Source: Pseudomonas sp. SCB32
GTDB taxonomy: Bacteria; Pseudomonadota; Gammaproteobacteria; Pseudomonadales; Pseudomonadaceae
Assembly (NCBI RefSeq): GCF_009189165.1
Contig: NZ_CP045118.1
Span: forward strand, 682,001-746,000
Direction of reading: 5' to 3'
Length of the DNA stretch: 64,000 nucleotides
Below the pieces are notes generated by a model. That model was not told where the DNA came from. It did not search any database and was given only the letters and a program-made list of their open reading frames with translations. The position numbers and the translations under genes are program-made. Shown here piece by piece: positions 1-64,000 of this stretch (positions are counted from its first letter, which is position 1; every line of letters begins with the position of its first letter).

Positions 1-31
1 TGGCGTCGAAGTACAGATCAGCCTCGGCTAA
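1..31 (+). CDS. rpsJ: 30S ribosomal protein S10, C-terminal end (partial)
   Basis: The first bases read GVEVQISLG followed by TAA, the usual C-terminal tail of S10 in Pseudomonas. The rest of the gene lies before the window. S10 sits in the 30S head and also pairs with NusB (encoded at the other end of this window) in antitermination. Position directly before rplC fits the standard S10 operon order. Confidence 0.85.
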   Translation, partial: GVEVQISLG

Positions 32-113
32 TGCCTTCGGCATTGGTCGTGTAACGCTCTGAAATGGGCGGCCATAGCGGGTGAAAGCCCCGTACACTAA
101 AGAGGTTCTAAAG

Positions 114-749
114 ATGACAATTGGTGTTGTCGGTCGTAAGTGCGGCATGACCCGCATCTTCACCGAAGATGGTGTCTCTATTCCGGTCACGGTCATTGAG
201 GTCGAGCCGAATCGCGTCACCCAGTTCAAAAACGAAGAAAGCGATGGCTATCGCGCTGTGCAGGTAACTGCTGGCGAGCGTCGTGCTTCTCGCGTGACCA
301 AGGCGCAAGCCGGTCACTTTGCCAAGGCGAATGTCGCCGCCGGTCGCGGCGTGTGGGAATTCCGTCTGGGCGAAGAGGAGTTCAAGGCAGGCGATTCCAT
401 CTCTGTCGATCTGTTCCAGGCAGGCCAGCTGGTAGACGTTACCGGCGAGTCCAAGGGTAAAGGCTTTGCCGGTACCATCAAGCGCTGGAACTTCCGTGGT
501 CAAGATAACACCCACGGTAACTCCGTTTCCCACCGCGTCCCGGGTTCCATCGGCCAGTGCCAGACTCCTGGTCGAGTGTTCAAGGGCAAGAAAATGTCGG
601 GCCACATGGGTGCTGAGCGCGTAACCGTTCAATCCCTTGAGGTCGTGCGTGTCGATGCAGAGCGCAATCTGCTGCTGGTCAAAGGTGCCGTTCCCGGCGC
701 TACCGGTGGTGATGTGCTGGTGCGTCCGGCAGCCAAGGCTCGCGGTTAA
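114..749 (+). CDS. rplC: 50S ribosomal protein L3
   Basis: 211 residues, full length for L3, an early-assembly 50S protein near the peptidyl transferase centre. The start was set at the ATG of [12 protein letters not shown], preceded by AGAGG. An in-frame start 33 bases upstream would add 11 residues not seen in the family. The conserved [14 protein letters not shown] stretch lies at about 115-127, and the SIGQCQTPG loop carries Gln150, the residue methylated by PrmB in E. coli. The 82-base gap after rpsJ holds no gene. rplD follows after 14 bases. Confidence 0.97.
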
Positions 750-763
750 GAGAGGAAGCTGAG

Positions 764-1366
764 ATGCAACTGAATGTAAATGGCGCTCAGGCGATCGAAG
801 TTTCCGAGCGCACTTTTGGTAGCGAATTCAACGAGACCCTGGTTCACCAGGCAGTCGTAGCCTACATGGCTGGCGGCCGTCAGGGCACCAAGGCTCAGAA
901 AACTCGTTCCGAAGTCTCCGGTGGTGGCAAGAAGCCGTGGCGTCAGAAGGGCACTGGTCGTGCTCGTGCTGGCACCATTCGTAGCCCCATCTGGCGTGGC
1001 GGCGGCGCGACCTTCGCGGCCAAGCCCCAGGATCACTCCCAGAAGCTCAACAAGAAGATGTACCGCGCCGCTCTGCGCTCCATCCTCTCTGAGCTGGTTC
1101 GTCTGGATCGTCTGGTTGTCGTTGCCGACTTCGCTGTCGACGCACCGAAGACCAAAGGTCTGGTCAGCAAGCTGGAAGGCCTGGGCCTGAAAGATGTACT
1201 GATCGTCACCGAAGGCGTCGATGAGAACCTGTACCTGGCAGCTCGTAACCTGGCCCACGTCGATGTGCGTGACGTCCAGGCTTCCGATCCGGTCAGCCTC
1301 ATCGCCTACGACAAGGTGCTGGTCACCGTGTCCGCCGTGAAGAAGTTCGAGGAGCTGCTGGCATGA
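764..1366 (+). CDS. rplD: 50S ribosomal protein L4
   Basis: 200 residues. L4 lines the exit tunnel, and in E. coli it is the autogenous regulator of the S10 operon. The typical tunnel-loop motif [23 protein letters not shown] is visible near residues 50-72, and the gene is full length. The stop codon overlaps the rplW start by four bases (ATGA), so translation of the two is probably coupled. Whether L4 also regulates this operon in Pseudomonas cannot be read from the sequence because the operon leader is outside the window. Confidence 0.97.
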
Positions 1367-1662
1367 ACCAGGAACGCGTATTCAAAGTGCTGCTGGGCCC
1401 GCATATCTCCGAGAAGGCCACTGGCCTGGCGGACGGCAACAGCCAATTCGTTTTCAAGGTTGCCACTGATGCAACCAAGCTGGAAATCAAGAAGGCCGTA
1501 GAAAGCCTGTTCGGCGTGAAAGTGCGTCGCGTCACCACCCTGAACGTTCAGGGCAAGACCAAGCGTACCGTTCGCGGCCTGGGCAAGCGTAACGACTGGA
1601 AAAAAGCGTACATCGCTCTCCAGCCGGGCCAGGATCTCGATTTCGCAGCTGGCGCTGAGTAA
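1363..1662 (+). CDS. rplW: 50S ribosomal protein L23
   Basis: 99 residues, normal length. L23 lies at the tunnel exit and is the docking site for trigger factor and SRP. It opens [20 protein letters not shown] and has the conserved [18 protein letters not shown] segment towards the C terminus. The start ATG overlaps the rplD stop (ATGA), and rplB follows after 11 bases. Confidence 0.97.
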
Positions 1663-1673
1663 AGGGGTGCATC

Positions 1674-2495
1674 ATGGCAATCGTTAAATGCAAACCGACT
1701 TCCGCTGGTCGTCGTTTCGTCGTCAAGGTAGTGAACCAGGACCTGCACAAGGGTGCTCCGTTCGCTCCCCTGCTCGAGAAGAAGTCCAAGTCGGGCGGCC
1801 GTAACAACAACGGTCGTATCACCACCCGTCATATCGGTGGTGGCCACAAGCAGCACTATCGTCTGGTCGACTTCCGCCGCAACAAGGATGGCATCCCTGC
1901 CATCGTTGAGCGTGTTGAATACGATCCGAACCGTACTGCTCACATCGCTCTGCTGAAATACGCGGACGGCGAGCGTCGTTACATCATCGCCCCCAAAGGC
2001 GTGGTGGCTGGCGATCAACTGATCTCCGGTATCGGCGCTCCGATCAAGGCCGGCAACAACATGCCGCTGCGCAACATCCCGGTTGGTAGCACCATCCACG
2101 GTATCGAACTGAAGCCTGGCAAAGGCGCTCAGATCGCTCGCTCCGCTGGCGCTTCGGCTCAGCTGGTTGCCCGTGAAGGTGCGTACGTAACCGTACGTCT
2201 GCGTTCCGGTGAAATGCGCAAAGTCCTGGCTGACTGCCGTGCGACCCTGGGCGAAGTCTCGAACTCCGAGCACAGCCTGCGTTCGCTGGGTAAAGCCGGT
2301 GCCAAGCGCTGGCGTGGCGTTCGCCCGACCGTTCGTGGTGTTGCCATGAACCCGGTCGACCACCCGCATGGTGGTGGTGAAGGTCGTACCTCTGCTGGTC
2401 GTCATCCGGTATCGCCGTGGGGTCTTCAGACCAAGGGTAAGAAGACTCGCGCGAACAAGCGTACCGACAACATGATCGTCCGTCGCCGCAAGTAA
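1674..2495 (+). CDS. rplB: 50S ribosomal protein L2
   Basis: 273 residues, full length. L2 is one of the most conserved 50S proteins and is needed for subunit joining and peptidyl transfer. The signature [22 protein letters not shown] starts near residue 229 and includes the catalytically important His at about 230. The C-terminal basic tail ends MIVRRRK. It sits in the canonical position between rplW and rpsS. Confidence 0.98.
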
Positions 2496-2511
2496 ATAGA
2501 GGGATACGACA

Positions 2512-2787
2512 GTGCCACGTTCTCTGAAAAAAGGTCCTTTTATCGATCTTCACCTGCTGAAGAAGATCGAAGTGGCGGTGGAAAAGAACGACCGCAAGCC
2601 GATCAAGACCTGGTCGCGCCGTTCTATGATCCTGCCGCACATGGTTGGTCTGACCATCGCTGTCCACAACGGCCGTCAACACGTGCCGGTTCTGGTCAAC
2701 GAAGACATGGTCGGTCACAAACTCGGCGAGTTCGCTGCTACCCGCACTTATCGTGGGCACGCTGCGGACAAGAAAGCCAAGCGTTAA
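2512..2787 (+). CDS. rpsS: 30S ribosomal protein S19
   Basis: 91 residues. The start is GTG ([14 protein letters not shown] follows), 16 bases after rplB. No upstream ATG in frame gives a better fit. S19 is in the 30S head and contacts the A-site finger. The conserved [23 protein letters not shown] region is intact. rplV follows after 12 bases. Confidence 0.97.
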
Positions 2788-2799
2788 GGGGTAAGGAAG

Positions 2800-3132
2800 A
2801 TGGAAGTAGCCGCTAAGCTCTCGGGCGCTCGTATCTCCGCCCAGAAAGCCCGCTTGGTCGCCGACCAGATCCGCGGGAAGAAGGTGGGCGATGCGCTCAA
2901 CCTCCTGGCTTTCAGCAACAAGAAAGCCGCCGAGATCATGAAGAAAGTGCTGGAGTCGGCCGTTGCCAACGCCGAGCACAACGAAGGTGCCGATGTAGAC
3001 GATCTCAAAGTCTCCACCGTCTTCGTCAACGAAGGTCGTTCGCTCAAGCGCATCATGCCGCGTGCCAAAGGCCGTGCTGATCGCATCGTCAAGCGGTCTT
3101 GCCATATCACTGTCAAGGTTGCGGACAAGTAA
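2800..3132 (+). CDS. rplV: 50S ribosomal protein L22
   Basis: 110 residues, full length. L22 spans the 50S and its beta-hairpin forms the exit-tunnel constriction with L4. The [23 protein letters not shown] opening and the hairpin region [21 protein letters not shown] (about residues 78-98) are both intact. Changes in that loop cause macrolide resistance in other bacteria, and none is evident here. Confidence 0.97.
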
Positions 3133-3145
3133 CGGAGTCGATCAG

Positions 3146-3832
3146 ATGGGTCAGAAAGTACATCCCAATGGCATCCGCCTGGGTATCGTCAAGGAGCACA
3201 CCTCCGTTTGGTACGCAGATAAGCGCACTTACGCCGATTATCTGTTCGCCGACCTGAAGGTACGTGAGTATCTCCAAGACAAACTAAAAAGCGCGTCCGT
3301 AAGCCGTATCGACATCCATCGTCCGGCTCAGACTGCACGTATCACCATCCACACCGCTCGTCCCGGCATCGTGATCGGCAAGAAAGGTGAAGATGTTGAG
3401 AAGCTGCGTCAGGACCTGACCAAGCAAATGGGTGTGCCGGTGCACATCAACATCGAAGAGATCCGCAAGCCGGAACTCGACGGTATGCTGGTTGCGCAAA
3501 GCGTAGCTCAGCAGCTGGAGCGTCGCGTTATGTTCCGTCGCGCCATGAAGCGCGCTGTACAGAACGCCATGCGCATTGGTGCCAAAGGCATCAAGATCCA
3601 GGTAAGCGGTCGTCTGGGCGGTGCTGAAATCGCTCGTACCGAGTGGTATCGCGAAGGTCGTGTGCCCCTGCACACCCTGCGTGCCGACATCGACTACGCA
3701 ACCTACGAAGCGCACACCACCTACGGTGTGATCGGTGTGAAGGTTTGGATCTTCAAAGGCGAGGTCATTGGTGGCCGCCAGGAAGAGCTGAAGCCTGTAG
3801 CGCCCGCTCCTCGTAAAAAAGCTGCTAAGTAA
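3146..3832 (+). CDS. rpsC: 30S ribosomal protein S3
   Basis: 228 residues from the ATG of [13 protein letters not shown], preceded by CGGAG. A longer reading into rplV is not credible. S3 shapes the mRNA entry site. The KH-type RNA-binding segment with [11 protein letters not shown] is at about 78-90, and the C-terminal [20 protein letters not shown] helix is intact. The tail is short and basic ([10 protein letters not shown]). Eleven bases separate it from rplP. Confidence 0.97.
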
Positions 3833-3843
3833 GGAGTACGCAA

Positions 3844-4257
3844 ATGCTGCAACCTAAGCGTACGAAGTTCCGCAAGCAAATGACCGGTCACAACCGTGGC
3901 CTGGCTCATCGCGGTTCCAAAGTCAGCTTCGGCGAGTTCGCCCTCAAGGCAACCAGCCGTGGCCGTCTCACCGCGCGCCAGATTGAGTCCGCACGTCGTG
4001 CGCTGACCCGTCACGTTAAACGTGGCGGCAAGATCTGGATTCGCGTATTCCCCGACAAGCCTGTTACCAAGAAGCCCCTGGAAGTACGTATGGGTAAAGG
4101 TAAGGGCGGCGTCGAGTACTGGGTAGCCCAGATTCAACCGGGCAAGGTCCTGTACGAGATCGAGGGTGTATCCGAAGAGCTGGCGCGTGAGGCATTCGCC
4201 CTGGCCGCTGCAAAGCTGCCGCTCGCCACCTCCTTTGTTAAGCGGACGGTGATGTGA
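3844..4257 (+). CDS. rplP: 50S ribosomal protein L16
   Basis: 137 residues, full length. L16 helps position A-site t[18 protein letters not shown] and the [23 protein letters not shown] region (arginine at about 81 is the YcfD hydroxylation site in E. coli) are present. The last base of its TGA is the first base of the rpmC ATG, so the two are translationally coupled. Confidence 0.97.
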
Positions 4258-4448
4258 TGAAAGCGAATGAACTTCGTGAAAAATCCGTTGAGCAGCTGAA
4301 CGAGCAACTGCTCGGCCTGCTGCGCGACCAGTTCAATCTGCGCATGCAGAAAGCAACTGGCCAGTTGGGGCAGTCTCACCTGCTCTCGCAAGTGAAGCGC
4401 GACATCGCTCGCGTTAAAACTGTGCTCAACCAGCAAGCAGGTAAGTAA
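4257..4448 (+). CDS. rpmC: 50S ribosomal protein L29
   Basis: 63 residues starting at the ATG that overlaps the rplP stop by one base (TGATG). A GTG one codon upstream is possible but would add only one residue. L29 is a helical protein near the tunnel exit beside L23. [26 protein letters not shown] gives the typical coiled pair of helices. rpsQ follows two bases later. Confidence 0.95.
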
Positions 4449-4450
4449 TC

Positions 4451-4717
4451 ATGGCTGAAGCTCAGAACACCGTCCGTACGCTGACCGGCCGCGTCGTCAG
4501 CGACAAGATGGACAAGACCGTCACCGTACTGATCGAGCGCCGCGTTAAGCACCCGATCTACGGCAAATACGTGAAGCGTTCGACCAAACTGCACGCACAC
4601 GACGAAACCAATCAGTGCCGCGTTGGTGACCTGGTCACCATCCGCGAGACCCGTCCGCTGGCCAAGACCAAGGCCTGGACCCTGGTTGATATCGTCGAGC
4701 GCGCGGTTGAAGTCTAA
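4451..4717 (+). CDS. rpsQ: 30S ribosomal protein S17
   Basis: 88 residues, normal length. S17 is an early 16S rRNA binder with an OB fold. [23 protein letters not shown] (about residues 14-36) and [15 protein letters not shown] are family signatures. It is the last gene of the S10 operon in the E. coli layout, but here only 16 bases separate it from rplN and no terminator is visible, so the transcript probably runs on into the spc genes. Confidence 0.97.
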
Positions 4718-4733
4718 GGGTCGGAGATAGAAG

Positions 4734-5102
4734 ATGATTCAGACTCAATCCATGCTCGATGTCGCTGATAACAGCGGCGCGCGTCGCGTAATGTGCATCA
4801 AGGTTCTCGGCGGTTCCCACCGCCGTTACGCCGGCATTGGCGACATCATCAAGGTCACCGTCAAGGAAGCGATTCCGCGTGGCAAGGTGAAGAAGGGCCA
4901 GGTAATGACTGCCGTGGTCGTTCGCACCAAGCACGGCGTACGTCGTACCGACGGTTCCATCATTCGCTTCGACGGCAACGCCGCCGTCCTGCTGAACAAC
5001 AAGCAGGAGCCGATCGGCACCCGTATCTTCGGGCCGGTGACTCGTGAACTTCGTACTGAGAAGTTCATGAAGATCGTCTCCCTTGCCCCTGAAGTGCTGT
5101 AA
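4734..5102 (+). CDS. rplN: 50S ribosomal protein L14
   Basis: 122 residues, full length. L14 forms an intersubunit bridge and is the target of the silencing factor Rsf[22 protein letters not shown] and [25 protein letters not shown] are canonical. It begins the spc gene order, and rplX follows after 12 bases. Confidence 0.98.
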
Positions 5103-5114
5103 GGAGTAGCCGTC

Positions 5115-5429
5115 ATGCAAAAAATTCGTCGTGACGACGAAGTCATCGTCATTGCCGGCAAGGACAAGGGCAAGCGTGGCAAAGTGACCAAGGTTCTGGC
5201 TGACGACCGTCTGGTCGTTGGCGGTGTGAACCTGGTCAAGCGCCACACCAAGCCCAACCCCATGCTCAACCAGCAAGGCGGGATCGTCGAGAAGGAGGCG
5301 CCTCTGCACGTCTCCAACGTCGCCATCTTCAACGCTGAAACCAACAAGGCTGACCGCGTTGGCTTCAAGGTCGAAGACGGTAAGAAGATTCGTGTCTTCA
5401 AGTCGACCCAGAAACCGGTTCAGGCTTGA
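5115..5429 (+). CDS. rplX: 50S ribosomal protein L24
   Basis: 104 residues. L24 is an assembly-initiator protein with an N-terminal KOW motif ([20 protein letters not shown], about residues 8-27). [18 protein letters not shown] is the conserved core. rplE follows after 19 bases. In E. coli, the S8 repressor acts at the start of the next gene (rplE). I could not confirm an S8-like helix here by eye. Confidence 0.97.
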
Positions 5430-5448
5430 GGGAGCTAGGTAGATCACC

Positions 5449-5988
5449 ATGGCACGATTGAAAGAAATTTATCGGAAGGAAATCGCTCCCAAGCTGAAGC
5501 AAGAGCTGCAGCTGGCGAACGTGATGGAAGTTCCGCGCGTTACCAAAATCACCCTGAACATGGGTCTTGGCGAAGCTGTTGGTGACAAGAAAGTCATCGA
5601 GAGCGCCGTTGCCGATCTGGAAAAGATCGCGGGTCAAAAGCCGGTCGTGACTTACGCTCGTAAGTCGATCGCTGGCTTCAAGATCCGTGAAGGCTGGCCG
5701 ATTGGCGTGAAAGTCACCCTGCGTGGCGATCGCATGTACGAGTTCCTGGACCGTCTGCTGTCGATCTCCCTGCCTCGCGTACGTGACTTCCGCGGTCTGA
5801 ATGCCAAGTCCTTCGACGGTCGCGGCAACTACAGCATGGGTGTCAAAGAGCAGATCATCTTCCCGGAAATCGATTACGACAAGATCGATGCCCTCCGTGG
5901 TATGGATATCACTCTGACCACCACCGCTCGTTCGGATGATGAAGGTCGTGCCCTGCTGCGCGCCTTCAACTTCCCGTTCCGCAACTGA
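5449..5988 (+). CDS. rplE: 50S ribosomal protein L5
   Basis: 179 residues, full length. L5 binds 5S rRNA and contacts P-site t[41 protein letters not shown] and [18 protein letters not shown] are all family landmarks. The start ATG follows GGAGCTAGGTAGATCACC. rpsN comes 13 bases later. Confidence 0.97.
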
Positions 5989-6001
5989 TTGGAGTAGGAC
6001 C

Positions 6002-6307
6002 ATGGCTAAAGAGAGCATGAAGAACCGTGAGCTGAAGCGTCAGCAAACGGTAGCCAAGTACGCCAAAAAGCGTGCCGAGCTGAAAGCGATCATCGCTAAT
6101 CCGAACTCCTCCGCGGAAGAGCGTTGGAATGCCCAGGTCGCCCTGCAGAAGCAGCCTCGTGACGCGAGCGCCAGCCGCCTGCGTAACCGCTGCCGTCTGA
6201 CCGGTCGTCCGCACGGCTTCTACCGCAAGTTCGGTCTGAGCCGTAACAAGCTGCGCGAAGCTGCAATGCGCGGTGACGTACCGGGTCTGGTGAAAGCCAG
6301 CTGGTAA
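6002..6307 (+). CDS. rpsN: 30S ribosomal protein S14 (zinc-free form)
   Basis: 101 residues, the long form. Only one cysteine is present (in NRCRLTG), so the two CxxC pairs of the zinc-binding form are absent and this is the C-minus type. The conserved [21 protein letters not shown] block is near residues 68-88. It is followed by an unusually long 189-base gap holding a hairpin, a terminator and a promoter candidate before rpsH, unlike the tight spacing elsewhere in the cluster. Confidence 0.97.
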
Positions 6308-6316
6308 GTCGTTAGC

Positions 6317-6334
6317 GGAGCCGGCAACGGCTCC
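6317..6334 (+). other. short GC hairpin with GCAA tetraloop
   Basis: Seven paired bases (GGAGCCG / CGGCTCC) close a GCAA (GNRA) loop just after the rpsN stop codon and before the stronger terminator. It has no U tract. It could protect the 3' end of the upstream message or be a ribosomal-protein binding site; this is inference. Confidence 0.5.
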
Positions 6335-6345
6335 GTTGATCGCTT

Positions 6346-6383
6346 AACGAATCAAGCCCCCTTGTGGGGCTTGATTCGTTTTT
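6346..6383 (+). terminator. intrinsic terminator between rpsN and rpsH
   Basis: A perfect 14-bp stem (6347-6360 with 6366-6379, arms beginning ACGAATCAAG) and a 5-base loop CTTGT are followed by TTTTT. This is a textbook rho-independent terminator, and the A run on the 5' side makes it potentially bidirectional. It lies inside the spc gene order, where E. coli has none, so it would cut the ribosomal transcript after rpsN unless antiterminated. Confidence 0.85.
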
Positions 6384-6399
6384 GAGCGATCTCTAGAAT
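6371..6399 (+). promoter_or_regulatory. sigma70-type promoter overlapping the terminator, for rpsH onwards
   Basis: TTGATT (6371-6376), a 17-base spacer and TAGAAT (6394-6399). The -35 box lies inside the 3' arm of the terminator. Transcription would begin near 6406, giving a leader of about 90 bases before rpsH that contains a GC hairpin at about 6401-6422. The hexamers match consensus at four and five of six bases. Function is inferred. Confidence 0.6.
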
Positions 6400-6496
6400 A
6401 CCCGGCTCCCCCGAGCCCGGGTTTAAGTTCGTCCGGCGTTTTGAGGGCGAGTTATGAAGTTGAAGGCTTATCTTTTGTATCAGGAGCATTAAGCCC

Positions 6497-6889
6497 ATGA
6501 GTATGCAGGACCCGTTAGCAGACATGCTAACTCGCATCCGTAATGCCCAGATGGCTGAGAAGACCGTCGTGAGCATGCCGTCTTCCAAGCTGAAAGCGGC
6601 AGTCGCCAAAGTCCTCAAGGACGAAGGTTACATTGCGGATTTCCAAGTCACCGCCGAGGCCAAGCCTCTGCTGTCGATCGAGCTGAAGTACTTCGAAGGC
6701 AAGCCTGTCATCGAAGAAGTGAAGCGAATCAGCCGTCCTGGCCTGCGCCAGTACAAATCCGTAGACCAGCTGCCGAAAGTTCGCGGCGGCCTGGGTGTTT
6801 CGATCGTCTCCACCAACAAAGGTGTGATGACTGATCGTGCTGCCCGTGCCGCTGGCGTCGGTGGCGAAGTGCTCTGCACTGTGTTCTAA
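6497..6889 (+). CDS. rpsH: 30S ribosomal protein S8
   Basis: 130 residues, full length. S8 is a primary 16S binder (helix 21) and the translational repressor of the spc operon in E. coli. [18 protein letters not shown] and the [30 protein letters not shown] block are canonical. The ATG follows CAGGAG at 10 bases. It is the first gene after the internal terminator and promoter, so its long leader could be an autoregulatory site; this is untested. Confidence 0.98.
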
Positions 6890-6900
6890 GGGGAATCAGC

Positions 6901-7434
6901 ATGTCTCGCGTTGCTAAGAACCCCGTCGTTCTGCCCGCCGGCGTTGAAATCAAGCTGGCTGGTCAGGAACTTTCGATCAAGGGTGCCAAAGGCGCTCTCG
7001 AGCTGAAAGTACATCCGTCCGTCGAAGTCATTCAGGACAACGGTGAGCTGCGTTTCGCCGCGCGTAACGGCGACCAGCAGACCCGTGCCATGGCCGGTAC
7101 CACCCGCGCTCTGGTCAACAACATGGTAATCGGCGTCAGCCAGGGCTTCGAGCGCAAGCTCCAGCTGGTCGGCGTTGGTTACAAGGCGCAGGCCAAAGGC
7201 CAAGTGCTGTCCCTGGCTCTCGGCTTCTCCCACCCGGTTGATTACGAACTGCCTGCCGGCATCGTAGCGGAAACCCCCAGCCAGACCGACATCCTGATCA
7301 AGGGTATCGACAAGCAGCTGGTCGGCCAGGTCGCCGCGGAAATCCGCGACTTCCGTCCGCCGGAGCCGTACAAAGGCAAGGGCGTGCGTTACGCCGACGA
7401 AGTCGTCCTTCGTAAAGAAGCCAAGAAGAAGTAG
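6901..7434 (+). CDS. rplF: 50S ribosomal protein L6
   Basis: 177 residues, full length. L6 lies by the sarcin-ricin loop and has two repeated domains. The family signature near the C terminus, [14 protein letters not shown], is intact at about 156-169. The gene ends TAG, and rplR follows after 10 bases. Confidence 0.97.
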
Positions 7435-7444
7435 GGCATAGCAA

Positions 7445-7795
7445 ATGAGCGTCAAGAAAGAAACCCGTCTGCGCCGCGCTCGCAAGGCTCGCCTGAAGAT
7501 GCGCGAACTGGAAGCCGTACGCCTCTGCGTGTACCGCTCCGCCCAGCACATCTACGCCCAGGTCATTGCGGCCGATGGCGGCAAGGTCCTGGCCAGCGCC
7601 TCGACCCTGGACAAGGAACTGCGCGAAGGTGCCACCGGCAACATCGACGCAGCCAAGAAAGTTGGTCAACTGGTCGCCGAACGCGCCAAGGCTGCCGGCG
7701 TCACTCAGGTGGCGTTCGACCGTTCTGGCTTCAAGTACCACGGCCGTATCAAGGCCCTGGCTGATGCCGCTCGCGAAGGCGGTCTGGAGTTCTAA
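7445..7795 (+). CDS. rplR: 50S ribosomal protein L18
   Basis: 116 residues. L18 is a 5S rRNA-binding protein working with L5 and L25. It has a basic N terminus ([19 protein letters not shown]) and the conserved [27 protein letters not shown] terminus. Three bases separate it from rpsE. Confidence 0.97.
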
Positions 7796-7798
7796 GTT

Positions 7799-8299
7799 AT
7801 GGCAAACAACGATCAAAAGCGCGACGAAGGCTACATCGAGAAGCTGGTTCAAGTGAACCGCGTCGCCAAAACCGTTAAAGGTGGCCGTATCTTCGCCTTC
7901 ACCGCGCTGACCGTGGTTGGCGATGGCAAAGGCCGCGTGGGCTTCGGTCGTGGCAAGGCGCGTGAAGTGCCGGCTGCCATCCAGAAGGCCATGGAAGCTG
8001 CTCGCCGCAACATGATCCAGGTTGATCTGAACGGCACCACCCTGCAGTACCCGACCAAGTCCGCCCATGGCGCCTCCAAGGTGTACATGCAGCCGGCTTC
8101 CGAAGGTACCGGTATCATCGCCGGCGGCGCCATGCGCGCTGTCCTGGAAGTGGCCGGTGTGCAGAACGTTCTGGCGAAGTGCTACGGCTCCACCAACCCG
8201 GTGAACGTGGTCTACGCAACCTTCAAGGGCCTGAAGAACATGCAGTCCCCTGAGTCGGTAGCGGCCAAGCGTGGCAAGAGCGTCGAGGAGATTCTCTAA
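7799..8299 (+). CDS. rpsE: 30S ribosomal protein S5
   Basis: 166 residues, full length. S5 sits at the mRNA entry channel and affects fidelity. The N-terminal RNA-binding motif ([20 protein letters not shown], about 15-34) and [18 protein letters not shown] are intact. It overlaps nothing, and rpmD starts two bases after its TAA. Confidence 0.98.
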
Positions 8300-8301
8300 C
8301 C

Positions 8302-8478
8302 ATGGCAACTGTCAAAGTTACCCTGATCAAGAGCGTGAGCGGCCGTCTGGCCAATCACAAGGCTTGCGTCAAAGGCCTCGGCCTGCGTCGCATTGGTCAC
8401 ACCGTAGAAGTTCAGGACACTCCTGAAAACCGCGGCATGATCAACAAGGCCTACTACCTGCTGCGTGTGGAGGGTTAA
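8302..8478 (+). CDS. rpmD: 50S ribosomal protein L30
   Basis: 58 residues: [16 protein letters not shown] at the start and [12 protein letters not shown] at the end, with the family core [22 protein letters not shown] between. L30 is a small single-domain 50S protein. It lies between rpsE and rplO, two and three bases from its neighbours, exactly as in other proteobacterial spc operons. Confidence 0.97.
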
Positions 8479-8481
8479 TCC

Positions 8482-8916
8482 ATGCAACTGAACGATCTGC
8501 GTTCCGCGCCGGGTGCCCGTCGCGAAAAGCACCGTCCGGGCCGTGGCATCGGTAGCGGTCTGGGCAAGACCGGTGGCCGTGGTCACAAAGGTCAAACCTC
8601 CCGCTCCGGTGGCTCCATCGCTCCGGGCTTCGAGGGTGGTCAGCAACCGCTGCACCGTCGTCTGCCGAAGTTCGGCTTCAACTCGCTGAAGGCCCTGGAT
8701 CGCGCAGAAGTGCGTACCTCCGAGCTGGCCAAGGTCGAGGGTGATGTCGTAACCGTGCAGGCCCTGAAGGATGCCAACGTGATTAACCAGAACGTACAGC
8801 GTGTGAAAGTCATGCTGTCGGGCGAAGTTACTCGCGCAGTCACCCTGAAAGGCATCGGCGCCACCAAGGGCGCTCGTGCGGCTATCGAAGCAGCTGGCGG
8901 CAAAATCGAGGACTAA
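8482..8916 (+). CDS. rplO: 50S ribosomal protein L15
   Basis: 144 residues. L15 is a late 50S assembly protein. The glycine-rich N terminus ([33 protein letters not shown]) and the C-terminal [21 protein letters not shown] are typical. Its TAA is directly followed by the secY ATG with no spacer, so the two are probably coupled. Confidence 0.97.
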
Positions 8917-10248
8917 ATGGCTAAGCAAGGTGCTCTCTCTGCGCTGAGCAACGGTGGTGGTTTGTCCGAGCTCTGGGCACGTCTGCGTTTCCTGTTCCTG
9001 GCGATCATCGTCTATCGGATCGGCGCGCATATCCCAGTCCCGGGCATCAACCCCGATCGCTTGGCGGCACTGTTCCGGCAGAACGAGGGGACCATTCTTA
9101 GCCTCTTCAACATGTTTTCCGGCGGCGCGCTGGAGCGCATGAGTATCTTTGCACTGGGGATCATGCCGTACATCTCGGCATCGATCATCATGCAGCTCAT
9201 GACCGCTATCAGCCCCCAGCTGGAGCAGTTGAAGAAAGAGGGTGAGTCTGGGCGTCGCAAGATCAGCCAGTACACCCGCTACGCAACTCTCGCTCTGGCA
9301 CTCGTCCAGGCCATCGGCATGTCCGTTGGTCTGGGCAGCCAGGGTGTGGCTTTCTCCAACGACTTCGGCTTCTACTTCGTGTCGGTCACCACCTTCGTGG
9401 CGGGTGCACTGTTCATGATGTGGCTGGGTGAGCAGATCACCGAGCGGGGTGTCGGCAACGGCATCTCCATGTTGATCTTCTCCGGTATCGTCGCAGGCCT
9501 GCCCCGAGCAATCGGCCAGTCCTTCGAATCCGCGCGTCAAGGTGACATCAACATCTTCGCCCTGATCGCCATCGGCCTGCTGGCCGTGGCCATCATTGCG
9601 TTCGTTGTATTCATCGAGCGTGGTCAGCGTCGTATCGCCGTGCATTACGCCAAGCGCCAACAAGGCCGCAAGGTGTTTGCCGCCCAGACCAGCCATCTGC
9701 CGCTGAAAGTGAACATGGCGGGTGTAATCCCCGCGATTTTCGCCAGCAGCATTCTGCTGTTCCCGGCATCCCTGGGTGCCTGGTTCGGTCAGTCGGAGGG
9801 CCTGGGTTGGCTGCAGGACATCGCGCAAGCGATCGCTCCGGGACAGCCGCTGAACATTCTGCTGTTTAGTGCAGGGATCGTCTTCTTCTGCTTCTTCTAC
9901 ACAGCGCTGATGTTCAACCCGAAGGACGTGGCGGAAAACCTCAAGAAGTCCGGTGCATTTATTCCGGGTATTCGTCCGGGCGAACAGTCGGCTCGCTACA
10001 TCGATGGCGTGTTGACCCGTTTGACCATGTTCGGTGCCCTGTACATGACGGCTGTGTGCCTGCTGCCCCAGTTCCTGGTCGTAGCTGCCCACGTACCGTT
10101 CTACCTTGGCGGGACCTCGTTGCTGATCGTGGTCGTGGTTGTGATGGACTTTATGGCTCAAGTACAATCGCACCTCGTTTCGCACCAGTACGAATCCCTC
10201 ATGAAGAAAGCCAACCTGAAGGGCTATGGCAGCGGCCTGCTGCGCTGA
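8917..10248 (+). CDS. secY: preprotein translocase subunit SecY
   Basis: 443 residues, the channel subunit of SecYEG in the inner membrane. Ten hydrophobic segments can be followed, the first at about 22-40 ([21 protein letters not shown]). The plug/pore region has the usual [26 protein letters not shown], and the basic cytosolic loop [20 protein letters not shown] is intact. It ends GYGSGLLR. It shares the transcript with the ribosomal proteins, matching export capacity to translation. Confidence 0.98.
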
Positions 10249-10272
10249 CCCGTAAGGTTCGAGGAGTCACTG

Positions 10273-10389
10273 ATGAAAGTTCGTGCATCGGTTAAGAAGC
10301 TGTGCCGTAACTGCAAGATCGTCCGTCGCGAAGGCGTCGTTCGTGTGATCTGCAGCGCGGAGCCGCGTCACAAGCAGCGCCAAGGCTGA
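10273..10389 (+). CDS. rpmJ: 50S ribosomal protein L36 (zinc-binding form)
   Basis: 38 residues. Cys11, Cys14, Cys27 and His33 form the zinc ribbon, so this is the C-plus type, in contrast to the zinc-free S14 in this cluster. In other pseudomonads a zinc-free paralogue is made under zinc limitation. This copy would be the zinc-replete form. The start follows CGAGGAG. It ends the spc gene order and is followed by a terminator. Confidence 0.97.
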
Positions 10390-10407
10390 GTGTGAACCAC
10401 GCGTTAT

Positions 10408-10450
10408 AACCCGGCAGCTAGTGTGCTGCCGGGTTGATTATTTGTTTTTA
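10408..10450 (+). terminator. intrinsic terminator after rpmJ
   Basis: An 11-bp perfect stem (10408-10418 with 10425-10435, AACCCGGCAGC) and a TAGTGT loop are followed by the T-rich stretch GATTATTTGTTTTT. It marks the end of the spc section. Its last bases (TT) start the -35 box of the next promoter. Confidence 0.75.
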
Positions 10451-10462
10451 CAGCGCTAATAT
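10434..10462 (+). promoter_or_regulatory. promoter candidate for the alpha operon (rpsM onwards)
   Basis: TTGATT (10434-10439), a 17-base spacer and TAATAT (10457-10462). It has the same -35 sequence, the same spacer and the same overlap with a terminator arm as the promoter candidate before rpsH. The roughly 50-base leader contains a possible GCGCCC...GGGCGC stem. Inferred from sequence only. Confidence 0.55.
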
Positions 10463-10519
10463 CCGCGCCCTTTCTTGGCTCCCTGGGCGCCGGGTAGCTG
10501 TCAATTGGAGTTTTTCTGA

Positions 10520-10876
10520 ATGGCCCGTATTGCAGGCGTAAACATTCCGGATAACAAGCACACTGTTATCTCGCTGACCTACATCTATGGTGTCGGTCGC
10601 ACTACCGCACAGAGCATCTGTGCAGCCACCGGCATCAGCCCGGCTGCAAAGATCAAGGAACTGAGCGAAGAGCAGATTGATTCGCTGCGTACCGAGGTGG
10701 CCAAGCTGACCACCGAAGGTGACCTGCGTCGCGAAATCAACATGAACATCAAGCGTCTGATGGACCTCGGTTGCTACCGAGGTCTGCGTCATCGTCGCGG
10801 TCTGCCGGTTCGCGGTCAGCGTACCAAGACCAACGCGCGTACCCGTAAGGGCCCGCGTAAGCCGATCCGCAAGTAA
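10520..10876 (+). CDS. rpsM: 30S ribosomal protein S13
   Basis: 118 residues, full length. S13 is in the 30S head and bridges to the 50S. It has the N-terminal helix-two-turn-helix region ([24 protein letters not shown]) and a basic C-terminal tail ending GPRKPIRK that reaches the P site. It opens the alpha operon after a 130-base gap holding a terminator and a promoter candidate. Confidence 0.97.
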
Positions 10877-10894
10877 TCGCTTAGGAATTTAGTC

Positions 10895-11284
10895 ATGGCA
10901 AAACCTGCTGCTCGTCCTCGTAAGAAAGTCAAAAAGACGGTGGTCGACGGGATCGCGCATATCCACGCGTCCTTCAACAACACCATCGTTACCATCACCG
11001 ACCGTCAGGGCAACGCTCTGTCCTGGGCCACTTCCGGTGGTTCGGGCTTCCGCGGCTCGCGTAAGAGCACCCCGTTCGCTGCCCAGGTAGCGGCCGAGCG
11101 TGCCGGCCAGGCTGCTCTGGAATACGGTCTGAAGAACCTCGACGTCAACGTCAAGGGCCCGGGCCCGGGCCGCGAGTCGGCTGTTCGTGCGCTGAATGCC
11201 TGCGGTTACAAGATCGCCAGCATCACCGACGTAACCCCGATCCCGCACAACGGCTGCCGTCCGCCGAAAAAGCGTCGCGTGTAA
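10895..11284 (+). CDS. rpsK: 30S ribosomal protein S11
   Basis: 129 residues, full length. S11 forms part of the mRNA exit platform. [28 protein letters not shown] and the C-terminal [19 protein letters not shown] block are the family signatures. Spacing to rpsD is 16 bases. Confidence 0.98.
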
Positions 11285-11300
11285 TAGGAGACAGTGAGAA

Positions 11301-11921
11301 ATGGCTCGTTACATTGGTCCCAAGTGCAAACTGTCCCGCCGCGAAGGCACTGATCTGTTCCTGAAGAGCGGCGTCCGCGCCCTCGACTCGAAGTGCAAAG
11401 CAGAAAACGTTCCTGGCCAGCACGGCCAGCGTCGTGGTCGCCTGTCCGACTACGGTCTGCAGCTGCGCGAGAAGCAGAAAGTGCGCCGCATCTACGGCGT
11501 TCTGGAACGTCAATTCCGTGGCTACTATCAGGAAGCGTCCCGCCGCAAGGGCTCCACGGGTGAAAACCTGCTGCAGCTGCTTGAGTGCCGTCTGGACAAC
11601 GTCGTCTACCGTATGGGCTTCGGTTCCACTCGCTCCGAATCCCGTCAGCTGGTGTCCCACAAGACCATCAGCGTCAACGGTCAGACCGTAAACGTACCGT
11701 CCTACCAGGTCAAAGCTGGTGACGTGGTTGCTGTTCGCGAGAAATCGAAGAACCAGCTGCGTATCGCCCAAGCTCTGGACCTGTGCGCCCAGCGCGGTCG
11801 CGTTGAGTGGGTCGAAGTGGATAGCGACAAGAAGTCCGGCACCTTCAAAAGTGTTCCGGCTCGTGCCGACCTGTCCGCCGACATCAACGAAAACCTGATT
11901 GTCGAGCTCTACTCCAAGTAA
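11301..11921 (+). CDS. rpsD: 30S ribosomal protein S4
   Basis: 206 residues. S4 is a primary 16S assembly protein and the autogenous regulator of the alpha operon in E. coli. It carries a single N-terminal cysteine (KCKLSRREG), so it is the zinc-free type. The S4 RNA-binding domain ([38 protein letters not shown]) covers about 92-130. Confidence 0.97.
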
Positions 11922-11943
11922 GGGCTAGAAAATAGGTGCATCC

Positions 11944-12945
11944 ATGCAGAGTTCGGTAAATGAGTTCCTGACCCCCCGCCACATCGATGTGCAGGTGGTC
12001 AGCCAAACCCGTGCCAAGATCACCCTCGAGCCCCTCGAGCGTGGTTTCGGCCATACCCTGGGCAACGCGCTGCGTCGCATCCTGTTGTCCTCCATGCCCG
12101 GCTGTGCAGTAGTCGAGGCCGAGATCGACGGCGTACTCCATGAGTACTCCGCCATCGAAGGTGTGCAGGAAGATGTCATCGAGATCCTGCTCAACCTGAA
12201 AGGCCTGGCCATCAAGCTGCACGGCCGTGACGAAGTGACGCTGACCCTGGCGAAAAAGGGCTCGGGTGTGGTGACCGCTGCCGATATTCAGCTGGATCAT
12301 GATGTCGAGATCGTCAACGGTGACCATGTTATCGCCCACCTGGCCGATAACGGCGCGCTGAACATGAAGCTGAAAGTCGCTCGTGGCCGTGGCTACGAGC
12401 CGGCTGATGCCCGCTCGAGCGATGAAGACGAAAGCCGTAGCATTGGCCGTCTTCAGCTCGACGCCTCGTTCAGCCCCGTACGTCGTGTTGCCTACGTGGT
12501 CGAGAACGCCCGTGTCGAACAGCGTACCAACCTGGACAAGCTGGTCCTCGATCTGGAAACCAACGGCACCCTGGACCCTGAAGAGGCTATCCGTCGCGCC
12601 GCTACCATCCTGCAACAGCAGCTGGCAGCGTTCGTGGACCTCAAAGGCGACAGCGAACCCGTCGTTGAAGAGCAGGAAGACGAGATCGATCCGATCCTGC
12701 TGCGTCCGGTCGATGACCTGGAGCTGACCGTCCGTTCGGCCAACTGCCTGAAGGCAGAGAACATCTACTACATCGGTGATCTGATTCAGCGCACCGAAGT
12801 GGAGCTGCTCAAAACGCCGAACCTGGGCAAGAAGTCCCTGACCGAAATCAAGGACGTTCTGGCCTCTCGCGGTCTGTCCCTCGGTATGCGCCTCGACAAC
12901 TGGCCGCCGGCAAGTCTCAAGAAAGACGACAAGGCTACTGCCTGA
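11944..12945 (+). CDS. rpoA: DNA-directed RNA polymerase subunit alpha
   Basis: 333 residues, full length. The N-terminal dimerisation domain (about 1-230; [23 protein letters not shown]) nucleates polymerase assembly. A flexible acidic linker (EEQEDEID) leads to the C-terminal domain (about 250-330; [23 protein letters not shown]), whose arginine/lysine face binds UP elements and activators. It is co-located with S13, S11, S4 and L17 as in most bacteria. Confidence 0.98.
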
Positions 12946-12988
12946 TCGTCGTAGCTACCGAACGTAAAGTTTGGAAAGGAATTGAACC

Positions 12989-13378
12989 ATGCGCCATCGT
13001 AAAAGTGGTCGTCACCTGAGCCGCACCAGCGCGCACCGCAAGGCTATGTTCCAGAACATGGCTGTGTCGCTCTTCGAACATGAACTGATCAAAACCACCC
13101 TGCCCAAGGCCAAGGAACTGCGTCGCGTTGCCGAGCCGCTGATCACCCTGGCTAAAGTGGATAGCGTTGCCAACCGTCGTCTCGCTTTCGACCGTACCCG
13201 TTCGAAAGAAGCCGTAGGCAAGCTGTTCAACGAACTGGGCAAGCGCTACGCCAACCGTCCGGGCGGCTACCTGCGCATCCTGAAGTGCGGCTTCCGCGCT
13301 GGCGACAATGCCCCCATGGCATACGTCGAGCTGATTGACCGCGCTGTTGGCGGCCAAGCAGTAGAAGCTGCAGAGTAA
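12989..13378 (+). CDS. rplQ: 50S ribosomal protein L17
   Basis: 129 residues. L17 lies on the 50S surface near the tunnel exit. [37 protein letters not shown] is canonical, and the C terminus is short. The ATG follows GGAAAGGAATTGAACC, a good ribosome-binding site. It is the last gene of the supercluster and is followed within 20 bases by a terminator. Confidence 0.97.
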
Positions 13379-13396
13379 GGTTCACGCCTTATAAGA

Positions 13397-13421
13397 AACC
13401 GGGCCCTGTGCCCGGTTTTTT
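13397..13421 (+). terminator. intrinsic terminator after rplQ
   Basis: An eight-base stem AACCGGGC / GCCCGGTT (13397-13404 with 13410-13417) and a CCTGT loop are followed by a run of Ts to 13421. It closes the alpha operon. Confidence 0.85.
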
Positions 13422-13449
13422 ATTGCCTATTGAAAAGTTTTTCTCTATC

Positions 13450-13479
13450 GATCATCTCAAATCAATAAATTGGATGATC
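13450..13479. promoter_or_regulatory. inverted repeat upstream of katA
   Basis: GATCATC (13450-13456) and GATGATC (13473-13479) form a seven-base dyad with 16 bases between, in an AT-rich patch. A second short dyad, GCTCACC/GGTGAGC, is at 13589-13607. P. aeruginosa katA is controlled by OxyR among others, but I could not fit the four-block OxyR pattern here with confidence, so only the dyads are recorded. Confidence 0.3.
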
Positions 13480-13642
13480 AACCCTCTCCTCGCCGATCCT
13501 TGACTACGCCGACTTCCGCGAGCCTGAGCTGGATCAACAGCCGGTAGTCGTGGAGGCGCTTAATTGTCCGATCGGGATGTCGGGCCGCGCTCACCCCATT
13601 GGTGAGCACCGGATGCCGAACCCGCCGTTTAGGAGAGTAACG

Positions 13643-15091
13643 ATGAGCGACAAGACCCGCCTGACGACCGCTGCCGGAGCGCCGGTCGCCGATAACCAGA
13701 ACGTCCAGACCGCCGGCCCGCGGGGCCCGATGCTGCTGCAGGATGTCTGGTTCCTGGAGAAACTGGCGCACTTCGACCGCGAAGTGATCCCTGAGCGCCG
13801 CATGCACGCCAAGGGCTCCGCCGCCTACGGCACCTTCACCGTCACCCACGACATCACGCGCTACAGCCGCGCGAAGCTGTTCTCCCAGGTCGGCAAGCAG
13901 ACCCCGCTGTTTCTGCGCTTCTCCACTGTTGCCGGCGAGCGTGGTGCGGCAGACGCCGAGCGCGATATCCGTGGCTTCGCCCTGAAGTTCTACACTGAGG
14001 AAGGCAACTGGGACCTGGTGGGCAACAACACGCCAGTCTTCTACTTCCGCGACCCGATGAAATTCCCCGACCTGAACCATGTGGTGAAGCGCGATCCGCG
14101 CACCAACCTGCGCAACGCCACCCTGAAGTGGGATTTCTTCTCGCACCTGCCCGAAGCGCTGCACCAGCTGACCATCGACTTCAGCGACCGCGGCCTGCCG
14201 CGCAGCTACCGTCACGTCCATGGCTTCGGCAGCCACACCTTCAGCTTCATCAACTCCAGCAACGAGCGCTTCTGGGTCAAGTTCCACTTCAAGAGCCAAC
14301 AGGGCATCGAGAACCTGAGCAACGAGGAGGCGGCGAAACTGGTCGGCACCGACCGCGAAAGCTCGCAGCGCGACCTGTACGACGCCATTGAACGCGGCGA
14401 TTTCCCGCGCTGGACGATGTATGTGCAGGTGATGCCGGAGAAGGAAGCGTCGACCTACCGCTACAACCCGTTCGACCTTACCAAGGTCTGGCCTCACGGT
14501 GATTATCCGTTGATCGAGGTTGGTTATTTCGAGCTCAACCGGAACCCGGCGAACTACTTTGCCGAAGTCGAGCAGTCCGCGTTCTCCCCCGCGAACATCG
14601 TCCCCAGCATCGGTTTCTCGCCAGACAGGATGCTCCAGGGCCGCCTGTTCTCCTACGGCGACGCGCACCGCTACCGCCTGGGCGTGAACCACCACCAGAT
14701 CCCGGTAAACGCCGCGCGCAACAATCCGCGCATCTACCACCGCGACGGCGCCATGCGGGTGGACGGCAACAATGGCGACATGCCGGTCACCTACGAGCCG
14801 AACAGCTTCAACCAGTGGCAGGAGCAGCCGGACTATTCCGAGCCTCCATTGACCCTGGAGGGCGCTGCCGACCACTGGAACCACCGGGTGGACGACGACT
14901 ACTACAGTCAACCGGCCGCGCTGTTCCGTCTTTTCGACGCACCCCAACGGCAACGTTTGTACGAGAACATCGCCGCTGATATGGCGGGCGTGCCGGAAGC
15001 CATCCAGCGTCGTCAGCTCGCGCAGTTCTTCAAGATCGATCCGGCCTACGGAGAAGGTGTCACGAAGGCACTGGGCCTGAAGCTGGACTAA
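13643..15091 (+). CDS. katA: catalase KatA (monofunctional, haem-containing)
   Basis: 482 residues, the same length as P. aeruginosa KatA. It splits hydrogen peroxide to water and oxygen in the cytoplasm. Catalytic His55 lies in [12 protein letters not shown], Asn128 in [13 protein letters not shown], and the proximal haem ligand Tyr338 in [14 protein letters not shown]. There is no signal peptide. The start ATG follows TTTAGGAGAG. Upstream in-frame starts would add unlike residues. It is a small-subunit (clade 3-like) catalase by length. It lies next to ftnA, as in P. aeruginosa, pairing peroxide removal with iron storage. Confidence 0.96.
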
Positions 15092-15224
15092 GCTCAAGCG
15101 TCAGAACACGCCGCCCTCTCCGGAGGGCGGCTTTGTTTCAGGCCAAATGCGGGCTTGACCCCGGTCATGCCCAGCCGGACCATAGCGCCGTTTAATTTGC
15201 TGTCACGTTCCAGGGAGAAGGCTG

Positions 15225-15689
15225 ATGCAAGGCCACGCCGAGGTTATCGACTATCTGAACACGCTACTGACCGGTGAGCTGGCCGCTCGCGATCAGTACT
15301 TCATCCATTCGCGCATGTACGAGGACTGGGGCTTCACCAAGCTCTACGAGCGCCTCAACCACGAAATGGAAGAAGAGACCCAGCACGCCGATGCCCTGCT
15401 GCGCCGCATCCTGCTGCTCGAAGGCACCCCGCGCATGCGTCCGGATGACATCCACCCGGGCAAGACCGTGCCTTCGATGCTCGAAGCCGACCTCAAGCTG
15501 GAGCGCCAGGTGCGCGCCGCCCTGGCCAAGGGCATCGCGCTGTGCGAGAAGCACAAGGACTTCGTCACCCGCGACATCCTCCGCGTGCAGTTGACCGATA
15601 CCGAGGAAGACCACGCCTACTGGCTGGAGCAGCAGCTGGGCCTGATCCAGAAGATGGGCCTGGAGAATTATCTGCAGTCGCAGATCTGA
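15225..15689 (+). CDS. ftnA: bacterial ferritin FtnA (formerly BfrA)
   Basis: 154 residues, a 24-mer iron-storage cage protein. The ferroxidase ligands are visible: Glu18, Glu51, His54, Glu93, Glu127 and His130. The residue at the haem-ligand position of bacterioferritins (Met52) is Thr52 here, in EEETQHAD, so this is the haem-free FtnA type rather than BfrB. The ATG follows CAGGGAGAAGGCTG. It lies 133 bases after katA. FtnA has been linked to iron supply for catalase in P. aeruginosa; that role is inferred here. Confidence 0.92.
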
Positions 15690-15696
15690 TCTGCAC

Positions 15697-15749
15697 CTTG
15701 TAGGTGCGCGCCATGCGCGCAAATCGTGGGCATGGCCCACTCCTACAAG
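15697..15749. repeat. REP-type inverted repeat
   Basis: CTTGTAGG at the left end and CCTACAAG at the right end enclose two GC palindromes (GCGCGCCATGCGCGC and GTGGGCATGGCCCAC). It belongs to the TGTAGGAGC...GCTCCTACA family seen at several other places in the window, and sits between the 3' ends of ftnA and uvrA. Confidence 0.75.
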
Positions 15750-15758
15750 AGCACAAAG

Positions 15759-15798
15759 AAAAGCCCCTGCGCCGATTGGCAGCAGGGGCTTTTTCATG
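15759..15798. terminator. bidirectional intrinsic terminator between ftnA and uvrA
   Basis: A 12-base stem (15759-15770 with 15782-15793, AAAAGCCCCTGC) has an 11-base loop, T-rich on the right and A-rich on the left. It can therefore end both the ftnA transcript (+) and the uvrA transcript (-). Confidence 0.8.
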
Positions 15799-15808
15799 CC
15801 GGTACAGA

Positions 15809-18643
<2,835 letters not shown>

Positions 18644-18674
18644 AGCGGCCTCGCATGGCGGGCGAAAACCGCTG

Positions 18675-18704
18675 AGTATACGGCCGGCCATCCGTGCGCG
18701 GCAA
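18675..18704 (-). promoter_or_regulatory. promoter candidate for uvrA
   Basis: Reading the minus strand: TTGCCG (18704-18699), an 18-base spacer, then TATACT (18680-18675). This gives a start near 18668, about 25 bases before the GTG. Confidence 0.4.
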
Positions 18705-18736
18705 AGTTGCGCGAGTGTGCTGGCGGGCCGCAGGAC

Positions 18737-18745
18737 TGGTAGAAT
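18737..18745 (+). promoter_or_regulatory. extended -10 candidate for the MFS gene
   Basis: TGGTAGAAT has the TGn extended -10 arrangement. No good -35 box is present at 17 bases upstream, as is usual for extended -10 promoters. It would give a leader of about 105 bases before the ATG. Confidence 0.3.
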
Positions 18746-18857
18746 GCCCGGCTATTTTTCGGCGTTGGCGACAGCCGGCCCTTCGCGGAATGGAAGGGCA
18801 CGCCGTCACGGGGGCCTTTCAGCGCGTTTCCCAAATCCGTCTTCCCACGAGGGGCTT

Positions 18858-20246
18858 ATGCACGATTCCCACACTGAGCGCATGAGTGGCACCGAAACCC
18901 GCGCGGCCGCAGGCCTGTCCCTGGTCTTCGCGTTCCGCATGCTCGGCATGTTCATGGTCCTGCCGGTCCTGGCGACCTACGGCCAGGACCTCGCCGGCGC
19001 GACCCCGGCCCTGATCGGCCTGGCCATCGGCGCCTATGGCCTGACCCAGGCCATCCTGCAGATTCCCCTGGGCACCTTGTCCGACCGTATCGGCCGCCGG
19101 CCGATCATCGTCGTCGGCCTGCTGGTGTTCGCCGCTGGCGCCGCGCTGGCGGCCAACGCCGACTCCATCTGGGGCATCATCGCCGGCCGCGTGCTGCAGG
19201 GCGCCGGGGCGATCTCCGCCGCCGTGATGGCGATGCTCTCCGACCTCACCCGCGAGCAGCATCGCACCAAGGCCATGGCGATGATCGGCATGAGCATCGG
19301 CGTATCCTTCGCCGTGGCCATGGTCGCAGGCCCCGTGCTGACCCACTGGTTCGGCCTGCACGGCCTGTTCTGGTTCACCGCCGGCATGGCGCTGGTGGGC
19401 ATGCTGATCATCCTGTTCGTCGTGCCGACGCCGGATCACCGCATGCAGCACCGCGAATCCAGCGTGGCCAAGCAGTCGCTGATCCCGACCCTGAAGAACG
19501 GCGAGCTGCTGCGCCTGGACGCCGGCATACTGGTCCTGCACGCCATCCTCATGGCCAGCTTCGTGGCCCTGCCGCTGGCGCTGGTGGAGCGCGCCGGGTT
19601 GCCCAAGGAACAGCACTGGTGGGTGTATCTGACCGCATTGCTGGTCGGCTTCTTCGGCATGGTACCGTTCATCATCTACGCCGAGAAAAAGCGTCAGATG
19701 AAGCGCGTTCTGAGTGGCGCGGTGGCGACCCTGATGCTCTGTGAGCTGTACTTCTGGGCGTTCGGTGACAGCCTCAACGAACTGGTGTTCGGCATCATCG
19801 TCTACTTCACCGCGTTCAACCTGCTGGAGGCCTCGCTGCCTTCGCTGGTGAGCAAGGTTTCGCCCGCCGGCGGCAAGGGCACTGCGATGGGCGTGTACTC
19901 CACCAGCCAGTTCCTCGGTGCCGCGGTGGGCGGCATCATGGGGGGCTGGATGTTCCAGCACGGTGGCCTGAACGGGGTATTCATCGGCTGCGCCGTCCTC
20001 GCTGCCATCTGGCTGGCGATTGCTGTTACCATGCGTGAACCGCCGTATGTAACGAGCATTCGCCTGCCTCTGTCCGATGAGGCGCTGCGCGATGCCTCGT
20101 TGGCCGAGCGTTTCAAGGCATTGCCCGGTGTGAGCGATGTGATGGTGGTCATCGAAGAGGCCGCCGCTTATGTCAAAGTAGATTCCCAACAAGTGGATCG
20201 CACGTCCCTCGAGCGCCTCGCCGGTGCCGAGCCGGCGACGTGCTGA
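18858..20246 (+). CDS. yajR: YajR-like MFS transporter with C-terminal ferredoxin-like domain
   Basis: 462 residues, an inner-membrane major facilitator protein with about 12 hydrophobic segments. Motif A ([11 protein letters not shown]) lies between helices 2 and 3. After the last helix (about residue 395) comes a soluble tail, [32 protein letters not shown], which resembles the YAM domain of E. coli YajR. The substrate is unknown. The start is the ATG of [11 protein letters not shown] preceded by GAGGGGC. It is divergent from uvrA and 18 bases from ssb, the same order as in P. aeruginosa. Confidence 0.85.
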
Positions 20247-20264
20247 AGCCTTTAGGAGAGCGTC

Positions 20265-20762
20265 ATGGCCCGTGGGGTTAACAAAGTCATTCTGGTGGGT
20301 AACGTCGGTGGCGATCCGGAAACCCGTTACATGCCCAACGGCAACGCGGTGACCAACGTCACCCTGGCCACCAGCGAGAGCTGGAAGGACAAGCAGACCG
20401 GCCAGCAGCAGGAGCGTACCGAGTGGCACCGCGTGGTGTTCTTCGGTCGCCTGGCGGAAATCGTCGCCGAGTACGTGCGCAAGGGCTCGCAGATCTACGT
20501 CGAAGGCAGCCTGCGTACCCGCAAGTGGCAGGGCCAGGACGGTCAGGACAAGTACACCACCGAAATCGTGGTCGACATCAACGGCAACATGCAGCTGCTC
20601 GGCGGCCGTCCGGGTGCCGGTGGTGACGACGCTCCGCGCGCCCCGCGCGAGCCGCAACAGCGTCCGCAGCAGGCGCCGCGTCCGGCCCCGCAGCAGCAGT
20701 CCCAGCCCGCGCCGCAGCCGGCTCCGGACTACGACAGCTTCGACGACGATATTCCGTTCTAA
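20265..20762 (+). CDS. ssb: single-stranded DNA-binding protein
   Basis: 165 residues. The OB fold covers about 1-110 ([26 protein letters not shown]). A proline/glutamine-rich linker follows, and the acidic tip DSFDDDIPF at the end binds partner proteins of replication and repair. The ATG follows TTAGGAG. It is placed beside uvrA, a common arrangement in gammaproteobacteria. Confidence 0.97.
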
Positions 20763-20785
20763 ACCGAACGGTTCGTCTCCCCAAG

Positions 20786-20810
20786 AGCGCAGCCTTCGAG
20801 CTGCGCTTTT
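20786..20810 (+). terminator. intrinsic terminator after ssb
   Basis: An eight-base stem AGCGCAGC / GCTGCGCT (20786-20793 with 20800-20807) and a CTTCGA loop are followed by TTTT. Confidence 0.75.
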
Positions 20811-20868
20811 GCGTTTCTGGGACGGCCGTTTTGGCGAATGCTCGTAACAGTCTTTCTCGATAGTCGCT

Positions 20869-20892
20869 ATTTAATTAGCTAGCTAATTAAAT
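20869..20892. promoter_or_regulatory. perfect 24-bp AT-rich palindrome
   Basis: The two 12-base halves (ATTTAATTAGCT and its exact complement) meet at 20880/20881. It is 48 bases upstream of a 62-residue gene, in an otherwise GC-rich genome. Symmetry without a loop suggests a dimeric repressor operator more than an RNA hairpin. No regulator gene lies next to it. Confidence 0.5.
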
Positions 20893-20939
20893 GATTCTGG
20901 CCTTGCCTTGATGTGCGGCAAAACCGGAGAAGAAAAGAC

Positions 20940-21128
20940 ATGAGCATTACAGTGACCGAGCGTGACGACGACCATAAATCCCGCGAGTTTCGCGCCCTGG
21001 GCGGGCGTTGCTGGGATGTGTACCAGGAAGGCCAGCTGGTCGGCATCTTCCACACCGAGCGCGAGGCGCTTGCCTACCGCGTTGCCCTGGAACTGGAGAC
21101 GCGCCACCGCCACGCGGCAGAGTTCTGA
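20940..21128 (+). CDS. hypothetical protein, 62 residues
   Basis: I do not recognise a named family. It starts MSITVTERDDD, is rich in charged residues (about a third), has no signal peptide or membrane segment, and contains GRCWDVYQEGQLVGIFHTEREALAYR. This resembles small single-domain strand-strand-helix proteins in which a short sheet is followed by a helix. The ATG is preceded by GGAGAAGAAAAG, a good ribosome-binding site, and the codon use matches its neighbours. A 24-bp palindrome lies just upstream. Confidence 0.7.
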   Translation: MSITVTERDDDHKSREFRALGGRCWDVYQEGQLVGIFHTEREALAYRVALELETRHRHAAEF

Positions 21129-21133
21129 TGGAC

Positions 21134-21191
21134 GTTGTACGCCTGTCGGAGCCCCCGGCAGGCGTACAACCGCGAACGGTTGTACGCCCTA
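21134..21191. repeat. inverted repeat with a 21-bp dispersed repeat
   Basis: A 12-base stem GTTGTACGCCTG / CAGGCGTACAAC (21134-21145 with 21159-21170) is followed by a 21-base string (21171-21191, beginning CGCGAACGGTTG) that recurs exactly at 33740-33760. It lies between the 62-residue gene and the 3' end of cobJ. The hairpin could serve as a terminator for either side but has no T run. Confidence 0.65.
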
Positions 21192-21199
21192 TGGCGGTT

Positions 21200-22849
21200 T
21201 CAGCGATACCAGCGCGGCGTGTACACCCAGTCGCCACCACCTGCGCGGGAGAAGCGTCGGGTCAGCGACGAGCCGACGATCACCAGGGTGCGCATGTCGA
21301 CCATCTCCGGCACCAGCTCACCAAGGGTGACGACGCGCAGCGCCTCGGCCGGGCGGCCGATGTCGCGGCCGAGCACCACCAGGGTTTCCGCTGTGCGATG
21401 GCGGCGGATGATCTCCAGTGCTCGGCCCAGTTGCCAGGGACGAGCCTTGGAAATGGGGTTGTAGAAGGCCATGGCCAGGTCGGCGGCGCCGGCATGATCC
21501 AGGCGCTTCTCGATCACGTCCCAGGGCTTGAGGTTGTCGGACAGGGAGATCAGACAGAAATCGTGCCCCAGCGGAGCGCCGGCCTTGGCGGCGGCGGCCA
21601 GCGCGGCGGACACGCCGGGCAGTACCTCCAGCTCCACGCCGTGCCAGTCTGCTTCGCTGCTCTCGTGCAGCGCTTCCATTACCGCGGCGGCCATGGCGAA
21701 GACGCCGGGGTCGCCGGAGGAAATCACCACCACGCGCCGGCCGCTGGCGGCCAGTTCGAAGGCATGGCGGGCACGCTGCATCTCTTCGCGATTGTCGGTG
21801 CAGTGGCGCACCTGATCATCGCGCAGCGGCTCGGCCATCTTCACGTAGGTCTCGTAGCCGAGCAGGTCCTGCGCCTCGTCCAGCGCGCGGCGCACGGCAG
21901 GGATCATGTAGTCGCTGGCGCCAGGGCCTAGGCCGATCACGCTGAGCCGTCCGCGTGGCTGGCCGATGCGCTCGGCTTCGGCGGGCGTTGTGGTGCGGTG
22001 CAGGTGGAAGGAGTCGTCGTGCAGCACCTCAGGCGGCAGCTCCTCGTCGCCGCGCATGAACCGCAGCGGCACGCCCAGTTCACAGGCCGCATTGGCCAGC
22101 GTCGGATCGGCCATGCGGCAGCGCGGCGCCACCAGTGCGGCCAGCGATGCTTCCGCCAGCCCGGCCTGTGCCAGGCCCTGGCGGATGCGCTCGGGTAGCT
22201 GAGAATTGCCCCGTGTGACGTGGGCTAGGACGATGCGCGGATGGATGCGCAGCTCGTTCTGCGCGATGCCCTCGGCGCGAGCGTCGATGCGCAGGGTGTG
22301 CGCGGCGTCTTCGGCCAGTGGCAGGTCCAACTCGTCCAGCCAGGGCGCGTCGCCTTCGATGCGCAGGGTGTCGCCGCCCAGCAGGTCGGAGATGAAGCGC
22401 TTGCCTTGTTCGATGTCGGCCAGTGCGTAGCCTTGCGGCGGATCGAGCAGGCAGGCGCCGAAGCGCAGCTCGCCGCTGGTGGTGATGGCCGGCGCCACTT
22501 CCAGTGCGGCGGCGATCTCGCGGGCCATGCGGTTCACCCCGCCCAGTCCGCCGAGCAGTGGCACCACCGCACTGCCGTCTTCCGCCACGGCCAGCACTGG
22601 TGGCTCAGCACCTTTCTCGGCGAGCAGCGGGGCGAGGGTGCGGATGACGATGCCGGCGGCGCACAGGGCGATGATCGGCGTGTCGTCACGGTAAAGCTGG
22701 CGCAGGGTATCGCCGAAGTTCGCGTAGGACTCATCGGCGCCTTCGACGCGGTCCTTCAGGCCCAGCACCCGCGCTTGTGGATAAACGCCCCGCAGGCGTC
22801 GCGCGGTGGCCAGTGCGCCCTGGCCGAGAATGACGATGGCGGCGCGCAT
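21200..22849 (-). CDS. cobJ: CbiG-CobJ fusion: precorrin-3B C17-methyltransferase with CbiG-like N-terminal half
   Basis: 549 residues from the ATG that overlaps the cobI stop (TGATG). An ATG four codons upstream is also possible. The N-terminal part (about 1-300) is CbiG-like: an ALCAAGIVIRTLAPLL stretch near 65 and a later segment resembling CobE/CbiG-C. The C-terminal half (about 305-549) is a SAM-dependent tetrapyrrole methylase, with RLSVIGLGPGASDYM, SSGDPGVFAMA and DLAMAFYNP motifs. CobJ adds the C17 methyl and contracts the ring. It is last in cobG-H-I-J behind the cobalamin riboswitch. Confidence 0.92.
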   Translation of the reverse strand: MRAAIVILGQGALATARRLRGVYPQARVLGLKDRVEGADESYANFGDTLRQLYRDDTPIIALCAAGIVIRTLAPLLAEKGAEPPVLAVAEDGSAVVPLLGGLGGVNRMAREIAAALEVAPAITTSGELRFGACLLDPPQGYALADIEQGKRFISDLLGGDTLRIEGDAPWLDELDLPLAEDAAHTLRIDARAEGIAQNELRIHPRIVLAHVTRGNSQLPERIRQGLAQAGLAEASLAALVAPRCRMADPTLANAACELGVPLRFMRGDEELPPEVLHDDSFHLHRTTTPAEAERIGQPRGRLSVIGLGPGASDYMIPAVRRALDEAQDLLGYETYVKMAEPLRDDQVRHCTDNREEMQRARHAFELAASGRRVVVISSGDPGVFAMAAAVMEALHESSEADWHGVELEVLPGVSAALAAAAKAGAPLGHDFCLISLSDNLKPWDVIEKRLDHAGAADLAMAFYNPISKARPWQLGRALEIIRRHRTAETLVVLGRDIGRPAEALRVVTLGELVPEMVDMRTLVIVGSSLTRRFSRAGGGDWVYTPRWYR

Positions 22850-23589
22850 CAGCCGTTCCACCGCTGGCCGGGGATGACGATCATCGAGAAGTAGGGCGAG
22901 GCCATCGGATCGACCTCATCCAGTGCGACGATGCGTTGCTCGCGCATGGTCGCGCGCTCGACGTAGTGGGCGCCGCCGTCGCGGCCCAGTTCGCGCAGCA
23001 CGCGGCGGACCTTCTCGAAGTTACGGCCGAGCTTCATCACCACCGCCGCATCGGCGTCGGCGAGGCGGTTTTTCAGCTCGTCCTCGGGAAGCACGCCGGA
23101 AAGCACCGACAGGCTCTGGTTGCGGTACACCAGCGGCACGCCGAGCACCGCCGCGCTGCCGAGCATCGAGCAGACGCCGGGTACGACTTCGGTGTCATAC
23201 CGCTCCGAAAGACGGTCATGCAGGTACATGTAGGAGCCGTAGAAGAACGGATCGCCCTCGCAGATCACCGCCACGTCGCGGCCGGCGTCCAGGTGCGCGG
23301 CCACCTGCTCGGCAGCGGTGTCGTAGAAGTCGCTGATCACGCCTTCGTAGGTCAGCGGCGGCTCCAGTTTCTCGGTGGTCACCGGGTAGACCAGCGGCAG
23401 GCGCTGCTGTGACTCCAGCAGGTGCTCCTCGATGATGGCGAAGGCGTTGCCGCCCTGGCCGGCGTGGTGCTTGGCCTTGGCCACGAAGTAGCCGATCACC
23501 GGGGACGCGCGCAGCAGGCGCAGGGCCTTGAGGGTCAGCAGTTCCGGGTCACCTGGGCCGACGCCCAGGCCGATGAGGCGGCCGGTCAT
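22849..23589 (-). CDS. cobI: precorrin-2 C20-methyltransferase
   Basis: 246 residues from the ATG overlapping the cobH stop. A GTG one codon earlier is an alternative. It has SAM-dependent tetrapyrrole methylase motifs: [20 protein letters not shown] at the start, [17 protein letters not shown] near 111, and VVPGVCSM. It converts precorrin-2 to precorrin-3A. Overlapping stops and starts with both neighbours show one translation-coupled operon. Confidence 0.95.
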
Positions 23590-24215
23590 CACTCCACCTC
23601 CGTGGCCAGGGCGTTCACCGCCGCGGCGGCCATCGCGCTGCCGCCACGGCGGCCTCGCACGATCACGTAGGGCACGCTACGGCTGTCGGCGGCGAGGGCG
23701 TCCTTGGATTCCATTGCACCGACGAAGCCCACCGGGAAGCCGAGGATCAGTGCCGGTTTCGGCGCGCCGGCGTCGAGCATTTCCAGCAGGTAGAAGAGGG
23801 CGGTCGGCGCGTTGCCGATCACCACCACGGCGCCTTCGAGGTGCTCGCGCCAGTGCTCCAGGGCCACCGCTGAGCGGGTGTTGCCGAGCTCGCGGGCGAG
23901 CGCCGGAACATCCGGATCGTTGAGGGTGCAGATCACCTCGTTGTGTGCCGGCAGGCGCGCGCGGGTGATGCCCTCGGCGACCATCCGCGCATCGCAGAGA
24001 ATCGGCGCGCCCGCGGCCAACGCCGCGCGGCCGATGGCACCGGCGCCGGCGGAGAAGCGCAGGTCCTGCACCACGTCGACCATGCCGCAGGCGTGGATTA
24101 CGCGCACGGCCAGTTTCTCCAGGTCGGCCGGGATGCCGGTGAGGTCGGCTTCGGCGCGGATGGTGGCGAAGGATTGGCGATAGATCGCCTGGCCGTCGCG
24201 AATGTAATCAAGCAT
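23589..24215 (-). CDS. cobH: precorrin-8X methylmutase
   Basis: 208 residues from the ATG of [16 protein letters not shown], the usual length and start. Earlier in-frame starts run into cobG. It moves the methyl from C11 to C12 to give hydrogenobyrinate. VIHACGMVD (catalytic His at about residue 41), DARMVAEGI and [13 protein letters not shown] are family motifs. It overlaps the end of cobG by 8 bases. Confidence 0.95.
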
Positions 24216-25554
24216 CGATAGAGGCTCCAGGTGCGGCCAGCAGGTCGCCGGCGGCATCGAGGGAAAGGTTGCGCGCCAGCGGCTGGCCGAAGCCGGCCAC
24301 GCCATCGGCGCGACGGAACAGGTCATAGCGGCCGTCGGCGACGGCCAACAGGGTGTAGGGCACTACGTGGGCGGCGGCGCAGGAGCGCGGGCAGCCGCAC
24401 AAATGCACGCCGTCCGGCGGCGTGTGGTGCAGTCGCTCGGCCAGGCGCAGGGCATCGGCCTTGGTGTCGGCCAGCCCGCGTGCGCAACCGCTGGAGCCGC
24501 TGCAGGCGACGATGCGCGACAGCGGCTGGGCGGGATCGATCAGCAGCCCGAGGTTGCCAAGGGTTGCGAGCACTATGGCGGCGTCGACCTGCGCCACGTC
24601 CGGCAGGATCAGACTCTGCCAGGGTGTCAGACGCAGCTGGCCGCCGCTGAAGCGCTCCGCCAGTTCGGCAAGGCCGAACAGGGTGCTGCTGTCGAGGCGT
24701 CCGAGGACGAATCCTGCACCGACCATGACGCGCTCTGGCTGACGCTGAGGACATATCCCGAGATGGCCGAAAGCTGCCGGCGCAGGACGCCTCCAGTTAT
24801 CCACAGTCGGGCCGAGTTGCAGCGCGAAGGGCAGGCGTTGCTGCAGGTGCTCCAGCAGCACCTCGTCGCCGAGCATCTCGCGCAGATGACGCATGCGTGT
24901 CTGGCCGTCGCCGGCGAGATCGAGGAACAGGTGCAGCAGGGCTTCAACCAGCAAGGGCAACCGCTCGGTGGTCACGGCGGCAAGGGCGGGGCGATCGGTC
25001 TCCTGCTGCGGCGGGCAGCCGGCCAGGCCGAAGGCGAACAGCGGTGCTTTGTCGTCGGACATGGCCGACAGCCAGATATCGTTGGGGTGCTCCAGCATTG
25101 CCATGGCCTCACCGCCGTCCAGATGCACACCGAACTTGGCCGACAGACCATGGAAACGCGGGGTGCGCTCCAGCAGGTCGAGCAGCTGGCGCGCCAGTGG
25201 TGCGGCATCGAATGCCGTAGCGGCATCCAGGCCGATAGCCGGGCTGACCAGCAGGTTGCGCACGTCGTCCGCCGCCAGCTCGCGAGGGCCCAGGCCAGCG
25301 GCCAGCAGCTCGCGGCTCAACGCATTTTCGGCGCCGGCATGTACGCCGCGGATCTGCAGGTTGGCGCGGTTGGTCGCTTCCAGAACACTATCAGCATGGC
25401 GCTCAGCGGCCAGGGCGATGGCGCGTGCGGCGCGGGCATCGAGTTGCCCGCAGGGCAGCTTGATGCGGCAGATGCCGCCATCGCGGGAGGCCACGATGCG
25501 CAGCAGGCCGGGGCAGGCCGAAGCTCGGACGGGCAGGGCAGATGAGTCGTGCAC
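24208..25554 (-). CDS. cobG: precorrin-3B synthase CobG
   Basis: 448 residues from a GTG ([10 protein letters not shown] follows). It is related to sulfite and nitrite reductases: two ferredoxin-like halves and an iron-sulfur ligand pattern, CSGSSGC...CGCPRSC, in the last quarter. CobG uses oxygen to make precorrin-3B, so it marks the aerobic route. It is the first gene of the minus-strand operon. A 9-bp hairpin lies one base before the GTG and a cobalamin riboswitch about 100 bases upstream. Confidence 0.92.
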
Positions 25555-25555
25555 T

Positions 25556-25586
25556 CAGGTCACCAGGGCTGGGTCGCGGTGACCTG
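25556..25586 (-). promoter_or_regulatory. hairpin at the cobG ribosome-binding region
   Basis: A nine-base perfect stem CAGGTCACC / GGTGACCTG (25586-25578 pairing with 25564-25556 on the minus strand) has a 13-base loop. Its 3' arm ends one base before the GTG start, so it covers the Shine-Dalgarno region. It is probably the expression platform of the upstream riboswitch. Confidence 0.6.
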
Positions 25587-25650
25587 CGAATCCCCCAAAG
25601 GGGACTTCACGACACCGATACACCCCGCTCGATGTCTGCACGCGCGACTG

Positions 25651-25845
25651 GTCTCGTCGGCAGGTCTCCTGGCTGGCAGGTCCTCATCCAGCGCGGCCTT
25701 CCCGGTTTCCCAGTGGCCGGATCGACGGCAGCGGGCACTTGCCTGCCAGGCGATCGAGTTGCGCGGACTCGCTGCTTACAGTTGCGGGGGCAGCCACGGT
25801 TTTTCCGTGTTCCCTCTTCGGCTCCCGGATGCGTCGCCTTCAAGC
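25651..25845 (-). ncRNA. cobalamin riboswitch upstream of cobG
   Basis: On the minus strand the conserved elements appear in order: GAGGGAACACGG, CTGCCCCCGCAACTGTAAGC, the B12 box region with GCCACTGGGAAACCGGGAAG (25717-25698) and the 3' closing CCAGGAGACCTGCCGACGA (25672-25654). These match the adenosylcobalamin riboswitch consensus. It should repress cobG-H-I-J when cobalamin is plentiful. Confidence 0.92.
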
Positions 25846-25955
25846 AGCGAAGCGTCCTACGAGCACCGACGATGCGGGTATTATGCCTGCTTTGCCCGAG
25901 GGCGGAACAAGCCTGCCCGTCGGATCGATCGTCGCACCCCTTCAGAGGAATTCCC

Positions 25956-27167
25956 ATGACGCCTTGGCTGACCATTGTCGGCATCGGCGAGGACGGTTAT
26001 GCCGGCCTCGGCAAGGCCGCGCGCCGCGCCCTGCTTGCCGCCAGCGAGGTGATCGGCGCGCCGCGCCAGTTGGAACTGCTGCCGCACTGCCTGCGCGCCA
26101 ACCGCCAGGCCTGGCCCAGCCCGTTCAGCCTGGAGCCGGTGTTGCGCCGGCGAGGCGAGCCGACTTGCGTGCTGGCCAGCGGCGACCCGATGCTGTTCGG
26201 TGTCGGGGCGAGCCTTGCCCGTCAGATTCCACCCGAGGAAATGCAGGTACTCTCCGCACCGTCCTCTGCCTCGCTGGCGGCCGCACGGATGGGCTGGGCA
26301 CTGCAGGACTGCGTGCTGCTGTCATTGGTGGCGCGTCCCCTGGCGGCGCTCAACGCGCAGATCCACGATGGCGCGAAGCTGCTGATCCTCAGCAATGACG
26401 GCGACAGCCCCGCCGCCATCGCTGCGCTGATTTGCGAACGCGGCTTCGGCCCGAGCCGGATCAGTGTGCTGGAGCATCTGGGTGGCGAGTCCGAGCGGCG
26501 CATCGACGGGCTGGCCAGCGACTGGTCCCCGGGCGAGGCCGCCACACTGAACCTGGTGGCGCTGGAGTGCGTGGCGGGCGCCGACGCCTTGCGCCTGCCG
26601 CTGACCACCGGCCTGCCGGATGACGCCTTCCGCCACGACGGGCAACTGACCAAGCGCGATGTGCGCGCTGTGACCCTGGCACGGCTGGCGCCCCGGCCGG
26701 GTGAACTGCTGTGGGATGTCGGCGCCGGGTGCGGCTCCATCGGTATCGAATGGATGCGCGCCCACCCTACCTGCCGTGCCCTGGCCATCGAAGCGAATGA
26801 CGGACGTCAGGCGCATATTCGTTTCAACCGCGACGCCCTCGGTGTACCGGCCCTGCAACTGGTCTGCGGCGCGGTGCCGGAAGCCTTGCAGGGGCTGGCG
26901 CGCCCCGACGCCATCTTCATCGGCGGCGGTGTGACCGTGCCCGGTGTCCTCGAGCACTGCTGGGATCAGCTCAAACCCGGCGGCCGGCTGGTGGCCAATG
27001 CCGTTACGCTGCAGAGCGAGGCGATGCTGGTGAGCTGGCGCGAACGTATCGGCGGCGAACTGACCCGTCTTTCCGTGGCCCAGGCCCAGCCGCTGGGTGG
27101 CTTCGATACCTGGCGCGCGGCGTTGCCGATTACCCTGTTGGAAGTCTGGAAACCGCTGGCCGACTGA
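25956..27167 (+). CDS. cobL: precorrin-6Y C5,15-methyltransferase (decarboxylating)
   Basis: 403 residues from the ATG of [15 protein letters not shown], preceded by CAGAGG. The CbiE-like methylase half (about 1-200; [17 protein letters not shown]) is fused to a CbiT-like half whose SAM loop [15 protein letters not shown] is near residue 252. The enzyme methylates C5 and C15 and removes the C12 acetate carboxyl. It is divergent from cobG and no riboswitch faces this gene. cbiD follows after three bases. Confidence 0.95.
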
Positions 27168-27170
27168 ACC

Positions 27171-28268
27171 ATGCGTGACGAAACCCCCGAAGAGCCCCGT
27201 CCGCTGCGCAGCGGCTACACCACCGGCAGCTGCGCCACCGCCACCAGCCTTGCGGCGGCGCGTCTGCTGCTGACCGGCGAGGCCTGCGACGCGGCGCAGA
27301 TCGCCTTGCCCAGGGCGCGCATCGCCACCCTGCGCCTGGAGTTCTGCCGGCTGACCGCCGATGGGGCGGAAGCGGGCACGCTGAAGGATGCCGGCGACGA
27401 CCCGGACGTGACCCATGGGGCGCTGGTCTTCGCCCGTGTCGTCCTGAGCGCCGAACCAGGTGTGCGCTTCCATGCCGGTGAAGGTGTCGGCACCGTGACC
27501 AAGCCCGGTCTGGTGCTCGCGGTGGGCGAGCCGGCGATCAACCCGGTGCCTCGCCAGATGATGCAGGACAACCTCGCCACGCTGGCCGCCGAGTGCGGCT
27601 ATGGCGGCGGCTTCGAGGTCACGATCAACGTCGAGGGCGGCGCCGAGTTGGCGCTGAAGACCATGAATCCGCGCCTGGGGATTCTCGGCGGACTGTCGAT
27701 TCTCGGCACCACCGGCATCGTCCGGCCGTTCTCCTGTTCGGCCTACATCGCGTCTATCCAGCAGGGCATCGATGTTGCCCGCGCCAATGGTTTCAGTCAT
27801 CTCGCCGCTTGCACCGGCAACGCCAGCGAGGACGCCATGCGCCGTCGCTACGGCTTCGACGACACCGCGCTGATCGAGATGGGCGACTTCGTCGGCGCGG
27901 CCCTCAAGCACCTGCGCAAGGCGCCGGTGGAGCGCTTCAGCGTCTGCGGCGGCTTCGGCAAGATCAGCAAGCTCGCCGCCGGCCACATGGACCTGCACAG
28001 CCGCCATTCCAGCATCGACCTGCCGCAACTGGCCGAATGGGCCGCGGAGATCGGCGCGTCGGCGGACCTGCAACAGCGCATGCGCGAAGCCAACACCAGC
28101 CAGCAGGCCCTGGCGCTGTGCCGCGCCGAAGGCATCCCCTTGGGCGACGCCATTTGCGCCCGCGCGCTGGCCGTCGCCCGGCGCATCGTGCCGACCGAGG
28201 TGCGGTTGGAAGTCTTTGCCATCGACCGCCAGGGCAACCTGGTGGGCGAGGCGCTGGAGGATCGATGA
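27171..28268 (+). CDS. cbiD: cobalt-precorrin-5B C1-methyltransferase CbiD
   Basis: 365 residues. The N-terminal [22 protein letters not shown] (about 12-33) is the CbiD signature, and the [12 protein letters not shown] and [17 protein letters not shown] stretches follow. In the anaerobic route CbiD puts the methyl on C1, whereas CobF does this in the classic aerobic route. No cobF is in the window, so CbiD probably replaces it. The stop overlaps the cobK ATG (ATGA). Confidence 0.93.
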
Positions 28269-28993
28269 CACGCGTCCTGCTGCTGGGAGGCATTGGCGAG
28301 GCACTGGCCCTCGCGCGGCGCCTCGGTCCGCAGCATCTCTACAGTCTTGCCGGACTGGGCAAGGTGCCGGATGACCTGGCCTGTGAAGTGCGCGTCGGCG
28401 GCTATGGCGGCGCGGAAGGTCTGGCCGCTTTCATCCGGGAGCAGGGCTTCGACCTGCTGCTCGATGCCACGCACCCCTATGCCGCGCAGATCAGCCACAA
28501 CGCTGCCCGCGCTGCGCAGCTGGCCGGCGTGCCCTGCTGGGCGCTGCGTCGCCCGGGCTGGCAGGCGGGCGCAGCAGACGACTGGCGCGAGGTGGCCGAC
28601 TGGCCGGCGCTGAGCGTTGCTCTGGAACAGTTCCGACGCCCCCTGTTCACCCTCGGTCGAGAACCGCTGGAGCATCTCGACGAGATTCCCGCACATCAGC
28701 ACTGGACCGTGCGCTGCCTGCAAAGCCTGCCGGGTAATGCGCGCGCCGAGGTCCTGGGCGCACGTGGGCCCTTCACCCTCGACGGCGAGCGCGAGCTGTT
28801 CGCCCGACTGGACACCGACGTGCTGGTCAGCAAGAACAGCGGCAGCCAGGCTACCGAGCCCAAGCTGCAGGTCGCCCGCGAGCTCGGCGTGCCGGTGCTG
28901 ATCCTGGCGCGGCCGCCATTGCCGGAGGTGACGCGGGCATTCGAAAGCGCCGAGGCGTTGTGGATGGCCCTGGAGCCACTGCTAAGCGACTGA
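28265..28993 (+). CDS. cobK: precorrin-6A reductase
   Basis: 242 residues. It reduces precorrin-6A to precorrin-6B with NADPH. The N-terminal [20 protein letters not shown] is the dinucleotide-binding loop, and [14 protein letters not shown] (near 68) and [14 protein letters not shown] (near 190) are family motifs. The start overlaps the cbiD stop by four bases. It is the last gene of the plus-strand part of the cluster. Confidence 0.94.
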
Positions 28994-28996
28994 TGG

Positions 28997-29021
28997 TGCA
29001 CGATGCTTTCTCCATCGTGCA
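28997..29021 (+). other. hairpin after cobK
   Basis: A nine-base stem TGCACGATG / CATCGTGCA (28997-29005 with 29013-29021) has a CTTTCTC loop. It has no T run, so it is more likely an mRNA end-stabilising structure or a weak terminator. Confidence 0.4.
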
Positions 29022-29061
29022 GTCGGCCCTATGCTGGGCCGGTCATCACAGGGAGTGAGCC

Positions 29062-29685
29062 ATGCTGCGAATCCTCGGACGCGCCTCTTCGATCAACGTG
29101 CGCAAGGTGCTCTGGACCTGCGCCGAATTGAACCTGCCGTACGAGCGGGAAGACTGGGGTACGGGCTTCCGTTCCACTGCTTCGGCGGAGTTCATCGCAC
29201 TCAACCCCAACGCCATGGTGCCGGTCCTCGTCGATGGCGACTTCGTGCTCTGGGAGTCCAACGCCATCTGCGGCTATCTGGCCGGCCAATACCCACGCAA
29301 CGATCTGATGCCGACTGCTTCGCGCGAGCGAGCGCGGGTGGAGCAGTGGATGGGTTGGCAGGCCACCGAGCTGAACAACGCCTGGCGCTATGCGTTCACG
29401 GCCAGGGTGCGCAATAGCCCGAGCCACACTGACGAGTCTGCAATCGCCCTGAGCGAGGCACAGTGGAACCACTGCATGTCGATCCTCGACCAGCAGTTGC
29501 AGAACACAGGCGCCTACGTTGCCGGCGAGTGCTTCACACTTGCCGACATCGTCATTGGCCTGTCGGTGAACCGCTGGTACCTGACGCCGATGCAGCGTCC
29601 CGATCTACCCGCTGTCACGGCCTACTACGAGCGGCTGAGCGAGCGGTCGGGATTCCTGTTGCATGGGCGTAATGGGGAGCCCTGA
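29062..29685 (+). CDS. glutathione S-transferase family protein
   Basis: 207 residues. The N-terminal thioredoxin-like domain (about 1-80) has RASSINVRKVLWTCAELNLPYE, the cis-Pro MVPVLV near 53, and the glutathione gamma-glutamyl site ESNAICGYLAGQYP near 68. The all-helical C-terminal domain has FTLADIVIGLSVNRWY. The catalytic residue is probably Ser9 or Ser10 of the first loop. The substrate is unknown. The ATG follows AGGGAGTGAGCC. It is convergent with the next gene, two bases apart. Confidence 0.88.
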   Translation: MLRILGRASSINVRKVLWTCAELNLPYEREDWGTGFRSTASAEFIALNPNAMVPVLVDGDFVLWESNAICGYLAGQYPRNDLMPTASRERARVEQWMGWQATELNNAWRYAFTARVRNSPSHTDESAIALSEAQWNHCMSILDQQLQNTGAYVAGECFTLADIVIGLSVNRWYLTPMQRPDLPAVTAYYERLSERSGFLLHGRNGEP

Positions 29686-29687
29686 AC

Positions 29688-30260
29688 TCAACTCTCCGGC
29701 CAGTCGCTCGTCACGGGGAAGTTGTCCTTACCACTCCACAGGAGAATCACCGACTCATTGGACAGGTTGGTTGCCGTGGTGGTGAGCAGGCCATGCTGTG
29801 TAGCCCAGACCACCAGGTTATTGCCCGAAGGGTCGAGGCCGAAGTGGTAGAGTCGATTTCCGTCCAGCTGCGTGGCGTTCTGCAGCTTCTGGCTCATGTA
29901 GTCCTGCAGTGGCGTGAAGGAGCTGGCCGGAAACTCGAAGCGAACGTGGCGCAGGCGCTCTTCCTTGAAGAAGAACACCACCAGGCTGGCAGGGACATCG
30001 TCGAAGGCAGAACGGATCGGCGCCAGGCAGAGATAATCGTCATCGCTGATCCGCTCGTTGCGTTGCAGGTCGCCGTAGCACTTGAGGCGATAGCCCTGCG
30101 CCTCGTAGCGCCGCTTGACCTCGCTCAGCGAGAGGTCGGTGAGCTGGTCCGGCGATTCCTCGAACTCCGGCCCCCTGGCCTCATTGGTGCGATAGCGGTC
30201 ATAGCCGAAATAGCCTAGTGCGGCGATCAGGACGATCAGCAGAAGAGTGCGAGCTTGCAT
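29688..30260 (-). CDS. membrane-anchored hypothetical protein
   Basis: 190 residues from the ATG of MQARTLLLIVLIAALGYFGYDRY, which gives one N-terminal membrane segment (about 5-20) and no lipobox. The rest is periplasmic by prediction: acidic and mixed, with two cysteines (KCYGDLQRN and DYLCLAPI) that could form a disulfide. I do not recognise a family. Upstream ATGs in frame would put charged residues before the membrane helix. It lies 79 bases downstream of the VWA chelatase gene on the same strand. Confidence 0.75.
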   Translation of the reverse strand: MQARTLLLIVLIAALGYFGYDRYRTNEARGPEFEESPDQLTDLSLSEVKRRYEAQGYRLKCYGDLQRNERISDDDYLCLAPIRSAFDDVPASLVVFFFKEERLRHVRFEFPASSFTPLQDYMSQKLQNATQLDGNRLYHFGLDPSGNNLVVWATQHGLLTTTATNLSNESVILLWSGKDNFPVTSDWPES

Positions 30261-30339
30261 GAAGTTCGTTCCTTGAACTCTGGGTGGATTTTTATCGACG
30301 CACTCTAGCCACATTGTGCCGTTCGGCAAACGGGCCGGA

Positions 30340-31074
30340 TCAGGGCAGTTCGCAAATTCGACAATATTCCGCCTGCAGTTCTTCCGCCAGCTTCCGCGCC
30401 CGCCCCAGCTTCACTGCGCCTCCCTCGATGTCTACCAGCACGCCTGGACAGGGCAGGGGCAGCAGCGCAGGCCAGTCGCGCAGGCGGCCGTCGGTGATGA
30501 CCAGCAGTCGCTGATGCTCACCCGGCTTCTGCCGTTGGCGTTTTTCCAGCCAGTCGCGCGCTTGCTGCAGTGCCTCGATCAGCGGCGTGCCGCCGCCCGC
30601 GCCGAGTTGTTCCAGCCAGTCCTGCAACTGCGTCGAGGCCTTCTGCCCCTGCCACAGCCAACGCGGTTGCGCGCCGGTAGCGTGCAGCACGGCGAGGCGC
30701 GCGCGTTGGCGATAGGCCTGTTCGAAGGTATCGGCAAGCAGTCCCTTCGCCTGGGCGAGGGCGCCGTGACGGCGGGTGCTGGCGGAGGCGTCGACTATCA
30801 CCAGCCAGAGCTCGCCGGGTTTGCGGCTGCGGGCGCGCAGTAGCAGGTCCGCGCGGCGTTGCGGGCGGCCGTTGCGCAGGGTGGCGGGCCAGTCGATGCG
30901 GCCGTGCGCACCCTGTTGGCGGGCGCCGTTGTGGCCGCTGGCGAGCAGGCCGGGTCGGGGGTTGGCATCCGCGCCGGGGGCCGGGCGCGGGCGGATGCTC
31001 AGGGCTTTTTTGGCCAGCCCGTCAGTTGCCGGCGTTCGCCCATGGCGACGCTCTGGGCGGGTAGCTCGCCCCAC
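30340..31074 (-). CDS. VWA-domain chelatase subunit (ChlD/CobT-like part), probably made by -1 frameshifting from the upstream AAA gene
   Basis: The open frame begins at a GTG inside the upstream gene, and no ATG, GTG or TTG lies between its entry point and the VWA domain. The protein has a von Willebrand A domain with the MIDAS motif DASAS (in LWLVIVDASAST) and a later VITDGRLRDWP. ChlD/CobT proteins couple an AAA ATPase to the large chelatase subunit, here CobN. Reading into this frame is explained by the slippery A AAA AAG at 31011-31005. The joined product would be about 557 residues. Confidence 0.8.
   Translation of the reverse strand: MGRATRPERRHGRTPATDGLAKKALSIRPRPAPGADANPRPGLLASGHNGARQQGAHGRIDWPATLRNGRPQRRADLLLRARSRKPGELWLVIVDASASTRRHGALAQAKGLLADTFEQAYRQRARLAVLHATGAQPRWLWQGQKASTQLQDWLEQLGAGGGTPLIEALQQARDWLEKRQRQKPGEHQRLLVITDGRLRDWPALLPLPCPGVLVDIEGGAVKLGRARKLAEELQAEYCRICELP
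30965..31011 (-). promoter_or_regulatory. candidate -1 programmed ribosomal frameshift signal
   Basis: On the minus strand, A AAA AAG (31011-31005) is in the reading frame of the AAA gene (codons CCA AAA AAG CCC TGA). Six bases later an eight-base perfect stem GCATCCGC / GCGGATGC (30998-30991 with 30972-30965) encloses 18 GC-rich bases that can themselves pair (CCGG/CCGG). A one-base backward slip enters the VWA frame and bypasses the TGA. Confidence 0.75.
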
Positions 31075-32012
31075 TGGCCTTCGCCATTGGAGGCGCCGGA
31101 CTGTTGCGGCGACTGGCTGGATGTCTGCGGCGGTTGCGGCTGCGCATTCTGTTGCGGCGGCGCATGGCGCCGGCGATGGGTCAGGGCGAAGTGCTCCACC
31201 GCGTCGATGTCCTGCGCTTCGATGGCGCTGGCGCCACGCCAGGCGGCATGGGCGCGGGCCGCGCGCAGCCAGACCAGGTCGGCGCGCAGGCCGTCGACGC
31301 CGGCGGCATGGCAGCGCTCGGCAATTTCATTCAGCGCCGTGTCATCCAGCGGAATCGCTGCGAGTCGCTGGCGTGCCTCGGCGCAGCGCTGCTGCAGGGC
31401 CAGTTGCGCGCCTTGCCACTGATCGAGGAAGGCCTGCGGATCGGCATCGAAGGCCAGCCGGCGGCGGACGATCTCGGCGCGCTCGGTCGGCGCCGGGGTG
31501 CCTTCCAGTTGCACCTTGAGGCCGAAGCGATCCAGCAGTTGCGGGCGCAATTCGCCTTCCTCGGGGTTCATCGTGCCGATCAGTACGAAGCGCGCCGGAT
31601 GGCTGTGGGACAGGCCGTCGCGCTCGATCAGGTTGACCCCGCTGGCGGCCACGTCGAGCAGCAGGTCGACGAGGTGGTCGGGCAGCAGGTTCACTTCATC
31701 CACATAGAGCACGCCGCCGTGGGCGTGGGCCAGCACGCCGGGGGAGAACTGCGCGCGGCCCTCGCCCAGTGCGGCGTCCAGGTCGAGCGTGCCGACGATG
31801 CGTTCCTCGCTGGCGCCCAGCGGCAGGGTGACGAAGCGTCCGCCGTCCAGCAGGTCGGCCACGCCGCGCGCCAGGGTGGACTTGGCCATGCCGCGTGGTC
31901 CTTCGATCAGCACGCCGCCAATGGCGGGGTCGATGGCCGCCAGGCACAGGGCCAGCTTCAGCTCATCGGCGCCGACGACGGCGGCCAGTGGGAAATGGGG
32001 AAGGGCGCTCAT
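30999..32012 (-). CDS. AAA+ chelatase subunit (ChlI/BchI-like), likely for cobalt insertion
   Basis: 337 residues from the ATG of MSALPHFPLAAVVG, set by family start and an upstream GGA-rich stretch. Walker A is GPRGMAKST at 38-46, Walker B GVLYVDEVN near 100-110, and sensor region IGTMNPEEGELRPQLLDRFGL. The last 40 residues are Gln/Pro-rich (PPQQNAQPQPPQTSSQ), like the linker of full ChlD proteins. It ends PKKP at a TGA inside a frameshift signal. With CobN nearby, a cobaltochelatase role is more likely than magnesium insertion. Confidence 0.88.
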   Translation of the reverse strand: MSALPHFPLAAVVGADELKLALCLAAIDPAIGGVLIEGPRGMAKSTLARGVADLLDGGRFVTLPLGASEERIVGTLDLDAALGEGRAQFSPGVLAHAHGGVLYVDEVNLLPDHLVDLLLDVAASGVNLIERDGLSHSHPARFVLIGTMNPEEGELRPQLLDRFGLKVQLEGTPAPTERAEIVRRRLAFDADPQAFLDQWQGAQLALQQRCAEARQRLAAIPLDDTALNEIAERCHAAGVDGLRADLVWLRAARAHAAWRGASAIEAQDIDAVEHFALTHRRRHAPPQQNAQPQPPQTSSQSPQQSGASNGEGQWGELPAQSVAMGERRQLTGWPKKP

Positions 32013-32114
32013 GGGGATTTCCTGCGGATTTCGTCTGTGCATGGTAGCGAACCGGGTGCAGGACATGCGACCTGCATCCATCGCGTCTCTTATCGGAGCC
32101 ATAGAGCCAAGTCA

Positions 32115-32143
32115 TTGATCGGCGCGCCGCGATGCAGTAAGTT
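32115..32143 (+). promoter_or_regulatory. promoter candidate for the DAHP synthase leader
   Basis: TTGATC (32115-32120), a 17-base spacer and TAAGTT (32138-32143). Transcription would start about 18 bases before the first leader peptide. The -10 box is weak. Confidence 0.35.
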
Positions 32144-32167
32144 GGGCCCCATTCCACGGAGAACATC

Positions 32168-32302
32168 ATGCCGTCCAGCCTGTCCATCCAGTCCCTCGCC
32201 CGCCACGGTGCCATCGGCTCCGTGGCTGCTCGCGCGCAGGTTCTGGCCGCTGCTGCCGGCTATTTCTTCTATGGGTATTGGTTTAGCCAAAGGCGCGCCT
32301 GA
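32168..32302 (+). CDS. leader peptide 1 of the DAHP synthase gene (aromatic-rich, 44 residues)
   Basis: The ATG follows CGGAG at 6 bases. The peptide starts MPSSLSIQSLARHG and near its end has YFFYGYWF, seven aromatic residues in eight (Phe, Tyr and Trp codons together). A strong intrinsic terminator begins 48 bases after its stop, and the next real gene is DAHP synthase, the entry enzyme of aromatic biosynthesis. This is the layout of a transcription attenuator, although the peptide is long for a leader. Confidence 0.75.
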   Translation: MPSSLSIQSLARHGAIGSVAARAQVLAAAAGYFFYGYWFSQRRA

Positions 32303-32316
32303 TACCCCACAGGCGC
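32295..32316 (+). promoter_or_regulatory. hairpin overlapping the end of leader peptide 1
   Basis: A seven-base stem GCGCCTG / CAGGCGC (32295-32301 with 32310-32316) spans the leader stop codon, so a ribosome finishing the leader would open it. Downstream, GGGTCGCC (32328-32335) can pair with GGCAACCC (32362-32369) with one mismatch. That would break the terminator, so it is an antiterminator candidate. Confidence 0.45.
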
Positions 32317-32350
32317 CCTAGCAAGCAGGGTCGCCAACCAGACAGATTCA

Positions 32351-32388
32351 CGAAACCCCGGTCGGCAACCCGACCGGGGTTTTTGTTT
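32351..32388 (+). terminator. attenuator terminator before the DAHP synthase gene
   Basis: A 13-base perfect stem (32351-32363 with 32368-32380, AAACCCCGGTCGG) has a CAAC loop and is followed by TTTTTGTTTTT counted from the end of the stem. It stands between leader peptide 1 and the DAHP synthase gene, with no other gene ending here on the plus strand apart from the leader. Confidence 0.85.
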
Positions 32389-32466
32389 TTCCGGCCCACA
32401 AGGCCAACCCATTGCTGACGAATTGAATTGGGCCGACCTATCACAGGCTCACACGAGGATCGAAAC

Positions 32467-32571
32467 ATGACCGCCTACACCACCTATTACCGTTATTACC
32501 GCAACTCCGACTGGCGATTTAGCAGCGCGCTGCGTGCCACCCAACGAGCCTTGCCACGAACACTTAGATAG
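32467..32571 (+). CDS. leader peptide 2 candidate (Tyr-rich, 34 residues)
   Basis: MTAYTTYYRYYRNSDWRF has five Tyr codons within nine residues plus one Trp. The ATG follows CGAGG at 8 bases. It lies after the terminator and 48 bases before the DAHP synthase ATG. A small GC stem (GCGCGG / CCGCGC, 32580-32585 with 32594-32599) sits between them. Tyr-rich coding just ahead of this gene suggests a second, tyrosine-sensing control step. Confidence 0.55.
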   Translation: MTAYTTYYRYYRNSDWRFSSALRATQRALPRTLR

Positions 32572-32619
32572 AGCGCCGAGCGCGGAAAGACCACCGCGCC
32601 GGCCAAGGATGCCAGTCAG

Positions 32620-33717
32620 ATGAATGCTTCCACCTCCACCCTGATCCGCAACGATATCCAGCAGTCCGCCGAAGTCCTGGACCTGCCGCTGCCCTCCGCT
32701 CGCCGCCGCGAACAACCGCTGCCGAGCCCCGCCGAACTGCGCCAGCGCCTGCCGCTGTCCGCCGCCATGGCCCACCGCGTCCGCGAAGGTCGTGACGCCA
32801 TCCGCGCCGTACTCGACGGCCGCGACCCGCGCCTGCTGGTGGTGATCGGCCCGTGCTCGCTGCACGACCCTGTCTCCGCCCTCGAATACGCCGACCGCCT
32901 CGCCGAACTCGCTCCGCAGGTGAGCGACCAGCTGCTGCTGGTGATGCGCGCATACGTCGAGAAACCGCGCACCACCATTGGTTGGAAAGGCCTGGTCTAC
33001 GACCCGCAGTTGGATGGCACTGGCGACATGGCCGGCGGCCTCGAACTGTCGCGCCGGCTGATGCTGGGCATGCTCGAACGGGGCCTGCCGGTCGCCACCG
33101 AACTGCTGCAACCGCTGGTGGCCGGCTACTTCGACGACCTGCTGGGTTGGGCCGCCATCGGCGCGCGCACCAGCGAATCCCAGGTGCACCGCGAGATGGT
33201 CAGCGGTCTCGACCTGCCGGTGGGCTTCAAGAACGGCACCGACGGCAGCATCGGCATCGCCACCGACGCCATGCGCTCGGCGGCGCACCCGCACCAGCAC
33301 TTCGGCATCGATGCGCTGGGGCGGCCGTCGCTGGTGCAGACCCAGGGCAATCCGGACACTCATCTGGTCCTGCGCGGCGGCCATGCCGGCCCGAACTTCG
33401 ATGCGGCCAGCGTGCAGCAGATTCGCCAGGGGCTGGAGAAGCTCGGCCTCGACCCGAGCATCATGGTGGATTGCAGCCATGCCAACAGCGGCAAGGACCC
33501 GCTGCGCCAGCCGGCGGTGCTGGACAGCGTGCTCGACCAGCGCCTGGCCGGCGATGCTTCGCTGCGCGGCGTGATGCTGGAAAGTCACCTCTTCGATGGC
33601 TGCCAGCCGCTGTCCGGCGAGCTGCGCTACGGCGTGTCGATCACCGATGGCTGCCTGGGCTGGAGCGGCACCGAGGCGTTGCTGTTGAACGCGGCGGAGC
33701 GCCTGCGCCGCGGTTGA
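32620..33717 (+). CDS. 3-deoxy-7-phosphoheptulonate (DAHP) synthase, type I
   Basis: 365 residues, the AroF/AroG/AroH family. It condenses phosphoenolpyruvate and erythrose 4-phosphate, the first step of the shikimate pathway. IGPCSLHDP near residue 75, MRAYVEKPRTTIGWKG near 108, FKNGTDG near 204 and VDCSHANSGK near 284 are metal- and substrate-binding motifs. The position between chelatase and cobN genes repeats the P. aeruginosa layout. The leaders upstream point to feedback by Tyr/Phe/Trp. Which isozyme (Tyr-, Phe- or Trp-sensitive) it is cannot be told by eye. Confidence 0.95.
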   Translation: MNASTSTLIRNDIQQSAEVLDLPLPSARRREQPLPSPAELRQRLPLSAAMAHRVREGRDAIRAVLDGRDPRLLVVIGPCSLHDPVSALEYADRLAELAPQVSDQLLLVMRAYVEKPRTTIGWKGLVYDPQLDGTGDMAGGLELSRRLMLGMLERGLPVATELLQPLVAGYFDDLLGWAAIGARTSESQVHREMVSGLDLPVGFKNGTDGSIGIATDAMRSAAHPHQHFGIDALGRPSLVQTQGNPDTHLVLRGGHAGPNFDAASVQQIRQGLEKLGLDPSIMVDCSHANSGKDPLRQPAVLDSVLDQRLAGDASLRGVMLESHLFDGCQPLSGELRYGVSITDGCLGWSGTEALLLNAAERLRRG

Positions 33718-33739
33718 TTGCGATGTGGCGGCGTGCATC

Positions 33740-33760
33740 CGCGAACGGTTGTACGCCCTA
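33740..33760 (+). repeat. 21-bp dispersed repeat, second copy
   Basis: Identical to 21171-21191 (starts CGCGAACGGTTG, ends TACGCCCTA). It lies just before the REP pair downstream of the DAHP synthase gene. Confidence 0.7.
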
Positions 33761-33776
33761 CGCTCGAAGGTTCTTC

Positions 33777-33905
33777 GTAGGAGCGAGCTTGCTCGCGAAC
33801 CAGCCTCCGCAGCGGGGCAATGTTCGCGAGCAAGCTCGCTCCTACAGGCGTTCTGTCTGAACGTAATGGCGCAACACCCGTTCGCGGATAAGATCCGCTC
33901 CTACA
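33777..33905. repeat. REP pair plus a third REP unit
   Basis: A perfect 24-base inverted repeat (33777-33800 with 33822-33845, outer end GTAGGAGCGAGC) is separated by 21 bases. A third unit ends GATCCGCTCCTAC at 33879-33905. Each arm is itself palindromic. The block ends just before a small membrane-protein gene. Confidence 0.8.
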
Positions 33906-33915
33906 ACTCACATGG

Positions 33916-34329
33916 ATGCTGAGCGTGATGGAAGAGTGCAGAGCGGGAGTTCGAACGGTATTCGCCGGCTACGCAGTGATATGCCTGGCACTGCCACTGA
34001 CAATTGTGGCGTTGCTTCTGGTAGATAAACCGCTGGTCTGCGCATCTGTATCGGGCTTGGGCGTTCCGCTGTTGGTGGTTGCGTTGCGTTGCCTGATACG
34101 CCGGGCTGACGCTCTGGGTAGCGTCCTGTCCAAGCGACTGTGCCGAAGCCTGCTGTTGCTCTGTGTGTGCGTCGCGATTGGTCTCTGGGGCATGGCTGGT
34201 TTTGCATATGCGTTGCCGTCTTTGCTGGCAGCCTTCATGTTCCTGTTCAGAGAGGAATGGATGCGGCGCCTGGCTTCAGGCCTGGGGCATATCCCTGTAG
34301 AAGCGGACTCCGGCCGCGATGCCGTGTAA
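33916..34329 (+). CDS. small integral membrane hypothetical protein
   Basis: 137 residues from the first ATG. A second ATG four codons on (MEECRAG) is equally likely. There are four hydrophobic stretches, at about 17-35, 44-60, 76-92 and 95-112, and the charged ends lie outside. I do not recognise a family. Codon use is visibly less GC-biased than its neighbours, which fits recent gain. It is bracketed by REP units and divides the DAHP synthase gene from cobN. Confidence 0.6.
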   Translation: MLSVMEECRAGVRTVFAGYAVICLALPLTIVALLLVDKPLVCASVSGLGVPLLVVALRCLIRRADALGSVLSKRLCRSLLLLCVCVAIGLWGMAGFAYALPSLLAAFMFLFREEWMRRLASGLGHIPVEADSGRDAV

Positions 34330-34380
34330 CGGCATCAATCGCGGATGAATCCGCACCTATGATCGCGGGGGGAAGACGCT

Positions 34381-37300
34381 TCACTGCTCCTCGCTGTCCA
34401 CCAGCAGATTCTCCAGCACCTCCCGATACTCTCCCGCCTCCTCCCACAACCCGCGCTGCTGCGCTTCCACCAGGCGTTCGGCGATGTCGCGCAGGGCTTC
34501 GGGGTTGTGCTGGCGGATGAACTCGCGGGTGTCGTCGTCCAGCAGGTAGGCGTCGGCCAGCAGGCGGTACTGGTGGTCGTCCACCAGTTCGCTGGTGGCG
34601 TCGAAGGCGAACAGGTAGTCCACCGTCGCGGCCAGTTCGAAGGCGCCCTTGTAGCCGTGGCGCTTCATGCCGGCGATCCATTTCGGGTTCACCGCGCGGG
34701 CGCGCACCACGCGGCCGAGTTCTTCCTTCAGGGTGCGGATGCGCGGGTTGTCCGGCTGGCTGTGGTCGCCGTGGTAGCTGGAGAGCGACTGGCCCTGGAT
34801 AACCTCGGCGGCGGCCAGCATGCCGCCCTGGAACTGGTAGTAGTCGTTGGAATCGAGGATGTCGTGCTCGCGGTTGTCCTGGTTGTGCAGCACCGCCTGC
34901 AGGCCGGACAGGCGCTGGGCGAAGCGTTCGCGCGCCGGCGTGCCGTCGTCGCTGGCGCCGTAGGCGTAGCCGCCCCAGTTCAGGTACGCCTCGGCGAGGT
35001 CGGCCCGGCTGTCCCACTGGCGCGATTCGATCACGCCCTGCACGCCGGCGCCGTAGGCGCCGGGCTGGGCACCGAAGATGCGCCAGCCGGCCTGGCGGCG
35101 GGCCTCGTCGCTTTCCAGACCCTCGCTCAGCAGGCGTGCCTGATCGGCACGCACACGGGCGGCCAGCGGGTTCTGATCGTCCGGTTCATCCAGCGCGGCG
35201 ACGGCCTGCACGGCCGCGTCGAACAGGCGGATCAGGTTGGCGAAGGCGTCGCGGAAGAAGCCGGAAACCCGCAGCGTGACGTCCACTCGCGGACGGTCGA
35301 GCAGGGTGACCGGCAGGATCTCGAAGTCTTCCACGCGCTGGCTGCCGGCCTGCCATACCGGGCGTACGCCGAGCAGCGCGAGTGCCTGGGCGATGTCGTC
35401 GCCGCCGGTGCGCATGGTCGCCGTGCCCCACACCGACAGGCCGAGCTGGCGCAGGTGGTCGCCGTGGTCCTGCAGGTGGCGTTCGAGCAGGCGGCTGGCG
35501 GACTGGAAGCCGAGGCGGAACGCGGTGGGTGTGGGCAGGTTGCGCACGTCCACGGTGAAGAAATTGCGCCCAGTGGGTAGCACGTCGACCCGCCCGCGAC
35601 TGGGCGCGCCGCTGGGGCCGGGCGGAACGAAGCGGCCGTCGAGGCCGGCGAGCAGGTGGCCGATTTCGCTGGCGCCGCAAGCATCCAGGGTCGGTGCGAT
35701 CTGCTGGTGAAGTTGCGTGAGGACTGCCGCGCTGGCGCTTCCGGGCGCGCTGGCGGAGCCGTCGATCAGTCGCAGGGCGAGCAGCTCCAGGCGCTCGCGG
35801 GTGTCGCCATTGCTGCGCCAGGGCTCATCGCCTACGGCGAGAAGCACTGCGGGGCGCGGGCCTTCCCAGGGGTCGGCAAAGGCCTCGTCCAGCGGGTCGC
35901 GACCCAGTTGCAGGTCCTCGCTGATCGCGCGCAGCAGGCTGGCGTTGCCACCGCGTCCATCGCCGCGCGGGATGCGCACCAGCGACAGCAGCGTATCGCG
36001 GCGCAGCTCGCCCACGGGGGATTCGCCAAATACATGCAGCCCATCGCGAATCTGCGATTCCTTCAGGTCGCAGAGGTAGGCGTCCAGCTGCGGCAGCCAG
36101 CTTTCCGGATCGTCGCTCAGCTGCAAGCCCAGCTCGCGGTCCAGCGAGGTTTCGCGCACCAGTGCGAGGATGTCGCCACGCAGTTCGCTGGCGCGGCGCG
36201 GGTCGAGCAGGGAGGCGTCGTAGTACTCGTCGGCCAGGCGTTCGAGGTCGCGCAGCGGGCCGTAGTTTTCCGCACGGGTCAGCGGCGGCATCAGGTGGTC
36301 GATGATCACCGCCTGGGCGCGGCGCTTGGCCTGGGCGCCCTCGCCGGGATCGTTGACGATGAACGGGTAGAGATTCGGCAGCGCGCCGAGGATCGCGTCC
36401 GGCCAGCATTCCTCGGAAAGCCCCACGCCCTTGCCCGGCAGCCATTCGAGGTTGCCGTGCTTGCCGACGTGGATCACTGCGTCGGCGCCGAACACCTCGC
36501 GCAGCCAGAAGTAGAAGGCGAGGTAGCCGTGGGGTGGCACCAACGACGGGTCGTGGTAGATCGCCGCGGCGTCGAGCTGGTAGCCGCGCGCCGGCTGGAT
36601 TCCGACGAAGCCGAGGCCCAAGCGCAGGCCGGCGATCATAATCCGCCCGCTGCGGAACATCGGGTCCTGCTGCGGCGCGCCCCAGCGTTCGCGCACGGCT
36701 TGCTGGTTGGCTTCGGGCAGGCGCGCGAAACAGGCAAGGTAGTCGTCCAGCGCCAGGCTCTGCGCGCAGGGGCGCAGGTCAAGGCTATCGAGGTCGTTGC
36801 TGACGCCGCCGAGCAGTTGCTGTATCAGCGCGGTGCCGGAATCGGGCAGGCCGGCGACAGGATAACCCTGGGTCTCCAGCGCGCGCAGGATGTTCAGCGC
36901 GGCGGCCGGCGTGTCGAGGCCGACCCCATTGCCGATGCGCCCGTCACGGGTCGGGTAGTTCGCCAGGATCAGCGCCACGCGCTTGTCGGCATTGGCCTTG
37001 CGCGCCAGCAGCATCCAGCGCCGCGCCAGCTCGGCGACGAAGTCCATGCCCGGCAGATGCGGCAGGTAGCAGACCACGTCGCTCTGGCTGCGCTCGCTGC
37101 GCCAGGCCAGGCCCTTGAAGCTGATCGGCCGGGTGATGATGCGGCCATCCAGCTCCGGCAGCGCGATGTGCATGGCCAGGTCGCGCGGGCCGAGGCCCTG
37201 CGGGTTGGCGCGCCAGAGGTCATGATTGTCCAGCGAACAGATAGCTTGCAGCACCGGCACGTCGCGCTTGAATGGCCGGTCTTGCGGCGCTTCCGGATTC

Positions 37301-38112
37301 GACTGGGCGAAGCCGGTGGCGTTGATGATCAGCTCGGCGTCGGCGCTATCGAGCAGGGCTTCCACCGCGTCCAGGCAGGCGATTTCCTTGAGGCTGGCCA
37401 CAGCGATGGGCAGCGGGTTGATGCCATGGGCACGCAGGCGTTCGCAGAAGGTGTCGATGAAGCCGGTGTTCGCCGCTTGCAGGTGCGTGCGGTAGAACAG
37501 CAGCGCGGCGACGGGGCACTCGGGGGCCCAGTCGGCCTGCCAGCGAGCGAGGTCGCAGCTGCCGAGCTGGGGGTGATAGAGCGCCACTCGGGGCAGTGTC
37601 CGAGGTTCGCTCCAGGCGTAGTCGCGTTGCAGATGGCGGTTGGCAAGACAGGCGAAGAACTGCCGGGCGTTGTCCATGCCACCCTGACGCAGGTACTGCC
37701 AGAGGCGCTCGGTATCCTGCGGCGGGACGCTGCAGAGGGCGGTGAGTTCGGGGTCGGGCTTGTCGTCGCCAGGCACCGCGATCAGCGTGGCGCCACGCTC
37801 GGCCAGCGCCGCCAGCTGCTCCATGCCGTAGCGCCAGTAACCGACGCCGCCGTGCACCGAGATCAGGATGACCTTGGCGTGCTGCAGCACCTCGTCGACG
37901 TAGAGGTCTACCGAGGCGTGGTTCTGCAGCTGCATGGGGTTGGCCAGGCGCAGGCTCGGGTAATTCTCCGGCAGCTCGCGGGCGGCCTCGGCGAGCAGCG
38001 CCAGGTGCGAATCGCCGCTGCAGAGGATCACCAGCTCGGCGGGTGTCTGGGCCAGGTGGGCGATGCCGTCGTCGGGGACGAAGCCGCCGGGTTGGGTGCG
38101 CAGCAGGTGCAT
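34381..38112 (-). CDS. cobN: cobaltochelatase large subunit CobN
   Basis: 1243 residues, full length for CobN. It inserts cobalt into hydrogenobyrinate diamide with an AAA/VWA partner pair, here very likely the products at 30340-32012. Conserved CobN/BchH stretches include HVGKHGNLEWLPGKGVGLSEECWPDA near 550, GEGAQAKRRAQAVIIDHLMPP, and the C-terminal KWIAGMKRHGYKGAFELAATVDYLFAFDATS. The start ATG (MHLLRTQPGGF) is 61 bases after cobW, with a REP hairpin between. It is placed under the upstream riboswitch. Confidence 0.95.
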   Translation of the reverse strand: MHLLRTQPGGFVPDDGIAHLAQTPAELVILCSGDSHLALLAEAARELPENYPSLRLANPMQLQNHASVDLYVDEVLQHAKVILISVHGGVGYWRYGMEQLAALAERGATLIAVPGDDKPDPELTALCSVPPQDTERLWQYLRQGGMDNARQFFACLANRHLQRDYAWSEPRTLPRVALYHPQLGSCDLARWQADWAPECPVAALLFYRTHLQAANTGFIDTFCERLRAHGINPLPIAVASLKEIACLDAVEALLDSADAELIINATGFAQSNPEAPQDRPFKRDVPVLQAICSLDNHDLWRANPQGLGPRDLAMHIALPELDGRIITRPISFKGLAWRSERSQSDVVCYLPHLPGMDFVAELARRWMLLARKANADKRVALILANYPTRDGRIGNGVGLDTPAAALNILRALETQGYPVAGLPDSGTALIQQLLGGVSNDLDSLDLRPCAQSLALDDYLACFARLPEANQQAVRERWGAPQQDPMFRSGRIMIAGLRLGLGFVGIQPARGYQLDAAAIYHDPSLVPPHGYLAFYFWLREVFGADAVIHVGKHGNLEWLPGKGVGLSEECWPDAILGALPNLYPFIVNDPGEGAQAKRRAQAVIIDHLMPPLTRAENYGPLRDLERLADEYYDASLLDPRRASELRGDILALVRETSLDRELGLQLSDDPESWLPQLDAYLCDLKESQIRDGLHVFGESPVGELRRDTLLSLVRIPRGDGRGGNASLLRAISEDLQLGRDPLDEAFADPWEGPRPAVLLAVGDEPWRSNGDTRERLELLALRLIDGSASAPGSASAAVLTQLHQQIAPTLDACGASEIGHLLAGLDGRFVPPGPSGAPSRGRVDVLPTGRNFFTVDVRNLPTPTAFRLGFQSASRLLERHLQDHGDHLRQLGLSVWGTATMRTGGDDIAQALALLGVRPVWQAGSQRVEDFEILPVTLLDRPRVDVTLRVSGFFRDAFANLIRLFDAAVQAVAALDEPDDQNPLAARVRADQARLLSEGLESDEARRQAGWRIFGAQPGAYGAGVQGVIESRQWDSRADLAEAYLNWGGYAYGASDDGTPARERFAQRLSGLQAVLHNQDNREHDILDSNDYYQFQGGMLAAAEVIQGQSLSSYHGDHSQPDNPRIRTLKEELGRVVRARAVNPKWIAGMKRHGYKGAFELAATVDYLFAFDATSELVDDHQYRLLADAYLLDDDTREFIRQHNPEALRDIAERLVEAQQRGLWEEAGEYREVLENLLVDSEEQ

Positions 38113-38136
38113 GGGCGTGCTCGGTAGATTGCTCTT

Positions 38137-38162
38137 GTAGGAGCGAGCAAGCTCGCTCCTAC
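38137..38162. repeat. REP hairpin between cobW and cobN
   Basis: Twelve-base perfect arms (GTAGGAGCGAGC and its complement) are separated by AA. In the transcript it forms a very stable hairpin between the cobW stop and the cobN start and could reduce or separate their expression. Confidence 0.75.
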
Positions 38163-38173
38163 GAAAAGCTGTG

Positions 38174-39226
38174 TTACGCCAGGGCGGTACGCAGCTCGTT
38201 GGCGATGGTGGCCTGGTCCAGTTCCTGGCCGATTACCACCAGGCGGGTACCGCGGGTTTCGTCGCTGCGCCAGGCCCGGTCGAAGTGTTTGTCGAAGCGC
38301 TTGCCGACGCCCTGTACCAGCAGGCGCATGGGCTTGCCGGGGATGGCGACGAAGCCCTTGATGCGCAGCACGGCGTGGCGCTCGACCAGCGCGTTCAGCG
38401 CATCGAGCAGGGCGCGCTCTTCCACCTCCGGCAGGTCGACGTGGAAGGAGTCGAACTCGTCATGGTCGTGCTCTTCATGACCTTCGTGGTCGTGATGAGT
38501 CGGGCGGCTGTCGATGTGCAGCTCGGCCTCGGCGTTCAGGCCCAGCAGCACCGAGAGCGGCAGCTGGCCGGAATTGGCTTCGACGATTTTCACCGCCGGC
38601 GGCAGCTCCTCGGCGACTTCGGCGCGCACTCGGGCCAGTGCCTCGGCATCCAGCAGGTCGGCCTTGTTCAGTACTACCAGGTCGGCGCTGGCCAGCTGGT
38701 CTTCGAAGAGTTCGTGCAGCGGCGATTCGTGGTCCAGGTTCGGGTCCTGCTTGCGCTGCTCGTCCACCTGCTCGGGATGGGCGGCGAAGGTGCCGGCGGC
38801 CACGGCCGGGCTGTCGACCACGGTGATCACCGCATCCACCGTGCAGGCGTTGCGGATTTCCGGCCACTGGAAGGCCTGCACCAGCGGCTTGGGCAGGGCC
38901 AGGCCGGAGGTCTCGATGAGGATCTGGTCGAGGTCGCCACGGCGCGCCACCAGCTCGCGCATTACCGGGAAGAATTCTTCCTGCACGGTGCAGCACAGGC
39001 AGCCGTTGGCCAGTTCGAAGACGCGGCCGACCGCTTCTTCTTCGCTGCAACCGATGGAGCACTGCTTGAGGATTTCGCCGTCGATGCCCAACTCACCGAA
39101 CTCGTTGACGATCACCGCGATGCGGCGGCCTTCGGCGTTGTCGAGCATATGGCGGAGCAGGGTGGTCTTTCCGGCGCCGAGGAAGCCGGTGACGATGGTG
39201 ACGGGGAGTTTGGCCAGGGTTTTCAT
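38174..39226 (-). CDS. cobW: CobW-family GTPase metallochaperone
   Basis: 350 residues from the ATG of MKTLAKLPVTIVTGFLG, preceded by GAGG. The frame is open upstream but unlike the family. G3E GTPase: P-loop GFLGAGKTT at 14-22, the metal-binding CLCC at 76-79, and NKAD near 192. A His/Asp-rich loop (HHDHEGHEEHDHDE) near 250 is a further metal site. CobW is thought to deliver cobalt to the CobN chelatase. It is first in the cobW-cobN operon. Confidence 0.94.
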   Translation of the reverse strand: MKTLAKLPVTIVTGFLGAGKTTLLRHMLDNAEGRRIAVIVNEFGELGIDGEILKQCSIGCSEEEAVGRVFELANGCLCCTVQEEFFPVMRELVARRGDLDQILIETSGLALPKPLVQAFQWPEIRNACTVDAVITVVDSPAVAAGTFAAHPEQVDEQRKQDPNLDHESPLHELFEDQLASADLVVLNKADLLDAEALARVRAEVAEELPPAVKIVEANSGQLPLSVLLGLNAEAELHIDSRPTHHDHEGHEEHDHDEFDSFHVDLPEVEERALLDALNALVERHAVLRIKGFVAIPGKPMRLLVQGVGKRFDKHFDRAWRSDETRGTRLVVIGQELDQATIANELRTALA

Positions 39227-39345
39227 GCGCGCCTCGCAAGCGAAAGTTTGAAGGCGGATGAAGGGCGCGCGCGCGGGTTCGCCGCGCAACGAAGGTCGCC
39301 ACCGGATCACCCCGCCCGGTTGTCTGTTGATAACCAACCGGTTCC

Positions 39346-39462
39346 GGATCTCGCGAGCTAGAGCAGAACAAGGCAAAAATCGGGGCGGGAGCGGAGTTTA
39401 CGTCAGTAAATGAGCATCCCGAGCCGGTTTTTAACGCAGTTATGCCGACGCGCAGCAGATCG
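39346..39462. repeat. long imperfect palindromic dispersed repeat, copy 1
   Basis: About 117 bases. A core GTTTAC...GTAAAT dyad is flanked by matching outer blocks (AGCAGAACAAGGC on the left, AACGCAGTTATGCCGACGCGCAG on the right). The same blocks recur at 52195-52316. On the minus strand it lies between the cobalamin riboswitch and cobW, so it is part of the 5' leader RNA. Confidence 0.8.
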
Positions 39463-39473
39463 AAAACCAGTCA

Positions 39474-39630
39474 CGAGGCAGGTCTCCTGGCTCACAGCCC
39501 TTGATTGTCCTTTCGCCTTCCCGCCGTCGTCGGCAGTGGCTCGTGAAAGGACAGGCTGTTCACAGTTGCGGGGGCAGCCGTGGCGCATCCGAAGATTTCC
39601 ACGTTCCCTCTTAGCTCCGGCCAGCGCCGG
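39474..39630 (-). ncRNA. cobalamin riboswitch upstream of cobW-cobN
   Basis: On the minus strand: GAGGGAACGTGG, GGCTGCCCCCGCAACTGTGAAC, GCCACTG...GGGAAGGC and CCAGGAGACCTGCC appear in the riboswitch order. The gap from the 3' end to the cobW ATG is about 250 bases, longer than usual because the palindromic repeat lies in it. Confidence 0.9.
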
Positions 39631-39742
39631 AGAACCTCGAAGGGCAGAAGGCTACGCAGCGATGGCGAGGCGGTCAATCGCCGGGGATCGGTTGCCGCGC
39701 GGTTGACGCTCGCGGGGCTTCGTGGTCAGCTAGCGCGGTTTC

Positions 39743-39928
39743 AGGTGTCTCGCGCCGTCGTGTGCGAGGTGAAACGGGAAGCCGGTGCGTCCGCAAGGAC
39801 CAGTCCGGCGCTGCCCCCGCAACGGTAAGCGATTGAAGGGTCATCGGTAGCCACTGTGCTCGCGCATGGGAAGGCTGACCCGCCCGGCCGCATCGGCCGA
39901 CATCGCAAGCCCGGAGACCGGCCTGGAA
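39743..39928 (+). ncRNA. cobalamin riboswitch upstream of cbtB-cbtA
   Basis: Plus strand: AGGTGAAACGGGAAGCCGGTG, CTGCCCCCGCAACGGTAAGC, GTAGCCACTG, CATGGGAAGGC and CGGAGACCGGCCTGG all match the consensus. It faces away from the cobW riboswitch, so a 400-base interval carries two back-to-back B12 sensors. Confidence 0.93.
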
Positions 39929-40044
39929 TCCTTCGTTTTGGCAAACCCGCGGTGGGCGGGCGCAGGCCGTGGCGCAGCCGATTCCGGCGCGTTCGAATGC
40001 GTTCAACCTCTGCGTTCTCTACTCAAGTTTCAGAGGGAACGTTC

Positions 40045-40233
40045 ATGTCCAGCAGCATCCTGGCGCAACAGGCGTCGAGCACTTCCATCCCCCTTTCCAA
40101 GCGCATCAGCCTGGCCGTCGGCGCCAGCCTGCTCGGTGCGCTGCTGGTGTACTTCGCCGGTTTCTCGCACCTGGAGGCGGTGCACAACGCCGCGCATGAC
40201 ACTCGCCATAGCGCGGGCTTCCCCTGCCATTGA
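40045..40233 (+). CDS. cbtB: cobalt transporter small subunit CbtB
   Basis: 62 residues: one membrane segment (about 22-41, ISLAVGASLLGALLVYFAGF) and the conserved metal-binding C terminus HNAAHDTRHSAGFPCH. The ATG follows CAGAGGGAACGTTC. CbtB works with CbtA in a B12-regulated cobalt uptake system, and the upstream riboswitch is the hallmark. cbtA follows after 115 bases. Confidence 0.92.
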   Translation: MSSSILAQQASSTSIPLSKRISLAVGASLLGALLVYFAGFSHLEAVHNAAHDTRHSAGFPCH

Positions 40234-40348
40234 TGTGTACCGGCTGCGTGTAGACGCGGCTGAGTCGAGGCGTCCCTGACTGCTCGTTCGAAGCGGTCAC
40301 GGGAATGCTTTGCCTGCCACACGCGGCCCGGGAAATCGGAGAACTGCA

Positions 40349-41059
40349 ATGATCAAACGTATCGCCCAGACCGCCGGTTTCGCCGGCCTGATCGCGGCGT
40401 TGGTGCTGACCCTGGTCCAGCTGTTGTGGGTGTCCCCGCTGATTCTCAAGGCGGAAACCTACGAGAAAGCCGAGCCGGCCGCCACGCTGGTCGAGGAGCA
40501 CAGCCACGAACACGCCGATGGCGCCGCCGCCGGCCATCACCACGACCAAGAAGCCTGGGAGCCGGAAGACGGCTGGCAGCGCATCCTCTCCACCACCGGC
40601 GGCAACCTGGTGGTCGCAGTGGGCTTCGCGCTGATGCTGGCCGGCCTGTTCACCCTGCGTGAGCCGGGCAAGACGTCCGAAGGCTTGCTCTGGGGGCTGG
40701 CCGGTTTTGCCGTGTTCACCCTGGCGCCGTCGCTCGGCCTACCGCCGGAAGTCCCCGGTACTGCCGCGGCGGATCTGGCCCTGCGGCAGACCTGGTGGAT
40801 CGGCACGGCCGCCTCCACTGCAGCAGGCCTTGCGCTGCTGGTGTTCAGCCGCAACTGGCTGCTGCGCGGTGTGGGCCTGGCGCTGCTGGTGGTGCCGCAT
40901 GTGATAGGCGCACCACAACCTGAAGTGCATTCCAGCCTCGCGCCGGAGAGCCTCGCCCACGAGTTCATCGTTGCCTCGCTGGTCACCAACGCGGTGTTCT
41001 GGGCGGCCCTGGGCCTGGTCGCTGCCTGGTTGTTCCGTCGCTTCGCGCCATCGGCCTGA
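40349..41059 (+). CDS. cbtA: cobalt transporter subunit CbtA
   Basis: 236 residues with about five to six membrane segments. The first is at about 9-29 and is followed by a histidine-rich periplasmic loop (EEHSHEHADGAAAGHHHDQE) near 49-68 that can bind Co2+. The start is the ATG of MIKRIAQTAGF after GGAGAACTGCA. It belongs to the CbtA family of predicted cobalt permeases and is expected to be off when cobalamin is abundant. Confidence 0.92.
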   Translation: MIKRIAQTAGFAGLIAALVLTLVQLLWVSPLILKAETYEKAEPAATLVEEHSHEHADGAAAGHHHDQEAWEPEDGWQRILSTTGGNLVVAVGFALMLAGLFTLREPGKTSEGLLWGLAGFAVFTLAPSLGLPPEVPGTAAADLALRQTWWIGTAASTAAGLALLVFSRNWLLRGVGLALLVVPHVIGAPQPEVHSSLAPESLAHEFIVASLVTNAVFWAALGLVAAWLFRRFAPSA

Positions 41060-41075
41060 TTCATCGCTATGCTCG

Positions 41076-41112
41076 ACCCCGCAGCCGGCCCAGCCGCCTG
41101 CGGGGTTTTTAT
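41076..41112 (+). terminator. intrinsic terminator after cbtA
   Basis: A nine-base stem ACCCCGCAG / CTGCGGGGT (41076-41084 with 41098-41106) and a 13-base loop are followed by TTTTTATTTTC. It would separate cbtBA from cobE-cobM, only 24 bases from the cobE start. Confidence 0.75.
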
Positions 41113-41135
41113 TTTCATCTTCAAGGAGAGCGACC

Positions 41136-41552
41136 ATGACGCTGGTTGCCGGCCTAGGTTGCCGCCGGGGCTGCCCGCTCGATGAACTGCGTGCCTTGCT
41201 GCGCGATACGCTGGCCGAAGCCGGGCTCTACGAGTCGAGCCTCACCGCGCTGGCCAGTGCCACGCTCAAAGCCGACGAAGAAGGGCTGGCGGCCCTGGCC
41301 GCCGCGCTCGATCTGCCGCTGGCGCTGTTCACGCCACAGCAACTGGCGGCCTGTGAGAAGCGCCTCGACCAGCCCTCGGAGACGGTACGCACGGCCATCG
41401 GCAGCGCCAGCGTCGCCGAAGCCGCCGCGTTATTGCAGGCCGAAGCCCAGGGCGGCGCGCCGGCGCGTCTGCTGGTGGGCAAGCGCCGCAGCGAGCACGC
41501 CACCTGCGCGTTGGCCTTCATCCCCGTCGAATCCGAACAGGAGCAGCCATGA
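41136..41552 (+). CDS. cobE: cobalamin biosynthesis protein CobE (CbiG C-terminal domain family)
   Basis: 138 residues. The glycine/cysteine loop GLGCRRGCPLDELRALL at about 6-22 is the family mark. CobE is required in the aerobic pathway but its chemistry is unclear. The same domain appears to be fused inside the cobJ product of this window, so there may be two versions. The ATG follows AAGGAG. It overlaps cobM by four bases. Confidence 0.88.
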   Translation: MTLVAGLGCRRGCPLDELRALLRDTLAEAGLYESSLTALASATLKADEEGLAALAAALDLPLALFTPQQLAACEKRLDQPSETVRTAIGSASVAEAAALLQAEAQGGAPARLLVGKRRSEHATCALAFIPVESEQEQP

Positions 41553-42295
41553 CGGTCTTTTTCATCGGCGCCGGCCCCGGCGATCCCGAACTCATCACGG
41601 TCAAGGGCCAGCGGCTGATCCGCTCCTGCCCGGTGATCCTCTACGCCGGCTCGCTGGTGCCGCCGGCGGTGCTGGAAGGACACAGCGCCGAGCGCGTCGT
41701 GAATACCGCCGAGCTGCACCTGGACGAGATCGTCGCGCTGCTGGCGCAGGCCCACGCCGAGGGCAAGGACGTGGCGCGCGTGCACTCGGGCGATCCGTCA
41801 CTGTATGGCGCCATCGGCGAGCAGATTCGTCATCTGCGCGAGCGCGGCATTCCCTACGAGATCATTCCCGGCGTCACCGCCACTTCGGCCTGCGCGGCGA
41901 TTCTCGGCTGCGAGCTGACCCTGCCGGATATCTCGCAGACGCTGATCCTCACCCGCTATGCGAGCAAGACGCGGATGCCCGAGGGCGAATCCCTTGCCGA
42001 ACTGGCGCAGCACCGAGCGACCCTGGCGATCCACCTGGGTGTCGGTCAGTTGGAGTCCATCGTCGCGGAGTTGCTACCGCACTACGGAGCGGACTGTCCC
42101 ATCGCGGTGATCCATCGCGCCAGCTGGCCGGATCAGGACCAGGTTACCGGCACCCTTGGCGACATCCTGCCCAAGGCGCAGGCGAAGGGCTTCCGGCGTA
42201 CCGCGCTGATCCTGGTGGGCAAGGTGCTGGGGGCGGAGGGCTTTGCCGATTCGTCGCTGTACAGCGTGGGGCATGCGCATCTGTATCGCCCGTAG
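41549..42295 (+). CDS. cobM: precorrin-4 C11-methyltransferase
   Basis: 248 residues. It has SAM-dependent tetrapyrrole methylase motifs: MTVFFIGAGPGDPELITVKG at the start, RVHSGDPSLYGAIGEQ near 78, and EIIPGVTATSACAAILG near 105. It puts the methyl on C11. The ATG overlaps the cobE stop (ATGA). It is the last gene of the cobalamin block on this side. Confidence 0.95.
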   Translation: MTVFFIGAGPGDPELITVKGQRLIRSCPVILYAGSLVPPAVLEGHSAERVVNTAELHLDEIVALLAQAHAEGKDVARVHSGDPSLYGAIGEQIRHLRERGIPYEIIPGVTATSACAAILGCELTLPDISQTLILTRYASKTRMPEGESLAELAQHRATLAIHLGVGQLESIVAELLPHYGADCPIAVIHRASWPDQDQVTGTLGDILPKAQAKGFRRTALILVGKVLGAEGFADSSLYSVGHAHLYRP

Positions 42296-42300
42296 GGCGG

Positions 42301-42732
42301 TTACCCGGCCGACAGTGGCCGCGTGCCGAGGCTCTGGGCGAAGCGCAGCAGGTAGCCGTCCGGGTCCTGCACGAGGAAGTTGCGCTCCCCGTACAACTGC
42401 TCGCTCTGCCGATACCAGCGCTCCTCCACGGGCTTGCGCAGTGGGAGCCCCGCCTCGTTCAGCGAGCTCACCAGCGACTGTGTGTCGGGGCAGCGGATGG
42501 AGAAATTGACCCCACGCCCCAGCGGGTGGTCCAGCGGGCGCACGCTCCACGGCGAGTCGGAGTGCCAGTCCTGTTCCAGCATGAGCTGGCTGTCGCCAAA
42601 GGAAAGAAAGGCGAAGCCGTCCTCGGGGCGCTGGTACTCGATGGCGAAGCCGAGCACCTCGCAGTAGAAGTGCAGGCTTCGCGGCAGGTCCGAGACGATC
42701 AGCTCCGGCACCAGGGCATTCATCTTCAGCAT
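42301..42732 (-). CDS. VOC-family (glyoxalase/bleomycin-resistance-like) protein
   Basis: 143 residues from MLKMNALVPELIVSDL. ATGs at other nearby positions are possible. It has the vicinal-oxygen-chelate fold with two beta-alpha-beta-beta-beta modules: SDLPRSLHFYCEVLGFAIEYQRPED in the first and NFLVQDPDGYLLRFAQSLG in the second. The Glu/Asp-rich contact DSQLMLEQDWH resembles bleomycin-binding proteins. The natural ligand is unknown. It is convergent with cobM. Confidence 0.85.
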   Translation of the reverse strand: MLKMNALVPELIVSDLPRSLHFYCEVLGFAIEYQRPEDGFAFLSFGDSQLMLEQDWHSDSPWSVRPLDHPLGRGVNFSIRCPDTQSLVSSLNEAGLPLRKPVEERWYRQSEQLYGERNFLVQDPDGYLLRFAQSLGTRPLSAG

Positions 42733-42742
42733 GATGGTGTTC

Positions 42743-42862
42743 TCACGCCCGCCACTCATCCGAGCGCGGCAGCGTTCCGCGTCGCAGGTACCAACGCACG
42801 CCCCAGTGCACGCCTAGCGCCGCAATTACCGTGAGCAGGATCTTCAAGCCTTCCGCATCCAT
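42743..42862 (-). CDS. hypothetical membrane peptide, 39 residues
   Basis: MDAEGLKILLTVIAALGVHWGVRWYLRRGTLPRSDEWRA: described in pieces, a short acidic start, one hydrophobic segment (about 7-24), then a basic stop-transfer and a charged tail. The ATG is preceded on the minus strand by GACGAGGGAAGCAGCC. It lies 10 bases before the VOC gene start on the same strand, so it could be its partner or a chance frame. Confidence 0.4.
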   Translation of the reverse strand: MDAEGLKILLTVIAALGVHWGVRWYLRRGTLPRSDEWRA

Positions 42863-42968
42863 GGCTGCTTCCCTCGTCCAGTTTCCGCCTGACAGGGTAT
42901 TCCTGCGACAAACCACCGCACAGGTACAGATCGTTGCCGAATGTGCGGAGCAGTCCCGGCGTCTTGCC

Positions 42969-44378
42969 CTACAACGAGTGAATGATCCGTCCGAGGGTTT
43001 CCATGGCCTGTTCGCTGCTCGCTGTCCACGGATGGCCATAGTTCAACCGCAGGCAGTGGCCGAAGCGCCGGGTGGCCGAGAAGATCGGCCCCGGTGCCAG
43101 GCTGATGCCCTGGGCCAGGGCGAGCTGGAACAGCTTGAGCGCGTCGATGTGCTCGGGCAGTTCCAGCCACAGGAAGTAGCCGCCGCTGGGCCGGGTGACG
43201 CGGGTGGCGGCGGGGAAGTGCCGGGCCACGGCGGCGAGCATCGCGTGCTGCTGGCTTTCCAGCGCGTGACGCAGCTTGCGCAGGTGGCGGTCGTAGCCGC
43301 CATGCTGCAGGTAATCGGCGATGGCCGCCTGGGCCGGCACCGAGGCCGACAGGCTGGTCATCAGCTTGAGCCGCTCGATCTGCTCGGCGTAGCGCCCGCC
43401 GGCCACCCAGCCGACCCGGTAGCCCGGCGCCAGGCTCTTGGAGAAGGAGCTGCAGTGCATCACCAGCCCTTCGCTGTCGTAGGCCTTCACCGGCTTGGGC
43501 GCCTGGGCGGCGAAGTACAGCTCGGCGTAGACGTCGTCCTCGATCAGCGGCACCTGGTGCTGGGCCAGCAAGGCGGCGAGGGCGCGCTTCTTGTCCTCGG
43601 CCATGCTGGCGCCCATCGGGTTCTGGAAGTTGCTCATGAACCAGCAGGCCTTGATCGGCAGGCGTGCCAGGCTATCGGCGAGCACGTCCAGGTCGATGCC
43701 CTCGCGCGGGTGCACGGGGATTTCCACCGCTTTCAGTTTCAGGCGCTCGAGCACCTGCAGGCTGGCATAGAACGCCGGCGCCTCGATGGCCACCAGATCG
43801 CCCGGCTGGGTGACCACCTGCAGGCACAGGTTCAGCGCTTCCAGCGCGCCGTTGGTGACTACCAGCTCCTCCACCGGCAGCGGCATGCCGCCGACCATGT
43901 AGCGCAGGGCGATCTGCCGGCGCAGGGCGTGGCTGCCGGGCGCGAGGTCGGAGACCGTGGCGCGCGGGTCCATGTCGCGCACGGCGTGGGCCATGGAGCG
44001 TGCCAGGCGCGGCAGGGGGAAGAGTTCCGGTGCCGGGAAGGCGGAGCCGAAAGGTACGGTGTCCGGGTCCTTGATGGAGCTGAGCACCGAGAACACCAGT
44101 TCGCTGACGTCCACCTCGGTGGTCTGCGCGTCGTGACGGGCGATTTCCGGCTCGGCCAGCGCGCGCTGCACGTGCTCGCGGACGAAGTAGCCGGAGCGCG
44201 CGCGGGCGACGATCAGCCCGCGATCCTCCAGCAGGTAATAGGCTTGGAATACGGTGGAAGCGCTGACTCCGTAGGTGCGGCTGGCGTGCCGCACCGAGGG
44301 AACCTTCTGTCCGGGGGCGAGCACGCCGCTGCGGATCAGGCCGGCGATCTCGTCGGCGAATTTCTCGTAGCGCTTCAT
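42969..44378 (-). CDS. MocR-type transcription regulator (GntR domain fused to aminotransferase)
   Basis: 469 residues from the ATG of MKRYEKFADEIAGLIRSG, which follows AGGACAAG. An ATG 28 codons earlier gives 497 residues. The N-terminal winged helix (about 1-75; VPSVRHASRTYGVSASTVFQAYYLLEDRG) binds DNA. The rest is a fold-type I PLP domain, with the lysine of SFSKSLAPGYRVGW and the DDVY Asp intact, so PLP is probably bound. The target is unknown; it may be a neighbour or a pyridoxal/amine gene elsewhere. Confidence 0.9.
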   Translation of the reverse strand: MKRYEKFADEIAGLIRSGVLAPGQKVPSVRHASRTYGVSASTVFQAYYLLEDRGLIVARARSGYFVREHVQRALAEPEIARHDAQTTEVDVSELVFSVLSSIKDPDTVPFGSAFPAPELFPLPRLARSMAHAVRDMDPRATVSDLAPGSHALRRQIALRYMVGGMPLPVEELVVTNGALEALNLCLQVVTQPGDLVAIEAPAFYASLQVLERLKLKAVEIPVHPREGIDLDVLADSLARLPIKACWFMSNFQNPMGASMAEDKKRALAALLAQHQVPLIEDDVYAELYFAAQAPKPVKAYDSEGLVMHCSSFSKSLAPGYRVGWVAGGRYAEQIERLKLMTSLSASVPAQAAIADYLQHGGYDRHLRKLRHALESQQHAMLAAVARHFPAATRVTRPSGGYFLWLELPEHIDALKLFQLALAQGISLAPGPIFSATRRFGHCLRLNYGHPWTASSEQAMETLGRIIHSL

Positions 44379-44464
44379 CTTGTCCTGCACGGCGGCCTGT
44401 GGGGCGGAAGAGTCCGCCCACTCTAGGCGCTGCGCCGAGGTCACGCCAAGCTCGCGTGCCATGC

Positions 44465-45874
44465 TCAGCGCCTCGGTGAGACGAAGGTGCTGGCGGCGTC
44501 GATCGCTTCACTGCCATCGCTGATCCTGAAATGCAGCGGTACTGACCCCCCCGCGCTGCGCTGCGCCAGACTGGCCACCGAGACGGCGAAATCGCGGATC
44601 TCGCCCGCTTGCAACGTCAGTTCCGGTACGCCCTGCAGGCGGTATCCGGTGCCGTCGGCGAGGCGCAGTTGATAGTGCTGGGGCTGCTGGGTCTTGTTGA
44701 TCAGTTTGAGGTTGTAGATGTTCTCGATCTCGCCGGCGGCGTTCTCGCGGAACAGACCGCGGTCGCGGGCCACGTCGAGGTTGATCAGCGGCCGCGCTTC
44801 CAGCGCCCAGACGAAGGCGCCGATCATCGCCAGCAGCACCGCCGCGTAGCCGATCAGGCGCGGCCGCAGCAGATGGGTCGTGCCGCCTTCCAGCGCGCGC
44901 TCGGAGGTGTAGCGCACCAGGCCCCTGTCGTAGCCCATCTTGTCCATCACCGAGTCACAGGCGTCGACGCAGGCGGCGCAGCCGATGCAGGCGATCTGCA
45001 GGCCGTCGCGGATGTCGATGCCGGTGGGGCAGACCTGCACGCACTGGAAGCAGTCGATGCAGTCGCCCAGGCCCTGGGCCTTGGGATCGGCGTCCTTCTT
45101 GCGCGCGCCACGGGATTCACCGCGCGCCGCGTCGTAGGAAATGATCAGGGTGTCCTTGTCGAACATCACACTCTGGAAGCGCGAGTACGGGCACATGTGG
45201 ATGCACACCTGCTCGCGCAGCCAGCCGGCGTTGGCGTAGGTGGCGGCGGCGAAGAAGGCAACCCAGAAGGCGCTTTCCAGATCCAGCCTGAAGGTCAGCA
45301 GGTCCATCACCAGCGGCCGCACCGGGGTGAAGTAGCCGATGAAGGTGATCGCCGTGAGCAGGCTGATCAGCAGCCAGAGGCCATGCTTGGCGCCCTTGCG
45401 CAGAATCTTCTCGGCGCTGGCCGGAGCTTTGTCGAGTTTCATGCGCTGGTTGCGGTCGCCCTCGGTGACCTGCTCGGCCCACATGAAGATCCAGGTCCAC
45501 ACGCTCTGCGGGCAGGTGTAGCCGCACCAGACGCGGCCGGCGAACACCGTGATGAAGAACAGGCCGAAGGCGGCGATGATCAGGATTGCCGAGAGCAGGA
45601 TGAAGTCCTGCGGCCAGAAGGTCGCGCCAAAGATGTAGAACTTGCGCTCGGGCAGGTCCCAGAGTACCGCCTGGCGGCCGTTCCAGGTCAGCCACAGGGT
45701 GCCGAAGAACAGCAGGAAGAGCAGGGCGCCGCCCAGGCGGCGCAGGTCGCGGAAGCGGCCGGCGAAGCGCTTGGTGTAGACCGTCGGCGTGACCGCCGAG
45801 AGCGGCTTGGGTGGCGGGGTAAAACGTTGCGGGGCGGCGATCTCGACGATCTTCGCGGGGATTCTTTCGCTCAT
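44465..45874 (-). CDS. ccoG: cytochrome c oxidase accessory protein CcoG (FixG/RdxA-like)
   Basis: 469 residues, an inner-membrane iron-sulfur protein that supplies Cu(I) to cbb3 oxidase assembly. There are about five membrane segments. The motifs CGYTCPQSVW near 107, CIHMCPYSR near 222, and the double cluster region CIDCFQCVQVCP...CIGCAACVDACD around 260-300 are all intact. The C-terminal Ig-like domain is present. No ccoNOP genes are nearby, so this is either the only copy away from the oxidase operon or a second copy. Confidence 0.93.
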   Translation of the reverse strand: MSERIPAKIVEIAAPQRFTPPPKPLSAVTPTVYTKRFAGRFRDLRRLGGALLFLLFFGTLWLTWNGRQAVLWDLPERKFYIFGATFWPQDFILLSAILIIAAFGLFFITVFAGRVWCGYTCPQSVWTWIFMWAEQVTEGDRNQRMKLDKAPASAEKILRKGAKHGLWLLISLLTAITFIGYFTPVRPLVMDLLTFRLDLESAFWVAFFAAATYANAGWLREQVCIHMCPYSRFQSVMFDKDTLIISYDAARGESRGARKKDADPKAQGLGDCIDCFQCVQVCPTGIDIRDGLQIACIGCAACVDACDSVMDKMGYDRGLVRYTSERALEGGTTHLLRPRLIGYAAVLLAMIGAFVWALEARPLINLDVARDRGLFRENAAGEIENIYNLKLINKTQQPQHYQLRLADGTGYRLQGVPELTLQAGEIRDFAVSVASLAQRSAGGSVPLHFRISDGSEAIDAASTFVSPRR

Positions 45875-46218
45875 TGTCGTGGCCTATCAGGCAGAAGAGG
45901 CGCCGCGACTGTACGAACCGCTCTGTATTCGAAACAGATTCAGGTCTGCCGGAAAAAACCATATCAGATGGCGAAAACTGCTCCGTCCCGCGTCGCCACG
46001 GGGCTGGCGCGGTGGGCGACAATCTGGCTGCTCGGGCCAGTTGCGGCAACCGGTCGCAGGCCCGCCAGGGCAGCGTCACGGGGAATCTGATCTGGTTTTT
46101 CCCGCGCGATCTGCCGCTGTTTTGCACAGCAGGCGCCGGCCATAGTGCGGTCATCCGTGAAGCGGTGCGCCCGACGACAGAAGCAGGCGGCCGCGCAATG
46201 TCCGAAGGTGGCCTGGCG
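45875..46218. other. intergenic region between ccoG and cysI
   Basis: A divergent promoter region of 344 bases. A dyad CTGTATTCGAAACAG (about 45922-45936) is present near the ccoG start. No convincing ANR box (TTGAT-N4-ATCAA), REP unit or riboswitch was found. An in-frame ATG at 46198 lies seven codons before the chosen cysI start. Confidence 0.4.
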
Positions 46219-47883
46219 ATGTATCGATACGATGATTACGACCGCGCGCTGGTGCGCGAACGGGTGGCGCAGTTCCGTGACCAGGTGCAGCGGCGCCTGA
46301 GCGATGAGCTGAGCGAGGAGGAGTTCCTGCCGCTGCGCCTGCAGAACGGCCTGTACCTGCAGAAGCACGCCTACATGCTGCGGGTGGCAATTCCCTACGG
46401 AACCCTTTCCAGCGAGCAGATGCGTACCCTGGCCTGGATCGCCCGCGAGCATGACCGTGGCTACGGCCACTTCACCACGCGGCAGAACATCCAGTTCAAC
46501 TGGGTGGAGCTGGCGCAAGTGCCGGACATCCTCGAGCGCCTGGCCGATGTCGAGATGCACGCCATCCAGACCTCCGGCAACTGCGTGCGCAACATCACCA
46601 CAGAGGCCTTCGCCGGTGTCGCTGCCGACGAATTCCTCGACCCGCGCCCACTGGCGGAAATCCTCCGCCAGTGGTCGACGGTGAACCCCGAATTCCTCTT
46701 CCTGCCGCGCAAGTTCAAGATCGCCATCTGCGCCGCCGAGGAAGACCGCGCGGCGGTGATGATGCACGACATCGGCCTGTACCTGCGCCGCGCCGAGAAC
46801 GGTGAGCTGCGCCTGAAGGTGCTGGTGGGCGGCGGCCTGGGCCGCACGCCAATGCTCGGTCAGGTGATCCGCGACGAGCTGCCCTGGCAGCACCTGCTGT
46901 CCTACGTTGAAGCCATTCTGCGCGTGTACAACCGCCATGGCCGGCGCGACAACAAGTACAAGGCGCGGATCAAGATCCTGGTGAAGGCGTTGGGCATCGA
47001 GGCCTTCTCCCGCGAAGTGGAGGAGGAGTGGCAGCATTTGCGCGATGGCGAGGCGCAGCTGACGCTGGACGAGTACCAACGTGTGGCTGCCGCCTTCGAA
47101 CCGCCGGTCTACGAACCTTCCGATGAACTAGCCTACGGCTCTGCACTGGCCGTCGACGCGGAGTTCGCCCGCTGGGTCTCGCGCAACGTGCGTGCGCATC
47201 GTGTACCGGGCTACGCCAGCGTGGTGCTCTCCACCAAGCCGGGGGCCGAGGCGCCGCCGGGGGATGTCACCGCCTCGCAGATGGAACGTGTCGCCGACTG
47301 GGCCGAATGCTTCGGCTTCGGTGAAATCCGCGTCGCTCATGAGCAGAACCTGGTGCTGCCGGATGTGCGCAAGGCCGATCTCCACAGGCTCTGGCGCGAG
47401 GCCTGCGAGGCCGGGCTCGGTACCCCGAATCAAGGGCTGCTCACCGACATCATCGCCTGCCCCGGCGGTGATTACTGTGCCCTGGCCAATGCCAAGTCGA
47501 TTCCCATTGCCCAGGGCATCCAGCAGCGCTTCGAGGACCTGGACTACCTGCACGACCTGGGCGAGCTCAGCCTCAATATCTCCGGCTGCATGAACGCCTG
47601 CGGCCACCACCACATCGGCAACATCGGCATCCTCGGCGTCGATAAGAACGGCAGCGAGTGGTACCAGATCACCCTCGGCGGTGCGCAAGGAACGAAGAGC
47701 ACGCTGGGCAAGGTGATCGGCCCGTCGTTCAGCGCGGCTGAGGTGCCGGATGTGATCGAGACAGTGGTGCGCACCTATGTAGAGCAGCGTGGCGTCGGCG
47801 AGCGCTTCGTCGAAACGGTGGAGCGTATCGGCCTGGAGCCGTTCAAGGCGCGGGTCTACCGACAGGCGGAGGTGCCGGCATGA
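46219..47883 (+). CDS. cysI: sulfite reductase hemoprotein subunit CysI
   Basis: 554 residues from the ATG of MYRYDDYDRALV, the family start. An ATG 21 bases upstream is possible. It has two ferredoxin-like repeats and a siroheme-[4Fe-4S] site: C414 and C420 (CPGGDYC) with C457 and C461 (CMNAC). The siroheme-contact stretch TRQNIQFNW lies near 94. It reduces sulfite to sulfide in cysteine synthesis. No cysJ flavoprotein is adjacent, as in other pseudomonads. It overlaps the DUF934 gene by four bases. Confidence 0.94.
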   Translation: MYRYDDYDRALVRERVAQFRDQVQRRLSDELSEEEFLPLRLQNGLYLQKHAYMLRVAIPYGTLSSEQMRTLAWIAREHDRGYGHFTTRQNIQFNWVELAQVPDILERLADVEMHAIQTSGNCVRNITTEAFAGVAADEFLDPRPLAEILRQWSTVNPEFLFLPRKFKIAICAAEEDRAAVMMHDIGLYLRRAENGELRLKVLVGGGLGRTPMLGQVIRDELPWQHLLSYVEAILRVYNRHGRRDNKYKARIKILVKALGIEAFSREVEEEWQHLRDGEAQLTLDEYQRVAAAFEPPVYEPSDELAYGSALAVDAEFARWVSRNVRAHRVPGYASVVLSTKPGAEAPPGDVTASQMERVADWAECFGFGEIRVAHEQNLVLPDVRKADLHRLWREACEAGLGTPNQGLLTDIIACPGGDYCALANAKSIPIAQGIQQRFEDLDYLHDLGELSLNISGCMNACGHHHIGNIGILGVDKNGSEWYQITLGGAQGTKSTLGKVIGPSFSAAEVPDVIETVVRTYVEQRGVGERFVETVERIGLEPFKARVYRQAEVPA

Positions 47884-48443
47884 AGAATCTGATTCGCCTG
47901 CGGGATGGCGTGGCGCAGGTGGCGCCGGACGATGCGTGGGAGTTGCTGCGCGAAGTACCGGAGGAGTTGCCGCGCGGAAACCTGATCCTGCCGCTGGCGG
48001 CCTGGTTGAACGCCACTCCCTGTAGGAGCGAGCTTGCTCGCGAACGGAGTTTTCCAGGTACGCCAGAGCTGGACGGTTCGCGAGCAAGCTCGCTCCTACA
48101 AGAACAGGGCGTGTGGCTCGGGCCGGATGATGATCCGCAACGGTTGGTCGTCCGGCTGGATGAACTGTCGCTGATCGCCATCGACTTCCCCAGCTTCCGC
48201 GACGGCCGTGGCTACAGCCTGGCCTACCTGCTGCGCAGTCGCCTGGGCTGGCGCGGCGAATTGCGCGCGGTGGGTGACGTACTGCGCGACCAGTTGGCGC
48301 ACATGCGCCAGTGCGGTTTCGACGCCTTCGCCGTGCGCGAGGACAAGTCGGTGGAGGACGCGCTCAAGGGCCTGGCGGGCCTGAGCGTGCTCTACGGCCG
48401 CTCGGTCATCGAGCCGCGTCCGCTGTTCCGTCGCCGCTCCTAG
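47880..48443 (+). CDS. DUF934 protein with an in-frame REP insertion
   Basis: 187 residues. DUF934 proteins follow cysI in many proteobacteria and are thought to aid sulfite reduction, but their role is not established. The N terminus (MKNLIRLRDGVAQVAPDDAW) and C-terminal two thirds (FPSFRDGRGYSLAYLLRSRLGWRGELRAVGDVLRDQL) are typical. Residues from about 46 to 76 (TPCRSELARER...GSRASSLLQEQ) are translated from a REP inverted repeat at 48021-48100 and have no counterpart in the family as I know it. The frame stays open. Confidence 0.85.
   Translation: MKNLIRLRDGVAQVAPDDAWELLREVPEELPRGNLILPLAAWLNATPCRSELARERSFPGTPELDGSRASSLLQEQGVWLGPDDDPQRLVVRLDELSLIAIDFPSFRDGRGYSLAYLLRSRLGWRGELRAVGDVLRDQLAHMRQCGFDAFAVREDKSVEDALKGLAGLSVLYGRSVIEPRPLFRRRS
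48021..48100. repeat. REP pair inside the DUF934 coding sequence
   Basis: Perfect 25-base inverted arms (48021-48045 and 48076-48100, outer end TGTAGGAGCGAGC) have a 30-base spacer. The arms are the same sequence as the REP pair at 33777-33845. The insertion keeps the reading frame. Confidence 0.9.
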
Positions 48444-48582
48444 GGGCGCCGGCCACGGGCGGTCGAGCCTGCAGCGGGTCGGCCGCGCTTGACGCTGTGC
48501 CGGGGCACAGGAAAAATGCGGTCATCATCCTCCGGTACCATGCGTGCCGGCGGTAACCCACGGATTCGAGTGACCCCAGACT

Positions 48583-49467
48583 ATGCGCATGCGCCTGATG
48601 CTGTTGGGCGGCGGTAATGCCCTTGGACAGGCGCTGATCCGCCTTGGCGCCGAGGAAGACATCGGCTTCCTCGCCCCCCGGCCGCCCGAAGGGGGTTGGG
48701 ACGCTTCCAGCCTCACCGTCCTGCTGGATGAAACCCGCCCCGACGCGGTGATCAATCTCGCGTACTACTTCGACTGGTTCCAGGCCGAGAGCGTCAGCGA
48801 TGCCCGCCTGGCCAGCCAGGAGCGCGCGGTGGAGCGCCTTTCCGAGCTCTGCCAGCACCACGAAATCCTGCTGATCCAGCCATCCAGCTACCGCGTGTTC
48901 GACGGCGCTCGCGCCACCGCCTACAGCGAGAAGGACGAGCCGCTGCCGCTGGGCCCGCGTGGCCAGGCACTGTGGCGCATGGAGCAGTGTGTCCGGGCGA
49001 CCTGCCCGCGCCATGTACTGCTGCGCTTCGGCTGGCTGATCGACGATAGCCTCGAAGGCTCGCTCGGCCGCTTCCTCGAACGCGCAGAGAAAGAGCAGGT
49101 GCTGTTCCTCGCCGACGACCGCCGTGGCAACCCGACGCCGGTGGACGATGCCGCGCGGGTAATCCTCTCGGTGCTCAAGCAGCTCGACTGCCAGGCACCA
49201 CTCTGGGGCACTTATCACTATGGCGGCCTGGAGGCCACCACCACCCTGTCCCTGGGCCAGGTGGTGCTGGGCGAGGCCCGTGCCTTCCACACCCTGGCCG
49301 TACAGGAACCGAGCCCGCAGGCCCATGCCGCGCGCCCGGACGCCAGCGACGAGCCGCAACACGCGGTACTCGCCTGCAAGAAGATCCTCCATACCTTCGG
49401 CATCAAGCCGCGCGCCTGGCGCGCCGGTCTGCCGGCACTGCTGGACCGTTACTATCGCCATGTCTGA
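48583..49467 (+). CDS. RmlD-like NAD(P)-binding protein (extended SDR)
   Basis: 294 residues. It has a Rossmann opening, MRLMLLGGGNALGQALIRLG, with an atypical glycine loop, then VINLAYYFDWFQAE and QPSSYRVFDG. It resembles the sugar-nucleotide reductase RmlD, but the usual YxxxK pair is not evident (GPRGQALWRME stands where it would be), so it may not be a reductase. It overlaps the epimerase gene by 8 bases and lies in the same order as the corresponding pair in P. aeruginosa. Confidence 0.75.
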   Translation: MRMRLMLLGGGNALGQALIRLGAEEDIGFLAPRPPEGGWDASSLTVLLDETRPDAVINLAYYFDWFQAESVSDARLASQERAVERLSELCQHHEILLIQPSSYRVFDGARATAYSEKDEPLPLGPRGQALWRMEQCVRATCPRHVLLRFGWLIDDSLEGSLGRFLERAEKEQVLFLADDRRGNPTPVDDAARVILSVLKQLDCQAPLWGTYHYGGLEATTTLSLGQVVLGEARAFHTLAVQEPSPQAHAARPDASDEPQHAVLACKKILHTFGIKPRAWRAGLPALLDRYYRHV

Positions 49468-50407
49468 ACGCCTATCCCCTTCCGCGAAGCCGATCCTCAT
49501 CACCGGCGGCGCGGGATTCATCGGCTCCCACCTGGCGGACGCGCTGCTGGCGCGGGGCTTCGCCGTGCGGGTGCTGGACGACCTGTCCACCGGCAAGCGC
49601 GAGAACCTCGATGAGCGTGTCGAACTGGTGGTTGGCAATGTCGCCGACGAGGCGCAACTGCGCAGCGCGTTGAGCGGCTGCCAGGCGGTGGCGCACCTGG
49701 CGGCCGTAGCGTCGGTGCAGGCTTCGGTGGACGACCCGGTGGCGACCCACCGCAGCAATTTCATCGGCACCCTGAATCTCTGCGAGGCCATGCGCCTGGA
49801 AGGCATCCAGCGCGTGCTGTTCGCCTCCAGTGCAGCGGTCTACGGGCAGAACGGCGAAGGCGCCGCCATCGACGAGAACACCGCCAAGGCGCCGCTGACG
49901 CCCTACGCCTCGGACAAGCTGGCCAGCGAGTACTACCTGGACTTCTACCGTCGCGAGCATGCGCTGGAGCCGGCGATCTTCCGCTTCTTCAATGTCTATG
50001 GACCGCGTCAGGACCCATCCTCGCCTTACTCGGGGGTGATCAGCATCTTCGCCCAGCGCGCCGAGCAGGGCCTGCCGATCACCGTGTTCGGCGATGGCGA
50101 GCAGACTCGCGATTTCATCTACGTCGGCGATCTGGTCAAGCTGCTGGTGCAGGCGTTGCTGGCGCAGGACGTGGCCGCGTCGGCGATCAACGTCGGGTTG
50201 GATCAATCCACCAGCCTGAACCAGCTGCTGACCGAGATCGGCAAGCTCACCGGCGGGCTACCGGCGGTCACCTATCAGCCGCCGCGCCCTGGCGACATCC
50301 GCCATTCCCGCGCTGACAACCGTCGCCTGCTGGAGCGTTTCAGCCTGGACGCGCCTACGCCGCTGGCGGACGGGCTGGCCCAGCTGATCACCACCAGGGT
50401 TTGTTGA
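49460..50407 (+). CDS. NAD-dependent sugar-nucleotide epimerase/dehydratase
   Basis: 315 residues from the ATG of MSERLSPSAKPILITGG, overlapping the previous gene. It has the extended SDR fold: GGAGFIGSHLADALL at 16-30, SSAAVYGQNGEG near 119, and YASDK with the catalytic Tyr and Lys near 150. FFNVYGPRQDPSSPYSGVISIF is typical of UDP-glucose 4-epimerase-like enzymes. The substrate is not known. Its 3' end overlaps the end of the convergent sirB-like gene by 20 bases. Confidence 0.88.
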   Translation: MSERLSPSAKPILITGGAGFIGSHLADALLARGFAVRVLDDLSTGKRENLDERVELVVGNVADEAQLRSALSGCQAVAHLAAVASVQASVDDPVATHRSNFIGTLNLCEAMRLEGIQRVLFASSAAVYGQNGEGAAIDENTAKAPLTPYASDKLASEYYLDFYRREHALEPAIFRFFNVYGPRQDPSSPYSGVISIFAQRAEQGLPITVFGDGEQTRDFIYVGDLVKLLVQALLAQDVAASAINVGLDQSTSLNQLLTEIGKLTGGLPAVTYQPPRPGDIRHSRADNRRLLERFSLDAPTPLADGLAQLITTRVC

Positions 50408-50744
50408 TCGCCAGCAGGAAGATGCCGGACAGGGAGGCCAGTGCCAGTACGCTGAGCACGGCCTTTCGTGGCCTCGAAATACTGCGCAGGGCGAACGCCG
50501 CCAGCACGATGTAAAGCACCAGCAGACCGATCTTGGCTTGCAGCCAGACCGGCAACGGCCAGGGCATCGCCAGGTGCACCAGGCCCAGGGCGCTGAGCAG
50601 CAACAGGGTATCGACCAGATGCGGCAGCCCACGCTGCCAGCCTGAAGGGCGCCTGCCCCACCAGCTCAGGCCCAGGCGCAGGACGAAGAGCACGGTAGTG
50701 ATGATCGCAAGGCTGACGTGCAGTGCTTTGAGTTCGAGGTACAT
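50388..50744 (-). CDS. SirB-family integral membrane protein
   Basis: 118 residues with four hydrophobic segments (about 7-24, 46-63, 71-87 and 97-113). The pattern LKALHVSLAIITTVLFVLR...LPHLVDTLLLLSALGL fits the SirB/YchQ family of unknown function. The gene ends within the epimerase gene on the other strand. Confidence 0.82.
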   Translation of the reverse strand: MYLELKALHVSLAIITTVLFVLRLGLSWWGRRPSGWQRGLPHLVDTLLLLSALGLVHLAMPWPLPVWLQAKIGLLVLYIVLAAFALRSISRPRKAVLSVLALASLSGIFLLAINKPWW

Positions 50745-50762
50745 ACCGGTTTCCTGAAGATG

Positions 50763-50788
50763 AAAAAGGCGCCCTTGGGCGCCTTTTT
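50763..50788. terminator. bidirectional intrinsic terminator between sirB-like gene and oprG
   Basis: A 12-base perfect stem (AAAAAGGCGCCC with its complement) has a TT loop, with A5 at one end and T5 at the other. On the minus strand it follows oprG by about 14 bases and so should end the oprG message. Confidence 0.85.
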
Positions 50789-50801
50789 CACGATTGCTCC
50801 G

Positions 50802-51521
50802 TCAGAAACGGTAGCCGAAACCGACCATGTATACCCAGGGGTCGATGTCGACATTGACCTTGGTCTTCTGCACGCCCAGTGCGGTCGGACCGTCGACGCT
50901 GGCCTTGGTGTCGATGTCCATGTACCAGACCGCGGCGTTGACGAAGGCGTGCTCGTTGAGCATGTAGTCCATGCCCAGCTCGGCGGCCAGGCCCCAGGAG
51001 TCCTGCAGCTCCAGGTTGCTGAAGCCCTGGTCCTTGCGGCTGCTGGTTAGGTCTTCCTGGAAGAAGGTGGTGTAGTTCACGCCCAGGCCGCCGTAGGGCT
51101 GGAAGGCGGAGTTGGTACCCCCCATGGGGTAGTACTGCAGCAGTACGGTCGGCGGCAGCTGCTTGACGTCGGCCAGCTTGCCATCCAGGCCGGACAGGCC
51201 GGTGGCGGCGTTCAGGCCCTTGACGTCGACCTGGTGCTTGAACGGAGTGGCGGCGACCAGCTCGACACCGATCTTGTCGGTGACGAGGTAGGCGAAGGTC
51301 AGGCCCAGTTGGGTGTCGCTGTTGACGGTAGCCTTGGTGCCGCTGACCTTGGCGCCGTCGAGCTTGATGTCGGAACTGCTATCGTCCGGGGCCACGGTGG
51401 CGATACCGCCGCGAACGAGGAAGTCGCCCGCCTTGTGCCCGCGGATAGTTTCGGCCTGGGCCACGACGGGGGCTGCGACGGCGAGTGCAAGAAGCGAGGT
51501 GGTGAGCCAGGACTTGCGCAT
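50802..51521 (-). CDS. oprG: outer membrane protein OprG (OmpW family)
   Basis: 239 residues from the ATG of MRKSWLTTSLLALAVAAPVVAQA (signal peptide cut near AQA-ET, about residue 23), after GGAGCTCATC. An eight-stranded barrel follows: repeats such as TQLGLTFAYLVTDKIGVELVAATPFKHQVDVKG and QPYGGLGVNYTTFF, ending VYMVGFGYRF with the C-terminal aromatic. It closely resembles P. aeruginosa OprG, a channel for small hydrophobic molecules induced when oxygen is low. Confidence 0.96.
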   Translation of the reverse strand: MRKSWLTTSLLALAVAAPVVAQAETIRGHKAGDFLVRGGIATVAPDDSSSDIKLDGAKVSGTKATVNSDTQLGLTFAYLVTDKIGVELVAATPFKHQVDVKGLNAATGLSGLDGKLADVKQLPPTVLLQYYPMGGTNSAFQPYGGLGVNYTTFFQEDLTSSRKDQGFSNLELQDSWGLAAELGMDYMLNEHAFVNAAVWYMDIDTKASVDGPTALGVQKTKVNVDIDPWVYMVGFGYRF

Positions 51522-51563
51522 GATGAGCTCCATATCTCTTTGGTATAAGTGTTGGTGCCCATC

Positions 51564-51604
51564 ATAGTAGACAGTGCTAAACGCGCACTTTTGATTTGGC
51601 TCAA
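51564..51604 (-). promoter_or_regulatory. ANR (FNR-type) box and promoter of oprG
   Basis: On the minus strand TTGAG-N4-ATCAA (51604-51591) matches the TTGAT-N4-ATCAA consensus at nine of ten positions. A -10 box TACTAT (51569-51564) puts the start near 51557. The box centre is then about 40.5-41.5 bases upstream, the class II activator geometry. Confidence 0.7.
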
Positions 51605-51654
51605 TAAAGCCCCCAAGCTTCGTAGTATCTCGGGGTGCGGCTAAGCGTCGCGTC

Positions 51655-52173
51655 TTATTGGCCGGTGTACTCGTAGGGTTCGATGCTGCTCGCCTGCATC
51701 TGGTAGCCCGCTTCGGCCAGGTCGCTCTCCACGGCCTTCACGCTGAGCTTGCCGATGATCCAGAACGGCTGGTACAGCTCGTCCACCTTGACCCCCTTGC
51801 CGCCGCGCACATAGACGATCTGGTTGGAAGGTGGCGGCGGCACGTGGATGCAGGCGCCGTAGTAGGGCACCAGCAGGAAGTCGCGGACGGTCTGGCCATC
51901 CTCGTCCACTTCCAGCGGCACGATGTAGCCCGGCATCTTCACTTCCTGCCCGTCCAGCGCCTGTACCACCGGGGCGTTGGGCGTCTGCTGCTTCACCGCC
52001 GGAGCGCTCTCTGAGTTCAGCACGTCGGAGAGCTTCGACAGATCATGCAGTGGCACCGGTGGCGGGGGCGGCGGTGCGCCCTCGGGGATCAGCTCGGGCC
52101 AGGTCAGCTCACGGGGCGCGGCCCAGACGGCGGCGCTGGTCAGCATCAGCAGCAGGAAAAGCAGGCGGCGCAT
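51655..52173 (-). CDS. DUF3299 periplasmic protein of the zinc operon
   Basis: 172 residues with a signal peptide (MRRLLFLLLMLTSAAVWA, cleavage near 18). After a proline-rich stretch (EGAPPPPPPVP), the DUF3299 domain reads LDGQEVKMPGYIVPLEVDEDGQTVRDFLLVPYYGACIHVPPPPSNQIV, with a single conserved Cys-His pair (GACIH) that could bind metal. It is fourth in the minus-strand operon that begins at 54866 with a Zur box, and is separated from the permease by a palindromic repeat. Confidence 0.85.
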   Translation of the reverse strand: MRRLLFLLLMLTSAAVWAAPRELTWPELIPEGAPPPPPPVPLHDLSKLSDVLNSESAPAVKQQTPNAPVVQALDGQEVKMPGYIVPLEVDEDGQTVRDFLLVPYYGACIHVPPPPSNQIVYVRGGKGVKVDELYQPFWIIGKLSVKAVESDLAEAGYQMQASSIEPYEYTGQ

Positions 52174-52194
52174 CGGGAATCCTCAGAGTCTGTT

Positions 52195-52316
52195 CATGAG
52201 CGAGCGAGCTGGCGCAGAACAAGGCGGAAATGGGGCAGGGAGCGGGGTTTACACGTTGTAAATGAGCATCCCTGACCCATTTCAACGCAGTTATGCCGAC
52301 GCGCAGCCGCTCATGG
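52195..52316. repeat. long imperfect palindromic dispersed repeat, copy 2
   Basis: Outer ends are CATGAGCG (52195-52202) and CGCTCATG (52309-52316). Inner blocks GGCGCAGAACAAGGCGGAAATGGG and CAACGCAGTTATGCCGACGCG match copy 1 at 39346-39462, and the core GTTTACACGTTGTAAATGAGCATCCC is symmetric. It sits between the permease and DUF3299 genes of the zinc operon. Confidence 0.8.
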
Positions 52317-52324
52317 GCTGGCTC

Positions 52325-53590
52325 TCAGAGGCGGATCGACAGCCCATCGGCCAGGGACTGCCGATAGGCGCGCCACGCCGGCACACAGCCGATCAGCAGC
52401 GCGGCGAGGAGTATGCCGCCGAGCAGCGACCATTCATAGGCGCTGGGCAGGGCCAGCGGCAGGAAGATGCCGTAGTTGGACTGGACAAAACCCTGGCTGC
52501 CGGCGATGCCGGCGTACAGCAGCCCGGTGCCCAGCGCCACGCCTGCCAGCGCCAGGGCGAAGGCCTCGGCCACTAGCAGGCCGAAAATGTGCCAGGGCCG
52601 TGCGCCCACCGAGCGCAGGATGGCCATCTCGCGGCGGCGCTCGTTGAGGCTGGTGAGAATGGCCGTGAGCATGCCGATCAGGCCGGTCAGCACCACGAAC
52701 AGCGAGACCACGAACAGCGCCTTTTCCGCCGTGCCCATCAGCCCCCACAGTTCCTGCAACGCAACGCCCGGGAGGATCGCCATCAGCGGCTCGCCGTCGT
52801 ACTCGTTGATCTGCCGCTGCAGGGTGAAGGTCGCCACCTTGCTCTTGAGTCCGAGCAGGAAGGCGGTGATGGCCTTGGGTTGCAGGTCCATCTCTCGCGC
52901 CTGGTCGGCGGTCACCTTGCCGGCGCCGCGCGCCGGAACGCCATTCTTCCAGTCGACGTGCAGCGCCTCCATGCCTTGCAGGGAAATATGCAGGGTGCGA
53001 TCCACCGGCGTACCGGTGCGCTTGAGGATGCCGACCACGGTGAAGGGCTTGTCGTCGTGCTGCACCAGGCTGATGGTGCTGACCCCGTGGGCGAGGACGA
53101 TCTTGTCACCGAGCTTGTAGTGCAGCGCTTCGGCGACTTCGGCGCCGAGCACGACGTCGAACAGGTCCTGGCCGAAGGGTCTGCCCTGGGCCAGCTCCAG
53201 CGTCTGTCCGCGACCGAAGCGGTAGTGCTCGAAGTAGCCGGTATCAGTACCCATGACGCGGTAGCCGCGGTGCGAGTCGCCCAGGGAAATCGGGATCGCC
53301 CATTTCACCAGTGGGCTGTGGCTGACCGTCTCAAAGCTTTCCCAACGGATGTTGTTGGTGGCGTTGCCGATGCGGAACACCGAGTAGAGCAGCAGGTTCA
53401 CCGAGCCGGAGCGTGCGCCGACGATCAGGTCGGTGCCGGAAATGGTGCTGGCGAAACTCGCCTTGGCCTCGGTGCGTACGCGCTCCACCGCCAGCAGCAG
53501 GCAGGCGGAGAGGGCGATGGCGAAGATGGTCAGCAGGGCGGTGAAGCGACGGTTGGACAGGCTGGCGAGCGCCAGGCGCAACAGGTACAT
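52325..53590 (-). CDS. ABC transporter permease (FtsX/MacB-like)
   Basis: 421 residues from the ATG of MYLLRLALASLSNRRFTALL. One membrane helix at about 17-35 is followed by a large periplasmic region (about 40-270). Three C-terminal helices with VLTGLIGMLTAILTSLNERRREMAILRSVGARPWHIF form the FtsX signature. It starts two bases after the ATPase stop. A zinc-related role is inferred from the Zur box and its neighbours. Confidence 0.9.
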   Translation of the reverse strand: MYLLRLALASLSNRRFTALLTIFAIALSACLLLAVERVRTEAKASFASTISGTDLIVGARSGSVNLLLYSVFRIGNATNNIRWESFETVSHSPLVKWAIPISLGDSHRGYRVMGTDTGYFEHYRFGRGQTLELAQGRPFGQDLFDVVLGAEVAEALHYKLGDKIVLAHGVSTISLVQHDDKPFTVVGILKRTGTPVDRTLHISLQGMEALHVDWKNGVPARGAGKVTADQAREMDLQPKAITAFLLGLKSKVATFTLQRQINEYDGEPLMAILPGVALQELWGLMGTAEKALFVVSLFVVLTGLIGMLTAILTSLNERRREMAILRSVGARPWHIFGLLVAEAFALALAGVALGTGLLYAGIAGSQGFVQSNYGIFLPLALPSAYEWSLLGGILLAALLIGCVPAWRAYRQSLADGLSIRL

Positions 53591-53592
53591 GC

Positions 53593-54300
53593 TCAGATTC
53601 CCGGAGCGCGGGCGGCGCGGTTGAGTTCGGCGAGGGAAACGCTGCGGTCGAACAGCGGCGCGAGGCTCTGGTCGTGGCTGACGAACAGCAGGCTGGCGCC
53701 GGCCTCGCGGCATTCGGCGAACAGCAGCTGGAGGAAGGCTTCGCGGGCGTCGGCATCCAGCGCCGAGGTTGGTTCGTCGGCGATCACCAGCTCCGGCTGG
53801 CCGATCAGCGCGCGAGCGGCGGCGACGCGCTGCTGCTGGCCGATGGACAGGCTATCGGCACGGCGTTCGATCAGCGCCGTATCGCCCAGGCCCAGGTGCC
53901 CCAGCAACGCCTCGGCGGCTTGCGCCACGCTGCCGTGGCGTGCCTTGGCACGCTCCGCGCGGCTACGCGAGAAATGGCAGGGCAGCTCGACGTTCTCCCG
54001 CACCGAGAGGAAGGGCAGCAGGTTGAATTGCTGGAAGATGTAGCCGGTGTGATCGACCCGGAAGTGGTCGCGGCGCGCCGATTTCATCTGCGCGATGTCC
54101 TCGCCCAGCAGGCTCACGCTGCCGCGCTGCGGACGCTGCACGCCACCGAGCAGGCCGAGCAGGGTGGTCTTGCCGCTGCCGGACGGCCCCTTGAGGAACA
54201 GGGTTTCGCCGCGGGCCAGTTGGAATGCGGGGATGTCCAGCAGCTCCGCCTGGCCGGGCCAGGCGAAGCCGAGGTTGTCGAGTGCGAGCAGTGCGGTCAT
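53593..54300 (-). CDS. ABC transporter ATP-binding protein
   Basis: 235 residues: Walker A GPSGSGKTT at 38-46, the Q loop YIFQQFNLLP near 85, the signature LSIGQQQR near 150 (the usual G-G is I-G here), Walker B LVIADEPTSALD and the switch His in VSHD. It is a LolD/MacB-type ATPase partner for the FtsX-like permease that follows. The start is MTALLALDNLGFAWPG. Confidence 0.93.
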   Translation of the reverse strand: MTALLALDNLGFAWPGQAELLDIPAFQLARGETLFLKGPSGSGKTTLLGLLGGVQRPQRGSVSLLGEDIAQMKSARRDHFRVDHTGYIFQQFNLLPFLSVRENVELPCHFSRSRAERAKARHGSVAQAAEALLGHLGLGDTALIERRADSLSIGQQQRVAAARALIGQPELVIADEPTSALDADAREAFLQLLFAECREAGASLLFVSHDQSLAPLFDRSVSLAELNRAARAPGI

Positions 54301-54314
54301 GTCGGGCGTCGGAG

Positions 54315-54866
54315 TCAGAGCGTCAGGGTCGGGTTGCCGGTGGTCAATTCTGCACCTTGCTGGCCGTTCGGGCCGATCAGTTGTACCTGAATTTTCTGGG
54401 TAGCCGGGAAGCGCTTGAACAGCGGCGCGAAATTCAGGTTGGCGAGGGCCTCGGGTTTGGCGCAGGTCAGCTGGTAGTGCGCGTGGATATCCGCGTGCTG
54501 ATGGCCCTCATGCTCGTCATGGTCACCGTCATCCGTGGCGGCGTCGCCGAACAGCGGACTCATCAGTTCCACCGACTGCACGCTGCACTGTGCCGAGGCC
54601 GGTGCGCCGAGCAGCTGCAGCGGCTGCTTGAGCTGCGCCTGGGCGGCGGCGACGGTGGCCTTGTCGGCATCGCTGGTGGCGAGGTGCTCGAAGCCCACGA
54701 GGTTCATGGCCGGGCTGTCCAGTTCCAGTTCCAGGGTCTTGCCGTCGAGGGCGACGTTGAGCTGGGCGACGCCGTGCTCGTGCTTGCCGAGGCTGCCGTG
54801 TTCATGTTCGTCGTGGGCTTGTACTGCGAGGGGCAACAGGGCGACAGCGAGGAGCAAGGGGCGCAT
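54315..54866 (-). CDS. ZrgA-like zinc-binding periplasmic protein (DUF2796)
   Basis: 183 residues. The signal peptide MRPLLLAVALLPLAVQA (cleavage near 17) is followed directly by HDEHEHGSLGKHEHGVAQ, and a second His/Asp-rich stretch DDGDHDEHEGHQHADIHAHY lies near 120. DUF2796 includes Vibrio ZrgA, which works with an ABC system in zinc uptake. It is first in the operon and 27 bases downstream of a Zur box. Confidence 0.88.
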   Translation of the reverse strand: MRPLLLAVALLPLAVQAHDEHEHGSLGKHEHGVAQLNVALDGKTLELELDSPAMNLVGFEHLATSDADKATVAAAQAQLKQPLQLLGAPASAQCSVQSVELMSPLFGDAATDDGDHDEHEGHQHADIHAHYQLTCAKPEALANLNFAPLFKRFPATQKIQVQLIGPNGQQGAELTTGNPTLTL

Positions 54867-54892
54867 GGGAGACTCCGACGGTTGAATGATTT

Positions 54893-54907
54893 TGTTACGT
54901 TATAACA
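54893..54907 (-). promoter_or_regulatory. Zur box upstream of the zinc operon
   Basis: TGTTATAACGTAACA on the minus strand matches the TGTTATA-N-TATAACA Zur pattern at 13 of 15 positions. It sits 27 bases upstream of the zrgA-like start, in an AT-rich patch. Zur with zinc should repress the operon. Confidence 0.7.
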
Positions 54908-54994
54908 GGTTAAATATTAACGCCAGCTTAGCGTGCGTTTGGCGCGACGACGATGCCGTGGGAGCATGCGCGAAAGGCCACGAGGAGAAGGGCG

Positions 54995-55342
54995 ATGCTG
55001 AGAATCAAGGGCACCATCGGCGACTGGCCGGTAGACCTGACCGTGGAGATGGATGACGCCGACTGGGCGCGGCTGGCGCAGAGCCTGCCAGCGGTGGCCG
55101 TTGCGCCCGCGGCACCGGCGCCAGCGGCAAGTGCTCCGGCCGATCAGTTGTGGCTGGCCGCGCAGGATCTGCTACGCCGAAGTGGCAGCACGGAAGGTCC
55201 GCAATTGCTGGGGGAGCTGGAGACGCTGGCGGGTAGCGCGGGGGCGGCGAAGGGCTTGCTGGTGCGCCTGCGCCATAGCCCCAAGGTGAAGATCGAGGTG
55301 CGCGAGGGCGTGCAGGTGTTCAACTGGGTCGAAGCGGAGTAA
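54995..55342 (+). CDS. hypothetical protein, 115 residues
   Basis: It starts MLRIKGTIGDWPVDLTVEMDDADWARLAQ (ATG after GAGGAGAAGGGCG), then an Ala/Pro-rich linker (about 35-50), then a helical part ending KVKIEVREGVQVFNWVEAE. No signal peptide, membrane segment or known motif is seen. A homologue occupies the same place in P. aeruginosa as far as I recall. It is divergent from the zinc operon and convergent with ybbN. Confidence 0.75.
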   Translation: MLRIKGTIGDWPVDLTVEMDDADWARLAQSLPAVAVAPAAPAPAASAPADQLWLAAQDLLRRSGSTEGPQLLGELETLAGSAGAAKGLLVRLRHSPKVKIEVREGVQVFNWVEAE

Positions 55343-55352
55343 CCGAGCTCCC

Positions 55353-55400
55353 TGTAGGAGCGCCCCATGGGCGCGATCGCGGGCATGGCCCGCTCCTACA
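55353..55400. repeat. REP-type inverted repeat
   Basis: It starts TGTAGGAGCG and ends CGCTCCTACA, with inner palindromes CGCCCCATGGGCG and GCGGGCATGGCCCGC. It lies between two convergent genes. Confidence 0.75.
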
Positions 55401-55403
55401 AGA

Positions 55404-55421
55404 AGGGCGCCTTGCGGCGCC
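55404..55421 (-). terminator. terminator after ybbN
   Basis: A seven-base stem GGGCGCC / GGCGCCC with a GCAA loop on the minus strand is followed by TTCTT. Confidence 0.55.
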
Positions 55422-55428
55422 CTGATCA

Positions 55429-56298
55429 TCAATACAGCACATTCGCCAGCTTGCGGCGGTAGGTGATCACCAGCGGATGGTCCTTGCCCAGCAGGTCGAA
55501 CACCTGGACCAGCGTCTTGCGCGGCAGGTCTTCGCCGTAGCTGCGGTTGCGCACGAACAGCTTGAGCAGGCCGTCCATCGCCGCCTCGTACTGCTGGCGG
55601 GCCAGTTGCTGGACGGCCAGTTGGTAGGTGGCCTCGTCATCGTTGGCGTCGGCTGCCAGGCGGGTCTTCAGCGCGGCGGCGTCCGGCAGGTCGGCGGCCT
55701 GGCGCAGGAAGGTCAGCTGGGCCTTGGCGGCGGCCAGTGCCTGCTTGTGCTCATCGCTTTTCACCGCATCGAGGACGGTCTCGGCTTCACCCAGCTCGCC
55801 GCGCTCGGCGAGGCAGCGGGCGTAGAGGATCAGCGCGGCCGCGTGGGTGTTGTCCTCGCCCAGCAGGGCCTTGAGCTGGGCCTCGGCCTCGGCGAAGCGG
55901 CCTTCGTTGAAGGCGACTTGTGCGGCCTCCATCGGGTCAGCGGCGGCTGGAGCCGGGGGCTGTACATGCTGTTCGAGCATCTGGCGGATCGCCGATTCCG
56001 GCTGTGCGCCGGCGAAGCCGTCAACCGGCTGGCCATCCTTGAACAGCACCACGGTGGGCAGGCTGCGGATGCCGAAACGCATCACGATGTCCTGCTCGAT
56101 GTCGCAGTTGACCTTGGCCAGCAGCAACTCGCCCTGGTAGGACTCGGTGATCTGCGCCAGCAGCGGCATCAGTGCCTTGCATGGGGCACACCAGTCGGCC
56201 CAGAAGTCCACCAGGACCGGCTTGATGAAGGAGTTCTCGATGACGACCTGATCGAAGTTGGCGATGTTGGCGTCGAAGATGTAGGGCGTATCGCTCAT
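55429..56298 (-). CDS. ybbN: thioredoxin-TPR chaperedoxin (YbbN/CnoX family)
   Basis: 289 residues. The thioredoxin domain (about 1-115) has the active site WCAPC near 36-40, and cis-Pro SLPTVV near 80. The C-terminal half (about 125-289) is built of TPR-like helices (AFNEGRFAEAEAQLKALLGED). E. coli CnoX lost the second Cys (SQHC) and acts as a holdase. Here both Cys remain, so a redox activity is expected. No signal peptide, so it is cytoplasmic. Confidence 0.9.
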   Translation of the reverse strand: MSDTPYIFDANIANFDQVVIENSFIKPVLVDFWADWCAPCKALMPLLAQITESYQGELLLAKVNCDIEQDIVMRFGIRSLPTVVLFKDGQPVDGFAGAQPESAIRQMLEQHVQPPAPAAADPMEAAQVAFNEGRFAEAEAQLKALLGEDNTHAAALILYARCLAERGELGEAETVLDAVKSDEHKQALAAAKAQLTFLRQAADLPDAAALKTRLAADANDDEATYQLAVQQLARQQYEAAMDGLLKLFVRNRSYGEDLPRKTLVQVFDLLGKDHPLVITYRRKLANVLY

Positions 56299-56657
56299 GG
56301 GGGATCTCGGGCGAGTGGGGCGATGAAAGGTGGTTGGCTATCACTATAAGTGGGGGCGCCGGTGAACGGAAACAACCCACACGCTGGCGCCGGCATTCCC
56401 CTGTAGGAGAGGCGGGGCGCCTAGCCCATGCCGCGATCCGCCGGCATGGCCGGCGCCCGAATGTTTGAGCACGCCAAGGGGGGGCATCTATCACGATGGA
56501 GCCCGCCGCGACAGGCTTCGCGGACAAGGTCCGCTCCTACAGGCAGGTTCGGCGCGAGGCGATCGCGGGCATGGCCCGCTCCTACACTGGTGCAGCGGTC
56601 ACGTATTGAACGTAGGAGCGGACTCCGTCCGTGATCGTTTGACCCGCCACGCCGGCG
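56299..56657. repeat. REP-rich intergenic region
   Basis: 359 bases without a gene. At least four REP units lie here: one starting CTGTAGGAGAGGC near 56401, GCGGACAAGGTCCGCTCCTAC ending near 56540, GCGGGCATGGCCCGCTCCTAC ending near 56585, and GTAGGAGCGGACTCCGTCCGTG from 56611. They are in mixed orientations. No promoter was identified for ybbN. Confidence 0.7.
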
Positions 56658-57311
56658 TTACCCGCGTTTCGCGTGGTAGAGGCTGACGTGGCGAAACTCG
56701 GCGGGCTCGGCCAGGTCCGGCCAGGTGCAGCCGTCGAGAACGCCTAAGCGCTGGTACAGCGGATGGCTGAAGTCGCGCACCCGCGAGTCGGCCACCAGGG
56801 CTTCGCGGCCACGGCCGAGGAATTCGTCCAGCAGCGGCAGGTTGGCGCGGTCGTAGAGCACGTCGGCGACGATGATCAGGTCGAAGCGGTCGGCTTCCTT
56901 GAAGAAATCGTCCGAATAGCTCAGCTCTACGCCGTTCAGTTCGGCATTGGCGCGGCAGGCCAGCAGCGCCAGCGGGTCGAGGTCACAGGCCACCACTTCG
57001 GCGGCGCCGGCTTTCGCCGCGGCGATGGCGGCGATGCCGGAGCCCGCGCCGAAATCCAGCACGCGTTTGCCGCGCACCCATTCCGGTTTTTCGCCAAGCC
57101 AGTGCGCCAGCACCAGACCGCTGGCCCAGCAGAAGCACCAGTAAGGCGGGTCTTCGAGGATGCGCCGGGTCTCGTCCGGGCTGAATTCGCGGTCCATGTT
57201 CTGCGCGTCGATCAGCCAGAGGTCGATGTCGGTGCCGGGCAAGCGCTCGGCCACCAGGCGAGCGTCGCCCAGCAGTTCGCCCAGGGCGTGCTGCAGCGGC
57301 AGCGGTGCCAT
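56658..57311 (-). CDS. class I SAM-dependent methyltransferase (ETFB/PrmA-like)
   Basis: 217 residues from the ATG that overlaps the stop of the previous gene. SAM-binding motif I is [30 protein letters not shown] near 84-113, with [11 protein letters not shown] near 144. It resembles ETFbeta-lysine methyltransferases and the nicotinamide methyltransferase-like group. The substrate is unknown, most likely a protein lysine. Confidence 0.82.
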
Positions 57312-57766
57312 CACGGTGCGCGTTCCAGGCGCAGCTCGCCGAGGGCGCGGGTTTCCGGCTGGGTAATGCGCACCGGCGGCAGGCGCCAGGCCAACTGGCC
57401 GGACTGCGAGACACGGGCGTGCAGTTCGACGCGGGTGTTGGCCGGGAAGGATTGCGGATCGAACACCAGGCGGAACGGCAGGGCCTGGCCGGTGGCGATC
57501 AGATTCTCGCTGGAGAGCAACTGCTGTGGGCGATCGCGCTGATCGATCACCAGCAGGGCCAGCTCCACCTCGCCGCCGGCGGGCAGGTAGCCCTGGCTGC
57601 TGCTGAGCTGGCCGGTCAATGCCCGCATGTTGGCCGGCACAGGGGAATCGGCCGCTGCGGTGCGGGCAGGCGCGGATTGCGGTGCCTGCGGCACAGGCGC
57701 CGGTTTGTCGCTGGAGCAGGCAGCGAGCAGGGCGATAAGGGACAGGCAGACAAGACGGGCGGACAT
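57311..57766 (-). CDS. YbaY-like lipoprotein
   Basis: 151 residues. The signal peptide [19 protein letters not shown] has the lipobox LLAAC (Cys17). Then come a Pro/Ala-rich linker and a beta-rich domain of the YscW/YbaY type ([30 protein letters not shown]). The function of the family is not known; it is probably anchored in the outer membrane. The stop overlaps the start of the methyltransferase gene by one base. Confidence 0.82.
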
Positions 57767-57906
57767 GGGCGGACTCCATCGCGGCACAGTTCCAGGCGGG
57801 CGCCTGTATAGCCTAATGCGTTCGGTTTGTCTCGGGCGAGCCCAGGGTTTCATCGGCGAAGCGATGCGCTACCATGAGCCTTTCCCTCATTCGTACAAGA
57901 CCCGCC

Positions 57907-58371
57907 ATGCATTGTCCCTTCTGCGGCGCCCACGACACCAAAGTCATCGATTCGCGTCTGGTCGCCGAGGGCGATCAGGTCCGTCGTCGCCGCGAATGCC
58001 TGAACTGCGGCGAGCGCTTCACCACCTTCGAGACCGCCGAGTTGGTCATGCCGCGCCTGATCAAGCAGGACGGCAGTCGCCAGCCGTTCGACGAGGACAA
58101 GTTGCGTGCCGGCATGCAGCGTGCGCTGGAGAAGCGCCCGGTGGGCATCGAGCGCCTGGAAGAGGCTATGGCGCACATCAAGCACAAGCTGCGCGCCACC
58201 GGCGAGCGCGAGGTGAAGTCGCGGGTGCTGGGGGAACTGGTGATGGCCGAGCTGCAGAAGCTCGACGAGGTCGCCTACATTCGATTCGCGTCCGTCTACC
58301 GCCGTTTCCAGGATCTCAACGAGTTCCGCGAGGAGATCGAGCGCCTGGCCCGCGAGCCGTCGAAAGAATGA
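57907..58371 (+). CDS. nrdR: transcriptional repressor NrdR
   Basis: 154 residues from the ATG of [17 protein letters not shown]. An upstream in-frame ATG adds 11 unlike residues. The zinc ribbon has Cys3/Cys6 and Cys31/Cys34. The ATP-cone (about 46-136; [24 protein letters not shown]) senses ATP/dATP. It represses ribonucleotide reductase genes. It overlaps ribD by four bases. Confidence 0.96.
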
Positions 58372-59486
58372 GTGCCCTCGACGAATCCGGCGCCCTGGAT
58401 GAGGCCTGGATGGCGCGGGCCATCGAGCTGGCGCGCAAGGGCTGGTACTCCACCCATCCCAATCCCCGGGTTGGCTGCGTCATCGTGCGCGACGGCGAAG
58501 TGGTCGGCGAGGGCTGGCACGTGCGCGCCGGCGAGCCGCACGCCGAGGTCCACGCGCTGCGCCAGGCCGGTGACAAGGCCCGCGGCGCAACCGCCTACGT
58601 CACCCTCGAGCCCTGCAGCCACTTCGGCCGCACGCCGCCGTGCGCCGATGCACTGGTGAAGGCCGGCGTGGCGCGGGTGGTGGCGGCCATGCGGGACCCC
58701 AATCCGCAGGTGGCCGGCAGCGGCATGCAGCGCATCGCCGAGGCGGGCATCGAAGTGCGCTCCGGCGTGCTGGAGAGCGAAGCCCGCGCGCTCAACCAGG
58801 GCTTTCTCAAACGCATGGAAACCGGCCTGCCGTTCGTCCGCGTGAAGCTGGCGATGAGCCTGGACGGCCGCACCGCGATGTCCAGCGGCGAGAGCCAGTG
58901 GATCACCGGTCCCGCGGCGCGCCGGGCCGTGCAGCGGCTGCGCGCGCAGTCGAGCGTCGTCCTCTCCGGCGCCGATACCGTGCTGATGGACGATGCCCGA
59001 CTAACCGTCCGTCCCGCCGAGCTCGGGCTGGATGCCGAGCAGACCGAACTGGCGACGCGCCGCCCGCCGCTGCGCGTACTGATCGATGGGCGCCTGCGCG
59101 TGCCACTGAGCGCCGCCTTCTTCCAGGCGGGGCCGGCGCTGGTGGTCAGCACGCGGCAAGCCCCGGCTTACGCCGAGGCTGGTCACGAATTGCTGGTTTT
59201 GGTCGGGAATGACGGTCAGGTCGATCTGCCCGCGCTGATGGCCGAACTGGGCCGCCGTGGCGTCAACGAGGTGCTGGTGGAAGCCGGGCCGCGCCTGGCC
59301 GGTGCCTTCGCCCGCCAGGAGTTGGTCGACGAATACTGCATCTTCATGGCGCCCAAGCTGCTCGGCTCCTCGGCGCGTCCGCTGCTGGAGCTGCCGCTGG
59401 AGCGCATGGCGGAGTCTCGCGAGCTGAAGATCAGCGATATTCGCGCGGTGGGCGACGACTGGCTGGTCACCGCCCGGCCTCGCTGA
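58368..59486 (+). CDS. ribD: bifunctional diaminohydroxyphosphoribosylaminopyrimidine deaminase / 5-amino-6-(5-phosphoribosylamino)uracil reductase
   Basis: 372 residues. The deaminase domain (about 1-150) has the zinc site His58-Ala-Glu60 with Cys83 and Cys92 ([11 protein letters not shown]). The reductase domain (about 155-372) has [24 protein letters not shown] and [14 protein letters not shown]. It carries out steps 2 and 3 of riboflavin synthesis. It is coupled to nrdR by ATGA and is upstream of the FMN riboswitch, so it is not controlled by that switch unless from elsewhere. Confidence 0.95.
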
Positions 59487-59598
59487 AGGCGGCCTTCGCT
59501 GCCCGGTGAATCTGGATAGCGAATAAACAGAACCTTCCGACTTGTGCCTGCCTGTGGTAAAACGCCACACGCGGTTGACGTTGTAAACGACCGCGATT

Positions 59599-59759
59599 GA
59601 CGTTCTCAGGGCGGGGTGCAAGTCCCCACCGGCGGTAATGGCGCGCAATACGTCTAGCCCGCGAGCGCTTGCCCGGACCGGTTCGCCGGATGGACAAGGT
59701 CAGCAGACCCGGTGTGATTCCGGGGCCGACGGTAACAGTCCGGATGAAGAGAGAACGGG
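59599..59759 (+). ncRNA. FMN riboswitch (RFN element)
   Basis: The conserved 5' segment TTCTCAGGGCGGGGTGCAAG, then CCCCACCGGCGGTAAT, CAGCAGACCCGGTGTGATTCC, GCCGACGGTAACAGTCCGGATG and the closing GAGAGAACG are in the right order. FMN binding should reduce expression of the genes that follow (ribE onwards). Confidence 0.96.
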
Positions 59760-59815
59760 ATGAGCCATCGGGGCGCGCCTGCGCACGCCCGCGAAATCCC
59801 TTCGATCCGATACGC

Positions 59816-59840
59816 CCTGTTTTCTAACCAAAAACAGGAG
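59816..59840 (+). promoter_or_regulatory. SD-sequestering hairpin after the FMN riboswitch
   Basis: An eight-base stem CCTGTTTT / AAAACAGG (59816-59823 with 59831-59838) contains the first part of the AGGAG ribosome-binding site (59836-59840) of a small frame at 59850. It is a candidate expression platform acting on translation. Confidence 0.5.
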
Positions 59841-59849
59841 TTCGCCACC

Positions 59850-59933
59850 ATGCAACATCTTTCCCAGTTGGCTTTGCGGGCCTGCCGGCCAGCCGCCTTC
59901 GCCGTGTGGGAGGCCCCATGTTCACCGGCATAA
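59850..59933 (+). CDS. 27-residue small ORF between the FMN riboswitch and ribE
   Basis: MQHLSQLALRACRPAAF follows a strong AGGAG 9 bases upstream, stronger than anything directly before ribE. It overlaps the ribE start by 16 bases in another frame, so its translation could be coupled to ribE. No known family. Confidence 0.4.
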   Translation: MQHLSQLALRACRPAAFAVWEAPCSPA

Positions 59934-60586
59934 TCGAATCCATCGGCAGCATTGCCGCCATCACTCCCAAGGGTGGTGACGTCCGCCTGTACGTGAAGAC
60001 CGGCAAGCTCGACCTCGCCGACGTCAAGCTCGGCGACAGCATCGCGGTCAACGGCATCTGCCTGACTGCAGTCGACCTGCCTGGCGACGGCTTCTGGGCC
60101 GACGTCAGCCGCGAGACCCTGGCGCGCACCGCTTTCGCGCAGCTCAAGATCGGCAGCCGGGTAAACCTGGAAAAGGCCCTGACCCCGACCACCCGCCTGG
60201 GCGGCCACCTGGTCAGCGGCCACGTCGACGGTGTCGGCGAAATCGTCAAGCGCGAGGAAAACGCCCGCGCCATCCAGTTCACCGTGCGTGCGCCGCGCGA
60301 GCTGGCCAAGTACATCGCGCTCAAGGGCTCGATCACCGTGGACGGCACCAGCCTGACGGTGAACGCTGTCAACGGCGCCGAGTTCGAGCTGACCATCGTC
60401 CCGCACACCGTGCAGGAGACGATCATGGCCGACTACCGCGGTGGTCGCCTGGTCAACCTCGAAGTCGACCTGCTGGCGCGCTACCTGGAGCGTCTGCTGC
60501 TCGGCGACAAGGCGGCGGACCCCGCCGCCGGCGCTGGTGGCATCAGCGAAGCATTCCTGGCCGAAAACGGCTTCATGAAACACTGA
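59918..60586 (+). CDS. ribE: riboflavin synthase alpha subunit
   Basis: 222 residues from MFTGIIESIGSIAAI, the family start (called ribC in P. aeruginosa). It has two lumazine-binding repeats, each with a GDSIAVNGICLT / GSITVDGTSLT motif (near 43 and 141). It joins two lumazines to give riboflavin. The ribosome-binding site is GGGAGGCCCC. It is the first gene after the FMN riboswitch. Confidence 0.95.
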   Translation: MFTGIIESIGSIAAITPKGGDVRLYVKTGKLDLADVKLGDSIAVNGICLTAVDLPGDGFWADVSRETLARTAFAQLKIGSRVNLEKALTPTTRLGGHLVSGHVDGVGEIVKREENARAIQFTVRAPRELAKYIALKGSITVDGTSLTVNAVNGAEFELTIVPHTVQETIMADYRGGRLVNLEVDLLARYLERLLLGDKAADPAAGAGGISEAFLAENGFMKH

Positions 60587-60602
60587 TAAGGCTCTTCCCC
60601 GT

Positions 60603-61700
60603 ATGGCACTCAACAGCATTGAAGAACTGCTCGACGACATGCGTCAGGGCAAGATGGTCATCCTCATGGATGACGAGGACCGCGAGAACGAAGGCGACCT
60701 GATCATCGCCTCCGAGTGCGTCCGCACCGAAGACATCAACTTCATGGCGCGCTTCGCCCGCGGCCTGATCTGCATGCCGATGACCCGCGAGCGCTGCGAG
60801 CGCCTCGGCCTGCCGCTGATGGTGCAGCGCAACGGTTCCGGCTTCGGCACCAAGTTCACCGTTTCCATCGAGGCCGCCGAAGGCGTCACCACCGGCATCT
60901 CCGCCGCTGACCGCGCCCGCACCGTGCAGGCCGCCGCGGCCAAGAACGCCGTTGCCGCCGATATCGTCAGCCCCGGCCACATCTTCCCGCTGATGTCCCA
61001 GCCCGGCGGCGTGCTGGCCCGCGCCGGCCACACCGAAGCGGCCTGCGACCTGTCGCGCATGGCCGGCTTCGAGCCGTCCGGCGTGATCTGCGAGATCATG
61101 AACGATGACGGCACCATGGCTCGTCGTCCGGAACTGGAAGAGTTCGCCAAGCAGCACAACATCAAGATCGGCACCATCGCCGACCTGATCCACTACCGCC
61201 TGATCCACGAGCGCACCGTCGAGCGCCTCGCCGAGCAGCCGCTGGATACTGAACTGGGCCAGTTCAAGCTGATCACCTACCGCGACTCCGTGGAAGGCGA
61301 CGTGCACCTGGCGCTGACCCTGGGCAACGTCTGCCCGGAAGAGCCGACCCTGGTGCGCGTGCACAACCCCGATCCGCTGCGCGACCTGCTGATGGTCAAC
61401 CAGGCGGGCCGCTGGAGCCTGCGCGCGGCCATGGCCAAGGTGGCCGAGGCCGGTACCGGCGTGGTCCTGCTGCTGGGCCACCAGGTCGGCGGCGAAGACC
61501 TGCTGGCGCACGTCCGCGAGATCACCAACACCCACGCGCCGGTGCAGAAGCCGACTACCACCTACAGTACCGTAGGTGCCGGTTCGCAGATCCTGCGCGA
61601 CCTGGGTGTACGCAAGATGCGCCTGATGTCGGCGCCGATGCGCTTCAACGCGATATCCGGTTTCGACCTGGAAGTTGTAGAATACCTGCCCGCTGAATGA
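60603..61700 (+). CDS. ribBA: 3,4-dihydroxy-2-butanone 4-phosphate synthase with degenerate GTP cyclohydrolase II domain (RibBX)
   Basis: 365 residues. The N-terminal DHBP synthase domain (about 1-200) is intact: VILMDDEDRENEGDLIIA near 20-37, and RAGHTEAACDLSRMAGFEPSGVICE near 140-165. The C-terminal GCH-II-like domain lacks the zinc Cys triad and the SLRCDC loop (NPDPLRDLLMVNQAGRWSLRAAM stands there), so GTP cyclohydrolase activity is not expected. This is the RibBX arrangement known in proteobacteria, and an active RibA must be elsewhere. Confidence 0.93.
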   Translation: MALNSIEELLDDMRQGKMVILMDDEDRENEGDLIIASECVRTEDINFMARFARGLICMPMTRERCERLGLPLMVQRNGSGFGTKFTVSIEAAEGVTTGISAADRARTVQAAAAKNAVAADIVSPGHIFPLMSQPGGVLARAGHTEAACDLSRMAGFEPSGVICEIMNDDGTMARRPELEEFAKQHNIKIGTIADLIHYRLIHERTVERLAEQPLDTELGQFKLITYRDSVEGDVHLALTLGNVCPEEPTLVRVHNPDPLRDLLMVNQAGRWSLRAAMAKVAEAGTGVVLLLGHQVGGEDLLAHVREITNTHAPVQKPTTTYSTVGAGSQILRDLGVRKMRLMSAPMRFNAISGFDLEVVEYLPAE

Positions 61701-61798
61701 ACCCTGCCGCCGTGCCCTGACACGGCGGTACCGTTCTTCTACCCTATTTGCGGAGCGTCATGCGGACGCTCCTGCTCTTTAACAGACGAGACCTGCCC

Positions 61799-62275
61799 AT
61801 GACCCTGAAGACCATCGAAGGTACCTTCATCGCCCCCAAAGGCCGCTTCGCCCTGGTGGTTGGCCGCTTCAACAGCTTCGTGGTGGAAAGCCTGGTGGAA
61901 GGCGCCATCGACGCGCTGGTTCGCCACGGCGTCGCCCAGAGCGAAATCACCGTGATCCGCGCTCCGGGCGCCTTCGAAATCCCGCTGGTGGCGCAGAAAG
62001 TCGCCCAGCGCGGTGAGTTCGACGCCATCATCGCCCTCGGCGCGGTGATCCGTGGCGGCACCCCGCACTTCGAATACGTAGCTGGCGAGTGCACCAAGGG
62101 CCTGGCGCAGGTTTCCCTGCAGTTCGGCGTGCCGGTCGCCTTCGGCGTGCTGACTGTCGACTCCATCGAACAAGCTATCGAGCGCTCCGGCACCAAGGCC
62201 GGCAACAAGGGCGCCGAAGCTGCCCTGTCCGCCCTGGAAATGGTGAGCCTGCTGTCGCAGCTGGAGGCCAAGTGA
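61799..62275 (+). CDS. ribH: 6,7-dimethyl-8-ribityllumazine synthase
   Basis: 158 residues from [25 protein letters not shown]. Upstream starts would add residues unlike the family. [17 protein letters not shown] (substrate loop, near 24), [13 protein letters not shown] near 58 and [15 protein letters not shown] (catalytic His near 90) are canonical. It forms the icosahedral or decameric lumazine synthase. The nusB GTG overlaps its stop. Confidence 0.96.
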
Positions 62276-62754
62276 GCACCCAGGACGGCAACAACACCCC
62301 GGCCAAGCCCGCCAAGCCGAACAAGATCGCCATGCGTCGCAAGGCCCGCAGCCTCGCGGTGCAGGCCCTGTACTCCTGGCAGATGGCTGGCCAGCCGCTC
62401 AACGAAATCGAAGCGTCCTTCCGGACCGAAAACGATTTCAGCGATGTCGACGGTGCCTACTTCCACGAGATCCTGCACGGCGTACCGCGCCTGAAGACCG
62501 ATCTGGACGAGGAGTTCACTCCTTGCCTGGACCGCGCGCTGGAAGAGGTCGACCCGGTGGAGCTGGCCATCCTGCGCCTGGCTACCTACGAGCTGCGCAA
62601 TCGCCTGGACGTGCCGTACAAGGTCGTCATCAACGAAGGTATCGAGCTGGCCAAGACCTTCGGCGCCACCGATGGACACAAGTTCGTCAACGGCGTGCTG
62701 GACAAGCTCGCTCCGCGTCTGCGCGCAGCGGAACTGCGTGGCGCCAAGCGCTGA
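62272..62754 (+). CDS. nusB: transcription antitermination factor NusB
   Basis: 160 residues from a GTG ([36 protein letters not shown]) overlapping the ribH stop. It is an all-helical protein that pairs with S10 in rRNA antitermination complexes. [15 protein letters not shown] and [30 protein letters not shown] are family motifs. A ribH-nusB-thiL order is common in gammaproteobacteria. Confidence 0.95.
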
Positions 62755-62896
62755 GAACCTGTCCATGCTCTTACTGCGAGACCGTGATCGGAACTCTTGC
62801 GCTGCTCGGAATCCTCATTTGTGGCTCATAAACTCCGGTTCCTGCGCTGCTCTTTGTTCCGCTGACGGCCTCTCGCTACAGATCCTGAACAGGTTC
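62755..62896. repeat. 142-bp element with terminal inverted repeats between nusB and thiL
   Basis: GAACCTGT (62755-62762) and ACAGGTTC (62889-62896) bound the element. The match extends to CTGAGAACCTGT / ACAGGTTCTGAG with one mismatch. Inside are repeated TGCGCTGCTC strings (62799 and 62844 region). It starts one base after the nusB stop and ends six bases before the thiL ATG. There is no coding potential of note. Confidence 0.55.
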
Positions 62897-62901
62897 TGAG
62901 C

Positions 62902-63861
62902 ATGGGTGAGTTCGAGCTGATCCGTCGCTACTTCGCCACGGCCGCCTGTGCGGCCGGCGGCGAGGCAGTGGCCCTGGGGATCGGCGATGACTGCGCGCTC
63001 CTCGCGCCCCGCGCCGGCGAACAGCTGGCGATCTCCACCGATACCCTGGTCGCCGGCGTGCATTTTCCCGCCGTCTGCGACTCCTTCCTGCTCGGCCAGC
63101 GCGCCCTGGCGGTTTCCGCCAGTGACCTGGCGGCAATGGGGGCCTCACCCATCGGCTTCACCCTTGCCCTGACCCTGCCCGAGGCCGACCCGGCCTGGCT
63201 GGAAGGGTTCGCCCGCGGACTGAATCAGAAGGCGCAGGAATGCGCGCTGGCGCTGATCGGCGGCGATACCACCCGTGGCCCGCTGTCCATGACCATCACC
63301 GTATTCGGCGCGGTGCCTGCCGGGCAGGCGATTACCCGTGCCGGAGCGCGGCCGGGCGATCTGCTTTGTGTCGGCGGTGCGCTGGGCGAGGCGGGCGGCG
63401 CATTGCCGCTGGTGCTGGGCGAGTTGCAGGCCGAGCCGGCCATCGCCGAGCCGCTGCTGGCGCGCTACTGGTCGCCGCAGCCGCAATTGGCCTTCGGCCA
63501 GGCGCTGCGCGGCAAGGCCAGTGCGGCACTGGATATTTCCGACGGGCTGCTCGCCGACTGTGGGCACATCGCCCGCGCTTCCGGCGTGGCGCTGGTCATA
63601 GAGGCCGAGCGTCTGCCCCCGAGCGCACCGCTGGAAGCCCTGTTGGGCACCGAGCGCGCGCAACAACTGAAACTCGGCGCGGGGGATGATTACATACTGG
63701 CGTTCACGCTGCCGCCCGAGCACCTGGCCGCACTGTCCGCGAACTGGCCACAACTCTGTGTGGTCGGCAGGGCGGAAGCCGGCTCCGGTGTCCGCGTGCT
63801 GGACGGACAGGGCACCGATATCACGCCGCGCCAGGGCGGCTACCTGCATTTCATGGAGTGA
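62902..63861 (+). CDS. thiL: thiamine-monophosphate kinase
   Basis: 319 residues from MGEFELIRRYFA. It phosphorylates thiamine phosphate to thiamine diphosphate. ALGIGDDCALLAP near 26 (metal-binding Asp), ISTDTLVAGVHF near 50, LAVSASDLAAMGASP near 72 and GGDTTRGPLSMTITVFG near 118 are family motifs. The ribosome-binding site is weak (AGGTTCTGAGC) and derives from the end of the inverted-repeat element. Confidence 0.95.
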   Translation: MGEFELIRRYFATAACAAGGEAVALGIGDDCALLAPRAGEQLAISTDTLVAGVHFPAVCDSFLLGQRALAVSASDLAAMGASPIGFTLALTLPEADPAWLEGFARGLNQKAQECALALIGGDTTRGPLSMTITVFGAVPAGQAITRAGARPGDLLCVGGALGEAGGALPLVLGELQAEPAIAEPLLARYWSPQPQLAFGQALRGKASAALDISDGLLADCGHIARASGVALVIEAERLPPSAPLEALLGTERAQQLKLGAGDDYILAFTLPPEHLAALSANWPQLCVVGRAEAGSGVRVLDGQGTDITPRQGGYLHFME

Positions 63862-63863
63862 CC

Positions 63864-64000
63864 GTGACAGAACACCCCAACCAGGCCCCGGCCCAACCCG
63901 TGCCCCATTCGGTATGGCACAACCCCTGGCATTTCCTGGCCTTCGGCTTCGGTTCCGGTACCCTGCCCAAGGCGCCCGGCACCTGGGGTTCGCTGGTTGC
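63864..64000 (+). CDS. pgpA: phosphatidylglycerophosphatase A, N-terminal part (partial)
   Basis: A GTG start two bases after thiL reads TEHPNQAPAQPVPHSVW, then HNPWHFLAFGFGSGTLPKAPGTWGSLVA, with the GTLPKAPGTWGS signature of PgpA. It dephosphorylates phosphatidylglycerol phosphate in the membrane. The gene runs off the window, and the gene order thiL-pgpA is standard. Confidence 0.9.
   Translation, partial: MTEHPNQAPAQPVPHSVWHNPWHFLAFGFGSGTLPKAPGTWGSLV

Follow-up and report, generated by a model that had tools for sequence, protein, structure and literature searches.

The chelatase genes that stand closest to the one described here are the frameshifted chlD genes (fs-chlD), a frameshift family that has already been described in print together with its slip site, and with Pseudomonas named. 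Antonov 2013 (PMC3711429) groups 23 genes in a −1 magnesium chelatase cluster and names Pseudomonas; in its reporter assays three cassettes gave 63, 40 and 10 percent frameshifting, the assayed cassettes carrying runs of 7, 9 and 11 As and not A6G, and it notes that RefSeq annotated such loci as two genes. Atkins 2016 (PMC5009743) gives A_AAA_AAR as the site in Pseudomonas and prints the stem of P. protegens, while Kuznetsov 2022 (PMC9227772), where Antonov 2020 (MBE) is cited, describes the chlD frameshift as permitting the small and the medium chelatase subunits to be made from one gene. The original prediction for the DNA analysed here had stated that frameshifted chlD-type genes had been proposed before, and the cited parts of these publications (PMC3711429, PMC5009743), where Pseudomonas is named, bear this out.

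The dnaX gene of E. coli resembles the gene of the present locus in combining an A_AAA_AAG site with a downstream hairpin and in yielding a short and a long subunit (gamma and tau) from one gene; in dnaX, however, the shift leads to the short product, whereas here it would lead to the long one, an arrangement that Atkins 2016 (PMC5009743) presents as the rarer, occurring in a few dnaX genes. An upstream stimulator of the dnaX type, i.e. an AGGAG-like or Shine-Dalgarno-like element, was not seen by eye at positions 31030-31012 of this one sequence. The CobS and CobT proteins (TIGR01650 and TIGR01651) are likewise the small and medium partners of CobN, but they belong to different families.

All coordinates below are positions in the window, i.e. 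the whole 64,000-nt stretch of DNA that has been analysed, and “the family” refers to the Pseudomonadaceae. The window gene has in common with the fs-chlD genes the AAA and VWA open reading frames that overlap in −1, the A_AAA_AAR site and the downstream hairpin, and the window genome likewise has CobN and no separate small-subunit gene; we therefore place it among the fs-chlD genes by the overlap, the heptamer, CobN, the missing small-subunit gene and the downstream RNA structure, the last of which is weaker in eight divergent copies and is outcompeted by another predicted fold in a 72-nt piece. The stem quoted for P. protegens in Atkins 2016 (PMC5009743) has the same GCATCCGC and GCGGATGC arms; the continuous stem of the window is the shorter of the two, and nothing essential differs from fs-chlD. 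Judged from sequence comparison, the window most probably carries (with a probability of roughly 0.92) an fs-chlD cobaltochelatase gene of the aerobic B12 pathway, where one locus would give a short and a long subunit through −1 slippage. No assay of this particular gene was found in the literature searched. The features of the locus are the following:

30999..32012, minus strand: zero-frame open reading frame of the AAA (ChlI-like) subunit, 337 aa (from the sequence and the list of open reading frames)
31005..31011, minus strand: slippery heptamer A AAA AAG (from the sequence and its conservation in the family)
30999..31004, minus strand: spacer CCC TGA of 6 bases, containing the stop of the AAA gene (from the sequence)
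30991..30998, minus strand: 5' arm of the putative stimulatory hairpin, GCATCCGC (from sequence, pairing, covariation and folding)
30965..30972, minus strand: 3' arm of the same hairpin, GCGGATGC (from sequence, pairing, covariation and folding)
30340..31008, minus strand: −1 frame extension, i.e. linker and VWA domain (ChlD/CobT-like C-terminus), 222 aa after the shift
31072..31074, minus strand: GTG, candidate start of the VWA frame, made by the zero-frame codons CAG TGG (Gln-Trp)
34381..38112, minus strand: cobN, the large subunit of the same chelatase (TIGR02257, 1747.6 bits, over the cut-off)

The AAA gene runs on the minus strand from the ATG at 32012, which is preceded by CAGGAAA, to the TGA at 30999, and its final codons are CCA AAA AAG CCC TGA, so that W P K K P forms the C-terminus of the protein. 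Relative to the AAA gene, which it overlaps, the VWA frame is −1, and it stays open to 30340; the joined AAA-VWA product would be composed of 335 + 222 = 557 residues. The original prediction had placed the heptamer at 31011-31005, followed by a six-base spacer with the TGA and an eight-base perfect stem, and had given product sizes of 337 and about 557 residues; the three elements are correct to the base, the VWA frame is exactly −1 as it stated, and both sizes agree with the computed ones. The corresponding locus of P. aeruginosa is the one that we take to bear the locus tags PA2941/PA2942.

The AAA part matches NCBIfam TIGR02442 with 415 bits, its best stretch covering profile positions 88-340 and its score lying below the whole-protein cut-off of 779, and TIGR02030 (NCBIfam) with 336 bits; its Pfam matches are AAA_5, AAA_lid_2 and Mg_chelatase, and its PDB matches are the BchI/ChlI structures 1g8p, 8osf and 6l8d. 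The VWA part matches the same TIGR02442 with 75 bits at profile positions 434-640, as well as Pfam VWA_2 and PDB 2x31 (BchD). Thus, from the profile and structure matches, the two open reading frames resemble one ChlD-type protein that is split by a change of frame in its linker.

The locus is surrounded by B12 genes: a CobW gene is located upstream of cobN, with a cobalamin riboswitch upstream of it, and the other flank contains CobG, precorrin-8X methylmutase, a CbiE/CbiT protein and CbiD, so that the chelatase is most likely one for cobalt and not a chlorophyll enzyme. A DAHP synthase gene on the plus strand sits between cobN and the chelatase gene. Three cobalamin riboswitches occur in the window, at 39460-39654 (minus strand), 39726-39940 (plus strand) and 25642-25885 (minus strand), two of them back to back; separately, the Rfam P15 Pseudomonas sRNA is found at 32260-32380 on the plus strand, i.e. 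on the strand opposite to the chelatase gene and directly upstream of it.

The heptamer by itself is unremarkable, with AAAAAAG occurring four times in the window against 1.98 expected and at least four times in 15 of 100 shuffles; it is conservation that sets the signal apart from chance. We have examined 145 Pseudomonadaceae loci with an AAA match, one per genome and the window's own among them; 34 of the 179 AAA-positive genomes of the family are outside this set, and three loci (L146-L148), where the AAA match was not kept, were excluded from the heptamer count. Two loci (L024 and L136) are unreadable, their contigs ending before the shift site, which leaves 143 readable sites; at 142 of these the zero-frame slippery heptamer is present, as AAAAAAG in 141 and as AAAAAAA in one. 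The VWA part is matched in 141 of the 143 readable loci, the contigs of L026 and L137 ending after the heptamer and ahead of the VWA part; 140 of these have it in −1, and L096 has it in another frame. The AAA stop is located 3 nt past the heptamer in 138 of the 140 loci and immediately after it in two.

Among the named genome loci with a VWA part, 78 of 80 have the heptamer with the VWA part in −1, with 29 of the 80 duplicating sequences already included in the 145-locus count. The conservation of the heptamer that the original prediction had put forward as a check is thus borne out in both sets (142/143 and 78/80). Three loci are irregular: L096, the sole readable family site that lacks the heptamer, shows a changed A-run and has its VWA part in another frame; the named locus L222 keeps the heptamer, its AAA match being split between frames upstream; and the named locus L224 combines a changed A-run with an AAA match split between frames. 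These three may stem from faulty assembly or from genuine loss.

In 132 joined genes, the fraction of same codons reaches its peak at the 12-codon window of the shift (0.83, against 0.55 for the median window). Elsewhere in these genes, there is a single six-A run in 220,621 bases, and AAA makes up 31 percent of the lysine codons (386/1242). The joined frames are free of stops in all 132 genes examined. Frame-disrupted genes being common, a pseudogene or a sequencing error might be suspected behind such a locus, but 140 of the 145 family loci share this architecture, and no stop interrupts the −1 frame past the shift in the 132 examined; by this recurrence we have ruled the explanation out, and its probability is negligible.

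In the window, positions 30998-30991 pair with 30972-30965 in 8 of 8 pairs. When the hairpin is folded in isolation, this stem is the best predicted fold, with an energy of −20.0 kcal/mol (z −2.23; 5 of 200 shuffles are as stable), and in a 72-nt piece a different, competing structure is predicted to be the best (z −1.0; 34 of 200 shuffles are as good). The counts of the stem refer to 130 of the 140 loci, leaving aside the eight divergent copies and the two loci where the heptamer is followed at once by the stop, and the partner arm is taken as the best-pairing 8-mer downstream; the 8-base arms pair at all 8 positions in 123 of these 130 close relatives, at 7 in five and at 6 in two. The 38-nt hairpin has a mean z of −3.9 over 132 loci, and its first pair is formed 5 or 6 nt past the heptamer in 132 of 132. 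The eight divergent copies of the family (L138-L145), with AAA parts about 56-58 percent identical, keep the heptamer, and a comparable hairpin is absent from them.

Covariation was measured on 103 distinct sequences in a fixed register of 11 pairs. One covarying pair occurs as CG in 74, UA in 15 and UG in 14 of the 103 sequences, and cells with both sides changed number 19, against a shuffle mean of 5.3. The paired percentage of 88.9 is only a slight excess over the 87.6 of the shuffles, and it drops to at most 60.3 percent when the partner is slid; a slide of +2 yields more double-changed cells (43), yet only 40.5 percent of its cells are paired. Two inner pairs of the 11 fail to form in 49 and 61 of the 103 sequences, and the RNAalifold consensus retains the outer six pairs. 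The expectation that the stem would be kept in relatives has therefore held, with covariation in its favour, while the perfect eight-pair stem that had been predicted is one form of a hairpin whose consensus consists of the outer six pairs.

Slippage of the RNA polymerase on the A-run, in place of the ribosome, has also been considered, as poly-A runs are capable of it and as the efficiency rose with the length of the run in the cassettes of Antonov 2013 (PMC3711429). Here, though, the run consists of six As followed by G, where the cited parts of Antonov 2013 (PMC3711429) list more than 7 As and those of Atkins 2016 (PMC5009743) give runs of 9 for bacterial slippage, and the zero-frame phase with a hairpin at 5-6 nt is that of a ribosomal −1 signal. 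Transcriptional slippage has accordingly been rejected, the A-run being too short, and we regard it as extremely improbable.

The other route to a VWA product is a start of its own. The nearest start in the VWA frame of the window is the GTG at 31074, 76 bases inside the AAA gene. In 52 of 140 loci the VWA frame has no ATG, GTG or TTG, the open frame having been searched to 60 nt past the heptamer, and in 53 of 140 a −1-frame stop occurs within the 60 nt before the heptamer. An NTG is found 63 bases ahead of the heptamer in the VWA frame of 77 loci, with AAGG before it in 63 of the 77, and at this site the zero frame encodes Gln-Trp (QW) in 120 of the 140; the xW-G motif is also seen in the single-ORF relatives introduced below, which need no start. 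The original prediction that the VWA gene keeps no conserved start therefore holds for the 52 loci that have none, and has to be qualified for the 77 with the NTG.

These counts bear on a reading as two genes, where the VWA protein would arise on its own, through internal initiation or translational coupling, from the GTG or ATG about 63 bases before the A-run. Some independent initiation could take place in the 77 loci with the NTG, 63 of which have the AAGG, and Antonov 2013 (PMC3711429) allows that coupling and shifting may co-occur in some other gene clusters. Against this, the start is missing from 52 loci and the frame is closed before the heptamer in 53, the NTG follows from the conserved Gln-Trp, the AAGG of the window is just 3 nt away from the GTG, and the conserved heptamer and hairpin would be left unexplained. 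An independent VWA start across the 140 loci has thus been judged a by-product of the Gln-Trp codons, and separate initiation is not the general mechanism; we consider the two-gene reading very unlikely. The −1 frameshift, on the other hand, as it had been originally proposed, is supported by what is seen at the level of sequence: the signal itself, its conservation, its covariation and the lack of a universal VWA start.

With regard to the supply of subunits, a single ChlI-like place is seen in the window genome at E <= 1e-40. Neither the CobS nor the CobT profile is matched over its cut-off, with one partial match of 24.5 bits to CobS and no match to CobT, so that the enzyme is not assigned to the CobST-type chelatases; no other recognised small or medium subunit is seen in the window genome. 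Among 298 family genomes, the AAA gene is found in 179 and CobN in 182, CobN co-occurring in 179 of the 179 AAA-positive genomes. The three genomes with a CobN match where the AAA gene was not found are G028, G144 and G047, of which G028 and G144 are, judging from the E-values, probably the two below the CobN cut-off. CobS is over its cut-off in none of the 298, and CobS-like matches below the cut-off occur in six, three of which (G011, G031 and G245) also carry the chelatase AAA gene.

In one locus (L113, genome G219, bases ~100-150) cobN runs into the AAA gene without a stop, in an open frame of 1582 aa that looks like a fusion of CobN with the AAA part, and the shift site downstream of it is intact; in 6 of 13 other loci compared with it, the cobN TGA overlaps the AAA ATG.

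The window genome contains 67 tRNA places, which have been covered by 30 loci and 17 stretches; ARAGORN reports tRNA-Lys at two of them, both with the anticodon UUU. In E. coli, A_AAA_AAG is described as especially shift-prone, with a single lysine tRNA for AAA and AAG (Atkins 2016, PMC5009743).

Outside the family, we have searched a phylum sample of 398 genomes, of which 60 are positive, 16 in the family and 44 outside it; 43 of the 44 have been read. Seven chlD-type genes of the same class (L262, L263 and L265-L269) have A AAA AAA, a TGA ending six bases on and the VWA part in −1, whereas six relatives (L246, L252, L259, L260, L261 and L264) have an unshifted, single-ORF AAA-VWA gene; CobN is present in all 13 genomes. 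The genomes with the shifted gene include two with strong CobS-like matches below the cut-off (G544 and G486) and two with weaker ones (G538 and G607), so that a CobS-like protein can be present alongside a shifted gene. The six single-ORF genomes lack both a further ChlI-like place and any CobS-like match at E <= 1e-12; the need for a short product of its own is thus not evident in every case.

The single-ORF relatives favour a reading where the long product alone matters and the short AAA protein is a by-product of incomplete shifting. Such a reading would leave the family-wide retention of the zero-frame stop and the slip site as an odd route to the long form alone, and it sits badly with the known Mg- and Co-chelatases, which have separate small and medium subunits according to Kuznetsov 2022 (PMC9227772); we hold it to be unlikely. 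A zero-frame scan of the six single-ORF linkers for XXXYYYZ returned GGGAAAG in L252 alone and nothing in the other five. The linker of L252 (genome G449, same order) contains, at about base 2568, A7 and then, in the +1 frame, GTC TGA, and L264 contains A7 with a +1-frame stop two codons later, which may be due to chance since the gene is A-rich and has many A runs. It is a doubtful suggestion that the roles might be reversed in some relatives, slippage in the other direction at the A7 of L252, and perhaps of L264, giving the short AAA subunit, while the remaining single-ORF relatives would use an undescribed route to a small subunit or do without one.

In the preferred reading of the window gene as a frameshifted chlD gene, ribosomes that stay in the zero frame would end at the TGA at 30999 and release the 337-residue AAA (ChlI/CobS-like) subunit, while some ribosomes would slip back by one base on A AAA AAG, aided by the hairpin, which begins six bases further on, and by the decoding of AAG through tRNA-Lys(UUU) alone; the slipped ribosomes would continue to the 557-residue AAA-VWA (ChlD/CobT-like) subunit, and both products would join CobN for the insertion of cobalt. 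We infer the slippage in this organism, its rate and the assembly of both products from these elements.

As the mechanism is published, what is added here is a dense record of conservation and covariation, together with a defined set of unshifted relatives, where the missing small subunit can be sought and which is the part that merits a further look. In the Pseudomonadaceae examined, no other stretch of the joined gene is as codon-conserved as the signal composed of heptamer, spacer and hairpin, and the locus illustrates how a single place in the genome is able to supply both AAA partners of CobN.
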